Below, piece by piece: positions 1 through 64,000 of a stretch of DNA of 64,000 bases (position 1 is the first letter of the stretch; every line of letters starts with the position of its first letter). Position numbers and translations under genes: made by a program. A model generated the notes under the pieces. The model was not told where the DNA came from and ran no database searches. It saw only the letters and a list, made by a program, of their open reading frames with translations. Location of the stretch: NCBI RefSeq assembly GCF_011927695.1, contig NZ_JAATJE010000001.1:1054001-1118000 (forward strand), read 5' to 3'. This stretch comes from Sphingomonas jejuensis (GTDB lineage: Bacteria; Pseudomonadota; Alphaproteobacteria; Sphingomonadales; Sphingomonadaceae).

Positions 1-416
1 ACGCCGCGGGCGGCCGCGCGATGATGGAAGATGCCAAGGCCGCCGCCCCCTCCGGCACCAAGGTCGTCGCCGTGACCATGCTCACCAGCCTTGATGAGCA
101 GGACCTGCGCGCCGGCGGCATCGCCGGCAGCGCGCATGATCAGGTCGTCCGCCTGGCGGCGCTCGCCCGCGAGGCGGGGCTGGACGGCATCGTCTGTTCG
201 GGGGCGGAGGTCGCCGCCGCGAAGTCCGCCTGGCCCGACGGGCTGTTCGTCGTCCCCGGCGTTCGCCTGCCGAGCGGCGCCACCGGCGATCAGAAGCGGG
301 TGGTGACGCCGCGAAAGGCGCTGGACGACGGCGCGTCGATCCTGGTTGTCGGTCGCCCGATCACCGGCGCGGCCGATCCCGATCAGGCAGCGCGAGACAT
401 CGGCGCGACGCTCTAG
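1..416 (+). CDS. pyrF: Orotidine 5'-phosphate decarboxylase, C-terminal part (start lies before the window)
   Basis: This is the end of OMP decarboxylase, the last step of de novo UMP synthesis in the cytoplasm. The frame is open from base 3, so the start codon is outside the window. Visible blocks fit the second half of the TIM barrel: AAGGRAMME at the left edge, then VCSGAEV, VVPGVRLPSG followed by GDQKRVVTP, and VVGRPIT near the end, which together form the phosphate-binding side. The catalytic Asp-Lys tetrad lies upstream and cannot be checked. The gene ends 52 bases before trpF. A pyrF-trpFBA-accD-folC order is common in alphaproteobacteria, so cotranscription is likely. Confidence 0.93.
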   Translation, partial: AAGGRAMMEDAKAAAPSGTKVVAVTMLTSLDEQDLRAGGIAGSAHDQVVRLAALAREAGLDGIVCSGAEVAAAKSAWPDGLFVVPGVRLPSGATGDQKRVVTPRKALDDGASILVVGRPITGAADPDQAARDIGATL

Positions 417-468
417 GCGGGGAACGCCCCTGCTTCCCTCGGCCGCCGTCAATCCATATCTCACCCCC

Positions 469-1101
469 ATGCCTGCCACTGCAAAGATCTGCGGCCTGAC
501 CACCGCCGCCACGCTGGATGCCGCCGTTCGGGGCGGGGCGAGCCATGTCGGCTTCGTCTTCTTCGCCCCCTCGCCGCGCGACATCGCGCCGGATCTGGCC
601 GCCGCGCTCGCCCGCACGCTGCCGGATGCCGTCGCGGCCGTGGGGGTCTTCGTCGATCCGGACGACGATCTCCTCGCGCGCACCGCGCCGTTCCTGCGCG
701 CGGTCCAGCTCCACAAGACCGCGCCTGCCCGTGCCGCCGCCATCCGCGATCGCGTCCGGCGAGAGGTGTGGGCCGCCGTTCCCGTCCGCACGCGCGCCGA
801 TGTCGATGGGGCGGGCGCGTTCCGGGGCGCCGCCGACCGCATCCTTTATGATGCAAAGCCGCCGGAAGGCGCCGCGCTTCCCGGCGGGCTCGGGCTGCGG
901 TTCGACTGGCACCTGCTGGACGGCGTGCGCCATCCGCTTCCCTGGGCGCTGTCGGGCGGCCTCGACCCGGACAATGTGGCGGATGCGATCGGCGTCACCG
1001 GCGCGCGGCTGGTCGATGTGTCGTCCGGCGTCGAAACCGCGCCCGGCGTCAAGGATGTGGACAAGATCGGGCGCTTCCTCCAAGCGACGGGCCGATCATG
1101 A
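469..1101 (+). CDS. trpF: Phosphoribosylanthranilate isomerase
   Basis: TrpF performs the Amadori rearrangement of N-(5-phosphoribosyl)anthranilate to CdRP in tryptophan synthesis. The 210-residue protein has the family opening KICGLT, with the catalytic Cys at about residue 7, and LVDVSSGVE near the end, which carries the catalytic Asp and the phosphate loop. GGLDPDNV is also typical. The frame stays open upstream to 346, but the ATG at 469 places KICGLT at the normal distance from the N terminus. The stop overlaps the trpB start by four bases (ATGA), which implies translational coupling. Confidence 0.95.
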
Positions 1102-2327
1102 CCATCGCCAACAGCCTTCGCAGCCAGCCTGACGCGCGCGGCCATTTCGGCATCTACGGCGGCCGCTACGTCGCCGAAACGCTGATGCCGCCGATCCTTG
1201 AGCTTGAGCGGGAATATGAGGCGGCAAAGGCCGATCCGGCCTTCCGTGCCGCGCTCGACGACCTGCTCGCCCATTATGTCGGCCGCCCCAGCCCCCTCTA
1301 CTATGCCGAGGGGCTGACGGAGCGGCTGCGCGGCAGTGCGGAGGCCGGCAAGGGCGCAAAGATCTACTTCAAGCGCGACGAGCTCAATCACACGGGCGCG
1401 CACAAGATCAACAACTGCGTCGGGCAGATCCTGCTCGCCCGCCGCATGGGCAAGACGCGCATCATTGCGGAAACGGGCGCGGGTCAGCACGGCGTCGCCA
1501 CCGCGACCGTCTGCGCGCGCTTCGGCCTGCCCTGCACCATCTACATGGGCGCGCGCGATGTTGAGCGGCAGAGCCCCAATGTCTTCCGCATGAAGCTGCT
1601 GGGGGCAGAGGTCGTCGCCGTCGAATCGGGCGCCCGGACGCTCAAGGACGCGATGAACGAGGCGCTGCGCGAATGGGTCGCGCATCCGGAGGACAGCTTC
1701 TACCTGATCGGCACCGCCGCCGGCCCGCATCCCTATCCGGCGATGGTGCGCGACTTCCAGTCGGTGATCGGTGAGGAAGCACGCGCCCAGATCCTGGAGC
1801 GTGAAGGCCGCCTGCCCGACCTGCTCGTCGCCGCAATCGGCGGCGGGTCGAACGCGATCGGCCTGTTCCACCCGTTCCTCGACGACATGGACGTGGCGAT
1901 GCTGGGCGTGGAGGCCGCGGGCGAGGGACTCGACGGCCGCCATGCCGCCAGCCTCGCGGGCGGTCGCCCCGGCATCCTCCACGGCAACAACACCTATCTG
2001 CTGCAGGACGAGGACGGGCAGATCACGGAGGCGCACTCGATCTCCGCCGGCCTCGACTATCCCGGCATCGGTCCGGAACATGGTTGGCTGAAGGACATCG
2101 GCCGCGTCGAATATACCGCCGTGACCGATGCCGAGGCGCTCGACGCCTTTCAGCTGCTCTGCCGCAGCGAGGGCATCATCCCCGCGCTCGAACCCGCCCA
2201 CGCGATCGCCGCCGTCGTGGCGCGCGCCCGCACGATGGACCGCGACCGGATCATCATCGCCAACCTGTGCGGCCGGGGCGACAAGGATATCTTCACCGTC
2301 GCCTCCGCGCTCGGCGTGGCGATATGA
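1098..2327 (+). CDS. trpB: Tryptophan synthase beta chain
   Basis: TrpB condenses indole with serine to make tryptophan, using pyridoxal phosphate, and works with TrpA in an alpha2beta2 complex. The 409-residue length is usual for the family. Clear marks are [14 protein letters not shown] at the start, [14 protein letters not shown] with the PLP lysine, [13 protein letters not shown], and IGGGSNAIG, which binds the cofactor phosphate. It overlaps trpF by four bases at its start and trpA by four bases at its end, so the three genes form one coupled unit. Confidence 0.97.
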
Positions 2328-3154
2328 GCACGGCGGCTCCGGACGCCGACGGCCGCATCGCCGCCGCCTTTGCCGGCGCGGCGCAAGACGGTCGCGCGGC
2401 GCTCGTCACCTTCGTGACGGCGGGTGACGGTCCGACGCCCTCGATCCTGGACGCGCTGGTCGACGGCGGCGCGGACGTGATCGAACTCGGCATGCCCTTC
2501 ACCGATCCGATGGCGGACGGCGCCGCGATCCAGGCGGCGAACATCCGCGCGCTGGATGCGGGCACGCGCACCGCCGACATTCTCGATGTCGTCCGTGGCT
2601 TTCGCGATCGCCATCCGGACGTGCCGCTGGTGCTGATGGGCTATGCCAACACCATGCTCGCCCGCGGCGCCGACTGGTTCGCGCGCGAAGCCGCGGCCGC
2701 CGGGGCCGACGGTGTCATCTGCGTCGATCTTCCGCCGGAAGAGCAGCAGGACCTTGCCCCTGCGCTGCGGGGCGCCGGGCTCCACCTCGTCCGCCTGGTC
2801 GCGCCGACCACCGGGGACGCGCGGCTGGCGCAGGTGGTCGGCACGGCGTCGGGCTTCGTTTATGCCGTGGCGGTGGCTGGCATCACCGGCACGCAGCAGG
2901 CAACGGCGGAGGCGATCGGCGCTGCCGCCACGCGCATCCGCGCCGCCACCGACCTGCCGGTCGCCGTTGGCTTCGGCATCCGCACGCCCGACGATGCCGC
3001 CCGCGTGGCCCGCGTGGCGGACGGGGTGGTGGTGGGATCGGCCATCGTCGACATCGTCGCCAAGCATGGCGCGCTCAGCCCCTCGCCGGTCCGCGCCTTT
3101 GTTCAATCGCTGCGCACGGGCATCGACACGGCCCGGCAGGAGACTTCCGCATGA
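2324..3154 (+). CDS. trpA: Tryptophan synthase alpha chain
   Basis: TrpA cleaves indole-3-glycerol phosphate to indole and glyceraldehyde 3-phosphate and channels indole to TrpB. The 276-residue protein shows the catalytic Glu in ELGMPFTDP and the catalytic Asp a few residues on in MADGAAIQ. It also has the phosphate loop [11 protein letters not shown] and the GSAIV segment near the end. The frame is open upstream to 2084, but the ATG at 2324 overlaps the trpB stop by four bases and gives the normal N terminus. The end overlaps accD by four bases. Confidence 0.96.
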
Positions 3155-4002
3155 GCTGGCTCACCCGCGTCCGCGAGGCCATTCCCTTCATCAAGAAGCG
3201 CGAAACGCCCGACAATCTCTGGCACAAGTGCAAGAATTGCGGCGAGATGATCTTCTCCAAGGAGCATGAGGAGAACCTGTTCGTCTGCCCGAAGTGCGAT
3301 CACCATGACCGCATCGGCCCGGCGCAGCGTTTCCGCCAGATCTTCGACGATGGCCGCTTCACGGTCCTGCCCGCACCGCGCGTGGCGGAGGATCCGCTGA
3401 AGTTTCGCGACAGCAAGAAATATCCCGATCGCCTGAAGGCCGCCCGCGCCTCCACGGGCGAAAAGGACGCGCTGCAGAACGCGCGCGGCCTGATCGGCGG
3501 CCAGCCGGCGATCGTCGGCGTCCAGGACTTCGCCTTCATGGGCGGCTCCATGGGCCTCGCCGTCGGTGCCGCCTTCGTCGCGGGCGCGGACGCCGCCATT
3601 GCTGAGAAGCGCCCCTACATCATCTTCACCGCCGCCGGCGGTGCGCGCATGCAGGAAGGCATCCTGTCGCTCATGCAGATGCCCCGCACCACCGTCGCGA
3701 TCCAGCGCCTCAAGGAGGCCGGGCTGCCCTACATCGTCGTCATGACCGATCCGACGACCGGCGGCGTGACGGCCAGCTATGCGATGCTCGGCGACATCCA
3801 GATCGCGGAGCCCGGCGCCCTGATCGGCTTTGCCGGGCAGCGGGTCATCGAGAGCACGATCCGTGAACGCCTGCCCGACGGCTTCCAGCGTGCCGAATAT
3901 CTGCTCGATCACGGCATGCTCGACATGGTCGTGCACCGCCGCGACCTGAAGGCGACGCTGGCCCGCCTCGCCGACTTCCTGGCCCCGGCCGAGGCCGCCT
4001 GA
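3151..4002 (+). CDS. accD: Acetyl-CoA carboxylase carboxyltransferase, beta subunit
   Basis: AccD is one half of the carboxyltransferase that moves CO2 from biotin to acetyl-CoA, giving malonyl-CoA for fatty acid synthesis. The 283-residue protein begins with a four-cysteine zinc ribbon (KCKNCGE, then VCPKCDHH, residues about 30-50). The crotonase-like core follows, with [31 protein letters not shown] and GFAGQRVIE. It overlaps trpA by four bases and is 12 bases from folC. The combination trpA-accD-folC is conserved in many proteobacteria. Confidence 0.97.
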
Positions 4003-4014
4003 TCGGATCACCCG

Positions 4015-5304
4015 ATGGCTGATGGTGCGGTCTCCAGCGATCCGCGGGTTCAGCGCCAGCTCGACCGGCTGCAATGGCTGTCGCCCGCCGGCGACCGCCT
4101 GGGGCTGCAGCGGATCGACGCGCTGCTCGACAGGCTGGGGCGGCCGCAGGATCGCCTGCCCCCCGTGCTTCATGTCGCCGGCACCAACGGCAAGGGGTCG
4201 ACCTGCGCCGTGCTCCGCGCCGCGGTCGAGGCCGGCGGCGGGACCGCCCATGTCTTCACCTCGCCCCATCTCGTCCGCTTCAACGAGCGGATCCGCATCG
4301 CCGGCCGCCTGATCGAGGACGACGACCTCGCCGACGCGCTCGAAGCGGTGCTCGACGTCGGTGCCGATCTCCAGCCCAGTTTCTTCGAGGTCGCGACCGT
4401 CGTCGCCATCCGCGCCTTTGCGGCGACGCCCGCCACCGCCACCATTCTGGAGGTCGGGCTCGGCGGGCGCCTGGACGCGACCAACATCGTGGCGACCCCG
4501 GCCGCGACGGGCATCGCGGCGCTCGGTCTCGACCATCAATCCTTCCTTGGCGACACGCTGGCGGCGATCGCGGGCGAAAAGGCGGGGATCGCCAAGCGCG
4601 GGGTTCCCCTGGTCACGCTCGCTCACCCGATTGAGGCGGCGGCGGTGGTGGAGCGGGTCGCTCAGGATCGCGGCGCCGTGCTGCTCTGTCAGGGGCGGGA
4701 CTGGACGATCGAGCGGACCGGCGACGCGCTCCGCTACAGCGACGGGCACGGCACGCTCGCCATCGATCCGCCCGCGCTCGCCGGGCAGCATCAGGTCGAC
4801 AATGCCGGCCTCGCCATCGCCATGCTCCGGCACCAGACGGCGGTTCCGGTTTGGGACACAGCGCTCCGCCGCGCCCCGGCGCAAGCCCGGTGGCCTGCGC
4901 GGCTGCAGCATGTCGCGTCCGGCCCGCTGGTGGACATGCTCGGCCGCCCCTTTTGGATCGACGGCGGCCACAATCCGTCGGCGGCCGCGGCGCTGGCGGA
5001 TCAGTTCGGCGGATCGCGCCTCCACATCATCCTCGGCATGCTGGAGACAAAGGACCTGGCCGGCTTCCTGGCGATGCTTGCTCCGCTTCGCCCAACGGTC
5101 GCCGCCGTGCCGATCCCGCGCGCGGACCACCACTCGCCCGCGCTGATCCGCGACTTGGCGAGCGGCATCGGCCTGGACGCGCAGGCACATTCGTCTCTCG
5201 CCGAGGCGCTTCGCGCCGCCCCCGCCGACCGGACGGTGCTTGTCGCGGGCTCGCTCCACCTCGCCGGCGCGGCGCTCGCGGAGAACGGCTCACCGCCCGT
5301 CTGA
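4015..5304 (+). CDS. folC: Bifunctional dihydrofolate synthase / folylpolyglutamate synthase
   Basis: FolC joins glutamate to dihydropteroate and then lengthens the glutamate tail of folates, in the cytoplasm, using ATP. It is a Mur-ligase relative. The 429-residue protein has the P-loop HVAGTNGKGST at about residue 53, FTSPHLVRFNERI, the metal-binding block EVGLGGRLDATN, LGLDHQSFLGDT, and IDGGHNPSAA in the C-terminal domain. It follows accD by 12 bases and is the last gene of the trp-accD unit. The next gene has its own upstream control region. Confidence 0.95.
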   Translation: MADGAVSSDPRVQRQLDRLQWLSPAGDRLGLQRIDALLDRLGRPQDRLPPVLHVAGTNGKGSTCAVLRAAVEAGGGTAHVFTSPHLVRFNERIRIAGRLIEDDDLADALEAVLDVGADLQPSFFEVATVVAIRAFAATPATATILEVGLGGRLDATNIVATPAATGIAALGLDHQSFLGDTLAAIAGEKAGIAKRGVPLVTLAHPIEAAAVVERVAQDRGAVLLCQGRDWTIERTGDALRYSDGHGTLAIDPPALAGQHQVDNAGLAIAMLRHQTAVPVWDTALRRAPAQARWPARLQHVASGPLVDMLGRPFWIDGGHNPSAAAALADQFGGSRLHIILGMLETKDLAGFLAMLAPLRPTVAAVPIPRADHHSPALIRDLASGIGLDAQAHSSLAEALRAAPADRTVLVAGSLHLAGAALAENGSPPV

Positions 5305-5319
5305 CCCTCGCTCCAAATT

Positions 5320-5338
5320 GCGATTGACTATCAATAGC
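5320..5338 (+). promoter_or_regulatory. 19-bp inverted repeat resembling a Fur box
   Basis: Bases 5320-5327 (GCGATTGA) and 5331-5338 (TCAATAGC) are inverted copies with one mismatch, separated by CTA. Aligned by eye to the classical 19-bp Fur consensus, 12 of 19 positions agree. The repeat contains a TTGACT that could serve as a -35 element for the gene starting at 5376. Iron control is an inference; any palindrome-binding repressor would fit. Confidence 0.4.
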
Positions 5339-5375
5339 GGCTTTGCTCTTCGTCGGATCTGCGATGGAGAGAGCG

Positions 5376-5816
5376 ATGAGCGTGTCAACTTGGATGCCAA
5401 CCGCGATGCTGCCCAGCACCGCCCCCGTCGACGACGCCGGCCGGCTGCTCTTGCTCGCGGTGCGGCGGATGGCGGTCGGCGGCCTCGACGACGCGCATGC
5501 CGCCGCCGCCATGCTCGGCTTCTTCGGGCGCAGCTATCGCCGGCCGCTGGTGCTGCTCCGCGCGCTGATGGCCGAACTGGCCCGCTCGGCGACCGCGCCG
5601 ATCACGGTCGCACCGCCCTGCTGCCCGCGCATGACCGCGGCCGAAGGCCTGATCGTCGCGGCTGTCGCGGAGGCCGGCACCCACCCGCAGGGCGCGATCG
5701 ACTCGCTCGCGCTGGTGCTCGGCACGCGAAGCTGCGTGGGTGCGTTCGGCAGCGCGCAGGCGCTCGGCCAGGCTTTCTCAGACCTTGGCCGACCGCTGGC
5801 GTTCAACGCGGCCTGA
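5376..5816 (+). CDS. Conserved sphingomonad protein of unknown function (DUF6628-like)
   Basis: I do not know the function of this 146-residue protein. It resembles a family I recall from sphingomonads as DUF6628; that name is from memory and was not checked. Visible features are an alanine-rich helical N-terminal half (RLLLLAVRRMAVGGLDDAHAAAAMLG), a FGRSYRRPLVLLRALMAEL segment, the cysteine pair APPCCPRMT at about residues 82-87, and another Cys in GTRSCVGAFGSAQA. The paired cysteines could bind a metal. The frame is open from 5343, but the ATG at 5376 is preceded by GGAGAG. A Fur-like inverted repeat lies 37 bases upstream, so iron or metal handling is possible. The 3' end overlaps the opposing transporter gene by 14 bases. 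Confidence 0.75.
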   Translation: MSVSTWMPTAMLPSTAPVDDAGRLLLLAVRRMAVGGLDDAHAAAAMLGFFGRSYRRPLVLLRALMAELARSATAPITVAPPCCPRMTAAEGLIVAAVAEAGTHPQGAIDSLALVLGTRSCVGAFGSAQALGQAFSDLGRPLAFNAA

Positions 5817-7182
5817 TCGCGGTGGCGGCGGCCGCCGCCTCGCCGTCCAAGGGCGCGGCTTCGGTCTCGACCGCGTCGACCTGGCGCGCCGTCTCCACCA
5901 CGAAGCCGCGCCGCCACAGCACCAGCAGCAGGACAAGACCCGGCACCGCCACCAGCGTCGTCAGGAGGTAGAAGCCCGGCCAGCCGAGCGCTTCGGCCGC
6001 ATAGCCCGACGGGGTCGAGATCCAGGTCCGGCCGACCGCCGCAAAGGACGACAGCAGCGCGAACTGCGTCGCCGTGTAGGCGAGGTTCGACAGCCCCGAC
6101 AGGTAGGTCACGAACACGGTCAGGCCGATGCCGCTCGTCAGGTTCTCGACCCCCACGGCAAGGCCGAGACCAAGCGGCGAATGCCCGCTGAGCGCCAGCA
6201 GTGCGAAGCCAAGGTTGCTGGCCATCATCAGCACGCCGGACACCAGCAGCGCACGCCCCATCCCCAGCCATGCAAGGAACGGCGCGCCCAGCGCTGTTCC
6301 CGCGATCAGCGCCCAGAAACCGACGAACTTGTTGGCGTTGATATATTCGATGTCGCTGAAGCCAAGCTCGACGATCATCGGGTTCAGCATCAGCTGCCCC
6401 ATCGCGTCGCCCAGCTTGTAGATCAGCACGAACAGGAGGATCAGCACCGCGCCCCGCCGCCGGAAGAACTCGGCGAACGGACTGACCACCGTGTCCTGCA
6501 GCCAGCGGCCCGCCGAGGAAACCTCCCGCGCGACGAACCGCCCCGGCCCAGCCAGCAGCGCGGCCACCGCCGCGGGCAGCACCAGAAAGCTTGTCAGGCC
6601 GTAAGCCACCGCCCACCCGACGCTGGCGCCCTCCGCCGAGGCCAGCCAGATCGTGCCGGCCCCCGCCAGCAGGTTGCCCGTCCGGTAGCCGAACTGGTTC
6701 ATCGCCGTGCCGTGCGGAAGCTCGGCATCGCTCAGCAGCTCGATGCGATAGGCGTCGATCACGATGTCCTGCGTCGCCGACAGGAACGCGACCACGATCG
6801 CCCACAGCGCAAACGCGGCAAGCCCCTGTTCGGGGGCGCTGGCGCCCAGCTGCCACAGCGCGCCCACCAGGAGCGCCTGCACGACGAACAGCCACGCGCG
6901 ACGCTGCCCGACCAGTCGAGTCAGGACGGGAATGGGCACGCGGTCCACCAGCGGCGCCCACAGGAACTTCAACGTGTAGGGTGTCGTCAGGCCGATGGTG
7001 AAGCCGATGGTCGTCTTGTCGATCCCGACGCGCGACAGCCAGAAGGTCATGGTGGCCAGCAACAGCGTCAGCGGGAATCCGCTGGAGATGCCGAGCGCAA
7101 AGGCGGCAAGTGGACGGGGCCGAAGATAGAGCTGGAGGGCCTGCGCGAAGGACGGCCGGGCGGCCACGGCATGATCGGTCAT
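5803..7182 (-). CDS. AmpG-type major facilitator permease
   Basis: This 459-residue inner-membrane protein has about 12 hydrophobic segments and reads as a member of the AmpG/PAT branch of the major facilitator superfamily. Members import muropeptides from peptidoglycan recycling. The marks are an early GISSGFPLTLLLATMTFWLS, FLWAPLVDRVPIPVL in the first cytoplasmic loop, and DIVIDAYRIEL, a conserved AmpG-like motif. No beta-lactamase regulator or amidase gene is nearby, so the exact substrate is uncertain. It converges with and overlaps the gene at 5376-5816. A receiver protein lies upstream on the same strand, 42 bases away. Confidence 0.88.
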   Translation of the reverse strand: MTDHAVAARPSFAQALQLYLRPRPLAAFALGISSGFPLTLLLATMTFWLSRVGIDKTTIGFTIGLTTPYTLKFLWAPLVDRVPIPVLTRLVGQRRAWLFVVQALLVGALWQLGASAPEQGLAAFALWAIVVAFLSATQDIVIDAYRIELLSDAELPHGTAMNQFGYRTGNLLAGAGTIWLASAEGASVGWAVAYGLTSFLVLPAAVAALLAGPGRFVAREVSSAGRWLQDTVVSPFAEFFRRRGAVLILLFVLIYKLGDAMGQLMLNPMIVELGFSDIEYINANKFVGFWALIAGTALGAPFLAWLGMGRALLVSGVLMMASNLGFALLALSGHSPLGLGLAVGVENLTSGIGLTVFVTYLSGLSNLAYTATQFALLSSFAAVGRTWISTPSGYAAEALGWPGFYLLTTLVAVPGLVLLLVLWRRGFVVETARQVDAVETEAAPLDGEAAAAATAIRPR

Positions 7183-7224
7183 TTCGGGACCATAGCGCGG
7201 CGTCGCCGCCCCGCCAGCCCCGCC

Positions 7225-7659
7225 TTACGATGCGGCCTGCGTGAACAGCCGGAACCCGTCCGGCACCTTCTTCGGGGTCCGCCCGGACACGACGTCGTCG
7301 ATCGCCTGGATCGCGGCGATCAGCGTTCGCGGCTGATAGGGTTTGCCGAGATAGCCGATCGCGTGCCGTTCGGCATCGGCCGGGCAATGCCCGGTCACGA
7401 ACATCACCGCGATCCCGGCCGCATGCGCCGCCGCGGCGACATCCAGGCCGCTGCCGTCACGCAGCTCGATATCCGCAAGCACAAGGTGGATGGCGTCGCC
7501 GCGCGCGATCGTCTCCAGCGCCACGGCCGCCCGGTCGGTCGTTTCCACCACCTCATATCCGGCATCCGACAGGTAATGTTCGTTGTCGAACGCCACCAGC
7601 GGCTCGTCCTCCACCACCAGGATGCGCTCGATGCTCCGCTTTCGCCGTCCGAAGATCAT
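7225..7659 (-). CDS. Single-domain response regulator (receiver only)
   Basis: This 144-residue protein is essentially one CheY-like receiver domain with no output domain. Key residues are visible: the acidic pair in ILVVEDEP, the phospho-acceptor Asp in LVLADIELRDG, Thr in VMFVTGH, and Lys in YLGKPYQP. Such receivers pass phosphoryl groups or bind partners rather than DNA. The frame is open to 7719, but the ATG at 7659 (MIFGRRKRS) has AGGGA upstream and gives a compact protein. No histidine kinase lies in the window. It is divergent from the pseudouridine synthase gene. Confidence 0.88.
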   Translation of the reverse strand: MIFGRRKRSIERILVVEDEPLVAFDNEHYLSDAGYEVVETTDRAAVALETIARGDAIHLVLADIELRDGSGLDVAAAAHAAGIAVMFVTGHCPADAERHAIGYLGKPYQPRTLIAAIQAIDDVVSGRTPKKVPDGFRLFTQAAS

Positions 7660-7776
7660 TGCCGCACCGTCCCTGTTACGCCATGCACGCGGACGAACAG
7701 CGCCGCGCAGGTGCTTCATAACGCATCCGGTCGATCAACGCTGCATCGCTTCCGGAACGATCGGGAAAGCCTCGCC

Positions 7777-8610
7777 GTGCCGCAACGTCCCACTCCCGCA
7801 CCCCGTCCTGCAAAGCCGGCGGGGGAGGACGCGCGCGCGGGCGATCGCATCGCAAAGCTGCTGGCCCGCGCCGGCGTCGCGTCCCGGCGGGAGGTCGAAC
7901 GCCTGATCGAGGCCGGCCGCATCGCCATCGATGGCACGCCCGTCACGACGCCCAACACCGTGCTCCGCTCGCTTGACGGCGTCACCGTGGACGGGCAATC
8001 GGTGAAGGCGCCCGCGCCGGCGCGCCTGTTCCGCTATCACAAGCCAGCGGGGCTGCTGACCGCGGAACGCGACCCGAAGGGTCGGCCGACCATCTACGAT
8101 CGCCTGCCAAAGGGCCTGCCGCGGGTGGTGCCGGTGGGACGGCTCGACCTCAACACGGAAGGGCTGCTGCTTCTCACCACGGACGGCGCGCTGAAGCGAC
8201 AGCTGGAACTGCCGTCCACCGGCGTGCCCCGCGCCTACCGGGCGCGCGCCTACGGCACCGTTACGCAGGCCCAGCTCGAGGATCTGATCGAGGGGGTTGA
8301 GATCGACGGTGTCCGCTACGGCTCGATCGACGCGAACATCGAACGGCGGACCGGCGCGAACGTATGGATCGAGGTGCGTCTGACGGAGGGCAAGAACCGC
8401 GAGGTCCGCCGCGTGCTCGAACATCTCGGCCTCAAGGTGTCGCGCCTGATCCGCACGGCCTACGGCCCGTTCGGCGTCGAGGGGCTTGAGCCCGGTGACG
8501 TCGACGAGGTCCGGCAGCATGATCTGGTCGCGTTCCGCAAGACGCTGAAGCCTGCGCCCGATCCGCGGCCGCGCCCGGCCGGCACCCCGCCTCCCCCGAA
8601 GAAGCACTGA
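7777..8610 (+). CDS. RsuA/RluB/RluE-family pseudouridine synthase (RluB-like)
   Basis: This enzyme converts a specific uridine in rRNA to pseudouridine; the length and layout are closest to RluB, which acts on 23S rRNA. The 277-residue protein has an S4 RNA-binding domain first (RIAKLLARAGVASRREVERL, about residues 25-85). The catalytic domain follows, with FRYHKPAGLLTAERD and the catalytic Asp in VGRLDLNTEGLLLLT. A low-complexity Pro/Arg/Lys tail ends it. The open frame runs far upstream, antisense to other genes, and is not coding there. The GTG at 7777 is preceded by GGGAAAG. Confidence 0.9.
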   Translation: MPQRPTPAPRPAKPAGEDARAGDRIAKLLARAGVASRREVERLIEAGRIAIDGTPVTTPNTVLRSLDGVTVDGQSVKAPAPARLFRYHKPAGLLTAERDPKGRPTIYDRLPKGLPRVVPVGRLDLNTEGLLLLTTDGALKRQLELPSTGVPRAYRARAYGTVTQAQLEDLIEGVEIDGVRYGSIDANIERRTGANVWIEVRLTEGKNREVRRVLEHLGLKVSRLIRTAYGPFGVEGLEPGDVDEVRQHDLVAFRKTLKPAPDPRPRPAGTPPPPKKH

Positions 8611-8744
8611 TCCGCTCCGATCCGGACGAAATCGCACGGCGCCGGTCCGGAACGCGTTCAAGTTTAACCACTTGTTGGCGGGACGCCTCGCATGACCGGT
8701 TGCACGCCCGGGCTCGGCCGTCGGCGCAGCAAGGTGGCGTCAAC

Positions 8745-9263
8745 GTGACCACAGCCCTTCAGATGCGGATCTCCCCGCGTGAACAGCGCCAGCCGGTGCT
8801 GCTGCCGTGCCACATGCGCGACGGCGCCACGTCGATCCCGGCGTGCATCCACAACATCTCGTCACGCGGCGTCCTGGTTGGCGCGGACGACGCCCCCGCC
8901 GCGGGCACCTATGTCGACATCCGGCGCGGCCGGCATGTCATCATCGGGCGCGTCGTCTGGCGAAAGGGTCGGGTGTTCGGCGTTCGGACGCAGGACCGGC
9001 TGGACATCGCGGCTCTGACCGCGCCCGACGCGCCCGGGTGCGCGCGCACGGCGGGACGCCGCTCCGCGTCCGCGACCGAGCGTCTGGCCGCCGAAGGGCG
9101 GCTCGCCCGGCAGATCGAACAAAGCCGCAGGCTGGCGACCGGGCTGCAGTTCTTCGTGCTGTCGCTGGTTGCGGTCGGCGCGGGACTGTTCGTGGCCTTT
9201 TCGGTCTACGGCATGCTGGCCGCGCCGGCCGATGCCATCGAGAACGCCCTGCAGGCCGGCTGA
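8745..9263 (+). CDS. PilZ-domain protein with a C-terminal membrane helix
   Basis: PilZ domains usually bind cyclic di-GMP. The 172-residue protein has the early basic stretch SPREQRQPVLLPC, then the NISSRGVLVGADD block that matches the PilZ D/NxSxxG signature, and VVWRKGRVFGVRTQ. A linker leads to one hydrophobic helix near the C terminus (LQFFVLSLVAVGAGLFVAFS), so it is probably anchored in the inner membrane. The RxxxR motif is reduced to PREQRQ, so ligand binding is not certain. The GTG at 8745 has AAGGTGG just upstream, favouring it over the TTG at 8700 and the ATG at 8763. Confidence 0.8.
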   Translation: MTTALQMRISPREQRQPVLLPCHMRDGATSIPACIHNISSRGVLVGADDAPAAGTYVDIRRGRHVIIGRVVWRKGRVFGVRTQDRLDIAALTAPDAPGCARTAGRRSASATERLAAEGRLARQIEQSRRLATGLQFFVLSLVAVGAGLFVAFSVYGMLAAPADAIENALQAG

Positions 9264-9327
9264 CCCAGGCACTGGACAAGGGGGTCCGCGCTCGCGAGAA
9301 CGCGGCTCCAACCAGGATCGACCCACC

Positions 9328-9870
9328 ATGCGCATCATCGCCGGGCGTTGGCGTGGACGCCCGCTTGTGGCGCCGCCGGGCCTCCAGACCAGACCCACCG
9401 CCGATCGCCTGCGCGGCGCACTGTTTTCCATGCTGGCGAGCCGCGTCGGCACGTTCGACGGGCTGCTGGTGGCGGATCTCTTCGCCGGGTCGGGCGCGCT
9501 GGGGCTTGAAGCCGTGTCGCGGGGCGCGGCGCGCGCGATCTTCGTCGACAATGGCCGGGATGCGGTGGCCGCCCTCCGTCAGAATGTCGACCGGCTGGGT
9601 GCCGCGGCCGCGGCCGACATTCGCCCGGTGCCCGTCGAAAGTCTCGGGTCGATCCCGACGCCGGTCGACCTCCTCCTCATGGATCCGCCCTATGCCACGG
9701 GGGCCGGCCAGGCCGCGCTCGTTCGCCTTCAGACGCTGAACTGGATCGCGCCGTCCGCCTGGATCGCGATCGAAACCGGGCGCGGAGAACCTGTCTCCGC
9801 GCCCGGCTTCATCATCGATGCGGAACGCGAACATGGTGCGGGCCGGCTGACGCTGCTTCGCGCCGGCTGA
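9328..9870 (+). CDS. rsmD: 16S rRNA (guanine966-N2)-methyltransferase
   Basis: RsmD methylates G966 of 16S rRNA using S-adenosylmethionine. The 180-residue protein starts with the family N terminus MRIIAGRWRGR and has RPTADRLRGALFSML. It has the SAM-binding loop VADLFAGSGALGLEA and the catalytic DPPY motif in LLLMDPPYATG. The size is normal. The ATG at 9328 gives the standard start; the frame is open upstream to 9169 but that part lies inside the PilZ gene. It lies 64 bases after that gene, probably in the same transcript. Confidence 0.93.
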   Translation: MRIIAGRWRGRPLVAPPGLQTRPTADRLRGALFSMLASRVGTFDGLLVADLFAGSGALGLEAVSRGAARAIFVDNGRDAVAALRQNVDRLGAAAAADIRPVPVESLGSIPTPVDLLLMDPPYATGAGQAALVRLQTLNWIAPSAWIAIETGRGEPVSAPGFIIDAEREHGAGRLTLLRAG

Positions 9871-9884
9871 CCCGCCGCTCCACG

Positions 9885-10736
9885 TTACGCCAGGACCATG
9901 ATCCGCCGCCGGCTGCGCATCGCCGCGCCGACCATGCCGAATCCGGCGATCATCATCGCCCAGGTGGCCGGCTCCGGCACCGCCGGCGGCGCCACCGGGG
10001 TTGCGCGCACCACCTGGCTCTGCCCCAGGATCACGGCGCCGTTCACCAGGTTGGTGCCCGACACGAAGTTGGTGAAGCGCAGCGACAGGGCATTGGTCGT
10101 GAACATGTCGCCATCGGTGATCTGCTCATTGAGCGTGATCTTCAGGCCGAGCACGTCGAGCAGCACCGCGTTGACGGCGGGCGTGACGTTGCCGAGCAGG
10201 CCTGCGTTCACGGTCCCCAGCGTCGTCGTCAGCCCCAGGCCGGCAATGCTGCTGCTGCCTTGAAAGAGCCCGGCCGCGTCGACGCTCGCCGTTGACCGGA
10301 TCTCGCCCGTGCGCAGGCCGAGCAGCGACACGACGGTGGCCGGGCCGAACAGGTTCTGCGTGGTCGCGTTGATGCCCAGGTTGGCGCTTGCGAGCGTGGC
10401 GGACGCCGTGGCCGTGGTGCCGATCCCCGATGCGGAGGTGCTCGCCACGCCCGTGTTGAACTGCAGCCCGGTGTTAGTCAGGCCCAGCAGGGACAGCGTC
10501 AGCCCGCCGCTCGCGCCAAGCGCGCTGTTCGTCTGGTTGTAGCTTGCGGGCCCATGGCCCTGCGACACGGCGACCGGCGCGACGACCAGGCTGGCGCCGG
10601 TGCCGATGATGGGCGTGGCGGACAGGGACGCTGTGGCAGCCGTCCCCTTGGACGACACCGGCGTCGTCTGCGCGGTGGCCGGCGCCACCGCCAGAATTGC
10701 GCAAGTTGCGAAAGAGATAAGACCGGACTTCAGCAT
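9885..10736 (-). CDS. Secreted PEPxxWA-CTERM protein, function unknown
   Basis: This 283-residue protein has an N-terminal signal peptide (LISFATCAILAVAPATAQ). A low-complexity body rich in Thr, Ser, Gly, Leu and Asn follows. The C-terminal sorting signal is classical: PAVPEPATWAMMIAGFGMVG and then an Arg-rich tail. PEP-CTERM proteins are processed by an exosortase and released or anchored outside the cell; the PEPxxWA form is typical of sphingomonads. The body has no recognised enzymatic motif. The ATG at 10736 is chosen because it starts the signal peptide. It is divergent from a second PEP-CTERM gene at 10953. Confidence 0.85.
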   Translation of the reverse strand: MLKSGLISFATCAILAVAPATAQTTPVSSKGTAATASLSATPIIGTGASLVVAPVAVSQGHGPASYNQTNSALGASGGLTLSLLGLTNTGLQFNTGVASTSASGIGTTATASATLASANLGINATTQNLFGPATVVSLLGLRTGEIRSTASVDAAGLFQGSSSIAGLGLTTTLGTVNAGLLGNVTPAVNAVLLDVLGLKITLNEQITDGDMFTTNALSLRFTNFVSGTNLVNGAVILGQSQVVRATPVAPPAVPEPATWAMMIAGFGMVGAAMRSRRRIMVLA

Positions 10737-10952
10737 GTTAGCCTCCCTTGTTGACCGATCATGCCATTGCAGAAGCCGTGCCAACCGCGTGCTTTCGAGG
10801 GTGCGGCGAGGATGCGGACCGGACGCGCGCCGCGCGCTGTCAGGGTACACGACAACGTAATTTCCGCATGGCGGCATGGCGTCACGCGTCTGACATGCCC
10901 GGCCGGTAGCGACTCGTGCCGGGGGGCCGTTCACATCCTGAGGGAACAGGCC

Positions 10953-12125
10953 ATGAAGACGATTGCCATGCTCATGCTGCTGGGCGTCGCCGCCCCCGCC
11001 GCAGCCGCGACCACCATCGACCTGCGCTTCATCGGGGAACAGCGCATCCCCGGCGGCGCCACCTTCAACGGCCCCGTCGTCGGCGGCCTCAGCGGCATCG
11101 ACTATGATGCCGCCACCGGCCGCTACAAGGTCATCGCCGACGACCGCTCCGCGCTGTCGCCCGCACGCACCTATGATTTCACGCTGATCTTCGACGCCGC
11201 CGGCTTCACCGCCGCCACGCCCGTCGCCAGCACCGTGCTCCTGCAACCGAACGGCACGCCCTACCCGCTCAACCAGATCGATCCGGAGGCGATCCGCTTC
11301 ACGCCCACCGGCACACTCGTCTACTCCAGCGAGGGCGAGGCGACCGCCACGTCGCAGCAGACGCCCTTTATCCGCGAAATGACGGCGGACGGCCGCTACG
11401 TCGCCGATTACCAGCTCTCGACCCGCTACAGCCCGTCGCTGTCGGGTGCGACCGGCATCCGCAACAACCTGGCGTTCGAGAGCCTGACCTTCTCGCCGGA
11501 CGGCACCCGCCTGTTCACCGCCACGGAGAACGCGCTGGCGCAGGACGGTCCAGCCGCCACGCTCACCACCGGCAGCCCGTCGCGCATCATCGCGTTCGAC
11601 ACCGCCACCCGCTCAGCCGTGGCCGAGTTCGTCTACCTGAACGATCCCGTCGCCGCCGCGCCCAACCCGGCGGGCCAGTTCACCACCAACGGCCTGGTCG
11701 AACTCCTCGCGCTGTCCTCCACCGAGTTCATCGCGCTGGAACGCAGCTTCTCCGTCGGCACCGGCTATTCGGTGCAGCTGTTCCACATCGACATCTCCAA
11801 CGCGACCAACGTGATCGGCATCGACAGCCTGTCCGGCGCCAATGTCACCGCCGCCACCAAGACGCTGCTGCTCGACCTCGACACGCTGGGCATCACGCTC
11901 GACAATCTGGAGGGCATCAGCTTCGGGCCGACGCTCGCGAACGGCAACCGCAGCCTGGTGCTCGTTTCCGACAACAACTTCACCCCCGGCCTGTTCACGC
12001 AGTTCCTGGCGTTCGAGGTGTCGGCCGCGGCCGTGCCGGAGCCTGCCAGCTGGGCGATGATGATCGCCGGCTTCGGCATCGTCGGCGGCGCGCTCCGCCG
12101 TCGCAAGCCGGTCGTGCTCGCCTGA
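10953..12125 (+). CDS. Secreted esterase-like (phytase-like fold) protein with PEPxxWA-CTERM tail
   Basis: The 390-residue product begins with a signal peptide (MKTIAMLMLLGVAAPAAAA). The body resembles the esterase-like activity domain of the phytase family: GGLSGIDYDAATGRYKVIADDR, DPEAIRF, FESLTFSPDG, TNGLVELLAL and DNLEGISFGP are its repeated beta-propeller signatures. It ends with PEPASWAMMIAGFGIVGGAL and RRRK, a PEP-CTERM sorting tail. It is therefore probably an exported phosphodiester or phosphate-ester hydrolase displayed at the surface, though the substrate is unknown. GAGGGAA precedes the ATG at 10953. A strong hairpin follows the stop. Confidence 0.88.
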   Translation: MKTIAMLMLLGVAAPAAAATTIDLRFIGEQRIPGGATFNGPVVGGLSGIDYDAATGRYKVIADDRSALSPARTYDFTLIFDAAGFTAATPVASTVLLQPNGTPYPLNQIDPEAIRFTPTGTLVYSSEGEATATSQQTPFIREMTADGRYVADYQLSTRYSPSLSGATGIRNNLAFESLTFSPDGTRLFTATENALAQDGPAATLTTGSPSRIIAFDTATRSAVAEFVYLNDPVAAAPNPAGQFTTNGLVELLALSSTEFIALERSFSVGTGYSVQLFHIDISNATNVIGIDSLSGANVTAATKTLLLDLDTLGITLDNLEGISFGPTLANGNRSLVLVSDNNFTPGLFTQFLAFEVSAAAVPEPASWAMMIAGFGIVGGALRRRKPVVLA

Positions 12126-12133
12126 TGCCTTGA

Positions 12134-12159
12134 GGGGGCAGGCCGCCCGGCTTGCCCCC
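12134..12159 (+). terminator. Candidate transcription terminator hairpin
   Basis: An 11-bp stem (12134-12144 with 12149-12159, one G-U pair) closes a GCCC loop just after the PEP-CTERM esterase gene. There is no clear run of T after it, so termination may be weak or factor-assisted. Confidence 0.55.
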
Positions 12160-12187
12160 ACCCCTCCCGTTCCCTAGTTGTTCGCGG

Positions 12188-14476
12188 GTGACCGACATCG
12201 CCCGCACCCCGCCCACACCCGCCCCCGCCGATCCGCCCTATCTGCGCGGGCTGAACGATCCGCAGCGGCAGGCGGTGCTCACCACCGACGGGCCGGTGCT
12301 GGTGCTCGCCGGCGCCGGCACGGGCAAGACGGCGGCGCTCACCGCCCGGCTCGCCCACCTCATCTCCACCCGCCGCGCCTGGCCGTCGGAGATCCTGGCG
12401 GTGACCTTCACCAACAAGGCCGCGCGCGAGATGCGGGAGCGGGTCGGCCGCATGATCGGCGACGCGGTGGAGGGGATGCCCTGGCTCGGCACCTTCCATT
12501 CCGTCGCCGCCAAGATGCTGCGCCGCCATGCCGAGCTGGTCGGGCTGCAGTCCAACTTCACCATCCTCGACACCGACGATCAGCTCCGCCTGCTGAAGCA
12601 GCTGATCGTCGCCTCCGACATCGATGAGAAGCGCTGGCCCGCCCGCCAGCTCGCCGGCCTCATCGACCGGTGGAAGAACCGCGGCCTCGTCCCCGACGAT
12701 CTCGATCTCGGCGAGGCGGAGCAATACGCCAACGGCCGCGGGCGGGAGCTCTACGCGCTGTACCAGACCCGGCTGAAGGCGCTCAACGCCTGCGACTTCG
12801 GCGATCTGCTGCTCCACATGCTCACCATCCTCAAGGGCCACCGCGAGGTGCTGGAGCTATATCAGCAGCGCTTCAAATACATCATGGTGGACGAATATCA
12901 GGACACCAACAGCAGCCAGTATCTCTGGCTCCGCCTACTCGCCCAGCAGCGCCGCAACATCTGCTGCGTCGGCGACGACGACCAGTCGATCTACTCCTGG
13001 CGCGGGGCGGAGGTGGAGAACATCCTCCGCTTCGAGCGCGACTTCCCCGGCGCCGTCGTCATCAAGCTGGAACAGAACTACCGCTCCACCGCCCACATCC
13101 TCGCCGCCGCGTCGGGCGTGATCGCCAAGAACGGTGGCCGCCTTGGCAAGACGCTGTGGACCGCCGGCGACGACGGCGAGAAGGTCCGCGTGCTCGGCCT
13201 GTGGGACGGTCCGGAGGAGGCGCGCCGCATCGGCGACGACATCGAAAGCGCACAGCGCGGCGGCACCGACCTCGACGACATCGCCATCCTCGTCCGCGCG
13301 CAGTTCCAGACGCGCGAGTTCGAGGACCGCTTCATCGCCATCGGCCTGCCCTATCGCATCGTCGGCGGCTTCCGCTTCTATGAGCGGCAGGAGATCCGCG
13401 ACGCGCTCGCCTATCTCCGCCTCGTCAACCAGCCGGCGGACGCGCTCGCCTTTGAACGCATCGTCAACACGCCCAAGCGCGGGCTCGGCGACAAGGCGCT
13501 GGCCAAGCTCCACCAGCTCGCCCGCGCGGAGGACGTGCCGCTGACGATCGCCGCCGCGCGCATCCTCGACACGGATGAGCTGACGCCCCAGGCCCGCAAG
13601 TCGCTCGGCCGCTTCGTCGCCGATCTCGCGCGCTGGCGCCGGCTGGCGGGGGAGCTTCCCCACCCCGATCTCGCCCGGCAGATCCTGGACGAAAGCGGCT
13701 ACACCGCCATGTGGCAGGCGGAGAAATCGGCGGAGGCCGCAGGCCGGCTGGAGAACCTGGCCGAGCTCGTCCGCGCGATGGAGGAATATGAAAGCCTCGG
13801 CAGCTTCCTGGAACATGTCAGCCTGGTCATGGACAATGATCAGCAGGTGCCCGGCGGCAGCGTGACGATCATGACCATCCACGCGGCCAAGGGGCTGGAA
13901 TTCGACACCGTGTTCCTGCCGGGGTGGGAGGAAGGCGTGTTCCCGTCACAGCGCGCGCTGGACGATGGCGGGACGAGCGCGCTGGAGGAGGAACGGCGCC
14001 TGGCCTATGTCGCCATCACCCGCGCCAGGCGGTCCGCCACCATCCTCCACGCCGCCAACCGCCGCATCTATGGCCAGTGGACCAGCTCCATCCCCAGCCG
14101 CTTCGTGGGGGAGCTTCCGCCCGAACATCATGAGGAGGAGACGAGCCTGGCGGGCGGAGAGAGCCTGTGGCGCGCCAACTGGACCACCGGCGCCGATCCC
14201 TTCGCCGACGTCGCGCGCGGCGCCGGCCGCGGCCCCGGCTGGCAGCGCGCCGCGACGCAGGGCGGCTTCTCGACGTCGCCCGCGCGCGTGCTGGAGGCGC
14301 GGGCCAGCGCCGTCAGCCTCGGCAACAAGGGCCGCAGCGACTTGGTCGTAGGTCAGCGCGTGTTCCACACCAAGTTCGGCTACGGCACCATCGCCGAGAT
14401 CGAGGGCAACAAGCTCGAGATCGACTTCGAGCATGCCGGGCGGAAGCGGGTGATGGATAGTTTTGTGACTGTTTGA
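12188..14476 (+). CDS. uvrD: UvrD/PcrA-type superfamily I DNA helicase
   Basis: This 762-residue ATP-dependent 3'-5' helicase acts in nucleotide-excision and mismatch repair and in clearing replication forks. All helicase motifs are visible: LNDPQRQAVLTTDGPVLVLA (Q motif and start of motif I), GAGTGKT, VTFTNKAAREMRERV (Ia), VDEYQDTN (II), GDDDQSIYSWRGAE (III), EQNYRST (IV), SVTIMTIHAAKGLEFD (V) and VAITRARR (VI). A C-terminal Tudor-like segment (VFHTKFGYGTIAEIEGNKL) contacts RNA polymerase in relatives. The GTG at 12188 is preferred to the TTG at 12152. The last codons (GAT AGT TTT GTG ACT GTT TGA) are A+T-rich, unlike the rest of the gene, and abut a low-G+C island. Confidence 0.94.
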   Translation: MTDIARTPPTPAPADPPYLRGLNDPQRQAVLTTDGPVLVLAGAGTGKTAALTARLAHLISTRRAWPSEILAVTFTNKAAREMRERVGRMIGDAVEGMPWLGTFHSVAAKMLRRHAELVGLQSNFTILDTDDQLRLLKQLIVASDIDEKRWPARQLAGLIDRWKNRGLVPDDLDLGEAEQYANGRGRELYALYQTRLKALNACDFGDLLLHMLTILKGHREVLELYQQRFKYIMVDEYQDTNSSQYLWLRLLAQQRRNICCVGDDDQSIYSWRGAEVENILRFERDFPGAVVIKLEQNYRSTAHILAAASGVIAKNGGRLGKTLWTAGDDGEKVRVLGLWDGPEEARRIGDDIESAQRGGTDLDDIAILVRAQFQTREFEDRFIAIGLPYRIVGGFRFYERQEIRDALAYLRLVNQPADALAFERIVNTPKRGLGDKALAKLHQLARAEDVPLTIAAARILDTDELTPQARKSLGRFVADLARWRRLAGELPHPDLARQILDESGYTAMWQAEKSAEAAGRLENLAELVRAMEEYESLGSFLEHVSLVMDNDQQVPGGSVTIMTIHAAKGLEFDTVFLPGWEEGVFPSQRALDDGGTSALEEERRLAYVAITRARRSATILHAANRRIYGQWTSSIPSRFVGELPPEHHEEETSLAGGESLWRANWTTGADPFADVARGAGRGPGWQRAATQGGFSTSPARVLEARASAVSLGNKGRSDLVVGQRVFHTKFGYGTIAEIEGNKLEIDFEHAGRKRVMDSFVTV

Positions 14477-16100
14477 GGCTCAGCTTACCTGACAGACCTC
14501 AGCCAAGGTGGCAGCGTCCGTTAATTCAAAACTACCTTGGCAATCAGGACAGGTGATTGAACCCTCTGTTCCGATGCGAAGGCTCGAGCAATGGGGACAG
14601 ATCACTAGATAATTTTCTAGTGCCTCTTCGAGGCTAGCGTCCGACAAGATCGCCAGCGCGAGCCGTGGATCTGTGACTCCATATAGGTAAAGTGGACGGT
14701 TTCCCGGATTTGGTACATCTCCAACCTTTACGACTGCACCTGAGTTCTGCCAACCTTGGACCTTTGCTCTAGCAGCTTGCGTAGTCACCCGAAATACGTC
14801 GTTCGCTAAGCTATTAATCGTGAAAGTCAATTCCCCTATTTTTTTAAGATCCGCGTAGGCTGTACCATAAAGCTCTTGAGCCCTTTCAAGAGAAAAGAGA
14901 GACATGGCCGACTTAACCGTGCGGAACTCAATAGTCCGACCGAACTGGCCAGACTTCGTATGCTCGTCTACGATCTTTTTACATATTCTCACCATATCTC
15001 TTGGTGAACCATTCGCGAAATAGGCGATCATCCTATGTATGTTAAACGGAACAGGCGATGTTACCAACTGATCGAATCTCGAAATGCGACCACCAGAATA
15101 AGTTTCTAAACGAAGCTCTAGAACCCTCTCTAACTCAGCGACAGACCAAACGAGTGAGTATTCAATGACGCGGTCTGAGCGACCACCCGCAGCACGATAG
15201 TCTTCTTTGGTTTTGTCCCAAAGGAAGAACTTGAATGCAATGCCTGGCGTTTCTAATAATGGAAGGTCGAGCAGGATGCTTGATAGTAAAGCGAATGCTT
15301 TATCGGCATTTAGCACAGTCTGAGGTAATTCATCAGCCCGGTCCACCAGAATGTAAACTGAACTAAATCCGAGTTTTGTTGCAAGCGTCACAAGAGCCTC
15401 GAACTTGAAACGCATCGATTCGATGACTCGCTCCTGATTGCTTAGGATTTCTATAGGAGCCCCGCCATTTGAGGTTACGAACGCATTCACCAAGCTAAGG
15501 GCTGCTCCGCCGTACTTTCGCCAAATGTCGCCAGCCCTATCTCCTAGAGATTTAACAGCTTCAATTTGTTCTTTTAGTCTGGCGGTCGATAAATCTCCCA
15601 AGAGACTCCTTGATAGATCGACAACTAACTTGCGGTCCACTTCCTCTAGCTTACCCGATCCGCTCTCCGAGAATTCAACAAGGAGTGCCACAAGCAACAG
15701 GCGGGTTATATTCGTGATGTGATACTCAGAGTCCGCATCTGAAACTTGTTTGAGCCCCTCCAACGGAAAACGATCGTAAGATATGCATAGGAAGCTGGAG
15801 TCATTTAGACTCTTGCGTTCAATCATAATTTTCTGGGCAGTCTTTCCGCCGCCTCTTGGTGCAAAAACGACATTGCTTTTTGGCTTACGGGGATCGCCTA
15901 TAACGGCAGGAAAAAATGGCGGTTGAACAAAGTAGTTCTCAATCAGCGGCTCATCTGCAGCGTTAGTAGATGCAAAGGGATCTTCAGAGAACCCGAACGT
16001 CGACAGGAATTCTATAGCCATTTCGCTTGCCCTCGGAGTTACCTCACGCTTACACACTCGAGGGGGCGAGACAATCCGTTCGCTTGAAGCGCAGTCTGAG
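14455..16100. other. Low-G+C genomic island carrying one ATPase gene
   Basis: From about the last seven codons of the helicase gene to roughly 16.1 kb, base composition falls to about half G+C by eye, while both flanks are near two thirds or more. Codon use changes in step, with many A/T third positions. The left edge is sharp; the right edge is blurred. No integrase, transposase, tRNA target or clear flanking repeat was seen. The island holds a single long gene on the minus strand, so it looks like a horizontally acquired cargo without mobility genes. Confidence 0.75.
14480..16021 (-). CDS. P-loop ATPase with C-terminal zinc ribbon, horizontally acquired
   Basis: I cannot name the family of this 513-residue protein with certainty. 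Residues 54-61 (APRGGGKT) form a Walker A motif. Residues 223-231 (YILVDRADE) form a Walker B with extra acidic residues, as in STAND, KAP and ORC-like NTPases. The N terminus (FGFSEDPFASTNAADEP, then YFVQPPFFPAV) resembles a group of orphan bacterial ATPases sometimes found in defence islands. Residues 475-478 (CPHC) and 491-494 (CPDC) make a zinc ribbon, suggesting a nucleic-acid or protein contact. The middle is helical with no membrane segment. Codons are A/T-rich and unlike every neighbour. It ends three bases from the helicase stop, tail to tail. The ATG at 16021 follows GAGGG; an upstream extension to 16300 is high-G+C and not coding. A defence or DNA-maintenance role is speculation. 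Confidence 0.85.
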   Translation of the reverse strand: MAIEFLSTFGFSEDPFASTNAADEPLIENYFVQPPFFPAVIGDPRKPKSNVVFAPRGGGKTAQKIMIERKSLNDSSFLCISYDRFPLEGLKQVSDADSEYHITNITRLLLVALLVEFSESGSGKLEEVDRKLVVDLSRSLLGDLSTARLKEQIEAVKSLGDRAGDIWRKYGGAALSLVNAFVTSNGGAPIEILSNQERVIESMRFKFEALVTLATKLGFSSVYILVDRADELPQTVLNADKAFALLSSILLDLPLLETPGIAFKFFLWDKTKEDYRAAGGRSDRVIEYSLVWSVAELERVLELRLETYSGGRISRFDQLVTSPVPFNIHRMIAYFANGSPRDMVRICKKIVDEHTKSGQFGRTIEFRTVKSAMSLFSLERAQELYGTAYADLKKIGELTFTINSLANDVFRVTTQAARAKVQGWQNSGAVVKVGDVPNPGNRPLYLYGVTDPRLALAILSDASLEEALENYLVICPHCSSLRIGTEGSITCPDCQGSFELTDAATLAEVCQVS

Positions 16101-16154
16101 GCAGAGCGGATCTGCTCTGTCCTACAGCCCCCCACCTGACGCATAGACTCGTCG

Positions 16155-16571
16155 ATGCACGAGTCGCTCGCCTTCACCCCCGTCCCCGTCCGCGCCCGGC
16201 ACGACGGGTGGACGCCCGACCGGCAGCGCGCCTTCATCGATCGGCTGGGTGAGCTCGGGCTGGTCGCCGCCGCCGCAAGGGCGGTCGGGATGGCGCCCAA
16301 GTCCGCCTACCGCCTCCGAGACCGCCCCGATGCCGCGTCCTTCGCCGCCGCCTGGGATGCGGCGCTGGAGGAAGGGGGGCGGCGCGCGCTCGACACCGCC
16401 ATCCACCGCGCGCTCCACGGCACCGCCACGCCTGTCTTCTACCGCGGCCGGCAGATCGGGGAGCGTCGCCGCTACAATGACGGGCTGCTGATCGCCGCCA
16501 TCCGCCGGCTCGATCGCACGGCACCGTCCGCGCCGTTCGGTTCGTCGACGTATCCCGATGACGCCCTGTGA
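16155..16571 (+). CDS. Small helix-turn-helix protein, function unknown
   Basis: The 138-residue protein has a predicted helix-turn-helix (LGLVAAAARAVGMAPKSAYR, about residues 35-54), like terminase small subunits and transposase-type DNA-binding domains. A region with YRGRQIGERRRYNDGLLIAAIRRLDR follows. I recall similar short proteins (TPDRQRAFI ... AYRLR ... YND.L) as scattered and often multi-copy in sphingomonads, without a known role. The N-terminal FTPVPVRARHDGWTP is typical of that group. It is high in G+C, so it belongs to the host flank and not to the ATPase island. Its promoter region is shared head to head with the ATPase gene. Confidence 0.75.
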   Translation: MHESLAFTPVPVRARHDGWTPDRQRAFIDRLGELGLVAAAARAVGMAPKSAYRLRDRPDAASFAAAWDAALEEGGRRALDTAIHRALHGTATPVFYRGRQIGERRRYNDGLLIAAIRRLDRTAPSAPFGSSTYPDDAL

Positions 16572-16715
16572 CATTTGTGACCTTCCACGCCCCGCCGCTT
16601 CGCCTCGCGCGGCTGTTAACCAGCTCGCCTAAGCCGCTGGAAACCCTCGCGCGCACACTGCCGCCCGCACGCCTGCCGGCCCTCTGCCGCCGGCCGGGCG
16701 TCGAGGAGTGCCGCG

Positions 16716-17054
16716 ATGTCCCGCCTTTTTCGTTCGATCGCCCTGCGCCCGATCGCTGTCATCGCGCTGCTCGCGGCCTTTCCGCTCCCTGCGCCTGCCC
16801 ATGCCGCGCCGCCGGCGGGCTTCGTCGCGCTTGCGGATGCGGATCTCGCGGGCGTCACCTCTACCGGCCTGCCGACGATGCCGGCTCCGCTCGATCCCGC
16901 GCGCCGCGTTTCCGCGTTCGAGATGGCGGTGAGCACTGCCTGGGATCAGATGGACGCCTGGTGGGCGGACGACGGCGCGCTCCTGATCCTGGAGGCGGTG
17001 CGCCCCGCGCCCGACCTCTCCACCCTGCCCCGCCTCGCCTTCACCCCGCGCTGA
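16716..17054 (+). CDS. Small secreted protein, function unknown
   Basis: This 112-residue protein has a clear signal peptide (about residues 1-30, with LRPIAVIALLAAFPLPAPAHA and an Ala-x-Ala cleavage site). The mature part is about 80 residues and has no recognised motif beyond two Trp-rich acidic clusters (TAWDQMDAWWADDGALL). Its length and position suggest a periplasmic protein. The ATG at 16716 is preceded by GAGGAG. Competing frames over the same bases lack a signal peptide and a good ribosome site. The gene after it has an EcfG-like promoter starting six bases past this stop. Confidence 0.6.
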   Translation: MSRLFRSIALRPIAVIALLAAFPLPAPAHAAPPAGFVALADADLAGVTSTGLPTMPAPLDPARRVSAFEMAVSTAWDQMDAWWADDGALLILEAVRPAPDLSTLPRLAFTPR

Positions 17055-17059
17055 TCCCC

Positions 17060-17084
17060 GGAACGCCGCCCGGCCCTGCGGGTT
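17060..17084 (+). promoter_or_regulatory. EcfG-type stress promoter candidate (imperfect)
   Basis: GGAAC at 17060-17064 and GGTT at 17081-17084 are separated by 16 bases. The alphaproteobacterial general-stress sigma factor EcfG recognises GGAAC-N16/17-CGTT, so only one base of the -10 differs. It lies 22 bases before the ATG at 17107. Confidence 0.4.
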
Positions 17085-17106
17085 CGGGCAGCAGGAGGAT
17101 GCGCCC

Positions 17107-17601
17107 ATGTCCGAAACCGCGGAAAAGACCGATCCCAGGCTGTGGGAGCAGGTGAAGGCGGAGATCACCGCCGGCGCCAAGGGCGGCAAGAAGGGCCAGT
17201 GGTCCGCCCGCAAGGCGCAGATGGCCGTGACTGAGTACAAGAAGCGCGGCGGCGGGTACGAAGGGCAGCGCGACGAGAACAACAGCCTCCACCAGTGGAC
17301 GGAGGAGGATTGGGATACCAAGTCCGGCAGGAAGAGCGGCGACACCGGAGAACGCTATCTGCCGAAGGACGCGCGTGAGGCGCTTTCGGACGAGGAGTAC
17401 AGGCGCACCACCGCCAAGAAGCGCGCCGACACGCGCAAGGGCAAGCAGTTCTCCGCCCAGCCCAGGGACGTCGCCGACAAGGCCGCCCGCGCCCGCGACC
17501 ACCGCACCAAGGCCGAACTCTATGCGGAGGCGAAGAAGCGCGACATTCCCGGCCGCTCAACCATGACCAAGGATCAGCTCGCCGACGCGCTCGCCGGCTA
17601 G
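17107..17601 (+). CDS. DUF5872-like basic protein with C-terminal SAP/Rho-N-like motif
   Basis: The 164-residue protein is very hydrophilic and Lys/Arg-rich. Its N-terminal part (LWEQVKAEITAGAKGGKKGQ, then WSARKAQMAVTEYKKRGGGY, and WTEEDW) matches a family I recall as DUF5872. That assignment is from memory. The last 30 residues (KAELYAEAKKRDIPGRSTMT, then KDQLADALAG) form a helix-extended-helix of the SAP or Rho-N type that usually touches nucleic acid. A closely similar segment ends the protein at 24813-25061. The function is unknown; nucleoid association under stress is an inference. AGGAGG precedes the ATG and an EcfG-like promoter lies upstream. Confidence 0.8.
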   Translation: MSETAEKTDPRLWEQVKAEITAGAKGGKKGQWSARKAQMAVTEYKKRGGGYEGQRDENNSLHQWTEEDWDTKSGRKSGDTGERYLPKDAREALSDEEYRRTTAKKRADTRKGKQFSAQPRDVADKAARARDHRTKAELYAEAKKRDIPGRSTMTKDQLADALAG

Positions 17602-17606
17602 GGTCA

Positions 17607-17631
17607 GCAACCTCCTTCGGGCGGCTTCGTT
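17607..17631 (+). promoter_or_regulatory. EcfG-type stress promoter candidate (imperfect)
   Basis: GCAAC at 17607-17611 and CGTT at 17628-17631 are 16 bases apart, one base away from the GGAAC-N16-CGTT consensus. Transcription would start near 17638 and serve the hydrolase gene at 17658. It overlaps the hairpin at 17612-17651, so the two readings compete. Confidence 0.4.
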
Positions 17632-17651
17632 AATGCGCCGAACCGAAGGAG
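17612..17651 (+). promoter_or_regulatory. Inverted repeat that could hide the hydrolase ribosome site
   Basis: Bases 17612-17620 (CTCCTTCGG) pair perfectly with 17643-17651 (CCGAAGGAG). The right arm contains the AAGGAG ribosome site (17646-17651) of the gene starting at 17658. If the transcript begins upstream, as in read-through from the previous gene, the stem would block translation. A start at the EcfG-like promoter would remove the left arm. Confidence 0.5.
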
Positions 17652-17657
17652 CTTAAC

Positions 17658-18482
17658 ATGCCTTATGTGAAGACGCGCGACGGCACGCAGATCTACGTCA
17701 AGGATTGGGGAGAGGGTCGCCCGGTCATCCTCATCCACGGCTGGCCGTTGTCGTCGGACAGCTGGGACGATCAGGCGATGGCGCTGGCCGATGCCGGCTA
17801 CCGCGCGATCGCCTATGACCGCCGCGGCTTCGGCCGGTCGGAACAGCCCTGGAACGGCTATGATTACGACACCTTCGCCGACGATCTGGCGGACATCATG
17901 GAGGCGTCCGGCGCCACCGACGACGTCACGCTGGTCGGCTTCTCGATGGGCGGCGGCGAGGTCGCCCGCTACCTGTCGCGCCACGGCGGCAAGGGCGTCC
18001 GCTCCGTCGCGCTGGTGTCATCCGTCGTGCCCTACATGCTGAAGACCGACGACAACCCGAACGGCGTGCCCCAGGCGACGTTCGACCAGATGACCGACGG
18101 CATGAAGAAGGACCGCGCCCACTTCTTCCGCGGCTTCTTCGCCGACTTCTTCGGTGTCGGCTACATCAGCTCGCCGGTGTCGGACGAGATGATCGACTGG
18201 GCCTGGCGCCTGTCGATGCAGGCGGGGCTGAAGCCCACGCTGGCGGCGGCAAAGGCGTTCGCCACCACCGATTTCCGCGGCGACCTGCCGTCGTTCACCG
18301 TGCCGACGCTGGTGATCCACGGCACGGGTGACAAGACGGTGCCGATCGACGCCACCGGCCGCGCGGTGAAGCAGGCGGTGCCCCAGGCGGAGCTGATCGA
18401 ATATGACGGCGCGCCCCACGGCCTGTTCGCGACGGACAAGGATCGCTTCACCCGCGACCTGCTCGATTTCGTCGGGCGCTGA
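17658..18482 (+). CDS. Alpha/beta hydrolase, non-heme chloroperoxidase type
   Basis: The 274-residue protein is close to the cofactor-free chloroperoxidase/esterase group of alpha/beta hydrolases. The oxyanion region is ILIHGWPLSSDSW, and the nucleophile Ser is in LVGFSMGGGEV at about residue 98. The Asp lies near HGTGDKTVP and the His in DGAPHGLFATDKDR. The best guess is a cytoplasmic esterase or perhydrolase, possibly part of a stress response; the substrate is unknown. Its ribosome site lies in an inverted repeat and an EcfG-like promoter overlaps that repeat. A strong hairpin follows the stop. Confidence 0.9.
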   Translation: MPYVKTRDGTQIYVKDWGEGRPVILIHGWPLSSDSWDDQAMALADAGYRAIAYDRRGFGRSEQPWNGYDYDTFADDLADIMEASGATDDVTLVGFSMGGGEVARYLSRHGGKGVRSVALVSSVVPYMLKTDDNPNGVPQATFDQMTDGMKKDRAHFFRGFFADFFGVGYISSPVSDEMIDWAWRLSMQAGLKPTLAAAKAFATTDFRGDLPSFTVPTLVIHGTGDKTVPIDATGRAVKQAVPQAELIEYDGAPHGLFATDKDRFTRDLLDFVGR

Positions 18483-18502
18483 TCCGGCGACAAGCTCAGC
18501 TT

Positions 18503-18531
18503 GCGGCCCCGCAACCATTTTGCGGGGCCGC
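18503..18531 (+). terminator. Perfect 12-bp stem-loop after the hydrolase gene
   Basis: Bases 18503-18514 (GCGGCCCCGCAA) pair perfectly with 18520-18531, with a five-base loop CCATT. It sits 20 bases past the hydrolase stop and 41 bases before the next start. There is no T-tract, but the stem is strong enough to act as a terminator or RNA stabiliser. Confidence 0.55.
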
Positions 18532-18572
18532 CAAGGCTGTCGCGGGTGCCGCGCCTGTGACAAGGACGCACC

Positions 18573-19859
18573 GTGACCGCCGCCACGCCCCATCCCTTCA
18601 CCATTCCCAACTTCCGCAACTTCTTCGTCGCGCGCCTGTGCTCGATGATGGGCGGCTACGGCATGGTGCTGATCATCGGCTGGCAGGCCTATAACCTGGC
18701 GCGCGCCGACGGCCTCTCCATCGAGGCCGCCGCCGTCCGCCTCGGCTTCATCGGCCTGTTCCAGTTCGTGCCGCTGTTCCTGCTGACCCCGCTCGTCGGC
18801 TGGGTCGCCGACAGCATGGACCGCCGCTTCGTCGTCCGCGCGGTACAGGCGCTGCAGTTCGCGGTCGCGCTCGCGCTCGCCATCGCCACCATGAACGACG
18901 CCGTCACCCTGCCCTTCATCTATGGCGTGGCCGTGCTGCTGGGCGTGGCCCGCGCCTTCCAGGGGCCGGCGGTCGGGGCGCTCGCCCCCAATCTGGTTCC
19001 GAAGGAGGTGCTGCCCACCGCCATCGCCCTTTCGTCGATTGCATGGCAGGGCGGCTCAATCGTCGGCCCGGCGATCGCGGGACCGCTCTACGCAACCGCG
19101 CCATCCCTGCCCTACTGGGTCGCGTCCGCCTTCTATGCCGCTGCTTTCCTGCTGTTCATGCGCATCGGCCCCGTGCCGCGCAGCCAGATCGACAAGGGCC
19201 GCGGCCCGATCGCACAGGTCGTGGACGGCGTCCGCTACGTGATGGCCAACAAGCTGGTGCTCGGCGTCATCACGCTTGACCTTTTCGCCGTCCTGCTGGC
19301 CGGCGCCGTGGCGCTGATCCCCGTCTATGCCCGCGACATCCTCCAGGCGGGCGAGCATGGCCTGTCGCTGCTGGCCGCATCGCCCGCGATCGGCGCCGCT
19401 GCCGTCGCCCTGTTGTTCAGCGTCCGCCCATTGAAGCGAAACGTCGGCAATCGGATGCTCGCCAGCGTGTTCGTGTTCGGGCTCGCCACCATCGGCTTTG
19501 GGCTAAGCCGCTCACTCCCGCTCTCCATGCTCTGCCTGATCATCTACGGCGGCGCGGACATGTTCAGCGTGTTCGTTCGACAGTCGTTGATCCAGCTGCA
19601 CACGCCCGACGATCGGCGCGGGCGGGTTGGCGCGGTGTCGCAGCTCACCATATCGGCCTCGAACGAGTTGGGTGAGGCGGAGAGTGGCTTCCTCGCCGGC
19701 CTGCTCGGTCCGGTCACGGCGGTGGTGGCCGGCGGCATCGGCGCCATCGTCGTCACCGCGCTGTGGGCGTGGCGTTTCCCTCAGATCTCCGCCGCCCGCA
19801 CCTTCGATCCGTCGGACGAGGTGGTGGCCAGTGAACCCAATGCCATCGCCAAACCATGA
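18573..19859 (+). CDS. Major facilitator superfamily transporter (EntS-like)
   Basis: This 428-residue inner-membrane protein has about 12 hydrophobic segments and belongs to the EntS/TIGR00900-like branch of MFS exporters. Early features are [20 protein letters not shown] and the loop 2-3 motif [32 protein letters not shown] and [19 protein letters not shown] follow in the central helices. The second half has [20 protein letters not shown]. Related proteins export siderophores or drugs, but nothing here fixes a substrate. The start is the GTG at 18573. It is 13 bases before cysK, so the two may be cotranscribed. Confidence 0.87.
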
Positions 19860-19872
19860 AGGAACGATCAGC

Positions 19873-20790
19873 ATGAAGGCGAACTCAGTCCTCGACACCA
19901 TCGGCAACACGCCGCACATCCGGTTGAGCCGGCTCTTCCCCGACGCCGAAGTCTGGGTGAAGTCGGAGCGGGCGAACCCTGGCGGCTCGATCAAGGATCG
20001 GATCGCGCTCGCGATGGTGGAAGCCGCCGAACGCGATGGCGCGCTGAAGCCAGGCGGCACCATTGTCGAGCCGACATCCGGCAACACCGGGATCGGCCTG
20101 GCCATGGTCGCGGCCGTGAAGGGCTACAAGCTTGTCCTCGTCATGCCCGAGAGCATGTCGCTGGAGCGCCGGCGCCTGATGCTCGCCTATGGCGCCACAT
20201 TCGACCTGACGCCCAAGGAGAAGGGCATGAAAGGTGCCATCGCACGCGCCGAGGAGATCGTTGCCGAGACGCCCGGCGCCTGGATGCCGCAACAGTTCGA
20301 CAATCCCGCAAACATCGATATCCACGTCCGCACGACGTCGGAAGAAATCCTGCGCGATTTCGCCGACAGCCCCATCGACGCGCTGATCACCGGCGTCGGC
20401 ACCGGCGGCCACATCACCGGCGTTGCCGAGACGCTGCGACAGCGCTGGCCGGAGTTGCGGGTGTTCGCGGTCGAGCCCACGCTGTCGCCGGTCATCTCCG
20501 GCGGGCAGCCCGGCCCGCATCCCATTCAGGGCATCGGTGCGGGCTTCGTCCCGTCCAATCTCCATACGGACGCACTCGACGGCGTGGTGCAGGTGGACCC
20601 TGCGGATGCGAAGGAGATGGCGCGCCGCTCCGCAGCCGAGGAAGGATTGCTGGTCGGCATCAGCTCGGGCGCGACGCTCGCCGCGATCAAGCAAAAGCTT
20701 CCCGAACTGGGCGAAAATGCGCGAATTTTGGGCTTCAACTACGATACCGGGGAACGTTACCTGTCCGTTCCGGATTTCCTGCCGGAATAA
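19873..20790 (+). CDS. cysK: Cysteine synthase (O-acetylserine sulfhydrylase)
   Basis: This PLP enzyme makes cysteine from O-acetylserine and sulfide. The 305-residue protein has the family opening [14 protein letters not shown] and the PLP lysine in [12 protein letters not shown]. It also has the substrate loop [12 protein letters not shown], the cofactor-phosphate loop [15 protein letters not shown], and [10 protein letters not shown] near the end. The ATG at 19873 is chosen because it sits at the family N terminus; the open frame to 19627 overlaps the transporter gene. It could be CysM-like, but length and motifs favour CysK. Confidence 0.93.
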
Positions 20791-20802
20791 GCGGAAGGGG
20801 CA

Positions 20803-22047
20803 ATGATGACGGCAGGTGGGCGTGCAGGCGCCGGATGGCGATCAGGCCCGCCCGTGGGTGCAGCGGCAGCGGTCCTCCTGATCGCTGCCGGCGCCATCCT
20901 TCCGCGGGGTGACGTCGACGGCGTGCGGGCGCTGTCCGAGGTCACCGTGGCCGGATCCGCGCCGGCGCGGCGCATGGTTCATGCCGCGCCGCCGCAGGTC
21001 GAGCCGGTGGAACTGGAGCCGATCGCGCCGGATGATGCGGTGGCGATCAATGCCGCCATCCCGTTTTCGACCCTGCCCAACCCGGCCGCTCGCCCGTTCC
21101 GCTTCGCAGGTGATGCCGAAGCAAAGGCGCGTGCCGTCGACTGCCTGGCATCGGCAATGTACTACGAAGCGGCGACGGAGGGGGACGATGGGCAGCGCGC
21201 CGTCGGTCAGGTCGTTCTCAACCGCGTCCGACACCCCGCATTCCCCAAGAGCGTCTGCGGCGTGGTCTTCCAGGGCGCCGAGCGTCGCACGGGCTGCCAG
21301 TTCACCTTCACCTGTGACGGCGCGCTCGCGCGCGTCCCGCGCGAGGCAGGCTGGGCCCGGGCCCGTCGCCTCGCCGAGGCCGCATTGGAAGGCCGCGTCT
21401 TCCGCCCCGTTGGTCAGGCCACCCATTACCACACCAATTGGGTGCTTCCTTACTGGAGCGGCAGCCTCGACAAGATCGTGGCGGTCGGCACCCATCTGTT
21501 CTTCCGCTGGGCGGGATGGTGGGGCACGCCGCCGGCCTTCCGGCGCAGCGTCAGCGGAAGTGAACCGGTGGTGCCGCGCCTTGCCTTCACGTCGGCAGCG
21601 CATCGCACCGGCGACGTTCCGGACGCCGCGCTCCGCTTGCTAGCCGATGCTGTCGGCACGCCCGTCGCCGCGACGCAGCAGCGGCCGCCGCTGCTTGCCG
21701 ATGCGGGCACTGCCGACTCATCGATTGCTGCGCCGCGAATTGCGGCCGATGGCCCGCCGTCCGCATTGATCCGGCCGGGGGAAGACAGCTTCATATACTT
21801 GCTCGACGCCGCTGCGCCCGATGCGTTTCCGGCGGTGGCCAGACGGGCGTGCGGCGCCAAGCCTTTCTGCAAGTTTCAGGGCTGGACCGACACTGCACAG
21901 CTTCCGGCGGGCTACCCCGTGCCGTCCGACCGCTTGGCGACGATGTCCTTCAGCTACCTTCGCGACCGCGACGCCGGGTTCGACAAGATGCTGTGGAACT
22001 GCCGACAGTTTCCGCGCAGCGATCCGTCCCAGTGCATGCGCGGCTGA
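20803..22047 (+). CDS. SleB-type cell wall hydrolase, membrane-anchored or secreted
   Basis: This 414-residue protein has an N-terminal hydrophobic segment (VGAAAAVLLIAAGAILP) that would export or anchor it. The SleB/Hydrolase_2 domain follows (about residues 100-220): CLASAMYYEAATEGDDGQRA carries the catalytic Glu, followed by VGQVVLNRVRHPAFP, VCGVVFQG, FTCDG and ATHYHTNWVLPYW. Such enzymes cut the glycan strand of peptidoglycan. The C-terminal 190 residues are unfamiliar and include three further Cys. GGAAGGGG precedes the ATG at 20803. It lies 12 bases after cysK. Confidence 0.87.
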   Translation: MMTAGGRAGAGWRSGPPVGAAAAVLLIAAGAILPRGDVDGVRALSEVTVAGSAPARRMVHAAPPQVEPVELEPIAPDDAVAINAAIPFSTLPNPAARPFRFAGDAEAKARAVDCLASAMYYEAATEGDDGQRAVGQVVLNRVRHPAFPKSVCGVVFQGAERRTGCQFTFTCDGALARVPREAGWARARRLAEAALEGRVFRPVGQATHYHTNWVLPYWSGSLDKIVAVGTHLFFRWAGWWGTPPAFRRSVSGSEPVVPRLAFTSAAHRTGDVPDAALRLLADAVGTPVAATQQRPPLLADAGTADSSIAAPRIAADGPPSALIRPGEDSFIYLLDAAAPDAFPAVARRACGAKPFCKFQGWTDTAQLPAGYPVPSDRLATMSFSYLRDRDAGFDKMLWNCRQFPRSDPSQCMRG

Positions 22048-22128
22048 GATCGTCAGGCTGAACAGCCACGCTCCGCCGACCGACGACGCCAGCGGGCCCA
22101 TCTGACCGCCGGCGTCGCCGATGATGGT

Positions 22129-23931
22129 TCAGGCTGCCAGGAACAGCTCCGGCTCCAGCGCCATCAGGCTTTCCGCGCCGCCCTCGATCTTACGCCGTAG
22201 CGCCCCAGTATCCGGCAGGATGCGCTCGCCGTAGAAGCGGGCCGTCACCAGCTTCGCGCCCAGCCACTCGGCATCGCCTTCGCCCGCGTCGATCAGCCGC
22301 TGCGCCGCAGTTGCCATGCGCAGCCACATCAGGCCCACCGTGACAACCCCCATGATGTGAAGGTACGGCACTGCCGCTGCGCCCGCATTGTTGCGATCGG
22401 TCACGCCGTTGGCGACCAGCCACATCGTCGCAGCCTGCAGATCGCCCAGCGCCTTTTCAAGCCGGCCGGCATTGTCCGAAAGCGTCTCGCTGAGCTTCGC
22501 AGCGGCAATCTCCTCCGCCACCAGCTTGAAGAAGGCCTGCACCGCCCGGCCGCCATTCATACCGAGCTTGCGTCCGACCAGATCCATCGCCTGCACGCCG
22601 TTGGTGCCCTCGTAGATCTGAGCGATCCGGGCGTCGCGAACATACTGCTCCATCCCCCATTCGGCGATGTAGCCGTGCCCGCCATAGACCTGCTGCGCGT
22701 TGGTCGCGATCTCATAGCCCTTGTCGGTCGCAAACGCCTTGATGACCGGGGTGAGGAGGCCGATCAGGTCGTCGGCTTCCTGGCGCTCGGCATCGGTCTG
22801 CGCCTTGTGGCTCAGGTCAACCTGCAGGCCGCCCCAAATGCACAACGCACGCAGACCCTCCGTCAGCGCCTTGGCCTCCATCAGCATGCGACGCACGTCG
22901 GGATGGACGAACAGCGTGTCGGCCTTTTCCTCGGGCTCCTGCGCGCCGCTGAGCGCCCGCCCCTGCCGGCGATCCTGCGCATACTGCACGGCATTCTGGA
23001 ATGCCGTTTCCGCAACGCCCAGACCCTGCAAGCCGACGCCAAGCCGCGCCGCGTTCATCATGATGAACATCGCGGCCAGGCCCTTGTCCTTTTCGCCGAT
23101 CAGGTATCCGGTCGCGCCGTCATAGTTCATCACGCAGGTCGAGTTGCCGTGGATGCCCATCTTGTGCTCGATGGACCCGCACTGCACCGCGTTGCGCGCG
23201 CCCGGCGTGCCGTCCTCGTTCAGCAGGAACTTGGGCACGATGAACAGGGAAATGCCCTTCACATTGTCCGGCGATCCCGCGGCCTTCGCCAGCACCAGGT
23301 GGACGATGTTGTCGGTCAGGTCATGCTCGCCTGCGGAAATGAAAATCTTGGTACCGGTGATGGCGTAGGTGCCGTCAGCCTGCGGCTCCGCCCGAGTCCG
23401 GATCAGGCCAAGATCGGTGCCGCAATGCGGCTCCGTCAGGTTCATCGTGCCGGACCACTCGCCCGCCACCATCTTGGGCACCCAGGTGTCCTTCTGCTCC
23501 TCCGACCCCTTGGCGAGGATCGCGGCGATCGCACCATGGGTCAGGCCGTTGTACATGCCAAAGGCCATGTTGGCGGAGATGAGATATTCCTCGAACGCCA
23601 GGCTGACGACATGCGGCATGCCCTGCCCGCCGAACCGCTCGGGCGCCCCCAAAGTCGACCAGCCGCCCTCCACGAACTGGCGATACGCGTCCTTGAACCC
23701 GGTGGGCGTGGTGACCGAACCGTCCTCGTGCCGTGTGCAGCCTTCCCGGTCGCCGACCTGGTTCAGCGGGAACAGCACGTCGGCGACGAAACGGCCGCCT
23801 TCTTCAAGGACCGCCTCAACCACGTCGGGCGTCGCTGCCTCGAACCCGGGAAGGTTTGTGTAGCGGTCGAGCCCGACCACATGGTCGAGGATGAAGCGGG
23901 TGTCGCGGATGGGCGCGCGGTACTGCGGCAT
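22129..23931 (-). CDS. Acyl-CoA dehydrogenase, long form with C-terminal domain
   Basis: The 600-residue FAD enzyme belongs to the long acyl-CoA dehydrogenases (DmdC/AcdA type) that oxidise medium or branched acyl-CoAs. Visible blocks are [20 protein letters not shown], the FAD/substrate region [13 protein letters not shown]-like [15 protein letters not shown], and [20 protein letters not shown]. The classical [20 protein letters not shown] follows, and a helical C-terminal domain ends at LFLAA. The catalytic base is probably the Glu in YEGTNG. It lies 38 bases downstream of a MerR-type regulator on the same strand, so it is likely controlled by it. Confidence 0.92.
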
Positions 23932-23969
23932 GGGACTCTCCGATTTTTATGATCGTTGCTGGGTGCGGC

Positions 23970-24383
23970 TCAATCGTCGCTGTCGAGCTGCGCGATGAAG
24001 CCTTCGAGTTCGGCAATCGTGTCTTCGATGTCGCGTTGCTGCTCGCGAAGGAGGGCGATCCGCGCTGAACAGCGGTCCCGCGTAACCTGACGCTGGCGCG
24101 TGCGCCCGTCACCGATGTCGTACAGGTCCACCATCTCGCGGATGTCGGCGAGGGAGAAGCCGACGCGCTTGCCGCGCAGGATCCACGCGAGCCGGATCCG
24201 ATCGCGCTTGGAATAAATCCGCGCGGTGCCCCGCCGCTCGGGCGAGATCAGCCCCTCGTCCTCGTAGAAACGAAGCGCACGGGCCGTAATCCCGAACTCT
24301 CCCGTCAGGTCGGAGATGCTGTATTCACGGTCCAGCTCCGCATCGCGGAGCGGCATTGCGGCGGGTCCAAGGTCCTTGAGCAT
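23970..24383 (-). CDS. MerR-family transcriptional regulator
   Basis: The 137-residue protein has the MerR winged-helix domain at the N terminus: YSISDLTGEFGITARALRFY, EDEGLISPERRG, RIYSKRDRIRLAWILRGKRV and GFSLADIREMVDLY. A coiled dimerisation helix follows (RIALLREQQRDIEDTIAELE). No metal-binding cysteines are present, so it is more like the LiuR-type regulators of acyl-CoA catabolism. It is the first gene of a likely two-gene operon with the acyl-CoA dehydrogenase. The promoter and an 18-bp palindrome end at its start codon, so the message may be leaderless. Confidence 0.9.
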   Translation of the reverse strand: MLKDLGPAAMPLRDAELDREYSISDLTGEFGITARALRFYEDEGLISPERRGTARIYSKRDRIRLAWILRGKRVGFSLADIREMVDLYDIGDGRTRQRQVTRDRCSARIALLREQQRDIEDTIAELEGFIAQLDSDD

Positions 24384-24390
24384 GGCCCGC

Positions 24391-24419
24391 AATCTAGTTG
24401 ACGTTCACGTCAACGTCAA
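24391..24419 (-). promoter_or_regulatory. MerR-type promoter with an 18-bp palindromic operator in the spacer
   Basis: Read on the minus strand, TTGACG (24414-24419) and TAGATT (24391-24396) form a good -35/-10 pair with 17 bases between. The palindrome GTTGACGT-TC-ACGTCAAC (24397-24414) occupies that spacer, which is where MerR-family proteins bind. It resembles the LiuR type of operator. Transcription would start near 24384, one base from the regulator ATG. Confidence 0.75.
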
Positions 24420-24767
24420 GCGCTCACCATCCTCGATCCGGCGGTAGAAGCAGCTTGTTGCGCCGGTATGGCACGCAGGCCCTTGGGGGTCGCAGATGAG
24501 CCAAACAGCATCCTGGTCGCAATCGATCCGCGCTTCCTGAACGCGCAGGACATGGCCCGATGTCTCCCCCTTTCGCCACAGCCGGCCGCGGCTGCGTGAG
24601 AAGAAGTGCGCCTCGCCCGTAGATAAGGTGAGGTCCAGCGCGTCGCGGTTCATGTGCGCGACCATCAGCACCGCCCCACTCGCGGCATCGGTCACCACCG
24701 CCGTCAGCAGCCCCTGCGCGTCGAACTTGGGCTGGAGCGACAGGCCCGCTTCACGATCGTCAACCAT
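24405..24767 (-). CDS. hisI: Phosphoribosyl-AMP cyclohydrolase
   Basis: HisI opens the adenine ring of phosphoribosyl-AMP in histidine synthesis. The 120-residue protein has [31 protein letters not shown] and the metal-binding DCDQDAVWL. The zinc Cys residues lie in [18 protein letters not shown]. It is the stand-alone cyclohydrolase form without the HisE domain, as in alphaproteobacteria. The ATG at 24767 is chosen over an upstream TTG at 24803. Its stop codon (24405-24407) lies inside the palindrome that controls the next gene. Confidence 0.94.
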
Positions 24768-24812
24768 GGCGTGCGGGGTAGGTCGTGTTGGGCTCCGCCG
24801 CAATCGGTTCGG

Positions 24813-25061
24813 TCAGTCCGATCGGATCGCCCGCGCCAGCTCGGCCTTGGTCATCTTGGACCGCCCTTCGATCCCGATCTTGCGGGCCTCGTCGTAGAGA
24901 TCGGCCTTGCTCCGCTCCTCCAGCTTGTCGCTGCGATGGTCCAGCGTGCCGGCCGCGCGCGCGTTGGCGATCCGCGCGGCCTTTCCCTTGGAATTGCCCT
25001 GCTTGATCAGCTCCTCGTAGAGTGCGTCGTCCTTGATCTGCGGACCATGATCCTTCGCCAT
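24813..25061 (-). CDS. Small basic protein with C-terminal SAP/Rho-N-like motif
   Basis: This 82-residue protein reads MAKDHGPQIKDDALYEEL at its start and resembles short proteins often annotated as plasmid stabilisation or Rho-N proteins. Its middle (KQGNSKGKAARIANARAAG) is basic. The tail (SKADLYDEARKIGIEGRSKM, then TKAELARAI) is a SAP/Rho-N-like unit nearly identical in pattern to the end of the protein at 17107-17601. The function is unknown; nucleic-acid binding is likely. GGGAGAGGG precedes the ATG at 25061, and a CGAAC-N16-CGTTT promoter lies just upstream, so general stress control is probable. The open frame upstream to 25631 is antisense to purF and not coding. Confidence 0.8.
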   Translation of the reverse strand: MAKDHGPQIKDDALYEELIKQGNSKGKAARIANARAAGTLDHRSDKLEERSKADLYDEARKIGIEGRSKMTKAELARAIRSD

Positions 25062-25082
25062 CGACCCTCTCCCTTTCTTGCC

Positions 25083-25108
25083 AAACGCGCGGGCGCTCAC
25101 CCGGTTCG
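25083..25108 (-). promoter_or_regulatory. EcfG-type stress promoter candidate
   Basis: On the minus strand CGAAC (25104-25108) and CGTTT (25083-25087) are 16 bases apart. This matches GGAAC-N16-CGTTT at nine of ten positions. The -10 lies 21 bases before the ATG at 25061. Confidence 0.6.
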
Positions 25109-25130
25109 CCGCAGGATCGATGACAAAAGC

Positions 25131-25159
25131 GAGACAAGGGGCAAACCCGTCCCTATATG
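25131..25159 (+). promoter_or_regulatory. Probable housekeeping promoter of purF
   Basis: GAGACA (25131-25136) and TATATG (25154-25159) are 17 bases apart and stand out in G+C-rich DNA. They lie 28 bases before the purF ATG. The promoter is back to back with the EcfG-type promoter on the other strand. Confidence 0.5.
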
Positions 25160-25187
25160 CACCGCCGAGCATGAAGGCGGGCAGGCC

Positions 25188-26645
25188 ATGATCACCACCA
25201 ATCCGTTCGACGATGACAAGCTGCGCGAGGAGTGCGGCGTGTTCGGCATCTGGGATGCGGACGGCGCCGCGGCAGTTGTTGCGCTTGGCCTTCACGCGCT
25301 GCAGCATCGTGGCCAGGAAGCGGCCGGGATCACCAGCTTCGACGGCCATGATTTCCATTCGCATCGGGCGATGGGGCATGTGGCGGGCACCTTCGACAAG
25401 GACGGGGTGATCCGTTCGCTCGCAGGCCGTGTCGCGTGCGGCCACGTTCGCTACTCCACCACGGGCGAGACTGCGCTCCGCAACGTGCAGCCATTGTTCG
25501 CGGAGCTGTCGTCCGGGGGCTTCGCAGTCGCCCATAACGGCAACATCTCGAACGCGCTGACCCTGCGCCGGGAGCTTGTCCGCCGGGGCTCGATCTTCCA
25601 GTCCACCTCCGACACGGAGGTCATCATTCACCTGGTGGCCACCTCCACCTACCGGACGCTGCTCGACCGATTCGTCGACGCGCTGAAGCAGGTCGAAGGC
25701 GCCTATTCGCTGATCTGCATGACGCCGGAGGGCATGATCGCATGCCGCGATCCGCTTGGCATCCGTCCGCTGGTGATGGGCCGGCTTGGCGACTCGGTGA
25801 TCTTTGCCTCAGAGACCGTGGCGCTCGATGTCGTCGGCGCCGAGCACATGCGCGACGTTGAACCCGGTGAGATCGTGATCGTGGACGCGTCCGGCATGCG
25901 GTCTGTGCGGCCGTTCTCCCGCGTCAATCCGCGCCCCTGCATCTTCGAGCATGTCTACTTCTCGCGCCCCGACTCGATTGTCGGCGGCAACTCCATCTAT
26001 TCGGTGCGAAAGGCGATCGGCGCCGAACTCGCCGTCGAGGCGCCGGTCGACGCCGACCTTGTCATCCCGGTTCCGGACTCCGGGGTGCCGGCCGCGATCG
26101 GCTATGCACAGCAGAGCGGCGTTCCTTTCGAGCTCGGCATTATTCGCAGCCATTATGTCGGCCGGACCTTCATCCAGCCGGGCGACCAAATCCGGCACCT
26201 TGGGGTGAAGCTGAAGCACAATGCCAACCGCGCCCTGATCCAGGGAAAGCGTGTCATCCTGATCGACGATTCGATCGTCCGGGGGACGACCTCGCTCAAG
26301 ATCGTGCAGATGATGCGTGATGCGGGCGCGACCGAGGTGCATATGCGGATCGCAAGCCCGCCGACGCGGCACAGCTGTTTCTACGGCGTCGACACGCCGG
26401 AGCGGTCGAAGCTGCTCGCCGCGGTCCACGACATCCAGGGCATGGCCGAATTCATCCATGCCGACAGCCTCGCGTTCGTGTCGATCAACGGCCTCTACAA
26501 GGCTGTTGGCGAGGCGCGACGGGCTGACGTGCGGCCTCAATATTGTGACGCCTGCTTCACGGGCGATTATCCCACGCGGTTGACCGATCAGGATGCGCTC
26601 GATTGCACCGATCAGCTGGCTCTCACCGCCGAACGGGTGATGTGA
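25188..26645 (+). CDS. purF: Amidophosphoribosyltransferase
   Basis: PurF makes phosphoribosylamine from PRPP and glutamine, the first committed step of purine synthesis. The 485-residue protein has a short N-terminal propeptide followed by the nucleophile Cys in REECGVFGIWD, exposed after processing. HALQHRGQEAAGI and RYSTTGE complete the Ntn glutaminase domain. The phosphoribosyltransferase domain shows VIPVPDSGVPAAIGYA and the PRPP loop VILIDDSIVRGTTSLKI. An iron-sulfur type is suggested by C-terminal cysteines (YCDACF). The ATG at 25188 fits the family start. Confidence 0.96.
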   Translation: MITTNPFDDDKLREECGVFGIWDADGAAAVVALGLHALQHRGQEAAGITSFDGHDFHSHRAMGHVAGTFDKDGVIRSLAGRVACGHVRYSTTGETALRNVQPLFAELSSGGFAVAHNGNISNALTLRRELVRRGSIFQSTSDTEVIIHLVATSTYRTLLDRFVDALKQVEGAYSLICMTPEGMIACRDPLGIRPLVMGRLGDSVIFASETVALDVVGAEHMRDVEPGEIVIVDASGMRSVRPFSRVNPRPCIFEHVYFSRPDSIVGGNSIYSVRKAIGAELAVEAPVDADLVIPVPDSGVPAAIGYAQQSGVPFELGIIRSHYVGRTFIQPGDQIRHLGVKLKHNANRALIQGKRVILIDDSIVRGTTSLKIVQMMRDAGATEVHMRIASPPTRHSCFYGVDTPERSKLLAAVHDIQGMAEFIHADSLAFVSINGLYKAVGEARRADVRPQYCDACFTGDYPTRLTDQDALDCTDQLALTAERVM

Positions 26646-26655
26646 CGAACCGATC

Positions 26656-27369
26656 ATGACAGACAGCAACAAGACTGAACGCCTCTCGCTTGTTACCGGC
26701 GCGAGCCGGGGCATCGGCGCCGCGACGGCGGAGGCGCTGGCACGCGAAGGATTTCACGTCGTCCTGGTCGCCCGCACCGCCACAGGCCTTGAGGAGGTGG
26801 AGGAGCGCATTCACGACGCGGGCGGATCTGCGACAATCGCGCCGCTCGACCTGACAGACGGCGACAGCATTGCGCGCCTGGCGACTGCGATTGCCGAACG
26901 CTGGGGCAAGCTGGACGGGCTAGTGCTGAACGCGGCGACACTGGGCTCGCTGACCCCTGTTCAGTCGATCGATGCCAAGGAGCTGTCTCGCGTCATGACG
27001 CTGAACGTCATCGCGCAACAGGCTTTGATTTCCGCCTTCGATCCCCTTCTGCGCCGGTCCAGCGGCGGGCGCCTGGTTGCCGTGACGTCCAGCGTGGGTC
27101 GCGCGCCGCGGGCTTATTGGGGTGCCTATGGCGCATCGAAGGCCGCGCTCGAAACGCTGGTCGAAGCATATGGCGAGGAGCAGCGAAACATCGGGCGCAT
27201 CCGCACCGCCATTGTCGATCCGGGCGCGACCCGCACGGTGATGCGCGCTCGCGCGTTTCCGGGCGAAGATCCGGAAACGGTGAAGCCCGCGTCCGTGGTT
27301 GGCGACCGCATCGCCGCGCTTCTTTCTCAGGGTTTCGAGCCCGGGCATCGGGAACGCATCGACGGCTGA
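26656..27369 (+). CDS. Short-chain dehydrogenase/reductase
   Basis: This 237-residue protein is a classical SDR with one Rossmann fold. The nucleotide site is LVTGASRGIGAATAEALA, followed by LDLTDGDS and LVLNAATLG. The catalytic Ser lies in VTSSVGR, and Tyr and Lys in YGASKAALE. The residues after the second strand suggest use of NADP(H). The substrate cannot be told from sequence. It follows purF by 10 bases, so it may be read from the same message although the functions are unrelated. Confidence 0.9.
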   Translation: MTDSNKTERLSLVTGASRGIGAATAEALAREGFHVVLVARTATGLEEVEERIHDAGGSATIAPLDLTDGDSIARLATAIAERWGKLDGLVLNAATLGSLTPVQSIDAKELSRVMTLNVIAQQALISAFDPLLRRSSGGRLVAVTSSVGRAPRAYWGAYGASKAALETLVEAYGEEQRNIGRIRTAIVDPGATRTVMRARAFPGEDPETVKPASVVGDRIAALLSQGFEPGHRERIDG

Positions 27370-27395
27370 CCGGCGCGCGAGCCGCGGGGCAGCTG

Positions 27396-28658
27396 TCAGC
27401 GCTTGATCAATGTCACCTGCGCGACGTCGATCCCGCCGCCCCGGAACCCACCCTCGCAATACATCAGGTAGTAGCGCCACAAGCGGTTGAAGGGGGCGGC
27501 CGAATCCCCTTCGATCCGGCCGGCGGCGACGGCCTCGTCGAACCTCTCGCGCCACCGCTTCAGCGTCTCGGCATAATGAAGGCCGAACCCTCGCCTTCCG
27601 TGCCACTCGAACCCGACAGCCTCTGCGATCGCGCGAAAGCGTGCTTCCGACAGCAACATTCCGCCGGGAAAGATGTGCGTCTGGATGAAATCGGCGCTGG
27701 TCGCATAGCGCTCGAAGATTTCCTCCTGGATGGAGATGAACTGCAATGCGGCCCGTCCGCCCGGCTTCAACGATCGGTGGATCGACGACAGATAGCTGCG
27801 CCAGTGCTCCAGCCCGACCGCCTCCACCATCTCGACGCTCGCGACTGCATCGAAGCGACCCTCGACGTCACGATAATCTCGCAGGTCGATCGACACCCGA
27901 CCGGCGGCGATATTCGCCTGATTGAGCGCGCGTGCCTGTTCGGCCTGCGCTGCGGACAACGTCAGCGCGGTGACGGTCACTCCGTACTCGTCGGCGGCGA
28001 TATCCGCCAATGTTCCCCACCCGCACCCGATCTCGAGCAGGTGCTGATCGGGCGCCAGCTCTAGCCGGTCGAGCAGCGCCCTGATCTTGTTGAGCTGTGC
28101 GAAAGCCAGCTCCTCCGACCGGGAGATTGGCTCCTGGAACAGGGCGGACGAGTAGGTCATCGTCTCGTCCAGCCACGCCGCGTAGAAATCGTTGCCGAGG
28201 TCGTAGTGAAAGGCGATGTTGCGCCGCGATCCGGCCCGGCTGTTGCCGTTGAGGGCATGGCCCAGCCGCTTGAGGATGCGCCAGGGGCCGCTCGCGCGGG
28301 CCACCGACTTCAGGCTTGTGGCGTTCCGCATGAACAGGTCGAACAATGGCACGGGATCCGGGCTGTCCCAGTCGCCGTCGGCCCAGGCCTGGTACCAGCC
28401 GGACGACCCATGCCGCGCCAGGCGCACCAGCGCGCGCCAGCGGCGCAGCTCCACCTCCGCAACTGGCCCGGGCGCCCGCCCGCCGAGGATTCGGTGCGAT
28501 CCGTCCGGCAACCACGCCTCGATCGCACCGGACAGCAATCCGGCATCGATCCGATCGAGCAGCCGGTGGAAGATCGAAGCACGAACGCGCGCGATCCATC
28601 CGCCGCCACGATGTCCGGCGTCGAACTGCCGGGCGCGGTCGGGATGCGGTGCGTTCAT
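27396..28658 (-). CDS. cfa: Cyclopropane-fatty-acyl-phospholipid synthase family methyltransferase
   Basis: The 420-residue enzyme adds a methylene group from SAM to unsaturated acyl chains in membrane lipids. The N-terminal lipid-binding part contains DLFMRNATSLKSVARASGPW. NIAFHYDLGNDFYAAWLDE is the family signature, followed by MTYSSALF. The SAM site is LLEIGCGWGTLADIAA, and SVEMVEAVGLEHW and FIQTHIFPGG complete the catalytic region. A single copy of the gene is seen here. The ATG at 28658 is chosen; the frame is open to 28754, partly inside the photolyase gene. The stop lies 26 bases from the end of the SDR gene on the other strand. Confidence 0.9.
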   Translation of the reverse strand: MNAPHPDRARQFDAGHRGGGWIARVRASIFHRLLDRIDAGLLSGAIEAWLPDGSHRILGGRAPGPVAEVELRRWRALVRLARHGSSGWYQAWADGDWDSPDPVPLFDLFMRNATSLKSVARASGPWRILKRLGHALNGNSRAGSRRNIAFHYDLGNDFYAAWLDETMTYSSALFQEPISRSEELAFAQLNKIRALLDRLELAPDQHLLEIGCGWGTLADIAADEYGVTVTALTLSAAQAEQARALNQANIAAGRVSIDLRDYRDVEGRFDAVASVEMVEAVGLEHWRSYLSSIHRSLKPGGRAALQFISIQEEIFERYATSADFIQTHIFPGGMLLSEARFRAIAEAVGFEWHGRRGFGLHYAETLKRWRERFDEAVAAGRIEGDSAAPFNRLWRYYLMYCEGGFRGGGIDVAQVTLIKR

Positions 28659-28719
28659 GAGCGGGTGATCGTCGAAACCATGGATCACCCTACCGCCGGT
28701 CCGGATCGACGGTCTACCG

Positions 28720-30096
28720 TCAACCGCGTATGGCCCGTCCCGCGGCGAGGGCACGCTCCCGTCCCTCCCGATGGCCGATCAGCTTGGCCGGGTAGCCCTT
28801 GACGGTCACGCCTGCGGCTTCCGGATCATGGATCACCTCGTCGTCCAGACTTGCCAGTTCGGGCACCCACCGCCGGATATATTCTGCCGCCTCGAATTTC
28901 GCTGATTGTGTCAACGGCGCCATGATCCGACTGAACATGTTGGCGTCGTGGCCGGTGCCAGCCACCCATTGCCAGTTGACCGAGTTGTTGCCGTAATCGG
29001 CATCGACGAGCGTATCCCAGAACCAGCGCTCCCCACGCCGCCAGTCGATCAGCAGATGCTTGATCAGGAAGGACGCCGTGATCATGCGGGCGCGATTGTG
29101 CATCCAGCCGGACGTCCACAGCTGGCGCATTCCGGCATCGACGATGGGATAGCCGGTCTGCCCCTTGGTCCATTTGCGAAAATCGCTGTCGGCGGCCTTG
29201 CCGGTGCGCCACTTCAGCTTGTCGAAGGCGGCGCGCGCGTTCTGATCGCCGATCTCGGGGTTCGCCTGCTCGACGGCGGATGTGAAGTCGCGCCATCCGA
29301 GCTCCCGCTTGAAGCCTTCACTGTTCTTCTTGCGCGCCACCGCATGCCACACCGTCGCGGGCGACACCTCGCCCCAGTGCAGGTGGGGCGACAGCCGGGA
29401 TGTTCCCTCGTCGGATGGAAGGTTGCGGCGGTCGTCATAGCTGCCCACCGCATCCTGGAACGCCTTCAGCCTGTCAGCGGCGCCCGCCTCGCCGGGCGCC
29501 CACTCTTCCGCGAAGCCGCCGGACCAATCCGGCTTCGTCGGCAGCAATGAAAGCGCGGCGATCGGCGTCGACGGCGGCCATTTGTCCGGCGCGGTCAGCC
29601 TCCCTGGCGCCGGCTTCGGCTTTTCGGGAGGCATCTTCGCCTCCAGCGCTCTCCAGAAGGGCGAGAAGATCTTGAATGCCTCCCCGCTTCCGCTCCTCAC
29701 CGTCTCCGGTGGCGCCAGTTGGTTACCGTCGTGCAGCACCAGGTCGATGGCGGAGGCGAGCTCCTGTTCGGCTGCGATCCACCAGGGCTCGTAATGGCGG
29801 ATGGCATGCACTCGCTTGGCGCCAAGTTCCTTCGCCAGTTTGGCGATCTCCGCCGCCGCCGGCCCGCGCCGGATAACCAGTCTGGACCCCAGCGCCTCCA
29901 GATCCTTGGCGAGCGCCGCCAGGCTGTGGTGCAGCCACCAGCGCTGCGCTCCACCGATGCGCCAGTCGCCCGGCGTGTCGTCGTCCAGCACGTAAACCGG
30001 GACCACCGCGCAGCCGTCTTCCGCGGCGGCGAGGAAGGCGGGCTGGTCGTGGAGGCGGAGGTCCTGGCGCAGCCAGACGAGCACAACATCGTTCAT
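28720..30096 (-). CDS. phrB: Deoxyribodipyrimidine photolyase
   Basis: This 458-residue flavoprotein repairs UV-induced cyclobutane dimers with light energy. The N-terminal antenna domain begins VVLVWLRQDLRLHDQPAF. The FAD-binding core has EGTSRLSPHLHWGEVSP, WTKGQTGYPIVDAGMRQLW, SGWMHNRARMITASFLIKHL, and WRRGERWFWDTLVDADYGNN. NWQWVAGTGHDA follows, with the Asn and Trp residues that bind FAD and substrate. It is a class I CPD photolyase by these motifs. The ATG at 30096 is clear. Confidence 0.95.
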   Translation of the reverse strand: MNDVVLVWLRQDLRLHDQPAFLAAAEDGCAVVPVYVLDDDTPGDWRIGGAQRWWLHHSLAALAKDLEALGSRLVIRRGPAAAEIAKLAKELGAKRVHAIRHYEPWWIAAEQELASAIDLVLHDGNQLAPPETVRSGSGEAFKIFSPFWRALEAKMPPEKPKPAPGRLTAPDKWPPSTPIAALSLLPTKPDWSGGFAEEWAPGEAGAADRLKAFQDAVGSYDDRRNLPSDEGTSRLSPHLHWGEVSPATVWHAVARKKNSEGFKRELGWRDFTSAVEQANPEIGDQNARAAFDKLKWRTGKAADSDFRKWTKGQTGYPIVDAGMRQLWTSGWMHNRARMITASFLIKHLLIDWRRGERWFWDTLVDADYGNNSVNWQWVAGTGHDANMFSRIMAPLTQSAKFEAAEYIRRWVPELASLDDEVIHDPEAAGVTVKGYPAKLIGHREGRERALAAGRAIRG

Positions 30097-30148
30097 GACG
30101 CTCCGCTACGCCCTCCCATGCCCCGTGGTTCCCTCCGGCCCCGACGTG

Positions 30149-30544
30149 TCAGCGGGTCGGCGCCTCGCCGGCCGGTCCTCGAATGCCGGTCAGGCCGGGG
30201 ATGACGCGCAGCACGATCTCGCGGTCCGCCTCCGACAGGCGGGAGAGCAACTCGATGCCGCGGGCGGTTCGGGCGCGCAGGCGATCAACATCGACGGCAT
30301 CGCGCGTCTCCAGCGCCGCGCGGAGCGCCTGAAGGTCGAACGGTCGTCGCACCGCCGCCGCTTCGATCATCTCGCTTGCCGCTGCCGACCGCTCAGCGAA
30401 CCCGCGCGCCTGCACCTCGTTGTCGGCCATCGATTGCTGGAGGACTGCTCGTCCCCCCACAGAAAGCTGATCCAGACCTGGCGCAGCCGGAGCCTGCACC
30501 TGCAGCGCCGCCTGCGCGAGGATCATCCACATTATCATGCTCAT
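30149..30544 (-). CDS. Small exported helical protein, function unknown
   Basis: The 131-residue product starts MSMIMWMILAQAALQVQAPA, a likely signal peptide. The mature part is helical and charged (VQARGFAERSAAASEMIEAA, and RARTARGIELLSRLSEADRE), like small periplasmic sensors or chaperones of the Spy/CpxP sort, but without a firm match. It begins four bases after the deacetylase stop, so it is in the same operon. The ATG at 30544 is chosen because it starts the hydrophobic segment; the open frame reaches 30568. Confidence 0.6.
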   Translation of the reverse strand: MSMIMWMILAQAALQVQAPAAPGLDQLSVGGRAVLQQSMADNEVQARGFAERSAAASEMIEAAAVRRPFDLQALRAALETRDAVDVDRLRARTARGIELLSRLSEADREIVLRVIPGLTGIRGPAGEAPTR

Positions 30545-30548
30545 CCGC

Positions 30549-31496
30549 TTACGCCACCTCTGCTGCAACCGAACCCAGCCGGGCCGCGAGCACCGGGCGG
30601 TGCGCCTTCAGCGCGTCGGCCATGCACAGCATGCTCCGAACATGCCGGCGCGCCAGCAGCATCTTGTCGGGCCCGTAGCCGCCGCCGAGCGCGCTGGCGA
30701 CCGCCGCCCCGCTCCGGATCGCCTCGCCAGCCACGAACCGGTCGCGTCGGTCCAGTCCCTCGTCGGACAGCGCCAGCCGTCCCAACCGGTCGTCGACATG
30801 CGGATCCACCCCCGCCTGGTAGAGGATCAGGTCGGGCCGTACCCGATCGACCAGCGGCGGCAATGTCTGCGACAGCGCGTCCAGATAGGCATCGTCGGTG
30901 GCGCCGTCGGGCAGCGCGACGTCGACGGTCGACCGCGCCTTGCGCGCGGGGAAGTTCTTCTCGCCGTGGACGGAGTAGGTCCGGATGTCCGCCCGATCGC
31001 CGATCAGCGCGGCGGTGCCGTCACCCTGGTGCACGTCGAGGTCGACGATCAGGATCCGCGCCACCGTGCCCTCTGCGATCAAGCGGATGGCTGCAACGGC
31101 AAGGTCATTGAACACGCAGTAGCCTGCTCCCGTGTCGAACAGCGCATGGTGGCTCCCCCCGGCCGAATTGGCGGCATAGCCATGATTGAGCGCCAGTCGG
31201 GCGGCGAGCCAGCTTCCGCCCGGCGTCAGCTGGACCCGCCGCGCGATGCGCGCATCGACGGGAAAGCCGATCCGCCGTTCCTTGTCGCGCGGCACCGAAG
31301 CGGTGAACACCTCCTCCACATAAGCAGGCTCGTGAACCGCCTCGATCCAGCGTCGCGGCATCGGCTCCGGCCGATGCTGTTTGTGTGGCGCGCCGATCTC
31401 CTCCAGGGCCGGGATGATCAAGCCGTACTTGTCCGCCGGGAAGGCGCCCGGCGGCGCCGGCGTGACATAGTCCGGATGGTGGACGAGGTGGAGCAC
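30549..31496 (-). CDS. Histone-deacetylase-family (acetylpolyamine/acetoin-type) amidohydrolase
   Basis: This 315-residue zinc enzyme has the HDAC fold found in bacterial deacetylases. The zinc ligands appear as DLDVHQGDGTAALI (Asp and His) and the later YQAGVDPHVDDRLGR (Asp). SAGGSHHALFDTGAGYCVFND carries the catalytic His pair, and ALGGGYGPD comes near the end. Bacterial relatives remove acetyl groups from polyamines, acetoin regulators or small amides. The window also has a polyamine pathway at 51-54 kb, so acetylpolyamine is a possible but unproven substrate. The start is the GTG at 31496. It is divergent from rppH. Confidence 0.88.
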   Translation of the reverse strand: MLHLVHHPDYVTPAPPGAFPADKYGLIIPALEEIGAPHKQHRPEPMPRRWIEAVHEPAYVEEVFTASVPRDKERRIGFPVDARIARRVQLTPGGSWLAARLALNHGYAANSAGGSHHALFDTGAGYCVFNDLAVAAIRLIAEGTVARILIVDLDVHQGDGTAALIGDRADIRTYSVHGEKNFPARKARSTVDVALPDGATDDAYLDALSQTLPPLVDRVRPDLILYQAGVDPHVDDRLGRLALSDEGLDRRDRFVAGEAIRSGAAVASALGGGYGPDKMLLARRHVRSMLCMADALKAHRPVLAARLGSVAAEVA

Positions 31497-31536
31497 AGGA
31501 CCTATCTACGGCGCTCGCCATCTGGAAACCAGAGTT

Positions 31537-31541
31537 GGAGG
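31537..31541 (+). promoter_or_regulatory. Ribosome binding site that sets the rppH start
   Basis: GGAGG at 31537-31541 is five bases before the TTG at 31547 and overlaps the in-frame TTG at 31535. It therefore favours 31547 as the start, giving MADPVAADLPYRP. Confidence 0.6.
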
Positions 31542-31546
31542 CCCGT

Positions 31547-32029
31547 TTGGCTGATCCCGTTGCCGCAGATCTTCCGTATCGCCCCTGTGCCGGGGTGATG
31601 CTCGTCAACGAAGCGGGCAAGGTCTTCGTCGGCCAACGGCTCGATTCTATACTCGAGGCGTGGCAAATGCCGCAGGGCGGAATCGACGCGGGCGAGGATG
31701 CGCGATCGGCTGCCGTGCGGGAGATCGGGGAGGAAACCGGCATCGGCGCCGACCTCATCCACATCGTGGCCGAGGCACCCGACGAACTGTTCTACGACCT
31801 GCCCGAGGAGATGATCGGCAAGATCTGGAACGGGCGGTGGCGCGGTCAGCGGCAGCGCTGGTTTCTCGCGCGCTTCCTCGGGCGTGACGAGGATGTGCGG
31901 ATCGAGACGGCGGAGCCCGAATTCAGGTCCTGGAAATGGGCTGATCCCGATGAACTGCCGTTGATGATCGTTCCCTTCAAGCGCCGGCTCTACGAGCAGG
32001 TGCTGGAGGCGTTTCGTCCCCTGATCTGA
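31547..32029 (+). CDS. rppH: RNA pyrophosphohydrolase (Nudix)
   Basis: RppH removes pyrophosphate from the 5' end of mRNA and so starts decay, or cleaves dinucleoside polyphosphates. The 160-residue protein has the early LPYRPCAGVMLVN and WQMPQGGIDAGED, then the Nudix box GEDARSAAVREIGEETGIG. FLARFLGRDEDVRIE and PEFRSWKWADPDELP follow. The start is a TTG at 31547, justified by the GGAGG at 31537; an in-frame TTG at 31535 has no separate ribosome site. It lies head to head with the deacetylase gene. Confidence 0.92.
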   Translation: MADPVAADLPYRPCAGVMLVNEAGKVFVGQRLDSILEAWQMPQGGIDAGEDARSAAVREIGEETGIGADLIHIVAEAPDELFYDLPEEMIGKIWNGRWRGQRQRWFLARFLGRDEDVRIETAEPEFRSWKWADPDELPLMIVPFKRRLYEQVLEAFRPLI

Positions 32030-32040
32030 CCGGAGCGTTT

Positions 32041-32985
32041 ATGCCGTTCAGCCTGCTGCTCGCGCTTGCCGCGCAACCCCCGGGTGCCGATGTCGCCCCG
32101 CCCCCGCCCGAACCGTTGCCTGCGCCCGAGGAGATCGCGGCCGCTTCACCGGCGATGAACCCCGTTTTGCGGCAGATGCTCGATGCCGCAATCGGCAACA
32201 ACAACGAAGCCGAGATCAATACCGTCGCGAAATATGCGCGCGAGGCGGCGCCCAACAGCCGCGAGGAGATCGACGGGCTCGTCCGGGCATGGAGCGAGCG
32301 GCGGTTGCAGGCGCAGCAGGAGCGGCTGGAGACCGCAGGATTGTTCGATCTTTGGAAGGGTCAGGGCGATCTCGGCGGCACACGCACCACCGGCACGTCG
32401 AACACGCTTGGCATCAGCGCAGGGCTCGTGCTGACTCGTGAGGGGGATCGCTGGCGTCATCGGCTGCGCGGGCGCGTCGACTATCAGGAAGCCGATGGCG
32501 AATCCGTCCGCGACGCCTTCCTCCTCTCTTACGAACCACGCGTCCGCATCCGCGACGGGCTCTTCGTCTACGGATTGGCCCAGTATGACAGTGACAGCTT
32601 TCTCGGCTTTGACCGCCGCCTGTCGGCATCGGGCGGGGTCGGCTACCGGGTCGCGGGACCGGGAGCACTTTCGATCGATGTCGATGCCGGTCCCACCTAC
32701 CGCGCGACGCGCTTCACCGACGGATCGGAAGACGGCAGTCTCGGCGGGCGCGGCTCGCTCGGGCTTCGCTGGACGTTGGCGGAAGGCATCCGGCTGACAA
32801 ACGATGCCGCACTGGTCGTCGATGGGCGCAGCAACAGCTTCGCCAACACGGCCGCACTCGATGCCAAGCTGCTGGGGTCTCTCTCCGCCCGCCTCTCCTA
32901 CAATCTTCAGTATGAAAGCATGCCGCCGCTCGGCGGCAAGACGAGCGGCACCATCAGCCGCGCCAGCCTGGTGTACGACTTCTAA
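32041..32985 (+). CDS. DUF481-type outer membrane beta-barrel protein
   Basis: The 314-residue protein has a short signal peptide (MPFSLLLALAAQ) and a Pro-rich linker. A helical stretch (about residues 40-95) follows. The last two thirds alternate polar and hydrophobic residues like a beta-barrel: HRLRGRVDYQEADGESVRDA, RIRDGLFVYGLAQYDSDSF, GGVGYRVAGPGALSIDVDAG, ending with a C-terminal aromatic (SLVYDF) as outer-membrane proteins do. This fits DUF481, salt-induced outer-membrane proteins. It is 11 bases from rppH, so the two are probably cotranscribed. Confidence 0.85.
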   Translation: MPFSLLLALAAQPPGADVAPPPPEPLPAPEEIAAASPAMNPVLRQMLDAAIGNNNEAEINTVAKYAREAAPNSREEIDGLVRAWSERRLQAQQERLETAGLFDLWKGQGDLGGTRTTGTSNTLGISAGLVLTREGDRWRHRLRGRVDYQEADGESVRDAFLLSYEPRVRIRDGLFVYGLAQYDSDSFLGFDRRLSASGGVGYRVAGPGALSIDVDAGPTYRATRFTDGSEDGSLGGRGSLGLRWTLAEGIRLTNDAALVVDGRSNSFANTAALDAKLLGSLSARLSYNLQYESMPPLGGKTSGTISRASLVYDF

Positions 32986-33033
32986 GGGCGGGTCGCCTTG
33001 CCGGGGGCGTTCCTCGCCGCCTAGAAGCCCGGC

Positions 33034-34242
33034 ATGACCAAGACTGACCTGCGCCACCGCGATGTTGCCGAAGCAGCCGCGTCGCAGCCGATGCTACAGC
33101 AGGTGGAGCGTTGGAGCGCGATCAACAGCGGATCGGCCAACCTCGCAGGCCTTGCGACAATGGCCGGCCTGCTGGCCGATGCCTTCTCCGCGCTTCCCGG
33201 CGAGCTCGCGCTGTTGGACGGCGCGCCCAGCGAACGGGTGAGCGCGTCGGGGCAGGTGCTCGAAACGCTTCATGGGCGCCACCTTCGTCTGCGGGTCCGC
33301 CCGGACGCATCGCGCCGCATGCTGTTCACCGGGCATATGGACACCGTCTACCCGGCCGATCACTCGTTCCAGTCGATCTCGCCGATCATGGATGGGCGGT
33401 TGAACGGTCCCGGTGTGGCCGACATGAAGGGCGGGCTCGCCGTTCTGCTGGCGGCGCTCTCGGCCATCGAGCGGTCCGGAGCCGCCGGCAGCATCGGCTA
33501 CGACGTGTTGATCAACAGCGATGAGGAGGTCGGCTCGCCGTCGTCGGCTGCCCTCCTGGCGGATCTCGCGCCCACCAAGATTGCGGCACTGACCTATGAA
33601 CCCGCTCTGCCGGATGGCACGCTGGCAGGCGCGCGTGGCGGCAGCGGGAACTTTTCCATCCTCGTGCGCGGCCGCAGCGCCCATGCCGGGCGCAACCCGG
33701 CTGACGGGCGCAATGCGGTCGTCGCTGCCGCCGACCTGACGCTTCGGCTGGCGGGAGTCGCCAGCCCCGGCCTGTCAGTCAATCCCGCCAAAATCGATGG
33801 CGGCGGGCCCAACAACGTCGTGCCGGACACTGCTGTCCTGCGCGTCAATTTCCGTCCAGCGGGAGAGGAAGACGTGCGGCACGCCCGCACCGCTGTCGAA
33901 GCGGCTGCGGCGTCTGTCGCGCGGGATCACGACGTTGCCGTTGAAGTTCACGGCGGCTTCGGTCGCCCCCCGAAGCCTGTCGATCCCGCCGCGGAAAAGC
34001 TTTTCGCGCTTGTCCGGGAGTGCGGCCGGATGATCGATCTCGACGTCAGGTGGCGATCGACCGGTGGCGTGTGCGACGGCAACAACATCGCGGCCTGCGG
34101 CGTCCCGGTGGTTGACACCATGGGGGTGCGGGGCGGTGCCATCCACTCTCCAGACGAATATCTGATCGTGGAGTCCCTGGCCGAACGCGCGATGCTGTCC
34201 GCGCTGGCGATCTGCCGGATCGCCGACGGAGGCCTCGCGTGA
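33034..34242 (+). CDS. M20-family metallohydrolase in an arginine-succinylation operon
   Basis: The 402-residue protein belongs to the M20 peptidases (carboxypeptidase G2 / ArgE / DapE type) that cleave amide bonds with two zinc ions. Metal-binding residues are visible in FTGHMDTV, GVADMKGG, INSDEEVGS, YEPALPDG and GAIHSPDEY. The dimerisation domain holds SAHAGRNP and NNVVPD. It overlaps astA by four bases and is thus the first gene of the arginine-degradation unit. The classical AstE desuccinylase is not in the window, so this enzyme may do that job. That role is inferred from position only. Confidence 0.88.
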   Translation: MTKTDLRHRDVAEAAASQPMLQQVERWSAINSGSANLAGLATMAGLLADAFSALPGELALLDGAPSERVSASGQVLETLHGRHLRLRVRPDASRRMLFTGHMDTVYPADHSFQSISPIMDGRLNGPGVADMKGGLAVLLAALSAIERSGAAGSIGYDVLINSDEEVGSPSSAALLADLAPTKIAALTYEPALPDGTLAGARGGSGNFSILVRGRSAHAGRNPADGRNAVVAAADLTLRLAGVASPGLSVNPAKIDGGGPNNVVPDTAVLRVNFRPAGEEDVRHARTAVEAAAASVARDHDVAVEVHGGFGRPPKPVDPAAEKLFALVRECGRMIDLDVRWRSTGGVCDGNNIAACGVPVVDTMGVRGGAIHSPDEYLIVESLAERAMLSALAICRIADGGLA

Positions 34243-35249
34243 GCCACATCGTTCGCCTCGCCACCCTCGATGACCTGCAGCCGCTCTACGAAATGGCGAA
34301 GCTGACCGGAGGCGGCTTCACCAACCTGCCTGCCGACAAACCTGCCCTGGCCGAGAAGCTGGAACGATCGGTTGCCGCGGTTAGCGGGAACACCGATGCA
34401 GCCGGCGACAATCTGTTCGTCCTTGTGCTTGAAGACGCAGGCACCCGGGAAGTGCGGGGGACCGCTCAGATCTTCACGGAAGTCGGGCGGCGCTGGCCTT
34501 TCTACAGCTACCGCCTGGGAACGCTGACCCAGAGTTCACGGGAGCTGAAGCGCACCTTCCGCGCGGACATGCTGACGCTCACCACCGATCTGGAAGGGTC
34601 GAGCGAGGTCGGCGGGCTTTTCCTCCATCCGGCCGAACGCGCCGGGGGGCTCGGGCTCCTGCTGGCGCGAAGTCGCTATCTCTTCATCCGGCGTCACCGC
34701 TCACGCTTTGCCGACCGGGTCCTGGCCGAACTGCGCGGCGTCATCGATGAGGCGGGCGGATCCCCCTTCTGGGACGGGCTTGCCGGCCGGTTCTTCGGCA
34801 TGAGCTTCCAGGAAGCGGATGCCTTCAACGCGGTGCACGGCAACCAATTCATCGCGGACCTTATGCCCAAACATCCGATCTACATCGCCATGCTGCCGGA
34901 AACCGCCCGGTCCGTGATCGGCGTGCCCCATCTGACCGGACGGGCGGCGATGCGCATGCTCGAAACCGAAGGCTTTCAGTTCGGAAACTACGTCGACATC
35001 TTCGATGGCGGGCCCACCATGATCGCGCCGACGGATCGGATCGCCAGCATCATGTCTGCGAAGGAAGCGCCGATCTCCGCGATCGATGAAGCGGGCGACC
35101 AGCGGCTGGTCTCCACCGGCGCGCTTGCCGACTTCCGCTGTGGCTATGCCCGGATCGGCGGCGACGACACCGCGGTGACGATTGATGCCGATGCCGCCGC
35201 GTTGCTCCGCGTCGGGGTGCGCGACACCATCCTGCACGCGCCGCGCTGA
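34239..35249 (+). CDS. astA: Arginine N-succinyltransferase
   Basis: AstA moves a succinyl group from succinyl-CoA to the alpha-amino group of arginine, the first step of the ammonia-producing AST pathway. The 336-residue protein opens MSHIVRLATLDDLQPLYEM and has GGGFTNLPADK. It then has EVGGLFLHPAERAGGLGLLL, a GNAT-like acyl-CoA site, and GMSFQEADAFNAVHGNQFIA followed by DLMPKHPIY. The start is the GTG at 34239, overlapping the hydrolase stop. Its stop shares one base with the astB ATG. Confidence 0.95.
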   Translation: MSHIVRLATLDDLQPLYEMAKLTGGGFTNLPADKPALAEKLERSVAAVSGNTDAAGDNLFVLVLEDAGTREVRGTAQIFTEVGRRWPFYSYRLGTLTQSSRELKRTFRADMLTLTTDLEGSSEVGGLFLHPAERAGGLGLLLARSRYLFIRRHRSRFADRVLAELRGVIDEAGGSPFWDGLAGRFFGMSFQEADAFNAVHGNQFIADLMPKHPIYIAMLPETARSVIGVPHLTGRAAMRMLETEGFQFGNYVDIFDGGPTMIAPTDRIASIMSAKEAPISAIDEAGDQRLVSTGALADFRCGYARIGGDDTAVTIDADAAALLRVGVRDTILHAPR

Positions 35250-36490
35250 TGCTTCGGGAGATCAACTTCGACGGGATCGTCGGTCCCACCCACAACTATG
35301 CCGGGCTCAGCCTTGGCAACCTGGCGTCGGCGCGCAACGCCGGCCGGATCAGCCGGCCCAGGGCGGCGGCGCTGCAGGGGCTGGCGAAGATGCGTGCCAA
35401 CCTTGCGCTCGGTCTGGCGCAGGGGATCCTGCTTCCACATGTCAGGCCGCATCGGCACTGGCTGCAAACGCTGTCGGCGGACATGCACACACCGCCACCG
35501 GTCCCGGCATGGGCCATGTCCGCCGCCGCGATGTGGACCGCCAACGCCGCGACGGTCTCTCCGGCGCCGGACACCGCCGACGGGCGCTGTCACCTGACCG
35601 TCGCGAACCTCGTGACCATGCCGCATCGCAGTCACGAATGGCCCGGCACGCTTGCCCAGCTGCGCATCGCCTTTTCCGATCCCGCGCACTTCACTGTCCA
35701 TGATCCCGTACCGGCGCCGTTCGGTGACGAGGGCGCCGCCAACCATATGCGCTTTGCGTCGGGATATGACGCGCCTGGCGTCGAGGTCTTCGTGTTCGGT
35801 GATCGCGGCGGCCCCTTCCCCGCCCGCCAGAGCCGGGTTGGGAGCGAAGCGGTGGCGCGGCGGCATGGCCTCGATCCGTCGCGAACGCTGATGGTCCGGC
35901 AATCGGAAGCCGCGATCGCGGCCGGTGCCTTTCACAATGATGTGGTGGCGGTCGCCGACGGGCGCACGCTGTTCGCGCACGAGCAGGCGTTTGAGGACCG
36001 CGCGGGGACGCTCGACGCGATCGCTGCCCTTGTTCCGGGATTTGAGCTTGTGGAGGTGCCCGCCGCCGAGGTCAGCCTCGCCGACGCGATCCGCTCCTAC
36101 CTGTTCAACGCCCAGCTCGTGACGCTGCCGGACTGCAGCCAAGCATTGATCCTGCCGACAGACGCGCGGGAGGTGCCGAGCGTCGCCGGTTGGGTGGAGC
36201 GCAATCTCTCCGGCAACGGCCCTATCCGGCGCGTCCACTATGTCGATGTCCGCGAATCGATGGCCAATGGCGGGGGGCCGGCCTGTCTCAGGCTGCGGGT
36301 GGTCGCCGATCCGGCAACGGTGGACCGGCGCTTCCTTGTCGACGACGCGCGGATCGCGATGATCGAAGGCGTCGTTGCTCGTCACTGGCCGGAAGAGATC
36401 GGCCCGGCCGAAATCGCCTCGCCGCACCTGATCGACAGGGTGGAGGGCGCGCGGGCGGCTCTGATGACGGCGCTCGACCTCGATCTCTGA
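35249..36490 (+). CDS. astB: N-succinylarginine dihydrolase
   Basis: AstB splits N2-succinylarginine to N2-succinylornithine, two ammonia and CO2. The 413-residue protein starts LREINFDGIVGPTHNYAGLS. Catalytic residues are visible: Glu in FGDEGAANHMRFAS, His in FHNDVVAVADGRTLFAHEQAF, and Cys near the end in NGGGPACLRLRVV. It is translationally coupled to astA (TGATG). The later genes astC and astD are not in the window, so succinylornithine processing must be encoded elsewhere. Confidence 0.95.
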   Translation: MLREINFDGIVGPTHNYAGLSLGNLASARNAGRISRPRAAALQGLAKMRANLALGLAQGILLPHVRPHRHWLQTLSADMHTPPPVPAWAMSAAAMWTANAATVSPAPDTADGRCHLTVANLVTMPHRSHEWPGTLAQLRIAFSDPAHFTVHDPVPAPFGDEGAANHMRFASGYDAPGVEVFVFGDRGGPFPARQSRVGSEAVARRHGLDPSRTLMVRQSEAAIAAGAFHNDVVAVADGRTLFAHEQAFEDRAGTLDAIAALVPGFELVEVPAAEVSLADAIRSYLFNAQLVTLPDCSQALILPTDAREVPSVAGWVERNLSGNGPIRRVHYVDVRESMANGGGPACLRLRVVADPATVDRRFLVDDARIAMIEGVVARHWPEEIGPAEIASPHLIDRVEGARAALMTALDLDL

Positions 36491-36598
36491 TCGCTTGCGG
36501 CGGCTGCTGCTGTCGGGTTAATTTACAAGTAACTATTGGGCCTGTTGGAAAACCCGCGGCCCTGCGAGGTTGGCGCAATCGTTGCTGCGGGTGTCAAC

Positions 36599-36829
36599 AT
36601 GAAGGACAAGCTCGCCCGGCTCTTCACCATCCGCACCAAGTTCGAGGTGTTCCTCGTCATCTACGCCCTTGCCCTCGGCGCTGTGGAGCGCGGCCGCGTC
36701 TACCTCGAGATCTATCCCAATTTCGGCGGCAAGCTGCTGTTCGTCGCCTGCACTCTCGTCGTCTTCGTCGCCGGCGGCAAGTTGATCGATGCCGTCGACG
36801 CGGACCGCGAACGGGAGCGGGACGGATGA
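36599..36829 (+). CDS. Small membrane protein, function unknown
   Basis: The 76-residue protein has a Lys/Arg-rich N terminus (MKDKLARLFTIRTKFEVFLV) and two hydrophobic segments (FLVIYALALGAVERG and LLFVACTLVVFVAGGKLIDA). Positive residues lie at the N terminus and at the acidic end, so it is probably an inner-membrane hairpin. I do not recognise it. The ATG at 36599 follows AGGTTGG upstream at distance; the frame is open to 36536. An AT-rich patch at about 36518-36538 is a possible promoter. Confidence 0.6.
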   Translation: MKDKLARLFTIRTKFEVFLVIYALALGAVERGRVYLEIYPNFGGKLLFVACTLVVFVAGGKLIDAVDADRERERDG

Positions 36830-36915
36830 GCTGTGCTTTCGATCTGGTGGAGCCGCGATCGCGTCTCTAGACAAGCTCCGCCTGCGACTGGCGCCGGCGG
36901 GGTGGGAAAAGCGCG

Positions 36916-38247
36916 TTGCAGCATCTGATCGGACTCGTCGGCATAGCGTTCATTCTTCTGCTCGCCGTTCTCCTGTCCACAAACCGACGCGCGATCCGGA
37001 TGCGCGTGGTCGCCCCTGCCTTCCTGCTCCAAGTCGCGATCGCTGTTCTGGTGCTCTACGTACCTGCGGGCCGCGTCCTCATTGGCTGGATGTCGAGCGG
37101 TGTCGCCAACCTGCTGAGCTACGCCAACGCAGGGACCAGCTTCCTGTTCGGCGAGCTGGCATCGGATCGGCTTGGCCAGAACTTCGCGATCCAGGCATTG
37201 CCGGTGATCATCTTCTTCGCCGCGCTCGTCTCCATCCTCTATTATGTCGGCGCCATGCAGAAGGCCGTTCGGTGGATCGGCGGCGGCATCGAGAAGGTGA
37301 CCGGCATCAGCAGGGTGGAGTCGCTCTGCGCTGCTGCCAACATCTTCGTCGGACAGAGCGAGTCCCCGCTCGTCATCCGGCCCTATCTGGCCGCGCTAAC
37401 CCCTGCGCAGCTGTTCACCGTCATGACGAGCGGCATGGCTGGTGTGGCCGGCACCATCCTGGCCGCCTACGCATCCATGGGGATTTCGATCGACTATCTG
37501 CTGGCGGCGTCCTTCATGGCGGCGCCGGGGGGTATCCTGATGGCCAAGATCATCATGCCCGACATGCCTGTCATGCGCGAAGGGCAGCTGCCGTTGGGCG
37601 ACGAGCCGAGCGAGGATCGTCGCATCGAGATCGCGGGCGAACGGATCAGCGGCAAGGGGCCGGCGGCGCTGCTGCCGGAAGGCACGCCAGGCGAGCCGAT
37701 GCCCGAGGCCACACATGACGAGGAGCGGCCGGCGAACATCATCATGGCGGCGGCGCAGGGCGCCCAAACGGGCGTGCGGCTGGCGGTGGCGGTGGGTGCC
37801 ATGGTGCTGGCGTTCGTGGCGCTGGTCGCGCTGGCCAACGGTCTGCTTGGCGGCGCGGGCAACCTGGTCGGGATCGAGGGGCTGAGCTTCGAGCGGCTGC
37901 TCGGCTTTGTCTTTTCCCCGGTCATGGCGCTGATCGGGGTGCCCTGGTCGGAGGCGGGCGCGGCCGGCGGGTTGTTCGGCCAGAAGGTCGTGCTGAACGA
38001 GTTCGTTGCCTTCATCAGCCTTGGGGCGCAGCAGACGACGCTGAGCCCGCGCACGGTGGCCATCGTCACCTTTGCATTGTGCGGTTTTGCCAACTTCTCC
38101 TCCATCGCGATCCAGATGGCGGTGACCGGGAGCCTTGCCCCCAATCAGCGGCCGATGATCGCAAAGCTTGGGCTGCGCGCGCTGGTGGCGGGGTCGCTGG
38201 CGAACCTGATGAGTGCGGCGCTGGCCGGGCTGATGATCACGGCATGA
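36916..38247 (+). CDS. nupC: Concentrative nucleoside transporter (NupC family)
   Basis: The 443-residue inner-membrane protein imports nucleosides with protons or sodium. Family signatures are FGELASDRLGQNFAIQALPV, GVQESP-like ANIFVGQSESPLVIRPYLA, GMAGVAGTILAAYASMGISI, KVVLNEFVAF and TFALCGFANFSSIAIQ. A charged insertion of about 50 residues (LPLGDEPSEDRRIEIAGERI and on) separates the two halves. The start is the TTG at 36916, chosen because it gives the family N terminus MQHLIGLVGIAFILLL. It lies 86 bases downstream of a small membrane gene. Confidence 0.92.
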   Translation: MQHLIGLVGIAFILLLAVLLSTNRRAIRMRVVAPAFLLQVAIAVLVLYVPAGRVLIGWMSSGVANLLSYANAGTSFLFGELASDRLGQNFAIQALPVIIFFAALVSILYYVGAMQKAVRWIGGGIEKVTGISRVESLCAAANIFVGQSESPLVIRPYLAALTPAQLFTVMTSGMAGVAGTILAAYASMGISIDYLLAASFMAAPGGILMAKIIMPDMPVMREGQLPLGDEPSEDRRIEIAGERISGKGPAALLPEGTPGEPMPEATHDEERPANIIMAAAQGAQTGVRLAVAVGAMVLAFVALVALANGLLGGAGNLVGIEGLSFERLLGFVFSPVMALIGVPWSEAGAAGGLFGQKVVLNEFVAFISLGAQQTTLSPRTVAIVTFALCGFANFSSIAIQMAVTGSLAPNQRPMIAKLGLRALVAGSLANLMSAALAGLMITA

Positions 38248-38272
38248 GGCCCAAGTTGACGCTCGAAAGGCT

Positions 38273-38300
38273 TTGACAGCTCCGACGCTGCCAATGTAAA
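38273..38300 (+). promoter_or_regulatory. Probable promoter of the XRE regulator gene
   Basis: TTGACA (38273-38278) is a perfect -35, and TGTAAA (38295-38300) is an acceptable -10 at 16 bases. Transcription would begin near 38307, between the two repeats described at 38302-38333. Confidence 0.5.
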
Positions 38301-38301
38301 G

Positions 38302-38333
38302 AGCTCTTGTCATAGTGTCGGGAGTTCTTGTCA
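38302..38333 (+). repeat. Two direct repeats 21 bp apart, likely operator of the XRE gene
   Basis: AGCTCTTGTCA (38302-38312) and AGTTCTTGTCA (38323-38333) differ at one base and begin 21 bases apart, two turns of the helix. They lie between the promoter and the TTG at 38335. That place fits autoregulation by the small repressor. Confidence 0.5.
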
Positions 38334-38334
38334 G

Positions 38335-38541
38335 TTGGAGAACCGCCTCCGGGTGCTGCGGGCAGAGCGCGGCTGGAGCCAGGGCGATCTGGCCCAGCGG
38401 CTGGGCGTATCGCGGCAGACGATAAACGCGGTCGAGACCGACAAATACGACCCGAGCCTGCCGCTCGCGATGCGGATGGCCAAGCTGTTTGGCCTGCCGG
38501 TCGACGAGATCTTCAACGATCCGTGGGAACCGGCCGCATGA
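38335..38541 (+). CDS. Small XRE-family transcriptional regulator
   Basis: The 68-residue protein is almost entirely a Cro/C1-type helix-turn-helix: ENRLRVLRAERGWSQGDLAQ, RLGVSRQTINAVETDKYDP, SLPLAMRMAKLFGLPVDEIF. This short form (YozG-like) commonly sits next to a membrane protein gene. The start is the TTG at 38335, with GGGAG ten bases upstream. Direct repeats at 38302-38333 probably are its operator. It is followed by a TraB/GumN gene and an integral membrane gene in the same direction. Confidence 0.9.
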   Translation: MENRLRVLRAERGWSQGDLAQRLGVSRQTINAVETDKYDPSLPLAMRMAKLFGLPVDEIFNDPWEPAA

Positions 38542-38573
38542 CCGCCGTCCGGCCCGCACAGAGGAGCATGACC

Positions 38574-39512
38574 ATGACCCGCTTTCGCCATGTCCTGCTT
38601 GCCTGCACCGCGCTGTTCGCGGCGCCCGCGGCCGCGCAGACGACCCCGCCGGTCGCCGCGCCCGCGCCCGCCACGTCGACTCCCGCGACGCCAGCCGCTG
38701 TCACCGACGTCGACCCGGCGCTGTGGGTCGTGCGTGACGAGGACACGACCATCTATCTGTTCGGCACGGTTCACCTGCTGAAGCCGGGCCTCGGCTGGTT
38801 CGACGAAGCGGTAAAGGACGCGTTCGACGCATCCGACACGCTGGTCGTCGAGATGATCGAGCCGAACCCGCAGGAGATGCAGGCGCTGGTGGGACGCACC
38901 GCCATGGCAGCGCCCGGCAAGGGGCTGTCAACGCACCTGACGCCCGAACAGCAGACCAAGCTGGGCGCGGCGCTGCAGTCGGTCGGTGCGCCGCCAACCG
39001 CAATGGAGCCGTTCGAACCCTGGTTCGCGTCCACGGTGATCGCGCTGATGCCCCTGCCCGCGCTCGGCTACGATCCCAGCAAGGGGGTCGACAACGAGCT
39101 GCAGGCCGCGGCCCGGGCCGCGTCGAAGCGGGTCGAGGCACTGGAGACGGCCGAGCAGCAGATCGGCTTCTTCGACAGCCTGCCGCTACCGGTCCAGACC
39201 CGGATCCTGGTGAAGACGGTCGACGAGTTCGACGATGTCGGGCCGACGATCGACAGGATGGTGCGCGAGTGGGGCGCCGGCGATCCGGACGCGCTTGCCG
39301 CCACCATGAACGAACAGATGCTGGAGGTGCCCGAGGCAGCGCGCGCGCTGCTGACCGACCGGAATGCGCGCTGGGCAGACTGGATCGACGCCCGCATGGA
39401 GCGGCCGGGAACGGTCTTCATGGCCGTGGGCGCGGGCCACCTGGCCGGCGAGGGCAGCGTGCAGCAGCAGCTGCGCCGCCACGACCTGACCGCGACACGC
39501 GAGGCGTACTGA
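38574..39512 (+). CDS. TraB/GumN-family secreted protein
   Basis: The 312-residue protein has a signal peptide (FRHVLLACTALFAAPAAAQ) and an Ala/Pro/Thr linker. The TraB/GumN domain follows (about residues 45-300): LWVVRDEDTTIYLFGTVHLL, LVVEMIEPN, GVDNELQAAARAASKRVEAL, ETAEQQIGFFDSLP, and VFMAVGAGHLAGEGSVQQQL. This fold resembles Tiki-type metalloproteases, with HL and GAGHL as putative metal sites. Three in-frame ATGs exist (38538, 38568, 38574); GAGGAG at 38561 best fits 38574. Confidence 0.86.
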   Translation: MTRFRHVLLACTALFAAPAAAQTTPPVAAPAPATSTPATPAAVTDVDPALWVVRDEDTTIYLFGTVHLLKPGLGWFDEAVKDAFDASDTLVVEMIEPNPQEMQALVGRTAMAAPGKGLSTHLTPEQQTKLGAALQSVGAPPTAMEPFEPWFASTVIALMPLPALGYDPSKGVDNELQAAARAASKRVEALETAEQQIGFFDSLPLPVQTRILVKTVDEFDDVGPTIDRMVREWGAGDPDALAATMNEQMLEVPEAARALLTDRNARWADWIDARMERPGTVFMAVGAGHLAGEGSVQQQLRRHDLTATREAY

Positions 39513-39534
39513 ACCGCAGCATCGGGAGGGAGCC

Positions 39535-40170
39535 ATGCCGAGCATCGATCGCGCCAAACTGGTCAGGATCGCCGTCGGCTTTCTGGTCGGCGCCGCGGTC
39601 GGGGCGGCCGGCGCCCACCTGATCCTGGCGCAGGCCGAGCTGTTCTCGGCGGCCGACCTGATCGGCCTGTTCGTGGCGCTGCTGCTGGCGGGTAGCGGGC
39701 TTTATACCCTGTTCATCGGCGTCAATGCCGCAACCTACCGGCGGCTCGGCAGCGGCGTCGAGCCCGGCGAGGCCCCGGATGCCGACCTCTTGCGCTTCGC
39801 CCGGCGGACGGGCGTGGTCAGCGTGCTGGCGGGGCTGCTGTTCGCAGCCCCGCCGATCGTCACGATCCTGACACCCGCGCGGGGGACGCTGACGGCGATC
39901 TACGCCGCCATCGCGGCGCTGATCGCCATCGAAAGCTGGGTCAACCTGAAGCTGTGGATGGACGGCGACGAGCTGGTCCGGGCGGTTGTCGTCAGATCGG
40001 CCGCGATCTGCTTCTGGCTGCTGCAGGGACTGTTCTTCCTGTGGGCGGCGGCGGAGCGGATGACGCTGGTCGATCCGATCGGAAGCTGGCCGCTGCTGGT
40101 GGTGCTGATGGGCACCTATCTGGTCGTCGCGACCACGGTGTCGGTGCGAAGCGGGCTCGCCGAACACTAG
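39535..40170 (+). CDS. Integral membrane protein, function unknown
   Basis: The 211-residue protein has about six hydrophobic segments, for example VRIAVGFLVGAAVGAAGAHL, LIGLFVALLLAGSGLYTLF, VSVLAGLLFAAPPIVTI, IYAAIAALIAIESWV and WPLLVVLMGTYLVVAT. Charged residues on short loops alternate with the inside-positive rule. I do not recognise the family. It is 22 bases after the TraB/GumN gene, preceded by GGGAGG. It may be the membrane partner that XRE regulators of this size often control. Confidence 0.7.
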   Translation: MPSIDRAKLVRIAVGFLVGAAVGAAGAHLILAQAELFSAADLIGLFVALLLAGSGLYTLFIGVNAATYRRLGSGVEPGEAPDADLLRFARRTGVVSVLAGLLFAAPPIVTILTPARGTLTAIYAAIAALIAIESWVNLKLWMDGDELVRAVVVRSAAICFWLLQGLFFLWAAAERMTLVDPIGSWPLLVVLMGTYLVVATTVSVRSGLAEH

Positions 40171-40201
40171 GCTTGCCGCCGCCAAGCCGATCTGCAACGC
40201 G

Positions 40202-40837
40202 GTGCGGGTGACGATCGGACGGCGCGGATTGATCCTGGCGGTGGTGGCCGGCGTCGGCGGCATGTACGCCCTGCGCGCGGTACGGCCGGATGGCGACGTC
40301 ATCGAACAGCCTGACCTGACCGACAGCGTCCTGAGGGCGGAGGGGCCGCGTGCCGGGGCCGACGATGCCGCCGTCCGGATGGCCGTGTTCACCGATTATC
40401 GCTGCCCCAATTGCCGGGCGGCCCATGCACCGATGATGGCGGCGGCGGCCGACGCCGACGTGCTTCTGCTCCTGCGCGACTGGCCGGTCCTTGGGCCGCA
40501 ATCCGAGCGGGCGGCGCGCATCGCGATCGCGGCGGACGCGCAGGGCCGCTACCTTGCGGTTCACGACGGTTTGATGAAGGCCGCCGCGCTGGACGACGCC
40601 AGCCTGGAACGCGCCGTGCTGGACGCGGGCGCGGACTGGAGCGCCGCACAGGCGGGGGCGAACGGTCCGATCGTCACCGATCGGCTCCAGCAGAATGGCA
40701 ACCAGGCGTTCGCGCTGGGATTGCGCGGGACACCGGGCTATCTCGCCGGACCGATCCGGGTGGAAGGCGCCCTGGACGAGGCCGGCTTTGCCCGATTGTT
40801 CGAGCGGGCGGCGCGAGAGCAGGAGCGACAGGGATGA
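40202..40837 (+). CDS. DsbA-family thiol oxidoreductase
   Basis: The 211-residue protein has an N-terminal hydrophobic segment (LILAVVAGVGGMYALRAV), so it is anchored or exported to the periplasm. The thioredoxin-like domain has the redox pair in DYRCPNCRAAHAPM, followed by the helical insertion of DsbA relatives and the cis-Pro loop GLRGTPGYLAGPI. The substrate is unknown; it resembles ScsC/DsbA-like disulfide exchangers. The start is the GTG at 40202. It overlaps galE by four bases. Confidence 0.85.
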   Translation: MRVTIGRRGLILAVVAGVGGMYALRAVRPDGDVIEQPDLTDSVLRAEGPRAGADDAAVRMAVFTDYRCPNCRAAHAPMMAAAADADVLLLLRDWPVLGPQSERAARIAIAADAQGRYLAVHDGLMKAAALDDASLERAVLDAGADWSAAQAGANGPIVTDRLQQNGNQAFALGLRGTPGYLAGPIRVEGALDEAGFARLFERAAREQERQG

Positions 40838-41832
40838 GCGGATCAACGGTGCTGGTGACGGGCGGAGCCGGCTATATCGGCAGCCACGCCGTTCTTGCGT
40901 TGCTCGACGCCGGGCGCCCGGTGGTCGTGATGGACAATCTGGTCACCGGCATGCGCTGGGCCGTGCCGGAGGCGGTGCCGTTCCAGGAGGGCGACATCGC
41001 CGACATGGATCTGGTCGGCGACGTCATCGCACGGCACCAGGTGGGCGCGATCATGCACTTCGCCGGGTCGATCATCGTGCCGGAATCGGTCGAGAACCCG
41101 CTGAAATACTACCGGAACAACACGGCCGCTTCCCGCGCGCTGATCGAGGCGGCGGTGACGGGCGGCGTCAGCCACTTCATCTTCTCGTCCACGGCAGCGA
41201 CCTATGGCACGCCGGAGGTGAGCCCCATCGACGAGGACGCGCCGCAGCGCCCGATCAACCCGTACGGCATGTCGAAGCTGATGACCGAGCGCATGCTGGA
41301 GGATGTGGCGGCCGCGCACCCGATGAACTTCGCCGCACTCCGTTACTTCAACGTGGCGGGCGCCGATCCGAAGGGGCGGTCCGGGCAGTCGACGGTGGGC
41401 GCGACGCACCTCATCAAGGTGGCGGTCGAAGCGGCGACGGGGAAGCGCGGCCATGTCGGCGTCTATGGCACCGACTATGACACGCCCGATGGGACGGGCG
41501 TGCGCGATTACATCCATGTCAGCGACCTGGCGGCAGCGCATCTGGCCGCGCTGGAAGCGCTGGAGGCCGAGCCCGCCCGCAACCTGAAGCTCAACTGCGG
41601 CTATGGTCGCGGCGCATCCGTGCTGGAGGTGCTCGATGCCGTGGACCGGGTGACGAACATGAGCATCGAACGGCGGATCGAGGGCCGGCGCGCGGGCGAC
41701 CCCGCCGCGCTGGTGGCCGCCAACGACCGGATCCTGTCGACGCTCGACTGGCGGCCCGCGCGCGACGACCTGGGCCAGATCATCGCCGATGCGCTGGCAT
41801 GGGAGCGGCAGCTGGCCGAACGCCGGAGCTGA
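40834..41832 (+). CDS. galE: UDP-glucose 4-epimerase
   Basis: GalE interconverts UDP-glucose and UDP-galactose with NAD as a fixed cofactor. The 332-residue protein opens VLVTGGAGYIGSHAVLALLD, has MHFAGSIIVPESVENPLKYY, the catalytic Ser-Thr in FSSTAATYGTPE, and Tyr and Lys in NPYGMSKLMTERML. FNVAGADPKGRSGQS and DYDTPDGTGVRDYIHVSDLA come later. The ATG at 40834 overlaps the DsbA-like stop. A role in surface polysaccharide synthesis is likely. Confidence 0.95.
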   Translation: MSGSTVLVTGGAGYIGSHAVLALLDAGRPVVVMDNLVTGMRWAVPEAVPFQEGDIADMDLVGDVIARHQVGAIMHFAGSIIVPESVENPLKYYRNNTAASRALIEAAVTGGVSHFIFSSTAATYGTPEVSPIDEDAPQRPINPYGMSKLMTERMLEDVAAAHPMNFAALRYFNVAGADPKGRSGQSTVGATHLIKVAVEAATGKRGHVGVYGTDYDTPDGTGVRDYIHVSDLAAAHLAALEALEAEPARNLKLNCGYGRGASVLEVLDAVDRVTNMSIERRIEGRRAGDPAALVAANDRILSTLDWRPARDDLGQIIADALAWERQLAERRS

Positions 41833-41836
41833 TCGG

Positions 41837-42538
41837 GTGGCGCGGGCGAAACGAGCCATCCGCCGGAAACGTGGCGTCGTCGGCAGGATCGTCGCCTTCT
41901 TCCTGAAGGCGGTGGTGGTGTTCGTGCTGGGGTCGTTGTTGTGGGTGGCGGCGTACCGCTTCCTGCCCCCGCCCTTCACCTTCACGATGGCCGGCGACCT
42001 GCTGGCGGGGCGCAGCGTGACCAAGGACTGGATGAGCCTGGATGACATCGACCGCGACATGGCGCGCGCGGTGATCGCGGCGGAGGACGCGCGGTTCTGC
42101 AGCCATCATGGCTTCGACGTCGATGCGATCGCGCAGGCGATGCAGCAGAACGCCCGCGGCGGCCGGATCCGCGGTGGATCCACCATCAGCCAGCAGACCG
42201 CCAAGAACGCGTTCCTGTGGCAAGGGGGCGGTTATTTCCGAAAGGGCCTGGAGGCCTGGTTCACCCTGCTGATCGAGCTTGTCTGGGGCAAGCCGCGGAT
42301 CATGGAGGTTTACCTCAACATCGCCGAGACCGGGATCGGGACATACGGCGTCAATGCCGGCGCCCAGCGCTATTTCAAGAAGGATGCATCGTCGCTGACG
42401 TCGCAGCAGGCCGCCCGCATCGCGGCGGTGCTGCCGCTGCCCAAGCGACGCGAGGCGATCGCGCCGTCCGGCTTTACCCGCCGGTACGGCGCATCGATCC
42501 AGCGTCGCATGCGGAGCGTCGACGCCGGGTGCCTTTGA
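41837..42538 (+). CDS. mtgA: Monofunctional biosynthetic peptidoglycan transglycosylase
   Basis: MtgA polymerises lipid II into glycan strands at the inner membrane. The 233-residue protein starts with a basic segment and one membrane helix (VAFFLKAVVVFVLGSLLWVA). The GT51 motifs follow: catalytic Glu in VIAAEDARFCSHHGFD, GGRIRGGSTISQQTAKNAFL, and KPRIMEVYLNIAETG with GTYGVNAGA. There is no transpeptidase domain. The start is the GTG at 41837, four bases after galE. It converges with the small gene at 42546. Confidence 0.94.
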   Translation: MARAKRAIRRKRGVVGRIVAFFLKAVVVFVLGSLLWVAAYRFLPPPFTFTMAGDLLAGRSVTKDWMSLDDIDRDMARAVIAAEDARFCSHHGFDVDAIAQAMQQNARGGRIRGGSTISQQTAKNAFLWQGGGYFRKGLEAWFTLLIELVWGKPRIMEVYLNIAETGIGTYGVNAGAQRYFKKDASSLTSQQAARIAAVLPLPKRREAIAPSGFTRRYGASIQRRMRSVDAGCL

Positions 42539-42545
42539 GAACCCC

Positions 42546-42827
42546 TTAGTCGACAGCCTTGCGGGCAGCGTCGCCCACATCCTTGGCGGCGCCTTCGACC
42601 GCGGTTGCCGCGTCGGTGACGGCACCGTCGGTCGCGCTCTCCCGCTCGTTGCCGACGAAAAGGAAGTAGGCGATCGCCGCCAGCGCGACGAGGACGAGCA
42701 GGAGCAGAACCGGTGTCATGCCCGACCCGCGACGCTCGATGACCGTGGTGGTGTGCGGGCCGTCCCGTTCCGTCACGCGCTCATGCACCACGCCGTCGTC
42801 GCGCTCGGTGATCCGCTCGTCTGCCAT
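42546..42827 (-). CDS. Small single-span membrane protein under a perfect EcfG promoter
   Basis: The 93-residue protein opens MADERITERDDGVVHERVTE and continues with a charged region. One membrane helix (TPVLLLLVLVALAAIAYFLF) leads to an Ala/Asp/Val-rich helical tail (DAATAVEGAAKDVGDAARKA), like late-embryogenesis or YtxH-type stress proteins. I know no exact function. AGGGAG precedes the ATG at 42827 and a perfect GGAAC-N16-CGTTT promoter lies at 42859-42884. General stress induction is therefore very likely. Confidence 0.85.
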   Translation of the reverse strand: MADERITERDDGVVHERVTERDGPHTTTVIERRGSGMTPVLLLLVLVALAAIAYFLFVGNERESATDGAVTDAATAVEGAAKDVGDAARKAVD

Positions 42828-42858
42828 GATCCGTCTCCCTCTTTCCTGATGAGGGCGC

Positions 42859-42884
42859 AAACGCAATTGTGACGGGGGCGTTCC
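42859..42884 (-). promoter_or_regulatory. Perfect EcfG-type general stress promoter
   Basis: On the minus strand GGAAC (42880-42884) and CGTTT (42859-42863) are separated by exactly 16 bases, identical to the EcfG consensus of alphaproteobacteria. It begins four bases past the ybaB stop and lies 31 bases before the ATG at 42827. Confidence 0.8.
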
Positions 42885-42887
42885 GGA

Positions 42888-43223
42888 TCAGAAAGGCAGC
42901 TTGAACCCGGGCGGCAGCGGGATGCCCGCGGTCATCTTGCTCATCTCCTCGCCGGAGGCGGCGTCCGCCTTTGCCCTGGCGTCGTTGAAGGCGGCGGCAA
43001 CCAGATCCTCCAGCATCGCCTTTTCCGACGGCTGGAGCAGCGAATCGTCGATCTGGACGCCAAGGATGCGGCCCTTGGCCGTGGCACGCACCTTGACCAG
43101 GCCGCCGCCCGACGCGCCTTCGACCTCGATCTTGTCGAGGCTTTCCTGCGCGCCCTGCATCTGTTGCTGCACGCGCTGCGCGGCATCCTGCGCCGCTTTC
43201 ATGAATTCGTTGATGTCCTTCAC
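42888..43223 (-). CDS. ybaB: YbaB/EbfC-family nucleoid-associated protein
   Basis: The 111-residue protein binds DNA as a dimer and helps organise the nucleoid. Family marks are the N-terminal coil ([20 protein letters not shown]), [20 protein letters not shown], and the central [20 protein letters not shown] followed by [11 protein letters not shown]. The start is a GTG at 43223 that overlaps the dnaX stop. The dnaX-ybaB pair is conserved across bacteria, often followed by recR, which is absent here. Confidence 0.94.
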
Positions 43224-44872
43224 GAGGCCGCCTTTCGTTCCTGCGGGTGATAGTGGTCGATGAGTTCGGCGTCCGGGAAGGCGGCAAGTGCCGCCCGCAC
43301 GATGGGCGTGTCGAGCACGTCCTGTCGCGCCGCGCGCTCACGCTCAAGATCCTGCTCGCGCAGCGAGGGCGCGCCGGGCTGATCCGACAAGGTGATCGAC
43401 CAGGCCGTGGCGGTGATCGCCTTGAGCGCGGCGGCGAGGTCGCGCACGAAGCTGTCGCTGTCGGGGCGGTGCATGGCGAGCGACAGGGCCGGCGGCGCAT
43501 AGCCGACGAGCCGCGCGTCATCGTGGAGCCGCTGGGCGAGGCCGTGTCGCCCCCCGCGTTCAAGAAGGGCGACGAGCGCGGGAAAGTCGCCCGGCAAGGT
43601 CGGGGCGGCGGCGACCGGTTCGGCCGGCCGCGGATCGGCCTGTGCCGGCGGCGCGCCGGCCGCGGGAAGCGCCGGCATGTCGCCCGCCATGATCCGCTTC
43701 ATGAGCTCGCCGGGATCGGGAAGCTCGGCCGCATGGATGACGCGCAGCAGGGCCATTTCCGCGGCCTGGAAGGGAACGGGGGCGCGCTGCACCTCCTCAT
43801 GCCCCTTCAGCAGCAGCTGCCAGAGCCGGTGGAGGCGGGCATGGCCGAGCTGTTGCGCCCACCCGTCGACGGCGGCGCGCTCGTCGGCGACGGCCGCCGG
43901 ATCGGCGCCGCCATGCTTTGCGAGCGTGATCGCATGCACGGTTTCCATCAGCGCGCGCAGGATGCCCTGCGGGTCGGCGCCATAGTCATGCTGCTCCGCC
44001 AGCAGGGCGAGCGCGGCCTGCGCTTCCCCGCCGAGGATCGCGGACAGCAGCCGGCGGACCATGCCGCGATCGGCCAGGCCCAGCATGCGCCGGACGGCCT
44101 CGGCACGCACCCCGCCGTCGCCCTCGGCATGGGCGATCGCCTGGTCGAGCATGGACAGGCCGTCGCGCGCCGATCCTTCGGCGGCGCGCGCGATGAGCGA
44201 GAGGGCATCGCGCTCCACCGCCACGCCCTCCGCGCCGGCGACGGCGGCGAAATGCGCGACGAGAGCGTCATGGGGGATGCGCTTCAGGTCGAACCGCTGG
44301 CACCGCGACAGGACGGTGACGGGCACCTTGTTCACCTCCGTCGTGGCGAAGATGAACTTCACATGCGGAGGCGGCTCCTCCAGCGTCTTCAGCAGGCCGT
44401 TGAACGCGGCCTTCGACAGCATGTGGACCTCGTCCACGATGTAGACCTTGTAGCGCGCGGACACGGCGGCGTAGCGGACGGCCTCGATGATCTCGCGCAC
44501 GTCGTCGATGCCGGTGTTGCTGGCGGCGTCCATCTCCAGCACGTCGATGTGACGGCCTTCGGCGATCGAGCGGCACGGCTCGCAGACGCCGCATGGATCG
44601 ATGGTCGGGCCACCCTGCCCGTCCGGGCCGATGCAGTTGAGCGCCTTGGCGATGAGGCGGGCGGTGGACGTCTTGCCCACGCCGCGGACGCCCGTCATCA
44701 GGAACGCATGGGCGATGCGGTCGCGGCGGATGGCGTTGCCCAGCGTCTGCACCATGGCGTCCTGGCCGATCAGTTCGGCAAAGGTGCGCGGGCGGTACTT
44801 GCGCGCAAGCACGCGGTAGGGCGAGGACGGCGCCGGCTGCGGCGGCTCACCAAGATCGAGGGAGTCGGACAT
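43220..44872 (-). CDS. dnaX: DNA polymerase III subunit gamma/tau
   Basis: DnaX is the ATPase motor of the clamp loader. The 550-residue protein has [20 protein letters not shown], the Walker [12 protein letters not shown], a zinc-binding cluster ([10 protein letters not shown] and preceding Cys), Walker [12 protein letters not shown] and sensor 1 [12 protein letters not shown]. The C-terminal part has the tau-like region with an Ala/Pro linker ([20 protein letters not shown]). No slippery A-run for a gamma product was seen. The ATG at 44872 is chosen; the frame is open to 45028. It overlaps ybaB by four bases. Confidence 0.95.
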
Positions 44873-44913
44873 CTGCGCCCCATATAGGATGGCCGCGCGA
44901 CGCTGTCGAAGCA

Positions 44914-45969
44914 TCAGGGGGCGAGCAGCCCGTCGACCCTGATGTCGTTTGCGATGAAGCCGTTCCAGCGGGTCGGGCGGTAGACGTCGATGCGGGAGCC
45001 TGCGATCGCATCGCCGCCGGTGCGCCACCGTGCCGGAGAAGGTCCGCTGAAAGCGATCGGCTGTTCGAACCAGAGCGGAACGGCGAGGAGGGCATAGCGG
45101 ACCTCCGTTCGACGCATTACGCGCACGAGCGTGTCTCCCTCCCGGCGGTAAACCTCCCGCCGCTGCTCCGGACGGAGCGGATGAAGGGAGAAGTCGATGT
45201 CAGGCGCGCCTTTCGCGCCCGCCCCGCCGCGGCGGCGATGCTGAAAGTAGCTTTGGACCATCAGCCAGTCGCTGCGCGCGTTCACGGCCGGGTCGGCATG
45301 GAAGCAGAGGCCTTCGTCGATGAACGCCGGGAGGCGATCCCACAGCCGCGGCGGCGGCAGCACATCGCCGGCCTCTTCCCGGGATGCGTAGCTGGCGGTG
45401 AGGCGGGCATTGTTGCACCGCCCGTCGAGCGGCCCGAGATAGTAACGGTGGAGCGGCGGGGCGACGGCCCAATCAGCCCCCAGCGATCCTTCCGTGTAGC
45501 TGGACGCTGTTTGCGAGAAGAGCAGTCGCTGGCAGATGTCGGAGCATCTGGGATCCTCGGAGGGCAGGTCGTTCACATAGGTGATGGAGGAACCACGCGA
45601 GATGGTTGGGACCTGACCGCCATCGTCTCCGACCATTGCGGCGACCCGCGCCCTTGTCTCGCGATTGGCGAGGACAGGCACAATGAACCCTGCCGCGATC
45701 GGCGGGACGGCAGCGGCGGCGAGGAGCAGCGCGGGACTGGTGCGGCGCAAGACCAGGCGGAACGGCACGTAGATAAGGAGAGCGAGCGTCAGGTAGACCC
45801 AGGCACCGGGCGCCTGCTGAATCAGCATGGCGAGTGGCGCGCCGACGATCGTGATGAACAGCAGGACGACAAGGACCTGCCCCCAGACGGCGATCAGGGC
45901 AGCAGCCGAACAGGCGAGCCAGACGCGCCAGAGCCAGCGGTCGAAACGCCCCAGGTGCTTGCCGATCAT
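44914..45969 (-). CDS. Membrane-anchored protein, function unknown
   Basis: The 351-residue protein begins with three or four hydrophobic segments (WRVWLACSAAALIAVWGQVL, VLLFITIVGAPLAMLI, WVYLTLALLIYVPF, LLLAAAAVPPIAAGFIV). A 230-residue hydrophilic domain follows, probably periplasmic. It contains several Cys (DPRCSDICQRLLF, GRCNNARL, EGLCFHADP), so disulfides are likely. I do not recognise the family. It lies between the SRP RNA gene and dnaX. An upstream GTG at 45990 is possible, but the ATG at 45969 is preferred. Confidence 0.75.
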   Translation of the reverse strand: MIGKHLGRFDRWLWRVWLACSAAALIAVWGQVLVVLLFITIVGAPLAMLIQQAPGAWVYLTLALLIYVPFRLVLRRTSPALLLAAAAVPPIAAGFIVPVLANRETRARVAAMVGDDGGQVPTISRGSSITYVNDLPSEDPRCSDICQRLLFSQTASSYTEGSLGADWAVAPPLHRYYLGPLDGRCNNARLTASYASREEAGDVLPPPRLWDRLPAFIDEGLCFHADPAVNARSDWLMVQSYFQHRRRGGAGAKGAPDIDFSLHPLRPEQRREVYRREGDTLVRVMRRTEVRYALLAVPLWFEQPIAFSGPSPARWRTGGDAIAGSRIDVYRPTRWNGFIANDIRVDGLLAP

Positions 45970-46085
45970 GCTGATCCCGCCGTTCGGCACAGGTCGCGGC
46001 GGAGCCGCGCCGTCGGTCCTCGCCTAATGAGGCCGGTCGCGCTTGGCAGCGTGGGACGGAGCATACGCCCTTTCGCTGCCTGCGC

Positions 46086-46180
46086 GGTGGGAGCCGGAAC
46101 GACCCGCGGCGAAATCGTTACGGCTGCTTCCTTCCGGATCTGACCGGGTTGGCGACGACCACGTCCGCCCGACTCCCGCG
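46086..46180 (-). ncRNA. ffs: Signal recognition particle RNA (4.5S-type)
   Basis: On the minus strand, about 95 bases hold the near-invariant SRP loop region: GGTCAGATCCGGAAGGAAGC at roughly 46124-46143. The ends pair as a long hairpin: bases 46169-46177 with 46089-46097 form nine pairs with one G-U. A promoter ends seven bases before the predicted 5' end. The RNA scaffolds Ffh for targeting nascent membrane and secreted proteins. Exact ends are estimated from pairing. Confidence 0.9.
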
Positions 46181-46183
46181 CCC

Positions 46184-46211
46184 GATATAGCGGCTGCGAT
46201 GCGCGCCGCAA
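46184..46211 (-). promoter_or_regulatory. Promoter of the SRP RNA gene
   Basis: TTGCGG (46206-46211) and TATATC (46184-46189) on the minus strand are 16 bases apart. The expected start about seven bases downstream coincides with the pairing 5' end of the SRP RNA. The same -35 and a near-identical -10 occur at 49090-49117. Confidence 0.7.
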
Positions 46212-46222
46212 CATTCCGTCGT

Positions 46223-46477
46223 TCAGGCGGCTGCGCTGTCCTGACCGCGATAATGGTCGACGAGGATCGCGGCGACCTCTTCCGGGACCAGGAACCAGCG
46301 GGGCCGCCCATGCATGGTCGGCGCGCCCTTGTTTCCGCTGTCTCCGTTCCAGCGAAGCCCGACGCGCTCGCGACCGAAATCCCGAAGCCGAGCCACGGAG
46401 AAGCCGTTGACGCCGGTGTCGCGCAGCACCTCGATCACGTCGACGTTGCTGCCGGTAACCTCGCCCGGATTGACCAT
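46223..46477 (-). CDS. Small protein of unknown function
   Basis: The 84-residue protein reads MVNPGEVTGSNVDVIEVLRD, then GVNGFSVARLRDFGRERVGL, and ends with PRWFLVPEEVAAILVDHYRG. It has no signal peptide or membrane segment. A helix-turn-helix is conceivable but not convincing. GGAGG lies about 15 bases upstream of the ATG at 46477. The frame is open to 46531 but begins poorly. It lies between ffs and the ferredoxin gene, same strand. Confidence 0.6.
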   Translation of the reverse strand: MVNPGEVTGSNVDVIEVLRDTGVNGFSVARLRDFGRERVGLRWNGDSGNKGAPTMHGRPRWFLVPEEVAAILVDHYRGQDSAAA

Positions 46478-46539
46478 GATGCCCGCTTCCTCCCTGTGGC
46501 TTGCCGCCCGCTTCTGCCACGAAAATAGCAAACGGCAGG

Positions 46540-46869
46540 TTACCGCCGACGGGTGTCACGAGCCTCGGCAGGGATGCTCACGGCGAGCCCGGACAGGCTT
46601 TCATCAAGGATGATCTGGCACGCCAGCCGGCTGGTGCGGGTCGCGCCCGCGGCGAGATCGAGCATGTCCTCCTCCATATCCGATGCCAACGGCAGGCGGT
46701 CGAAATCGGCAGGATCGACGATCACGTGACAGGTCGAGCAGGCCATCGCGCCCTCGCACGTCCCTTCCAGTGGCTGGTCGGCGGCCTGAGCGACATCGAG
46801 CAGCCGGTCGCCCGGCGCGGCATCAACCGTGATCGTGCCGCGCGCTCCCGTGAAGCGGACAGGGATCAT
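46540..46869 (-). CDS. [2Fe-2S] ferredoxin, adrenodoxin type
   Basis: The 109-residue electron carrier has the plant/adrenodoxin-type cluster ligands in GTCEGAMACSTCHVIV (C-x5-C-x2-C) and the fourth Cys in SRLACQIIL. The acidic MEEDMLDLAAGATRTSR is also typical. Such ferredoxins supply electrons to iron-sulfur assembly or to cytochrome P450s. It overlaps the cysteine desulfurase stop by four bases, so iron-sulfur cluster work is the likely role. The C-terminal RRR tail is short. Confidence 0.93.
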   Translation of the reverse strand: MIPVRFTGARGTITVDAAPGDRLLDVAQAADQPLEGTCEGAMACSTCHVIVDPADFDRLPLASDMEEDMLDLAAGATRTSRLACQIILDESLSGLAVSIPAEARDTRRR

Positions 46870-47999
46870 GCGGCGAGCCCCTGGGCGCGAGCCGCATCCC
46901 GGATGCGTGACACGGCGCTGTCGACCTCATCAACGGTGGTGCCAGGGCCGAAGCCGAGCCGGATGCTCGCGCGCGCCTCCGCATCGGAAAGGCCGATGGC
47001 GCGCAGCACGTGGCTGGGGCGGCCGGAGCCGCTGGCACAAGCGGAGCCCACGGAGAAGGCGAGGTCGCGCAATCCGGAAACGAGCGCGGCAGCGTCGAGG
47101 CCGGGAAGACGCAGGTTGAGGTTGCCGGGCCAGCGATCTGCGCCGGCCGGCGGGCCGTTAAGGATCCACTCCGCACCGAAGGCGGGGCGCGCATGGTCAT
47201 GGAGGGCAGCAAGATGCGCCCGGGTCGCAGCCGCATGATCGGCCGAGAAGCGTGCCGCCGCGCCGAAACCGGCCGCCAGTGCGGGCGAGACCGTGCCCGA
47301 TCGGAGGCCCGCTTCCTGCCCGCCACCGTGCAGCAGCGGTTCTGGTTCGATGCCGGCCCGCATCCAGAGCGCACCGATGCCCTTGGGCCCACCGACCTTG
47401 TGCGCCGACATCGCCACCAGGTCGCAGGCGGCGAGCGGGATCGGCAGCTTGGTGAAGCCCTGCACCGCATCGCAGACCATCACCGCCCCCGCTGCGCGCG
47501 CGAGGTGGCCGATGGCGTCGACCGGACCGACCGTTCCGATCTCGTTGTTGACGTGCATGAGGGCGACGATGGCGGTGGAATCTTCGATCACCTCGGCAGC
47601 GGCCGCGACGTCGACGCGACCCAGGGGATCAACGGGGAGCATCACGAGCTCCGCCCCGCGGCGGGCGAGATGGTGGAGGCTGTCGAGCACGGCGGCATGT
47701 TCGGTGGGCGCGGTGACGATGCGGGTCCGGTTGGCCGGGCGTCGATCCCAGCTTCCCTTCAGCGCCCAGTTGAGCGCTTCGGTCGCGCCGCCGGTCAGGG
47801 CGAGCCGCCCCTCCCCCGCGCCAGCGCCCAAAGCCGCCAGAAGCTGTGCGCGCGCGGCTTCGACCGCTGCGGCGGCGGCGCGACCGGCCCGGTGGGCGCT
47901 GTGCGGATTGGCCGATCCCTCAGGCAGGAGCCAGGGGGCCATCGCGTCGGCGGCAGCGGGAAGCAGCGGCGCGGTCGCCTGATGGTCGAGATAGATCAT
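46866..47999 (-). CDS. Cysteine desulfurase (IscS/NifS-like), first of a tandem pair
   Basis: The 377-residue PLP enzyme takes sulfur from cysteine for iron-sulfur clusters or tRNA thiolation. It has IYLDHQATAPLLPA, the His of TEHAAVLDSL, cofactor residues in CDAVQGFTKLP, the PLP Lys in MSAHKVGGPKGIGALW, and the active Cys in SVGSACASGSGRPSHVL. The loop is compact, as in group I enzymes. It overlaps the second desulfurase gene (upstream) and the ferredoxin gene (downstream) by four bases each, so all three are coupled. Confidence 0.93.
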   Translation of the reverse strand: MIYLDHQATAPLLPAAADAMAPWLLPEGSANPHSAHRAGRAAAAAVEAARAQLLAALGAGAGEGRLALTGGATEALNWALKGSWDRRPANRTRIVTAPTEHAAVLDSLHHLARRGAELVMLPVDPLGRVDVAAAAEVIEDSTAIVALMHVNNEIGTVGPVDAIGHLARAAGAVMVCDAVQGFTKLPIPLAACDLVAMSAHKVGGPKGIGALWMRAGIEPEPLLHGGGQEAGLRSGTVSPALAAGFGAAARFSADHAAATRAHLAALHDHARPAFGAEWILNGPPAGADRWPGNLNLRLPGLDAAALVSGLRDLAFSVGSACASGSGRPSHVLRAIGLSDAEARASIRLGFGPGTTVDEVDSAVSRIRDAARAQGLAA

Positions 48000-49069
48000 G
48001 CCGCGCGCTGGGCAGCGTCCGCGGCGATCCGGCGCCAGGCGTCCACGAACCGGTAGATGCCTGCGCGACTGGTGTCGGGCCCGATCGAGACGCGGATCAC
48101 CTCCGCCGCCTCCGCCTCGTTCCAGCCCATGGCTGCAAGCACATGGCTGGGGCGCAGGCTGCCGGAGGCGCAGGCGCTGCCGGCGGACACCGCGATGCCG
48201 GCCATGTCGAACTGGATGAGCGCCTGCGCGGATGGAACGCCGGGCATGCGGTAGCTGGCGACGCTGGGAAGGCGCGGCGTGCGCTTTGCCACCACGACGC
48301 CACCGGCCGCCTCGATCGCGCCGTCCAGATGGGCGCGAAGATCGCGGGCCCGGTCGGCCCAGGCGCGCTGCGCCTCCAGCGCGGCGGCCATCCCGATCGC
48401 GCCGGGCAGGTTCTCCGTCCCCGGTCGATAGCCGCGTTCCTGCCCACCTGTCGGCGCGAGGTCGGCGAGATCGCGGACGAGAAGCGCGCCGATGCCGGGT
48501 GGGCCGCCGAACTTGTGCGCGGACAGGGTAAGGAGGTCGGCGGGAGGGAGCGGCGCCTTGCCCGCCACCTGTGCGGCGTCGGCCAGCAGCCGACCGCCGG
48601 CGCGACGGACGACCGGAGCGAGGTCCGCCAGCGGCTGAATGACGCCGGTTTCCCCATTGGCCGCCTGGATGGCGACCAGCGGCCGGCGTGCGCCGGAAGC
48701 GCCGAGCCGACCCACCAGGGTGTCGACCGCAACCGTCCCGTCGGCGCCGACGGGGAGCAGGAAGGCGTCGCCCGCGGCCCGCAGCACCGCGTCATGCTCG
48801 ACCGCCGACACGAAGCGCGCATCGGCAGGGCCGGCCATGATCCGCGCGATCGATTCGCTGGCGCCCGAGGTGAACAGCAGCTCCCCATCCCAGCCCAAAG
48901 CGGCGCGCGCACGATCGCGCGCATCCTCAAGCGTGGCGCGGGCGGCGCGCCCTTCCTTGTGCGGCGACGACGGGTTGGCCCAGCGCGCCATCGCGTCTGT
49001 GACCGCGGCGATCGCCTGCGGCAGCATCGGCGCGGCGGCCGCATGATCCAGGTAGAGACGGGTCGTCAA
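47996..49069 (-). CDS. Cysteine desulfurase paralog, second of a tandem pair
   Basis: The 357-residue protein is clearly related to its neighbour but divergent: LYLDHAAAAPMLPQ, VEHDAVLRAAG, LADAAQVAGKAPL, LSAHKFGGPPGIGALL and VSAGSACASGSLRPSHVL. All catalytic residues remain, so both copies look active. The start is a TTG at 49069 (TTRLYLDHA), needed to include the conserved LYLDHA; no ATG is placed well. GGAG lies about ten bases upstream. It is the first gene of the three-gene unit ending in ferredoxin. Confidence 0.9.
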   Translation of the reverse strand: MTTRLYLDHAAAAPMLPQAIAAVTDAMARWANPSSPHKEGRAARATLEDARDRARAALGWDGELLFTSGASESIARIMAGPADARFVSAVEHDAVLRAAGDAFLLPVGADGTVAVDTLVGRLGASGARRPLVAIQAANGETGVIQPLADLAPVVRRAGGRLLADAAQVAGKAPLPPADLLTLSAHKFGGPPGIGALLVRDLADLAPTGGQERGYRPGTENLPGAIGMAAALEAQRAWADRARDLRAHLDGAIEAAGGVVVAKRTPRLPSVASYRMPGVPSAQALIQFDMAGIAVSAGSACASGSLRPSHVLAAMGWNEAEAAEVIRVSIGPDTSRAGIYRFVDAWRRIAADAAQRAA

Positions 49070-49089
49070 AACGTGCGGCTCCGGAACAA

Positions 49090-49117
49090 TTGCGGAGGGG
49101 GCACCCCTGTCTATATA
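49090..49117 (+). promoter_or_regulatory. Promoter candidate for the alpha/beta hydrolase gene
   Basis: TTGCGG (49090-49095) and TATATA (49112-49117) are 16 bases apart, in the intergenic region divergent from the desulfurase gene. The layout matches the SRP RNA promoter. Confidence 0.5.
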
Positions 49118-49180
49118 GGCTCCGGCCGTCGCGGGAAGCCGCACATCCCGATCCTTTTGCCCCGAGAGCGCCTCCACCCC

Positions 49181-49837
49181 ATGCCAGCCGTGATCTTCCC
49201 CGGACCCGAAGGCCGCCTCGAGGGGCGTTTCAGCCCCCCGCCCCGCCCGCGCGCGCCCGTTGCCATGATCCTGCATCCGCATCCGTCGGCAGGCGGGACC
49301 ATGAACAACGCGATCGTGCAGGCGCTCTACCAGACCTTCGTGCGGCGTGGCTTCGCGACGCTGCGCTTCAACTTTCGCGGCGTCGGCAAGAGCCAGGGGA
49401 CGTTTGACAACGGCGTCGGGGAGCTGTCGGACGCGGCGTCCGCGCTCGACTGGGTGCAGAGCTTCCACCATGAGGCGCAGACCACCTGGGTGGCCGGCGT
49501 CTCGTTCGGCGCGTGGATCGGCATGCAGCTTCTGATGCGCCGGCCGGAGATCCGCGGGTTCATCTCGATCGCGCCGCCGGCGAACATGTACGACTTCACC
49601 TTCCTGGCGCCGTGCCCGTCATCGGGCATCATCATCCAGGGCGAGGCGGACGAGGTGGCGACACCGGCCGCGACCCAGAAGCTGGTCGACAAGCTGAGGA
49701 CGCAGCGGCACATCACCATCCATCACGACACCATTCCGAAGGCGAACCACTTCTTCGAGCATGAGATGCCGCAGCTGATGGGATCGGTGGACCGTTACCT
49801 GGACATGCGCCTGGATCCAAAATCCACGATCAAGTGA
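49181..49837 (+). CDS. Alpha/beta hydrolase of unknown substrate
   Basis: The 218-residue protein has the compact serine hydrolase layout seen next to iron-sulfur genes in alphaproteobacteria. Motifs are LHPHPSAGGTMNNAIVQAL, LRFNFRGVGKSQGTFD, the nucleophile in VAGVSFGAWIGMQ, Asp near GEADEVATPAAT, and His in ANHFFEHE. The early GPEGRLEGRF is typical. The ATG at 49181 is chosen; the frame is open far upstream, antisense to the desulfurases. A promoter lies 63 bases before the ATG. Confidence 0.9.
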   Translation: MPAVIFPGPEGRLEGRFSPPPRPRAPVAMILHPHPSAGGTMNNAIVQALYQTFVRRGFATLRFNFRGVGKSQGTFDNGVGELSDAASALDWVQSFHHEAQTTWVAGVSFGAWIGMQLLMRRPEIRGFISIAPPANMYDFTFLAPCPSSGIIIQGEADEVATPAATQKLVDKLRTQRHITIHHDTIPKANHFFEHEMPQLMGSVDRYLDMRLDPKSTIK

Positions 49838-49849
49838 GCCTGCCCGCCC

Positions 49850-49870
49850 GGCCGCGTCAATTAAGCGGCC
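49850..49870. terminator. Possible bidirectional terminator between converging genes
   Basis: GGCCGC (49850-49855) and GCGGCC (49865-49870) form a six-pair stem with a nine-base loop. It covers the stop codon of the minus-strand gene and follows the hydrolase stop. It is short and lacks a T-tract. Confidence 0.35.
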
Positions 49871-50315
49871 GCACACGGATTGCGCGCTGCCCGTCGATAT
49901 TGGCGAAATAGCTGCCCATCGCCGCAGGACGGACAGCGACCGTTTGGCCGGCACGCGGTTCGCGCCGCACGGTTTCGGAATCCGCCTGAACCCATTGCGT
50001 GCCGTCCTCCAGGCGCAGGACCCAGCGGCCGTTCGGCTGTTGGCGCGCGCCGGCGATTACGCCTTCGAACGGCTCAAACCGGCGGCGTTCGGTTTCGACA
50101 GCGCGGGCGCCGCGCTCCGCCGTGTCGCGGTCGAGCACAACGATCTCGCGCGACTGCTGGGCGGCATCCACGGTCGCCGCCTCGCGGTCGAAACAGGCGA
50201 GCCGCGCGGCGCCGTCCTGCAGCCGGCGGCAGTCGAGCATCCGCTGCAGCACCGGAGCGGCGGGCGCGGGCGCGGCCTGCGACATCACGAGAGCGACCAA
50301 CACCGAGACCGACAT
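49857..50315 (-). CDS. Exported protein of unknown function
   Basis: The 152-residue protein begins with a signal peptide (MSVSVLVALVMSQAAPAPAA). The mature part carries a Cys pair (MLDCRRLQDGAARLACFDRE) that may form a disulfide. It ends with a beta-rich region (GRWVLRLEDGTQWVQADSET). Proteins like this are frequent in sphingomonads and lack a known role. AAGGGG precedes the ATG at 50315; a GTG at 50321 is the alternative. It converges with the hydrolase gene. Confidence 0.75.
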   Translation of the reverse strand: MSVSVLVALVMSQAAPAPAAPVLQRMLDCRRLQDGAARLACFDREAATVDAAQQSREIVVLDRDTAERGARAVETERRRFEPFEGVIAGARQQPNGRWVLRLEDGTQWVQADSETVRREPRAGQTVAVRPAAMGSYFANIDGQRAIRVRPLN

Positions 50316-50383
50316 ACCCACCCCTTCGTTCCTTCAATCGACCCGGCTTTTGTGACAAGCGCAGGCGGGCGGAGCAATCCCGA

Positions 50384-50548
50384 TCAGACGGTCAGGATGA
50401 GGACGTTGCCGAGCAGCACCAGCGCCGCGATCGCCATCAGCAGGCCCTTGCGCCGGTCGCCGCGACGCCAGATCGCGACCGCGCCCGCGACGAGGCCGCC
50501 CACCGCGAGCATGGCGATGCTGAGGAGGAGATTGGACAGCCCGCTCAT
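50384..50548 (-). CDS. 54-residue membrane protein in the dehydratase operon
   Basis: This small product reads MSGLSNLLLSIAMLAVGGLV, then AGAVAIWRRGDRRKGLLMAI and AALVLLGNVLILTV, so it has two membrane helices with a basic loop between. Its ATG at 50548 overlaps the dehydratase stop by four bases, which strongly supports it as a real, coupled gene. The role is unknown; an inner-membrane accessory is possible. Confidence 0.65.
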   Translation of the reverse strand: MSGLSNLLLSIAMLAVGGLVAGAVAIWRRGDRRKGLLMAIAALVLLGNVLILTV

Positions 50549-51510
50549 CGTGCGATCACCCGCGCGAAGGCTGCCGGATCGACATTGCCGCCCGACAGGG
50601 TGACGAGCGTGCGCGCGGTTGCCGCGACGCGTCCCGCCAGGACGGCGGCGAGCGCCACGGCGCCGCCGGGCTCCACCACGAGATTGAGGGCGGAGAAGGC
50701 GAGACGCTGGGCAGCACGCACCTCCTCTTCCGACACCGCGACGCCGCGGGCACCGCGGGCGTGGAGCACGCCGAAGGTGAGCGGGGACACGCGGGTCGTC
50801 TGGAGCGCGTCGCATGCGGTCGGTGGCGGATTGGGCCCGACCGCCAGGATCTCGCCCGCGGCGAGCGACCGGGCCATGTCGTCCCAGCCTTCGGGCTCCA
50901 CCACCACGATCTCCGTTTCCGGCAGCGCGAGGGCGATGCCCGCAGCGAGCCCACCGCCGCCGCAGCAGATGATCGCGCGGTCGGGCGGGCCGCCCGCCCA
51001 AGCGTCCATCTGCGTCGCCGCCTCCAGACCGGCCGTCCCCTGCCCCTCGATGATCCAGGCATCGTCAAAGGAGGGAACGAGGGTGGCGCCGCGCGCGGCG
51101 GCGAACGCGGCGGCGATGGCTTCACGGCTCTCGGTCGCCCGGTCGTAGCCGACGATCTCGGCACCAAGGGCGAGCGTGGCCGCGCGCTTAGCCGCAGGCG
51201 CATCGGTCGGCATGACGATGGTGGCGTCGATGCCGAGCCGGCGGGCCGCCCAAGCGACGCCCTGCGCATGATTGCCGGACGAGAAGGCGACGACTCCGCG
51301 GGCGCGTTCATCGTCCGACAGGTCGGTCAGCCGGTGCCACGCCCCGCGCAGCTTGAACGCGCCGACCGGCTGGAGCGATTCGGCCTTGCACCAGAGCGGC
51401 GCCGGGCCCCCGATGTCGAGTGGCAGGAGCGGTGTCGGCACGACGACCTTTTCCAGCTTCTGCAATGCTTTAGCTATGTTTTTGGGCTCAGGCTGTCTCA
51501 AAACTGTCAC
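50545..51510 (-). CDS. Threonine/serine dehydratase, PLP-dependent
   Basis: The 321-residue enzyme deaminates threonine or serine to the keto acid. The PLP lysine is in LQPVGAFKLRGAW, followed by FSSGNHAQGVAWAARRLG and the cofactor-phosphate loop ICCGGGGLAAGIAL. There is no C-terminal ACT domain, so it is the catabolic or short type rather than IlvA. The start is the GTG at 51510, with AAGGA six bases upstream. That ribosome site lies inside the start of the structured leader on the other strand. Confidence 0.9.
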   Translation of the reverse strand: MTVLRQPEPKNIAKALQKLEKVVVPTPLLPLDIGGPAPLWCKAESLQPVGAFKLRGAWHRLTDLSDDERARGVVAFSSGNHAQGVAWAARRLGIDATIVMPTDAPAAKRAATLALGAEIVGYDRATESREAIAAAFAAARGATLVPSFDDAWIIEGQGTAGLEAATQMDAWAGGPPDRAIICCGGGGLAAGIALALPETEIVVVEPEGWDDMARSLAAGEILAVGPNPPPTACDALQTTRVSPLTFGVLHARGARGVAVSEEEVRAAQRLAFSALNLVVEPGGAVALAAVLAGRVAATARTLVTLSGGNVDPAAFARVIAR

Positions 51511-51514
51511 TTTT

Positions 51515-51638
51515 CATCCTTGCGGCGCGGAGCGGTCTTTACAGGGGGGACACCCCCCCATATATCGCGCCTCCGCTGCCCCATGGGACTTCCACCGCAA
51601 GGCAGCTTTTTCGAACTGCCCACTGGAGGTCCCTTGAG
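51515..51638 (+). ncRNA. Structured 5' leader of the ornithine decarboxylase gene (speF-like)
   Basis: Several perfect stems are visible: 51518-51525 (CCTTGCGG) with 51595-51602; 51527-51532 with 51571-51576; 51544-51549 (six G) with a run of C ending at 51559; and 51601-51605 with 51616-51620. Most striking, 51585-51594 pairs with 51624-51633 (one G-U), burying the GGAGG ribosome site at 51625-51629. The layout fits the speF motif known upstream of alphaproteobacterial ornithine decarboxylase genes. Two folds compete, so the leader may switch translation with polyamine level. The ligand is inferred only. Confidence 0.75.
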
Positions 51639-52859
51639 TTGCACAAGCATCATCGCGCGCTGGGGCTAGCTGCCGCCCCCGTCAAGGCCGTCACCGGTCA
51701 TGACATTGCCGCCACGCGTCCGGTGCAGCCGGTTACGCTGATCCGTCCGCATGCCGCGCGTCGGGCCGCCCGCTTCTTCGTGGAGAAGTTTCCGGGCCGG
51801 TCGATCTATGCGGTGAAGGCGAACCCCTCGCCCGAGCTGATCCAGCTGCTGTGGGACAGCGGCATCACGCATTTTGACGTCGCTTCGATTGCGGAGGTGC
51901 GGCTGGTGTCGCGGCTGCTGCCGGAGGCCACCTTGTGCTTCATGCACCCGGTGAAGGCGGAGGAGGCGATCGCCGAGGCCTATGAGCATCACGGCGTGCG
52001 CGTGTTCTCGCTCGATTCGATGGACGAGCTCGAGAAGATCATGCGGGCGACGGGCAACGCGACCGACCTGACGCTCTGCGTCCGGCTGCGCGTGTCCTCC
52101 GAGCATTCGAAGCTGTCGCTGGCATCCAAGTTCGGCGTTGCGCCCGACGAGGCGAAGGCGCTGCTGTTCGCGGCGCGTCAGGCGGCCGATGCCCTGGGCA
52201 TCTGCTTCCATGTCGGATCGCAGGCGATGACGCCCGACGCCTATGCGCAGGCCATGCACCGTGTGCGCCAGGCGATTGTCGATGCCGCGGTGACCGTGGA
52301 TGTGATCGACGTGGGTGGAGGCTTCCCCTCCTCCTACCCGGGCATGGAGCCACCGCCGCTGGAGCTCTATTTCCAGACGATCCACCGCGCGTTCGAAGAC
52401 CTGCCGATCAGCTATTCGGCGGAGCTTTGGGCGGAGCCGGGCCGGGCGCTGTGCGCCGAGTACAGCTCGCTGGTGGTGCGCGTGGAGAAGCGGCGCGGCG
52501 ACGAGCTCTACATCAACGACGGCGCCTATGGCGCGTTGTTCGATGCGGCGCACATCGGCTGGCGCTTTCCGGTCACGCTGCTGCGCGAGCCGGAGTCGGA
52601 GGCCAAGGACATCGCCTTTTCCTTTTACGGCCCGACCTGCGACGACCTGGACCACATGGCCGGGCCGTTCCTGTTGCCGGCGGTCACCCGGGCGGGCGAT
52701 TATGTCGAGATCGGCATGCTCGGCGCCTATGGCTGTGCGATGCGGACCGGCTTCAACGGGTTCGGATCGGTCGAGACGGTGGTCGTTACCGACGAGCCGA
52801 TGGTGACGCTGTATGATGCAGCGCAACGTCCGGCGGCCAACAACGTCGTCAAGCTGTAA
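51639..52859 (+). CDS. Ornithine/lysine decarboxylase, eukaryote-like fold type III
   Basis: The 406-residue enzyme makes putrescine from ornithine (and possibly cadaverine from lysine). It has the PLP lysine in SIYAVKANPSPE and HFDVASIAEV, the substrate/PLP region FHVGSQAMTPDAY, the glycine-rich phosphate loop VIDVGGGFPSSYPG, EPGRALCAE, and the catalytic Cys in GPTCDDLDHMA. This alanine-racemase-like fold is the common alphaproteobacterial ODC. The TTG at 51639 is nine bases after GGAGG, which lies in a structured leader. A DHS-like gene follows. Confidence 0.93.
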   Translation: MHKHHRALGLAAAPVKAVTGHDIAATRPVQPVTLIRPHAARRAARFFVEKFPGRSIYAVKANPSPELIQLLWDSGITHFDVASIAEVRLVSRLLPEATLCFMHPVKAEEAIAEAYEHHGVRVFSLDSMDELEKIMRATGNATDLTLCVRLRVSSEHSKLSLASKFGVAPDEAKALLFAARQAADALGICFHVGSQAMTPDAYAQAMHRVRQAIVDAAVTVDVIDVGGGFPSSYPGMEPPPLELYFQTIHRAFEDLPISYSAELWAEPGRALCAEYSSLVVRVEKRRGDELYINDGAYGALFDAAHIGWRFPVTLLREPESEAKDIAFSFYGPTCDDLDHMAGPFLLPAVTRAGDYVEIGMLGAYGCAMRTGFNGFGSVETVVVTDEPMVTLYDAAQRPAANNVVKL

Positions 52860-52888
52860 CGTCCGGCCGTCAGGCCTGACGAACTGAC

Positions 52889-52920
52889 AGGGGGCGGGTC
52901 GCGGTGCGTCCCGCCGCCCT
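52889..52920 (+). terminator. Stem-loop between the decarboxylase and DHS-like genes
   Basis: AGGGGGCGGG (52889-52898) pairs with CCCGCCGCCCT (52910-52920) with a one-base bulge. A second palindrome (CGTCAGGCCTGACG) lies just before it at about 52869-52882. These may lower but not stop read-through. Confidence 0.4.
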
Positions 52921-52983
52921 CACGGGTTTCCGCGTCCCCATCGAACGACAGCGGTTCTTGTGACCACGGAGCATCATCCGGAA

Positions 52984-54063
52984 ATGACCGACACCCTGAC
53001 CAAGACGGCAGCCGCCAACGCGCCGATCAACGACACCCGCAAGGCGGAGCTGCTCTCCAACGTCGTCGAGCATATCGACATCAAGAGCTTCGACGCGCGC
53101 CCGATCATCGACGCGATGGGCAAGATGAGCTTCACCAGCCGCGATCTCGCGCGCGCCACCGGCATCTACAACCAGATGCTGGCCGATCCGGATTGCTCCA
53201 TCTTCCTGGTGATCGCCGGGTCGACATCGGCCGCCGGCTGCATGGACCTTTATGCCGAGCTGGTTCGCAACAACATGGTGGACGGCATCGTCGCCACGGG
53301 TGCCACCATCGTCGACATGGATTTCTTCGAGGGCCTTGGCCACAAGCATTACCAGGCGCTGGAAATCCCCGACGACGACACGCTGCGGTCGCTCTACATC
53401 GACCGCATCTACGACACGTACATCGACGAGGAAGACCTCCAGAACGTCGACCACACGATCTTCGAGATCGCCGAGACGCTGGAGCCCAAGGCCTATTCCA
53501 GCCGCGCGTTCATCCGCGAGATGGGCAAGTATCTGGTCGAGCATGGCAAGAAGGAGAACAGCCTCGTCAAGCTCGCCTATGAGCATGACGTGCCGATCTT
53601 CTGCCCGGCGTTCACCGATTCGTCGGCGGGGTTCGGGCTGGTGAAGCACCAGGTCGATGCGATGAAGGCCGGCAAGCCGTACCTGACGATCGATTCGATC
53701 GCCGACTTCCGCGAGCTGACCGACATCAAGATCGCAGCCGGGACCACCGGCCTGCTGATGATCGGCGGCGGCGTGCCCAAGAACTTCATCCAGGACACGG
53801 TCGTTTGTGCCGAGATCCTGGGCCATGAGGATGTCGAGGTGCACAAGTATGCGGTGCAGATCACCGTCGCCGACGTGCGCGATGGCGCCTGCTCCTCATC
53901 GACGCTGCAGGAGGCGGCATCGTGGGGCAAGGTGAACACGGGCATCGAGCAGATGGTGTTCGCCGAGGCAGCCAGCGTGATGCCGCTGCTGGCGTCCGAC
54001 GCGTACCACCGCGGCCTGTGGAAGGACCGCGCGGTGCGGGCGCACGCCAAGCTGTTCGCCTGA
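52984..54063 (+). CDS. Deoxyhypusine synthase-like enzyme, probable homospermidine synthase
   Basis: The 359-residue protein belongs to the DHS family, which transfers an aminobutyl group with NAD. Family blocks are VEHIDIKSFDARPIIDAMGK, IFLVIAGSTSAAGCMDLYAE, GATIVDMDFFEGLGHKHY, CPAFTDSSAGFGL, GVPKNFIQDTV and the catalytic Lys in ASWGKVNTG. Bacteria have no eIF5A, so the acceptor is not hypusine; relatives in bacteria use putrescine or agmatine. The upstream ODC supplies putrescine, so the product is most likely sym-homospermidine. An upstream GTG at 52960 is an alternative start. Confidence 0.9.
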   Translation: MTDTLTKTAAANAPINDTRKAELLSNVVEHIDIKSFDARPIIDAMGKMSFTSRDLARATGIYNQMLADPDCSIFLVIAGSTSAAGCMDLYAELVRNNMVDGIVATGATIVDMDFFEGLGHKHYQALEIPDDDTLRSLYIDRIYDTYIDEEDLQNVDHTIFEIAETLEPKAYSSRAFIREMGKYLVEHGKKENSLVKLAYEHDVPIFCPAFTDSSAGFGLVKHQVDAMKAGKPYLTIDSIADFRELTDIKIAAGTTGLLMIGGGVPKNFIQDTVVCAEILGHEDVEVHKYAVQITVADVRDGACSSSTLQEAASWGKVNTGIEQMVFAEAASVMPLLASDAYHRGLWKDRAVRAHAKLFA

Positions 54064-54088
54064 TCCGCTTCCCGCGAAACCCGTGACC

Positions 54089-54130
54089 GAGCCGCGGTCG
54101 GGCCCTTGTACCCGGCCGCGGTTCTTCTTT
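54089..54130 (+). terminator. Rho-independent terminator of the polyamine genes
   Basis: GAGCCGCGGTCGGG (54089-54102) pairs with CCCGGCCGCGGTTC (54111-54124), allowing G-U pairs, with an eight-base loop. TTCTTT follows at 54125-54130. It is the best terminator of the window. Confidence 0.75.
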
Positions 54131-54194
54131 CTGGCCGCTCCATCCCGAACCACGTTCGTGCTACGATCCTGTCCACGCTGGTGGAGGGTCGACC

Positions 54195-54464
54195 ATGGGG
54201 TGGCGCCGCTGGATCATGCACGTCGGAGCCGCAATCGAGCGGAACCGGACACGCATCGCCTGCGCGCAATGGGCGTGCTTTGCCGTGAGCTGCGCGTCCT
54301 GGGCGGGCTTCATCCGCCTGCCCGCGATCACCATTCCCGCCACGATCGGCGTGGTGGCCACCGCCCTGCGATACATGCTGTGGGAAGGCTGGCTGCGGGA
54401 ACGCTGGATCCAGCCCGCGCAAGGGACCGCAAGCAACGACGTGCGGCGGAGGGCGCGGCCTTGA
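54195..54464 (+). CDS. Small membrane protein, function unknown
   Basis: The 89-residue protein starts MGWRRWIMHVGAAIERNRTR and carries one or two hydrophobic segments (WACFAVSCASWAGFIRLPAI and ATIGVVATALRYMLW). Two Cys lie in the first hydrophobic segment. The tail is basic (DVRRRARP). I do not recognise it. GGAGGG precedes the ATG at 54195. It lies 70 bases before the esterase gene, same strand, and after the terminator of the polyamine genes. Confidence 0.55.
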   Translation: MGWRRWIMHVGAAIERNRTRIACAQWACFAVSCASWAGFIRLPAITIPATIGVVATALRYMLWEGWLRERWIQPAQGTASNDVRRRARP

Positions 54465-54533
54465 AGCGCCGGATCTATCCCGGCAGACAGGCGCGAGAGC
54501 GGTAGAGCACCGGCCGCGCCGAGGGAGTTGGAC

Positions 54534-55496
54534 ATGGACGGGATCGATCGCCGCAGCCTGATCGCGGCCGGGATGGCGTTGCCGCTGATGAGCGGCGCTG
54601 CAACCGCCCAGACGAGCGCCGCGGCGATGACCGCATGGCCGCCGCGCGAGACGATCCGGCTGTGGCCCGGGCGACCGCCGGGATCGCCGGCGACGCTGCC
54701 CACCTACAATCCGCGCATGGACGGCAACCCGGCCAATCCGGAGTTGTGGCTGCGCGGCGTGGCGGAGCCGATCGTCGGGGTCTTCCGGCCGGAACGTCCG
54801 GACGGTCGCGCAATCCTGACCATCCCGGGCGGCGGATATGGCTTCGTCTCGATCGAGAATGAGGGGATCGACGTCGCCAGTGTGCTGAACCCGAAGGGGA
54901 TCACGGTGTTCGCACTCGCCTACCGCCTGCCCGGCGAGGGTTGGTCGGACGAGACGGCGGTGCCGTTGCAGGATGCGCAGCGTGCCATGCGGTTGATCCG
55001 GCAGGGTGCGCGCGGGTTCGGCATCGATCCGGACCGGTTGGGCATCGTCGGCTTTTCAGCCGGCGGGCACCTCGCCACGTCGTTGACGGTCGCGCATGGC
55101 GACCGTGTCTATGCGCCCGTCGACGCGGCCGACCAGCTGTCCGCGCGGCCGGCCTATAGCGGGCTCGTCTATCCGGTGACGAGCGGCCGAGCGCTGGGGC
55201 GGCCGGGCGACGACAGTGCGGCCTTCCGCACCTATCGCCGGTTCGACGGCCCGGCCCGGCTGACGTCGGAATCGCCGCCACTGTTCATCGTCCATGCCCT
55301 CGACGATCCGCTGGTGCCGCTGGCGCATCCGCGCGCGATGTTCGACGCCGCCATCGAGAAGCGGGTGCCGGTGGAGGCGCACTTCCTGGAGCGTGGCGGC
55401 CACGGCTTCGGCGCGATGAACCTGCCGGAGCGGGCACCCGGACGGACATGGCCCGACCTGTTCGAACGCTGGATCGCTGCGCGGGAGACTGCCTGA
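54534..55496 (+). CDS. Tat-exported alpha/beta hydrolase, acetyl-esterase-like
   Basis: The 320-residue protein has a twin-Arg leader (MDGIDRRSLIAAGMALPLMS), so it is exported folded. The hydrolase domain resembles acetyl-xylan and BD-FAE esterases: AILTIPGGGYGFVSIENEGI (oxyanion HGGG-like), VFALAYRLPGEGW, the Ser of IVGFSAGGHLATSL, Asp in VHALDDPLVPLAHPRA, and His in ERGGHGFGAMN. The likely role is removal of acetyl groups from plant polysaccharide outside the cell. GAGGGAG precedes the ATG at 54534. Confidence 0.88.
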   Translation: MDGIDRRSLIAAGMALPLMSGAATAQTSAAAMTAWPPRETIRLWPGRPPGSPATLPTYNPRMDGNPANPELWLRGVAEPIVGVFRPERPDGRAILTIPGGGYGFVSIENEGIDVASVLNPKGITVFALAYRLPGEGWSDETAVPLQDAQRAMRLIRQGARGFGIDPDRLGIVGFSAGGHLATSLTVAHGDRVYAPVDAADQLSARPAYSGLVYPVTSGRALGRPGDDSAAFRTYRRFDGPARLTSESPPLFIVHALDDPLVPLAHPRAMFDAAIEKRVPVEAHFLERGGHGFGAMNLPERAPGRTWPDLFERWIAARETA

Positions 55497-55503
55497 CCGA
55501 CGC

Positions 55504-56700
55504 TCAGCGCGCGAAGGCGGCCACCAGCTCGATGTGGGTGGACCAGCGGAACTGCCCGACCGGCCGCACCCAGTGGAGCCGCCACCCGCCCGCCACGAGG
55601 ATCGCCGCATCACGGGCGAACGTGGCGGGATTGCAGCTGACATAAGCCAGGCGCGCAACATCGGCGGCGGCGAGCTGTTCGACCTGTTCGCGGGCGCCGG
55701 CACGGGGCGGATCGATGACGGCGGCGTCGAAGGACGACAGCTCCGCGCTGGTAAGCGGGCGGCGGTAAAGGTCGCGGTGGTCGACCGCGAGGTGGCGCCC
55801 TGCCCTCCCGGCAGCGCCCTTCAGCGCCAACACCGCATCGCGCGCCGCTTCGGCCGCCAGCACCCGGCCGGGGAGCGCGAGCGCAAAGGTGCCGAGCCCG
55901 GCGAACAGGTCTGCGGTGCGCTCCGCCCCCTCCGTGGCTTGCAGGACGCCCTCGACCAGCGCCGCCTCCCCGTCCCCCGTGGCCTGAAGGAACGCGCCGG
56001 GCGGAAGCGCCACCGCGACGCCGCCGAGCGTGACGGTGGCGGGCCGCGGCTCCCACCGGCTTTCGGCGCCATATCCTTCATCGACCGACAAGCGCGCGAG
56101 CTGTTGCGCGGCGGCGAAATCGGTGAGGCTTTCGGCAGCGGCCAGCCCCTCCACCGATACGCCGGCGAGCGCCAGGTCCACGCCCTGGTCGCAGAGCGTC
56201 ATCGTGATGGTGGCCGTCCGCCGCGGCGGCAACAGCGGCGCGAGCAGCCGCCGGAGCGGGTCGACCAGCGCGAACAGCCGGGGCGACAGCACATGGCATT
56301 CACGCATGTCAACGATCCGGTGGCTGCCGCCCGCGTTGAAGCCGATCGCGACCCGCTTGCCGACGCGTTCCGCCCGAAGGCTGGCACGGCGGCGCGTGCG
56401 CGGCGGCGACAGGTGCGGCGGGAGGATAACGGATTGGGCGACGCCGGCGCCGTCGAGCGCGCCCGCAACCCGGTCCGTCAGGTAGGCGCGGTAGGCGTCG
56501 TCGTCGACGTGCTGAAGCTGGCAGCCGCCGCATTCGGGAAAGTGGCGGCAGGGTGGTTGCTGGTGATGGGGGCCGGGATGGACGAGGCCCGCGCCGTCCA
56601 GCCGGTCGCCGGGCGCGGCGAATTGGGCGTGACGGCCGTCCGCCGTGACGCCGTCTCCCCGCGCGGCGATCCGGATGATGAGGTCTGTGTCCTCGCTCAT
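55504..56700 (-). CDS. 23S rRNA (uracil-5)-methyltransferase, RlmD/RumA family
   Basis: The 398-residue SAM enzyme makes 5-methyluridine in RNA. It has an N-terminal OB-like segment without a full TRAM signature. Cluster-type cysteines follow in PPCRHFPECGGCQLQHVDDD, resembling the RumA iron-sulfur ligands. The SAM region is FLQATGDGEAALVEG and TADLFAGLGTFALAL, then DPPRAGAREQVEQL. The catalytic Cys is in YVSCNPATFARD. RlmD is the best guess, but a TrmA/RlmCD-like specificity cannot be excluded. It overlaps nnrDE by four bases. Confidence 0.9.
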   Translation of the reverse strand: MSEDTDLIIRIAARGDGVTADGRHAQFAAPGDRLDGAGLVHPGPHHQQPPCRHFPECGGCQLQHVDDDAYRAYLTDRVAGALDGAGVAQSVILPPHLSPPRTRRRASLRAERVGKRVAIGFNAGGSHRIVDMRECHVLSPRLFALVDPLRRLLAPLLPPRRTATITMTLCDQGVDLALAGVSVEGLAAAESLTDFAAAQQLARLSVDEGYGAESRWEPRPATVTLGGVAVALPPGAFLQATGDGEAALVEGVLQATEGAERTADLFAGLGTFALALPGRVLAAEAARDAVLALKGAAGRAGRHLAVDHRDLYRRPLTSAELSSFDAAVIDPPRAGAREQVEQLAAADVARLAYVSCNPATFARDAAILVAGGWRLHWVRPVGQFRWSTHIELVAAFAR

Positions 56701-58064
56701 CGCGGCCCAAGGTGCGTGAGGAGATCGTCCGCGATCAGCCCCGGGCCGACGCGGTCGGCGGCATCGGCATGGAGCCAGGCACCGGCGGCGGCGGCGTCGA
56801 ACGGCGTGTCCCCGGCCGCGCGGCGCGCCGCGACGATGCCGGCGAGGACGTCGCCGGTGCCGGCCGTGGCGAGCCAGGGCGAGGCGGGCGGCAGGATGGC
56901 GGCGCGGCCGTCGGGATCGGCGACCACGCTGTCGGCGCCCTTCAGGAGAAGCGTGCAGCCGGTCCGGGCCGCAGCGGCGCGGGCACGGTCCACCTTGCTG
57001 CCGGGAAGGTCGCCGAACAGGCGGCGGAATTCTCCGTCATGCGGGGTGAGGATGCTGCCGGGATGGCGGGAGAGCCGGGACGGCGTGAGGAGCGCGAGGG
57101 CGTCGCCGTCGATCACGAGGGGCTTGCCAGACAGGAGCGCGGCATCAAGCCGGCGGCGGGCATCGGCGTCGCGACCGAGCCCGGGGCCGACCAGAACCGC
57201 GCCGATCCGGTCGTCGTCGAGCTGCTCGGCGACGGCGTCCGCCGACACGATGCGGCGCATAATCGCGTGCGGGTGGGTGTCGAGCGCGCCGCCGGCCATC
57301 AGCTGGAGCACATAGCCGGCGCCCGCCCGTGCCGCCGCGGACGCCGCCAGCGCGGCGGCACCAGGCATCGCGCCCGCCACCACCGCGACCATGCCGCGGC
57401 TGTACTTGTGGCTCTGCGCCGTTGGCGGATGGACACGGGGACGCGGCAGCTCGGTCAGGGTGGAGCCGACCTCGACACCGATGTCGGCGACCGCGACACG
57501 GCCACAGCGGCCGGCGGCGGGTTGCAGGCGGTGGGCGGGCTTCAGCGCGCCAAAGGCGATGGTGAGGTGCGCCGCCGGCAGATCGGACAAGACCGCGCCG
57601 GTATCCGCATCGACACCGCTCGGCAGGTCGGCGGCGACGCGGAGCCTGGCTGCCGACCACAGCGGGAGGACGGCGGCCATCAGGGCGTCGTCCAGCGGGC
57701 GGGCGAAGCCGGTGCCGAACAGCGCATCGACAACAAGGGTCGCGGGGGCAGCCGCCGCGGGATCGGCGAGGTGGCCCGGCCAGTCGGCGCGAAGCTCCGC
57801 CGCGACGCTGCCGGGCCGCGACTGCCCGGCCACCGCCACCGCGACGTCCCAGCCGGCCGCCGCCAGATGGCGCGCGGCGACCATGCCGTCGGCACCGTTG
57901 TTGCCGGGCCCTGCGACCACCAGCGTCCGAAGCGGCCCGGTGAACCGCGCGATCGCGGTGGCAAGCGCGAGCCCCGCGCGTTCCACCATGTCGCGTTCGG
58001 GCTGGCCCGAGCGGCGTTCGGCATCGCGCATCTCGGCAGCGGTCAGGATGGGGCGCGCAGTCAC
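56697..58064 (-). CDS. nnr: Bifunctional NAD(P)HX epimerase / dehydratase
   Basis: The 455-residue protein repairs damaged nicotinamide cofactors. The N-terminal YjeF_N epimerase part has ERDMVERAGLALATAIARF and VVAGPGNNGADGMVAARHLA. ADLPSGVDADTGAVLSD is in the same domain. The C-terminal dehydratase (carbohydrate-kinase fold) has HKYSRGMVAVVAGAMPGAAA, GAVLVGPGLGRDADARR, LTPHDGEFRRLFG and the ATP/ADP loop ATAGTGDVLAGIVAARR. The start is a GTG at 58064; the frame stays open upstream to 58577 without support. It overlaps the methyltransferase gene by four bases. Confidence 0.92.
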   Translation of the reverse strand: MTARPILTAAEMRDAERRSGQPERDMVERAGLALATAIARFTGPLRTLVVAGPGNNGADGMVAARHLAAAGWDVAVAVAGQSRPGSVAAELRADWPGHLADPAAAAPATLVVDALFGTGFARPLDDALMAAVLPLWSAARLRVAADLPSGVDADTGAVLSDLPAAHLTIAFGALKPAHRLQPAAGRCGRVAVADIGVEVGSTLTELPRPRVHPPTAQSHKYSRGMVAVVAGAMPGAAALAASAAARAGAGYVLQLMAGGALDTHPHAIMRRIVSADAVAEQLDDDRIGAVLVGPGLGRDADARRRLDAALLSGKPLVIDGDALALLTPSRLSRHPGSILTPHDGEFRRLFGDLPGSKVDRARAAAARTGCTLLLKGADSVVADPDGRAAILPPASPWLATAGTGDVLAGIVAARRAAGDTPFDAAAAGAWLHADAADRVGPGLIADDLLTHLGPR

Positions 58065-58107
58065 TTGGCGGCGATAGGAGGTCGTGCCGCCACGGGGCAA
58101 GCGGATT

Positions 58108-58135
58108 GGGGGCGGGCGTTCCGGCACCCGCCCCC
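58108..58135. repeat. Perfect 9-bp inverted repeat, possible terminator
   Basis: GGGGGCGGG (58108-58116) and CCCGCCCCC (58127-58135) face each other across ten bases in the 230-base gap between nnr and ispE. It may end transcripts coming from ispE. Nothing else was seen in the gap. Confidence 0.4.
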
Positions 58136-58294
58136 GCCGACGATGCATGCCGTCGCACGGACCGTCTCCAGGCGGGCGCCGATGGGAGCGCCGACCCGAC
58201 GCCCTACCCGCCGCAAGGGGCGTGCCAGCGACGGAAATGCAGGCGATCGGCCGTTCGGCGGTGCTTTGGTCGTGCCGCAGCGGCACAGCCGGGA

Positions 58295-59122
58295 TCAGCG
58301 CAGTTCCGTTGCGAGACACCAGGCGTTCGGATAGCGCGCCTGGACGGCGGCATGAGCACGGTCGCGGGAAGCGATATCCTCGAACAGGGCGAAGCAGGTC
58401 GCGCCGGAGCCGGACATGCGCGCGAGGATGATGCCGGGCGCCGCGTTCAACGCGGCCGTCAGATCGCCGATCACGGGCGCGAGATGCATGGCCGGGGGCG
58501 CGAGATCGTTGCGCCCGGCCTGCGCGGCGGCGAGCGGTGGACCCGATGCGAGCGGGCCACGATCGACGCCGTCCCAACCGGCGAAGACCGGGCCGGTCGG
58601 CATCGGCACCCCCGGATTGACCAGGAGCAGGGGCAGGCCGGAGAGATCGGCTGACGGAACAGGAAGGAGGCGTTCGCCCACCCCCTCCCCGCGCACAGTG
58701 CGGCTGGCGACGCAGGCCGGCACGTCGGCGCCGAGCCCGGCTGCAATCTCGGCGAGCGGATGTTCAACAGACCACAGGCGGCTGAGGAGCCGGAGCGCGG
58801 CGGCCGCATCGGCCGACCCGCCGCCGATGCCGGCAGCCACCGGGAGCTGCTTGGTCAGATGGAGCCGGGCGCCAGCGGTGATGCCCGACGCGGCGCGGAG
58901 CACGCGTGCGGCGCGGAGCACGAGATCGTCGTCACCGCCCAGGCCGGCGGCGAACGGCCCGTCCACCCGGAGGCTGAGATCGTCGGCGGGCTCCGCCGTC
59001 AGGCGGTCGCCATCCGCGGCAAAGGCGAACAGCGTTTCCAGCTCATGATAGCCGTCCGCGCGACGTGCGCGGACGTGGAGCGCCAGATTGATCTTGGCGT
59101 AGCCGGTTTCGACAAGCGGCAT
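58295..59122 (-). CDS. ispE: 4-diphosphocytidyl-2-C-methyl-D-erythritol kinase
   Basis: IspE phosphorylates CDP-methylerythritol in the MEP route to isoprenoids. The 275-residue GHMP kinase has the catalytic Lys in TGYAKINLALHV and the ATP loop KQLPVAAGIGGGSADAAAAL with RLLSRL. ALFEDIASRD near the end is typical, as is ILARMSGSGATCFALF. The ATG at 59122 gives the standard start. It begins three bases after the TPR gene stop, so the two are coupled. Confidence 0.94.
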   Translation of the reverse strand: MPLVETGYAKINLALHVRARRADGYHELETLFAFAADGDRLTAEPADDLSLRVDGPFAAGLGGDDDLVLRAARVLRAASGITAGARLHLTKQLPVAAGIGGGSADAAAALRLLSRLWSVEHPLAEIAAGLGADVPACVASRTVRGEGVGERLLPVPSADLSGLPLLLVNPGVPMPTGPVFAGWDGVDRGPLASGPPLAAAQAGRNDLAPPAMHLAPVIGDLTAALNAAPGIILARMSGSGATCFALFEDIASRDRAHAAVQARYPNAWCLATELR

Positions 59123-59125
59123 GGA

Positions 59126-60550
59126 TCAGCCGGTCGGGCCCGCGGCGATCTTTGCCGAGATGCGGGCGGCAGCGGTGGCATCGGCCTCCACCGCTGCCGC
59201 GGCCCAGGCGAAGCGTGCCTCCCGCCGGCGGCCGAGGGCCCACAGCACGTCGCCGAGATGCTCGTTCACGTCGGTATCAGCCGGGCTGAGCGCGGCCGCG
59301 CGCTCAAGGTGGACGAGCGCACCGGCCGAGTCGCCGGCCCGATGGCGCGCCCAGCCGAGCGAGTCGATGATCGCAGGATCGTCGGGCGCCAGAGTTGCTG
59401 CCCGCTCGATCAGCATGGCACCATCGGCGACTTTTCCATTTTCCAGAAGTGCATAGCCGACATTGTTGAGAACGGATGGATCGTCAGGCGCGGCGGCAGC
59501 GGCGGCGCGCAGCACCGGCTCAGCCGACGCCCAGTCACCGGCCTCAGCCAGCGCGCTGCCGCGGCCGAGCAGGAGACGGTAGCGCTCGGCAGGATCGACA
59601 CGCCGGTCGGTCAGGAGCCTGCCGAACCCGGCGGCGGCGTCACTGGCGCGGTCGGTGCTCGCCTGGACCTCGGCGAGACGCAGCCGCTCCTCCCACCCGG
59701 CGCCGCGACGCTCGGCCGCGCGGGTGGCGACACCAAGGGCGTCGTCCGGACGATTGGCGCGGAGCAGCAGCGCGGTCGCCATTTCATTGGCGCGCGCCCG
59801 GTCCGCGTCCAGGTCCGCCAGACCCGCCACGGCAGCATCGGTGCGACCCGCCTCGTCCAGGCGGACGGCGAGGAGAACCGCGGCATCGGCCGACTCTGGA
59901 TCGAGCCGCATCGCGGCGCGCAGCACCGGGAGGTCGATGGGCGCATCGAGCGAACGGGCGTCGCGGGCGAAGCGCACGAGCAGCCGCGCGATCCCAGCGT
60001 CCGCGGCCTCGACGCGGCCACGACGCCGGGCCGCGGCAGTCGTCAGCGCGCTTGCCTCCCCATCAAGGTAGCTCTTCGCGAGCGCTGCGCCAGCGGGCGC
60101 GGCATCGAGAGCCGGCACCTCCCCAGTCCAGACCGCCAGCCAGGCGCGGAGCGAGGGCGCAAGGAAATCGAGCGCGCCGGCCGACAGATCGGCGATGCGG
60201 GTCGCGGCCGTCGCCGGGTCGCCGCGATCAAGCGCGTCCGTCATGAACAGGACGGGTATCTCGGCCGGGGCAGCGGCAAGCGCCTGGAGCCGCCGGGCGG
60301 CGCGCAGGGTGAGGTTCCAGTCGCCGGACAGCAGCGCTTCGTCATAGGCGCGGAGCGCGAGGCCGACATCGTCCGGGCGGAGCGCCAGCGCCTCCGAATA
60401 GCCGCTGACCGCACGCGCGCTGTCCCCGCCCGCCGCCGCAAGGCGGGTGCGGACATAATCCGACAAGGGATCGGCGGTGGTGGTGCCGGCATGAGCGGGC
60501 GATGCCGACGCCAGCACAGCGGCCACCGCCAGCATCCTGGCGCCGGCCAT
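59126..60550 (-). CDS. Exported tetratricopeptide-repeat protein
   Basis: The 474-residue protein has a signal peptide (MAGARMLAVAAVLASASPAHA) and then helical repeats along its length. Clear TPR-like units near the C terminus read LRAAAAAAPDDPSVLNNVGY, LIERAATLAPDDPAIIDSLG and LERAAALSPADTDVNEHLGD. Such proteins hold outer-membrane or envelope complexes together. A GTG at 60562 is a slightly longer alternative start. It lies between ispE and the electron-transfer oxidoreductase gene on the same strand. Confidence 0.87.
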   Translation of the reverse strand: MAGARMLAVAAVLASASPAHAGTTTADPLSDYVRTRLAAAGGDSARAVSGYSEALALRPDDVGLALRAYDEALLSGDWNLTLRAARRLQALAAAPAEIPVLFMTDALDRGDPATAATRIADLSAGALDFLAPSLRAWLAVWTGEVPALDAAPAGAALAKSYLDGEASALTTAAARRRGRVEAADAGIARLLVRFARDARSLDAPIDLPVLRAAMRLDPESADAAVLLAVRLDEAGRTDAAVAGLADLDADRARANEMATALLLRANRPDDALGVATRAAERRGAGWEERLRLAEVQASTDRASDAAAGFGRLLTDRRVDPAERYRLLLGRGSALAEAGDWASAEPVLRAAAAAAPDDPSVLNNVGYALLENGKVADGAMLIERAATLAPDDPAIIDSLGWARHRAGDSAGALVHLERAAALSPADTDVNEHLGDVLWALGRRREARFAWAAAAVEADATAAARISAKIAAGPTG

Positions 60551-60566
60551 TCGGCCGACCACCCGC

Positions 60567-62201
60567 TTACATGTTCGGGTAATTGGGACCTCCGCCGCCC
60601 TCGGGCACCACCCAGTTGATGTTCTGGGTTGGGTCCTTGATGTCGCAGGTCTTGCAGTGGACGCAGTTCTGCGCGTTGATCACGAACTTCGGATCGCCGG
60701 TCTCCTGGCCCACCACCTCGTACACGCCGGCCGGGCAGTAACGCTGCGCCGGCTCGTCATAGAGCGGAAGATTGTGCCGGATGGGCACATCCGGATCCTT
60801 GAGCGTGAGGTGGATCGGCTGATCCTCCTCATGATTGGTGTTGGACAGGAACACGGACGACAGCTTGTCGAAGCTGAGCTTCCCGTCGGGCTTCGGATAG
60901 TCGATCTTCGGCTGCTGATCGGCGCGCCACAATTTCGTGTGGTCGGGCTTGTGCTTCAGCGTGAAGGGCAGCCCGATCTTCAGCTGGCGCATCCACATGT
61001 CGGCGCCCGCAAACAGCGTGCCGGCGGTGTCGCCGAACTTCGCCACGAACGGCTCCACATTGCGGACCTTCTTGAGCTCGGTGGCGATCCAGCTCTTGTT
61101 CAAGGCGGCAGGATAGGCGCTGAGCTCATCCGCCTGCCGGTCGGCGCCGATCGCCTCGAACGCGGCTTCGGCGGCGAGCATGCCCGACTTGATGGCGGTG
61201 TGGGTGCCCTTGATGCGCGGCACGTTCACGAAGCCGGCGGAGCAGCCGATCAGCGCGCCGCCCGGGAAGACGAGCTTTGGCACCGACTGCCATCCGCCCT
61301 CATTGATCGCGCGCGCGCCATAGGAGACGCGGGTGCCGCCCTCCAGAAGCGCGGCGATTTCCGGATGGTGCTTCCAGCGCTGGAACTCGCCAAACGGCGA
61401 CAGATGCGGGTTCTTGTACGACAGCGCGACCACGAAGCCGAGCGCGACCTGGTTGTCGGCCTGATGGTAGATGAAGCCGCCGCCCCAGGCATCGTCAAGC
61501 GGCCAGCCCTGCGTGTGGACGACCTTGCCGGGGACATGCTTGGCGGGATCGATGTCCCACAGCTCCTTCATGCCGAGGCCGTAGACCTGCGGCTGGCAAT
61601 CCCGTTCGAGATCGAACAGGCGCTTCAGCTCCTTGGTCAGGTGGCCGCGCACGCCTTCCGCAAAGAAGGTGTATTTCGCGTGGAGCTCAAGCCCGGGCTG
61701 ATAATCCGGCTTGTGCGTTCCATCGCGCGCGACGCCCATGTCGCCGGTCGCGACGCCCTTAACCGAGCCATCGTCGTTGAACAGGATCTCCGCCGCGGCG
61801 AAGCCGGGGAAGATCTCGACACCCAGCGCTTCTGCCTGTTCGGCGAGCCAGCGGCAGGTGTTGGCAAGGCTCCCCGTATAGGTGCCCTTGTTGTTCATGA
61901 AGGGCGGCATCAGCGCGTGCGGAAACTCCGACTTGCCGGCCTGGGTGAGCACCCAGTGGTGGTTCTCCGTCACCGGCGTGCGGGCGAGCGGGCAGCTGTC
62001 GCGCCAGTCGGGCAGCAGCTCATCAAGTCCGATCGGGTCGATCACCGCGCCCGACAGGATGTGGGCACCGACCTCCGACCCCTTTTCCAGAACGCACACG
62101 GAGACATCGCCGAGCTGTTTGAGCCGGATCGCGGCCGACAGCCCTGCCGGGCCGGCCCCCACGATCACGACATCATAGGGCATTGATTCCCGATCGCTCA
62201 T
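60567..62201 (-). CDS. Electron transfer flavoprotein-ubiquinone oxidoreductase
   Basis: ETF-QO passes electrons from acyl-CoA dehydrogenases, via ETF, to ubiquinone at the inner membrane. The 544-residue protein has the FAD site YDVVIVGAGPAGLSAAIRLK, GAHILSGAVIDPIGLDELLP, FAEGVRGHLTKELKRLFDLE, and GCSAGFVNVPRIKGTH. The iron-sulfur ligands are in YCPAGVYEVV and INAQNCVHCKTCDIKDPTQN. This fits with the acyl-CoA dehydrogenase at 22-24 kb. GGAGAGGAG lies about 11 bases before the ATG at 62201. Confidence 0.95.
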   Translation of the reverse strand: MSDRESMPYDVVIVGAGPAGLSAAIRLKQLGDVSVCVLEKGSEVGAHILSGAVIDPIGLDELLPDWRDSCPLARTPVTENHHWVLTQAGKSEFPHALMPPFMNNKGTYTGSLANTCRWLAEQAEALGVEIFPGFAAAEILFNDDGSVKGVATGDMGVARDGTHKPDYQPGLELHAKYTFFAEGVRGHLTKELKRLFDLERDCQPQVYGLGMKELWDIDPAKHVPGKVVHTQGWPLDDAWGGGFIYHQADNQVALGFVVALSYKNPHLSPFGEFQRWKHHPEIAALLEGGTRVSYGARAINEGGWQSVPKLVFPGGALIGCSAGFVNVPRIKGTHTAIKSGMLAAEAAFEAIGADRQADELSAYPAALNKSWIATELKKVRNVEPFVAKFGDTAGTLFAGADMWMRQLKIGLPFTLKHKPDHTKLWRADQQPKIDYPKPDGKLSFDKLSSVFLSNTNHEEDQPIHLTLKDPDVPIRHNLPLYDEPAQRYCPAGVYEVVGQETGDPKFVINAQNCVHCKTCDIKDPTQNINWVVPEGGGGPNYPNM

Positions 62202-62314
62202 GGCGATGAACGCTCCTCTCCGGCGGCACGGATCGGCCCGTGCGCGCAACCACTTGTCACGATCGGCGTGCCCCCGGATTGACCGGTCCGTCAAGCATGG
62301 ACTCTAAGGATCGC

Positions 62315-63031
62315 ATGGACGCGGGGGGACGGATCGACACGGACGCGGCGCTGAGCTTGCTCGGCTGGTGGGACGAAGCGGGCGTCGGCGCGCCGGTGTC
62401 CGAGGTGCCGCGTGACTGGCTGGCGCGCAAGGCGCCGCCGTCCGCACCTGCAGCGACAGCGGCTCCGGCGGCATCGCTGGCCGGCCTGCCTGACACCTTG
62501 CAAGACTTTGTTGAGTGGCGGCTCCGCGGTGACGACCTGCCCGACGCAGGCTGGGGATCGCCGCGTATCCGAGGCGGCAGCGAGCCTGCCGCCTTGATGG
62601 TGCTGGTGGACATGCCGGAGCCGGACGACGGCGAGCAGTTGATGGCGGGCGATGTCGGGCGGCTGTTCGACAGGATGCTGGCGGCGATCGGTCACAGTCG
62701 GGAGACCATCTGTCTGGCCGCCATCGCATGGGCGCGTCCGCCCGGCGGCGCGATCCCGCCGGCAGCGGCGGAGCGGCTCGCCGCGCTGGCACGCCACCAT
62801 GTGGCCTTGGTGGCGCCGAAACGGCTGCTGCTGATGGGTCAGGCGACGAGCCGTGCGCTTCTCACGACGGAACTCAGCCAGGCGCGCGGATCGGAGGTTC
62901 CGGTTAACGTCGGTTCGGGACAATGCGAAGCGATCGTCACCTATCATCCGCGCATGCTGATGAAGACACCGGCGGCCAAGCCGGGCGCATGGCGCGACCT
63001 GCTGGCGCTGAAGAGGGGATTGGAAGCATGA
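62315..63031 (+). CDS. Uracil-DNA glycosylase-superfamily protein, probably degenerate
   Basis: The 238-residue protein reads like a family 4/5 uracil-DNA glycosylase in its later half: DVGRLFDRMLAAIGHSRETI, CLAAIAWARPPGGAIPPAAA, VALVAPKRLLLMGQATSRAL, and TYHPRMLMKTPAAKPGAWRD. It lacks the GEAPG active-site motif (here DMPEPDDGEQ) and has only two Cys, not the four that bind the cluster in family 4. It may therefore be a non-catalytic or altered-substrate relative. The ATG at 62315 follows AAGGA; an ATG at 62297 lacks a ribosome site. It overlaps the next gene. Confidence 0.8.
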   Translation: MDAGGRIDTDAALSLLGWWDEAGVGAPVSEVPRDWLARKAPPSAPAATAAPAASLAGLPDTLQDFVEWRLRGDDLPDAGWGSPRIRGGSEPAALMVLVDMPEPDDGEQLMAGDVGRLFDRMLAAIGHSRETICLAAIAWARPPGGAIPPAAAERLAALARHHVALVAPKRLLLMGQATSRALLTTELSQARGSEVPVNVGSGQCEAIVTYHPRMLMKTPAAKPGAWRDLLALKRGLEA

Positions 63032-64000
63032 AGCGCATCTGGCTGATGGCCGCGGCTGCCGCCACTGCACCGACGGCCCTGCATGCGGACGAGGGCACCG
63101 CAGCCGCCGCCACCGCCGCGAGCAGCGTTCCGGCCCGGGTGATCGCCCGCGCGGCCGACCGGCTGCCGGCATTGCTGACCCCGGCCGAGCGCGAGCGTTA
63201 CAGCGCCGCCTATCGCGCCATCGACGAACAGCGCTGGGCAGAGGCGCAGGCGCTGCTCGACGGTGCGCCGGGCGGCCTGCTGACGCTGGCGGCGAAAGCG
63301 GAGCTCTACACGGCGGCCGGGTCGCCGCGGGTCGAGCTGCCGCAGCTGATGGAGGTGCTGAGCGGCGCGCCGCAGTTGCCGCAGGCGCAGCAGCTGGCGC
63401 GGCTGGCGGCGAGCCGGGGCGGCACCGCCATGCCGGCGCTGCCCGGCGAGCACAGGCTCACCTGGCTGGGCAGCGCGCCGATCCGCGCGCGTGCGACCCC
63501 GCAGCGGCTGGACGCGGCCGGCACCGCGTTGATGACGGCCATCAACCCCCTGATCGTCGACAACCGGCCGGCCGACGCGGAGGCGCTGGTCACCGCCGCG
63601 ACCGGGACCGTCACGCCCGAGGCGATGACGGAGGCGCGCCAGCGGGTCGCCTGGTCCTACTACATCACCGGCGACGACCTGAACGCCCGGCGGGTGGCAA
63701 GCGGCGCGGTGAGCGGCATCGGCCGTGGCGAGTGGGCGGTGCAGGCCGACTGGGTGCTCGGCCTGGCGGCGTGGCGGCAGAACGATTGGACGGCGGCGGC
63801 GAACGCCTTCACCGCCGTATCGCGCGCCGGCGAGGATGCCGAGATGCGCGCAGCCGGCCATTACTGGGCGGCGCGGGCCGACATGGCGGGCGGCCGCCCG
63901 CAGCAGGTGGAACCGCGCCTGCGCGTTGCGGCGCAGAGCCCGGAGACCTTCTACGGCCTGATCGCCGCGCAGGCGCTCGGCATGACGCAGCTGGCGGTGG
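63027..64000 (+). CDS. Soluble lytic transglycosylase, N-terminal part (runs off the window)
   Basis: The open frame continues past base 64000. The visible 324 residues start with a signal peptide (MKRIWLMAAAAATAPTALHA). They form the helical superhelix domain of Slt-type lytic transglycosylases: TEARQRVAWSYYITGDDLNA, VQADWVLGLAAWRQNDWTAA, MRAAGHYWAARADMAGGRPQ, and SPETFYGLIAAQALGM, a typical SLT pre-catalytic segment. The catalytic domain is beyond the window. The ATG overlaps the preceding stop by three bases. Confidence 0.85.

Follow-up and report, generated by a model that had tools for sequence, protein, structure and literature searches.

The ornithine decarboxylase-type gene in the 64,000-nucleotide window analysed here (the whole stretch of Sphingomonas jejuensis DNA under study) is preceded by a leader that is, with hardly any doubt, the odc1 motif (uORF-25-1) of Brewer et al. 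2021 (PMC8632094). We propose that this leader probably controls polyamine synthesis at its committed step, by translational feedback through a Shine-Dalgarno sequence (SD) gated by a pseudoknot. odc1 is already published as a class, and the part of the paper available to us counts 272 alphaproteobacterial examples. The traits described there recur in our leader (Table 1). It lies directly before an ornithine decarboxylase gene in a Sphingomonas host. Two UUG codons two nucleotides apart (51634 and 51639) share one ribosome binding site, and the first opens an 11-residue frame that overlaps the gene and stops at 51667-51669. The ribosome binding site lies in the 3' side of a long stem (51585-51594/51624-51633), and a pseudoknot (51575-51580/51601-51606) links the 5' end of the motif to the loop.

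The leader is real and deeply conserved, and it was misread in part by the initial annotation, which had likened it to the speF motif. Gene type and bacterial class agree with a place in the speF family, but a covariance search with the speF model (RF00518) returned no match, neither in the leader nor, at a cut-off as loose as E 10, anywhere in the genome, and both length and architecture differ (PMC1273637); we regard membership as next to impossible. Rfam 15 gave no match to the odc1 leader, and low-score matches to viral frameshift elements were taken as chance. The only match in the window at Rfam gathering level is a bacterial small SRP RNA (46083-46180, minus strand, 55.4 bits).

Table 1. 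Features of the leader and of the genes behind it, in window coordinates; P1 percentages refer to a sequence-only alignment of leaders
Feature	Position	Strand	Basis
-35 element TTTACA, decarboxylase promoter (inferred)	51538..51543	+	conserved placement relative to -10 and P1 in 64/74 relatives
-10 element TATATC (inferred)	51561..51566	+	conserved placement; transcription expected from about 51572-51575
P1 5' arm GCUGCC	51575..51580	+	99.8% of cells paired, three doubly changed pairs
P2 5' arm GGGACUUCCA	51585..51594	+	pairs with Shine-Dalgarno region
Junction CCGCAA	51595..51600	+	highly conserved; candidate ligand pocket
P1 3' arm GGCAGC	51601..51606	+	conserved core, alignment
P2 3' arm UGGAGGUCCC	51624..51633	+	exact complement; alignment; shuffle test of extension
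Shine-Dalgarno GGAGG, common to both starts	51625..51629	+	sequence, conserved core
Mini-ORF, 11 codons + UAG, MSCTSIIARWG	51634..51669	+	length kept, start/stop swaps, wobble constraint
Ornithine decarboxylase-type gene, UUG start, 406 aa	51639..52859	+	PF02784/PF00278
Deoxyhypusine-synthase-type gene	52984..54063	+	PF01916, NF002699 555.9 bits

Two helices make up the fold. In P2, GGGACUUCCA pairs perfectly over ten base pairs with UGGAGGUCCC, and GGAGG lies within its 3' arm. P1 encloses the 5' arm of P2, and together they are predicted to form a pseudoknot of the H type whose junction contains GCAA. The conserved core runs GCUGCCCC-AUG/AAG-GGGACUUCC-(A)n-CCGCAAGGCAGC-variable linker-GG(A/G)GGUCCC-UUGA(G/A)UUGCAC. 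In the sequence-only alignment 97.1% of the cells are paired overall. P1 shows concerted replacements, for example GUCGCC/GGCGAC and GCAGCC/GGCUGC, among its pairs with both sides changed; P2 is mostly invariant among the relatives, so that covariation backs P1 more than P2, and P2 rests on conservation. Its extension past nine pairs nevertheless tracks each sequence's own partner better than 2000 of 2000 shuffles. The leader combines, as a riboswitch does, a conserved structure and a modest covariation, mainly in P1, coupled to an expression platform.

Folding energy was -56.9 kcal/mol for a 127-nt stretch, part of which is DNA 5' of the expected transcription start, compared with -42.3 in shuffles (z -3.62). 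For the likely transcript alone (51573-51672) z was -2.21 and 4 of 200 shuffles folded equally well. Folding energy alone is modest; the real evidence is the conservation of the leader in 310 of 313 family genomes. The initial proposal of a structured polyamine-gene leader with a sequestered ribosome site was right, and the perfect pairing over GGAGG confirms its SD-burying helix.

The minimum-energy fold contains another pairing, GCUGCCCCA with UGGGGCUAGC in the mini-ORF, which is unsupported: in one leader (L015) P1 has changed in step with its own 3' arm and the coding partner has not, and the second clade has no such complement. In several genera, for example in the leaders L028, L077, L080, L087 and L091, the short CCAUG that separates the first arms of the two helices gives way to a longer C-rich/G-rich hairpin. 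In some of these leaders the hairpin would share G residues with P2 and could therefore compete with outer P2.

Upstream of P1 we place the promoter of the decarboxylase gene. A -35/-10 pair with the -10 element ending 6-12 nt (mostly 8-10) before P1 is present in 64 of 74 leaders; shuffles gave a mean of 0.31 and a maximum of 3. The relatives carry TTTACA or TTGCGA at -35 and TATATC, TATATG, TATTTA and similar hexamers at -10, with a spacing of 15-18 nt by the hexamers of the script. A strict sigma-70 scan gave no promoter match in the 51538-51566 region, and a literature search on Zymomonas transcription starts found no paper. A divergent gene for a PLP-dependent serine/threonine or hydroxyaspartate dehydratase (50545-51510, minus strand) adjoins the promoter.

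The conserved placement of these elements suggests that transcription most likely begins within a few bases of P1, and everything 5' of about 51572 is probably not transcribed. This includes 51518-51525, which the initial annotation had paired with 51595-51602 as a competing fold. The two arms are an 8-bp complement at the DNA level; the 5' arm lies upstream of the -35 element and is probably absent from the RNA, and only two of the 74 leaders have CCTTGCGG in the 80 nt that precede P1. The conserved pairing is that of P1, which would form a pseudoknot with P2 instead of competing with it. Among the at least five helices counted initially, P2 holds and some others do not; the GGGGGG/CCCCCC hairpin at 51544-51559, for example, is promoter spacer. 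The minimal RNA for probing can be fixed at about 51573-51672, promoter DNA excluded.

The initial annotation also missed the 11-codon frame with its own UUG start that overlaps the decarboxylase gene. One SD serves both UUG codons, the mini-ORF start (UUG-1) at 4 nt from GGAGG and the decarboxylase start (UUG-2) at 9 nt. Counted over leaders that share ancestry and are not independent, the mini-ORF is exactly 11 codons long in 89 of 92 distinct leaders. It starts with UUG in 86, GUG in five and AUG in one of all 92, and the 89 leaders with 11 codons end in UAG (84), UAA (4) or UGA (1). That the start and stop codons change but the length does not would be difficult to account for unless the frame itself were selected. 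Exceptions in length are L019 with 10 codons in a different register, L092 and L117 with 16, and L094 with 22.

The enzyme frame carries the corresponding marks. Because the overlapping mini-ORF stop forces it, decarboxylase codon 10 is NTA in 88 of 89 leaders, while further down the gene NTA accounts for 3.1% of the Leu codons and 4.7% of the Val codons. At decarboxylase codons 4 and 5 GC3 is 0.22 and 0.13, compared with 0.77, so that residues 6 and 7 of the mini-ORF remain Ile or Leu in most cases. These codon patterns indicate that the mini-ORF is under selection and that decarboxylase wobble bases have been bent to keep it. One leader (L076, about 1501-1572) has AUG at both starts (AUGAGAUGCAC) in place of UUG, which supports the reading of both codons as starts. 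An in-frame upstream AUG at 51583 was discarded, since several relatives lack it or have it in another frame, and no conserved slippery sequence was seen that would allow a frameshift from the mini-ORF into the enzyme.

A peptide under selection invites the explanation that the nascent 11-residue chain, during its synthesis or termination, senses ornithine or a polyamine, and that the ribosome, once stalled, occludes UUG-2 and keeps the decarboxylase from being made, with the pseudoknot setting the basal rate only. Length and interior hydrophobic residues selected against the codon preference of the enzyme frame would fit, as would the control of enterobacterial speF by a leader peptide (PMC6386406) and the retention of the 11-codon mini-ORF in L093 and L095 despite a degraded pseudoknot. 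We find this explanation rather unlikely, as the C-terminus varies by clade (RWG versus PRL, HGL, HWL), unlike that of known arrest peptides, and the upstream RNA is conserved more strongly than the peptide. The pseudoknot is degraded and the gene kept in at least three genomes (L093, L094, L095), with the 22-codon mini-ORF in L094; they offer a natural test of which layer matters.

The two spacings from one SD, with UUG at both starts in nearly all leaders, recall the polyamine modulon of E. coli, where polyamines stimulate UUG starts and distant SDs (PMC4405209). Polyamines might then act directly on initiation, the ratio of UUG-1 to UUG-2 reporting their level without an aptamer. As the E. 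coli effect is a stimulation, feedback would need the mini-ORF as the favoured start. Such a direct effect leaves the conserved GCAA junction and the P1 covariation unexplained and sits badly with AUG at both starts of L076; it is improbable.

The distribution was searched with a covariance model (R3) that carries P1 only. Of the 313 family genomes sampled, 310 gave a single significant match each. No match came from 83 genomes that represent other families of the order, nor from 380 taken from the rest of the class. Leaders occur in Sphingomonas, Sphingobium, Novosphingobium, Sphingopyxis, Erythrobacter, Qipengyuania and other genera, names from which we take the sampled family to be the Sphingomonadaceae, broadly defined. 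The three genomes of the family that lack a leader (G153, G335, G379) belong to one genus and have no decarboxylase match, nor a match to a homospermidine-type or carboxynorspermidine-decarboxylase-like gene. The leader stands immediately 5' of the decarboxylase gene in 92 of 92 parsed and 78 of 80 named leaders, the remaining two (L133, L155) ending within the locus. Decarboxylases from the other families of the order are 44-55% identical, in genomes without the leader.

A single target per genome and loops strongly conserved in sequence would also suit a translational operator, with the pseudoknot as the binding site of a protein or a small RNA; we rate this as very unlikely. A loop based on a protein or a peptide would likewise give one target gene per genome, a point against feedback through a metabolite.

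The decarboxylase is a type III PLP-fold enzyme whose nearest solved structures are lysine/ornithine decarboxylases. The second gene behind the leader probably encodes homospermidine synthase, even though NF002699 carries a different name in NCBIfam (1,9-bis(guanidino)-5-aza-nonane synthase); in Sphingomonas the main polyamine is usually homospermidine (PMC12453569). Among 69 family genomes a homospermidine-type gene is found in 28 and a carboxynorspermidine-decarboxylase-like gene in 38, the best scores of the latter lying below the cut-off of that family. The two sets do not overlap and together comprise all 66 decarboxylase-bearing genomes among the 69. In several genomes (e.g. G032, G103, G180) the carboxynorspermidine-decarboxylase-like gene lies directly upstream of the leader. 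Retention of the leader across both triamine routes favours a shared signal, such as ornithine, putrescine or the general polyamine charge. By this pattern of presence and absence, a ligand common to both routes appears likelier than homospermidine or spermidine specifically, which narrows the ligand question. The literature search found no later papers on odc1, and the literature searched contained no ligand tests of it; odc1 is an orphan among regulatory RNAs, and the family that carries it is large and important in the environment.

Translational feedback through the pseudoknot-gated SD, which we favour, would work as follows. The mRNA would open with the H-type pseudoknot, whose second helix pairs the sole SD. 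When folded, the pseudoknot would limit initiation at both UUG codons. When it is open, ribosomes would choose between UUG-1, giving the 11-residue peptide, and UUG-2, five nucleotides further, giving the decarboxylase; UUG-1 would be a dead end for the enzyme because the mini-ORF terminates about 30 nt into the gene of the enzyme. Most likely via the conserved GCAA junction, the pseudoknot may respond to a metabolite of the pathway that every member of the family shares, with ornithine, putrescine and polyamines generally as candidates, and the response would set both the amount of translation and the start that is used. The sequences show the anatomy and conservation of the leader, its gene linkage and the selection on its mini-ORF; that a metabolite binds, which one it is, in which direction control runs and that folding is ligand-gated belong to the proposal. 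The initial annotation had likewise suggested feedback, which we judge plausible, and had rightly remarked that the ligand is not readable from sequence.

Reporter work in the part of PMC8632094 available to us qualifies this mechanism. Sphingomonas echinoides lacZ fusions in E. coli use both starts, the uORF start about three times more. Three mutations at strictly conserved positions beside the pseudoknot abolish main-ORF expression, and two of the three barely affect the uORF. That mutants at conserved nucleotides lower main-ORF expression cautions against assuming a simple switch in which the ligand hides the site; on this reporter evidence the folded loop may promote the main start, beyond hiding the SD. 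The leaders L093, L094 and L095, with their upstream fold degraded although the gene remains, also count against feedback. Tentatively, the two layers could be combined: an ornithine- or putrescine-sensing pseudoknot would gate the one SD, and the selected 11-residue peptide in the other frame would add a layer at the ribosome. If true, a riboswitch and an overlapping peptide decoy would act at a single initiation region. Overlapping start codons in two frames on one SD are in themselves an unusual control of a committed metabolic step, and the codon evidence speaks for selection on the overlapping frame.

Among known systems, the SpeFL leader peptide of Salmonella and E. coli speF resembles the mini-ORF in being a short frame ahead of an ornithine decarboxylase gene. 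SpeFL is a separate, longer peptide upstream, whereas the mini-ORF runs across the start of the enzyme and uses the same SD. The speF RNA (RF00518, PMC1273637) is, like the odc1 leader, an alphaproteobacterial leader of COG0019 ornithine decarboxylase, but it is much longer (probed as a 400-nt leader) and has other helices; in-line probing with ornithine, lysine, meso-diaminopimelate, putrescine, cadaverine and spermidine established no ligand. The spermidine riboswitch, described as a SAM-aptamer variant (PMC10853860), shares with odc1 RNA sensing in polyamine physiology. From odc1 itself, as described in the part of PMC8632094 available to us, our leader differs in nothing essential. New relative to that part, which reports no length variation, are the rare mini-ORFs of 10, 16 and 22 codons, the start and stop swaps, the hairpins inserted between P1 and P2, the position of the promoter and the restriction to one family in the searched samples.
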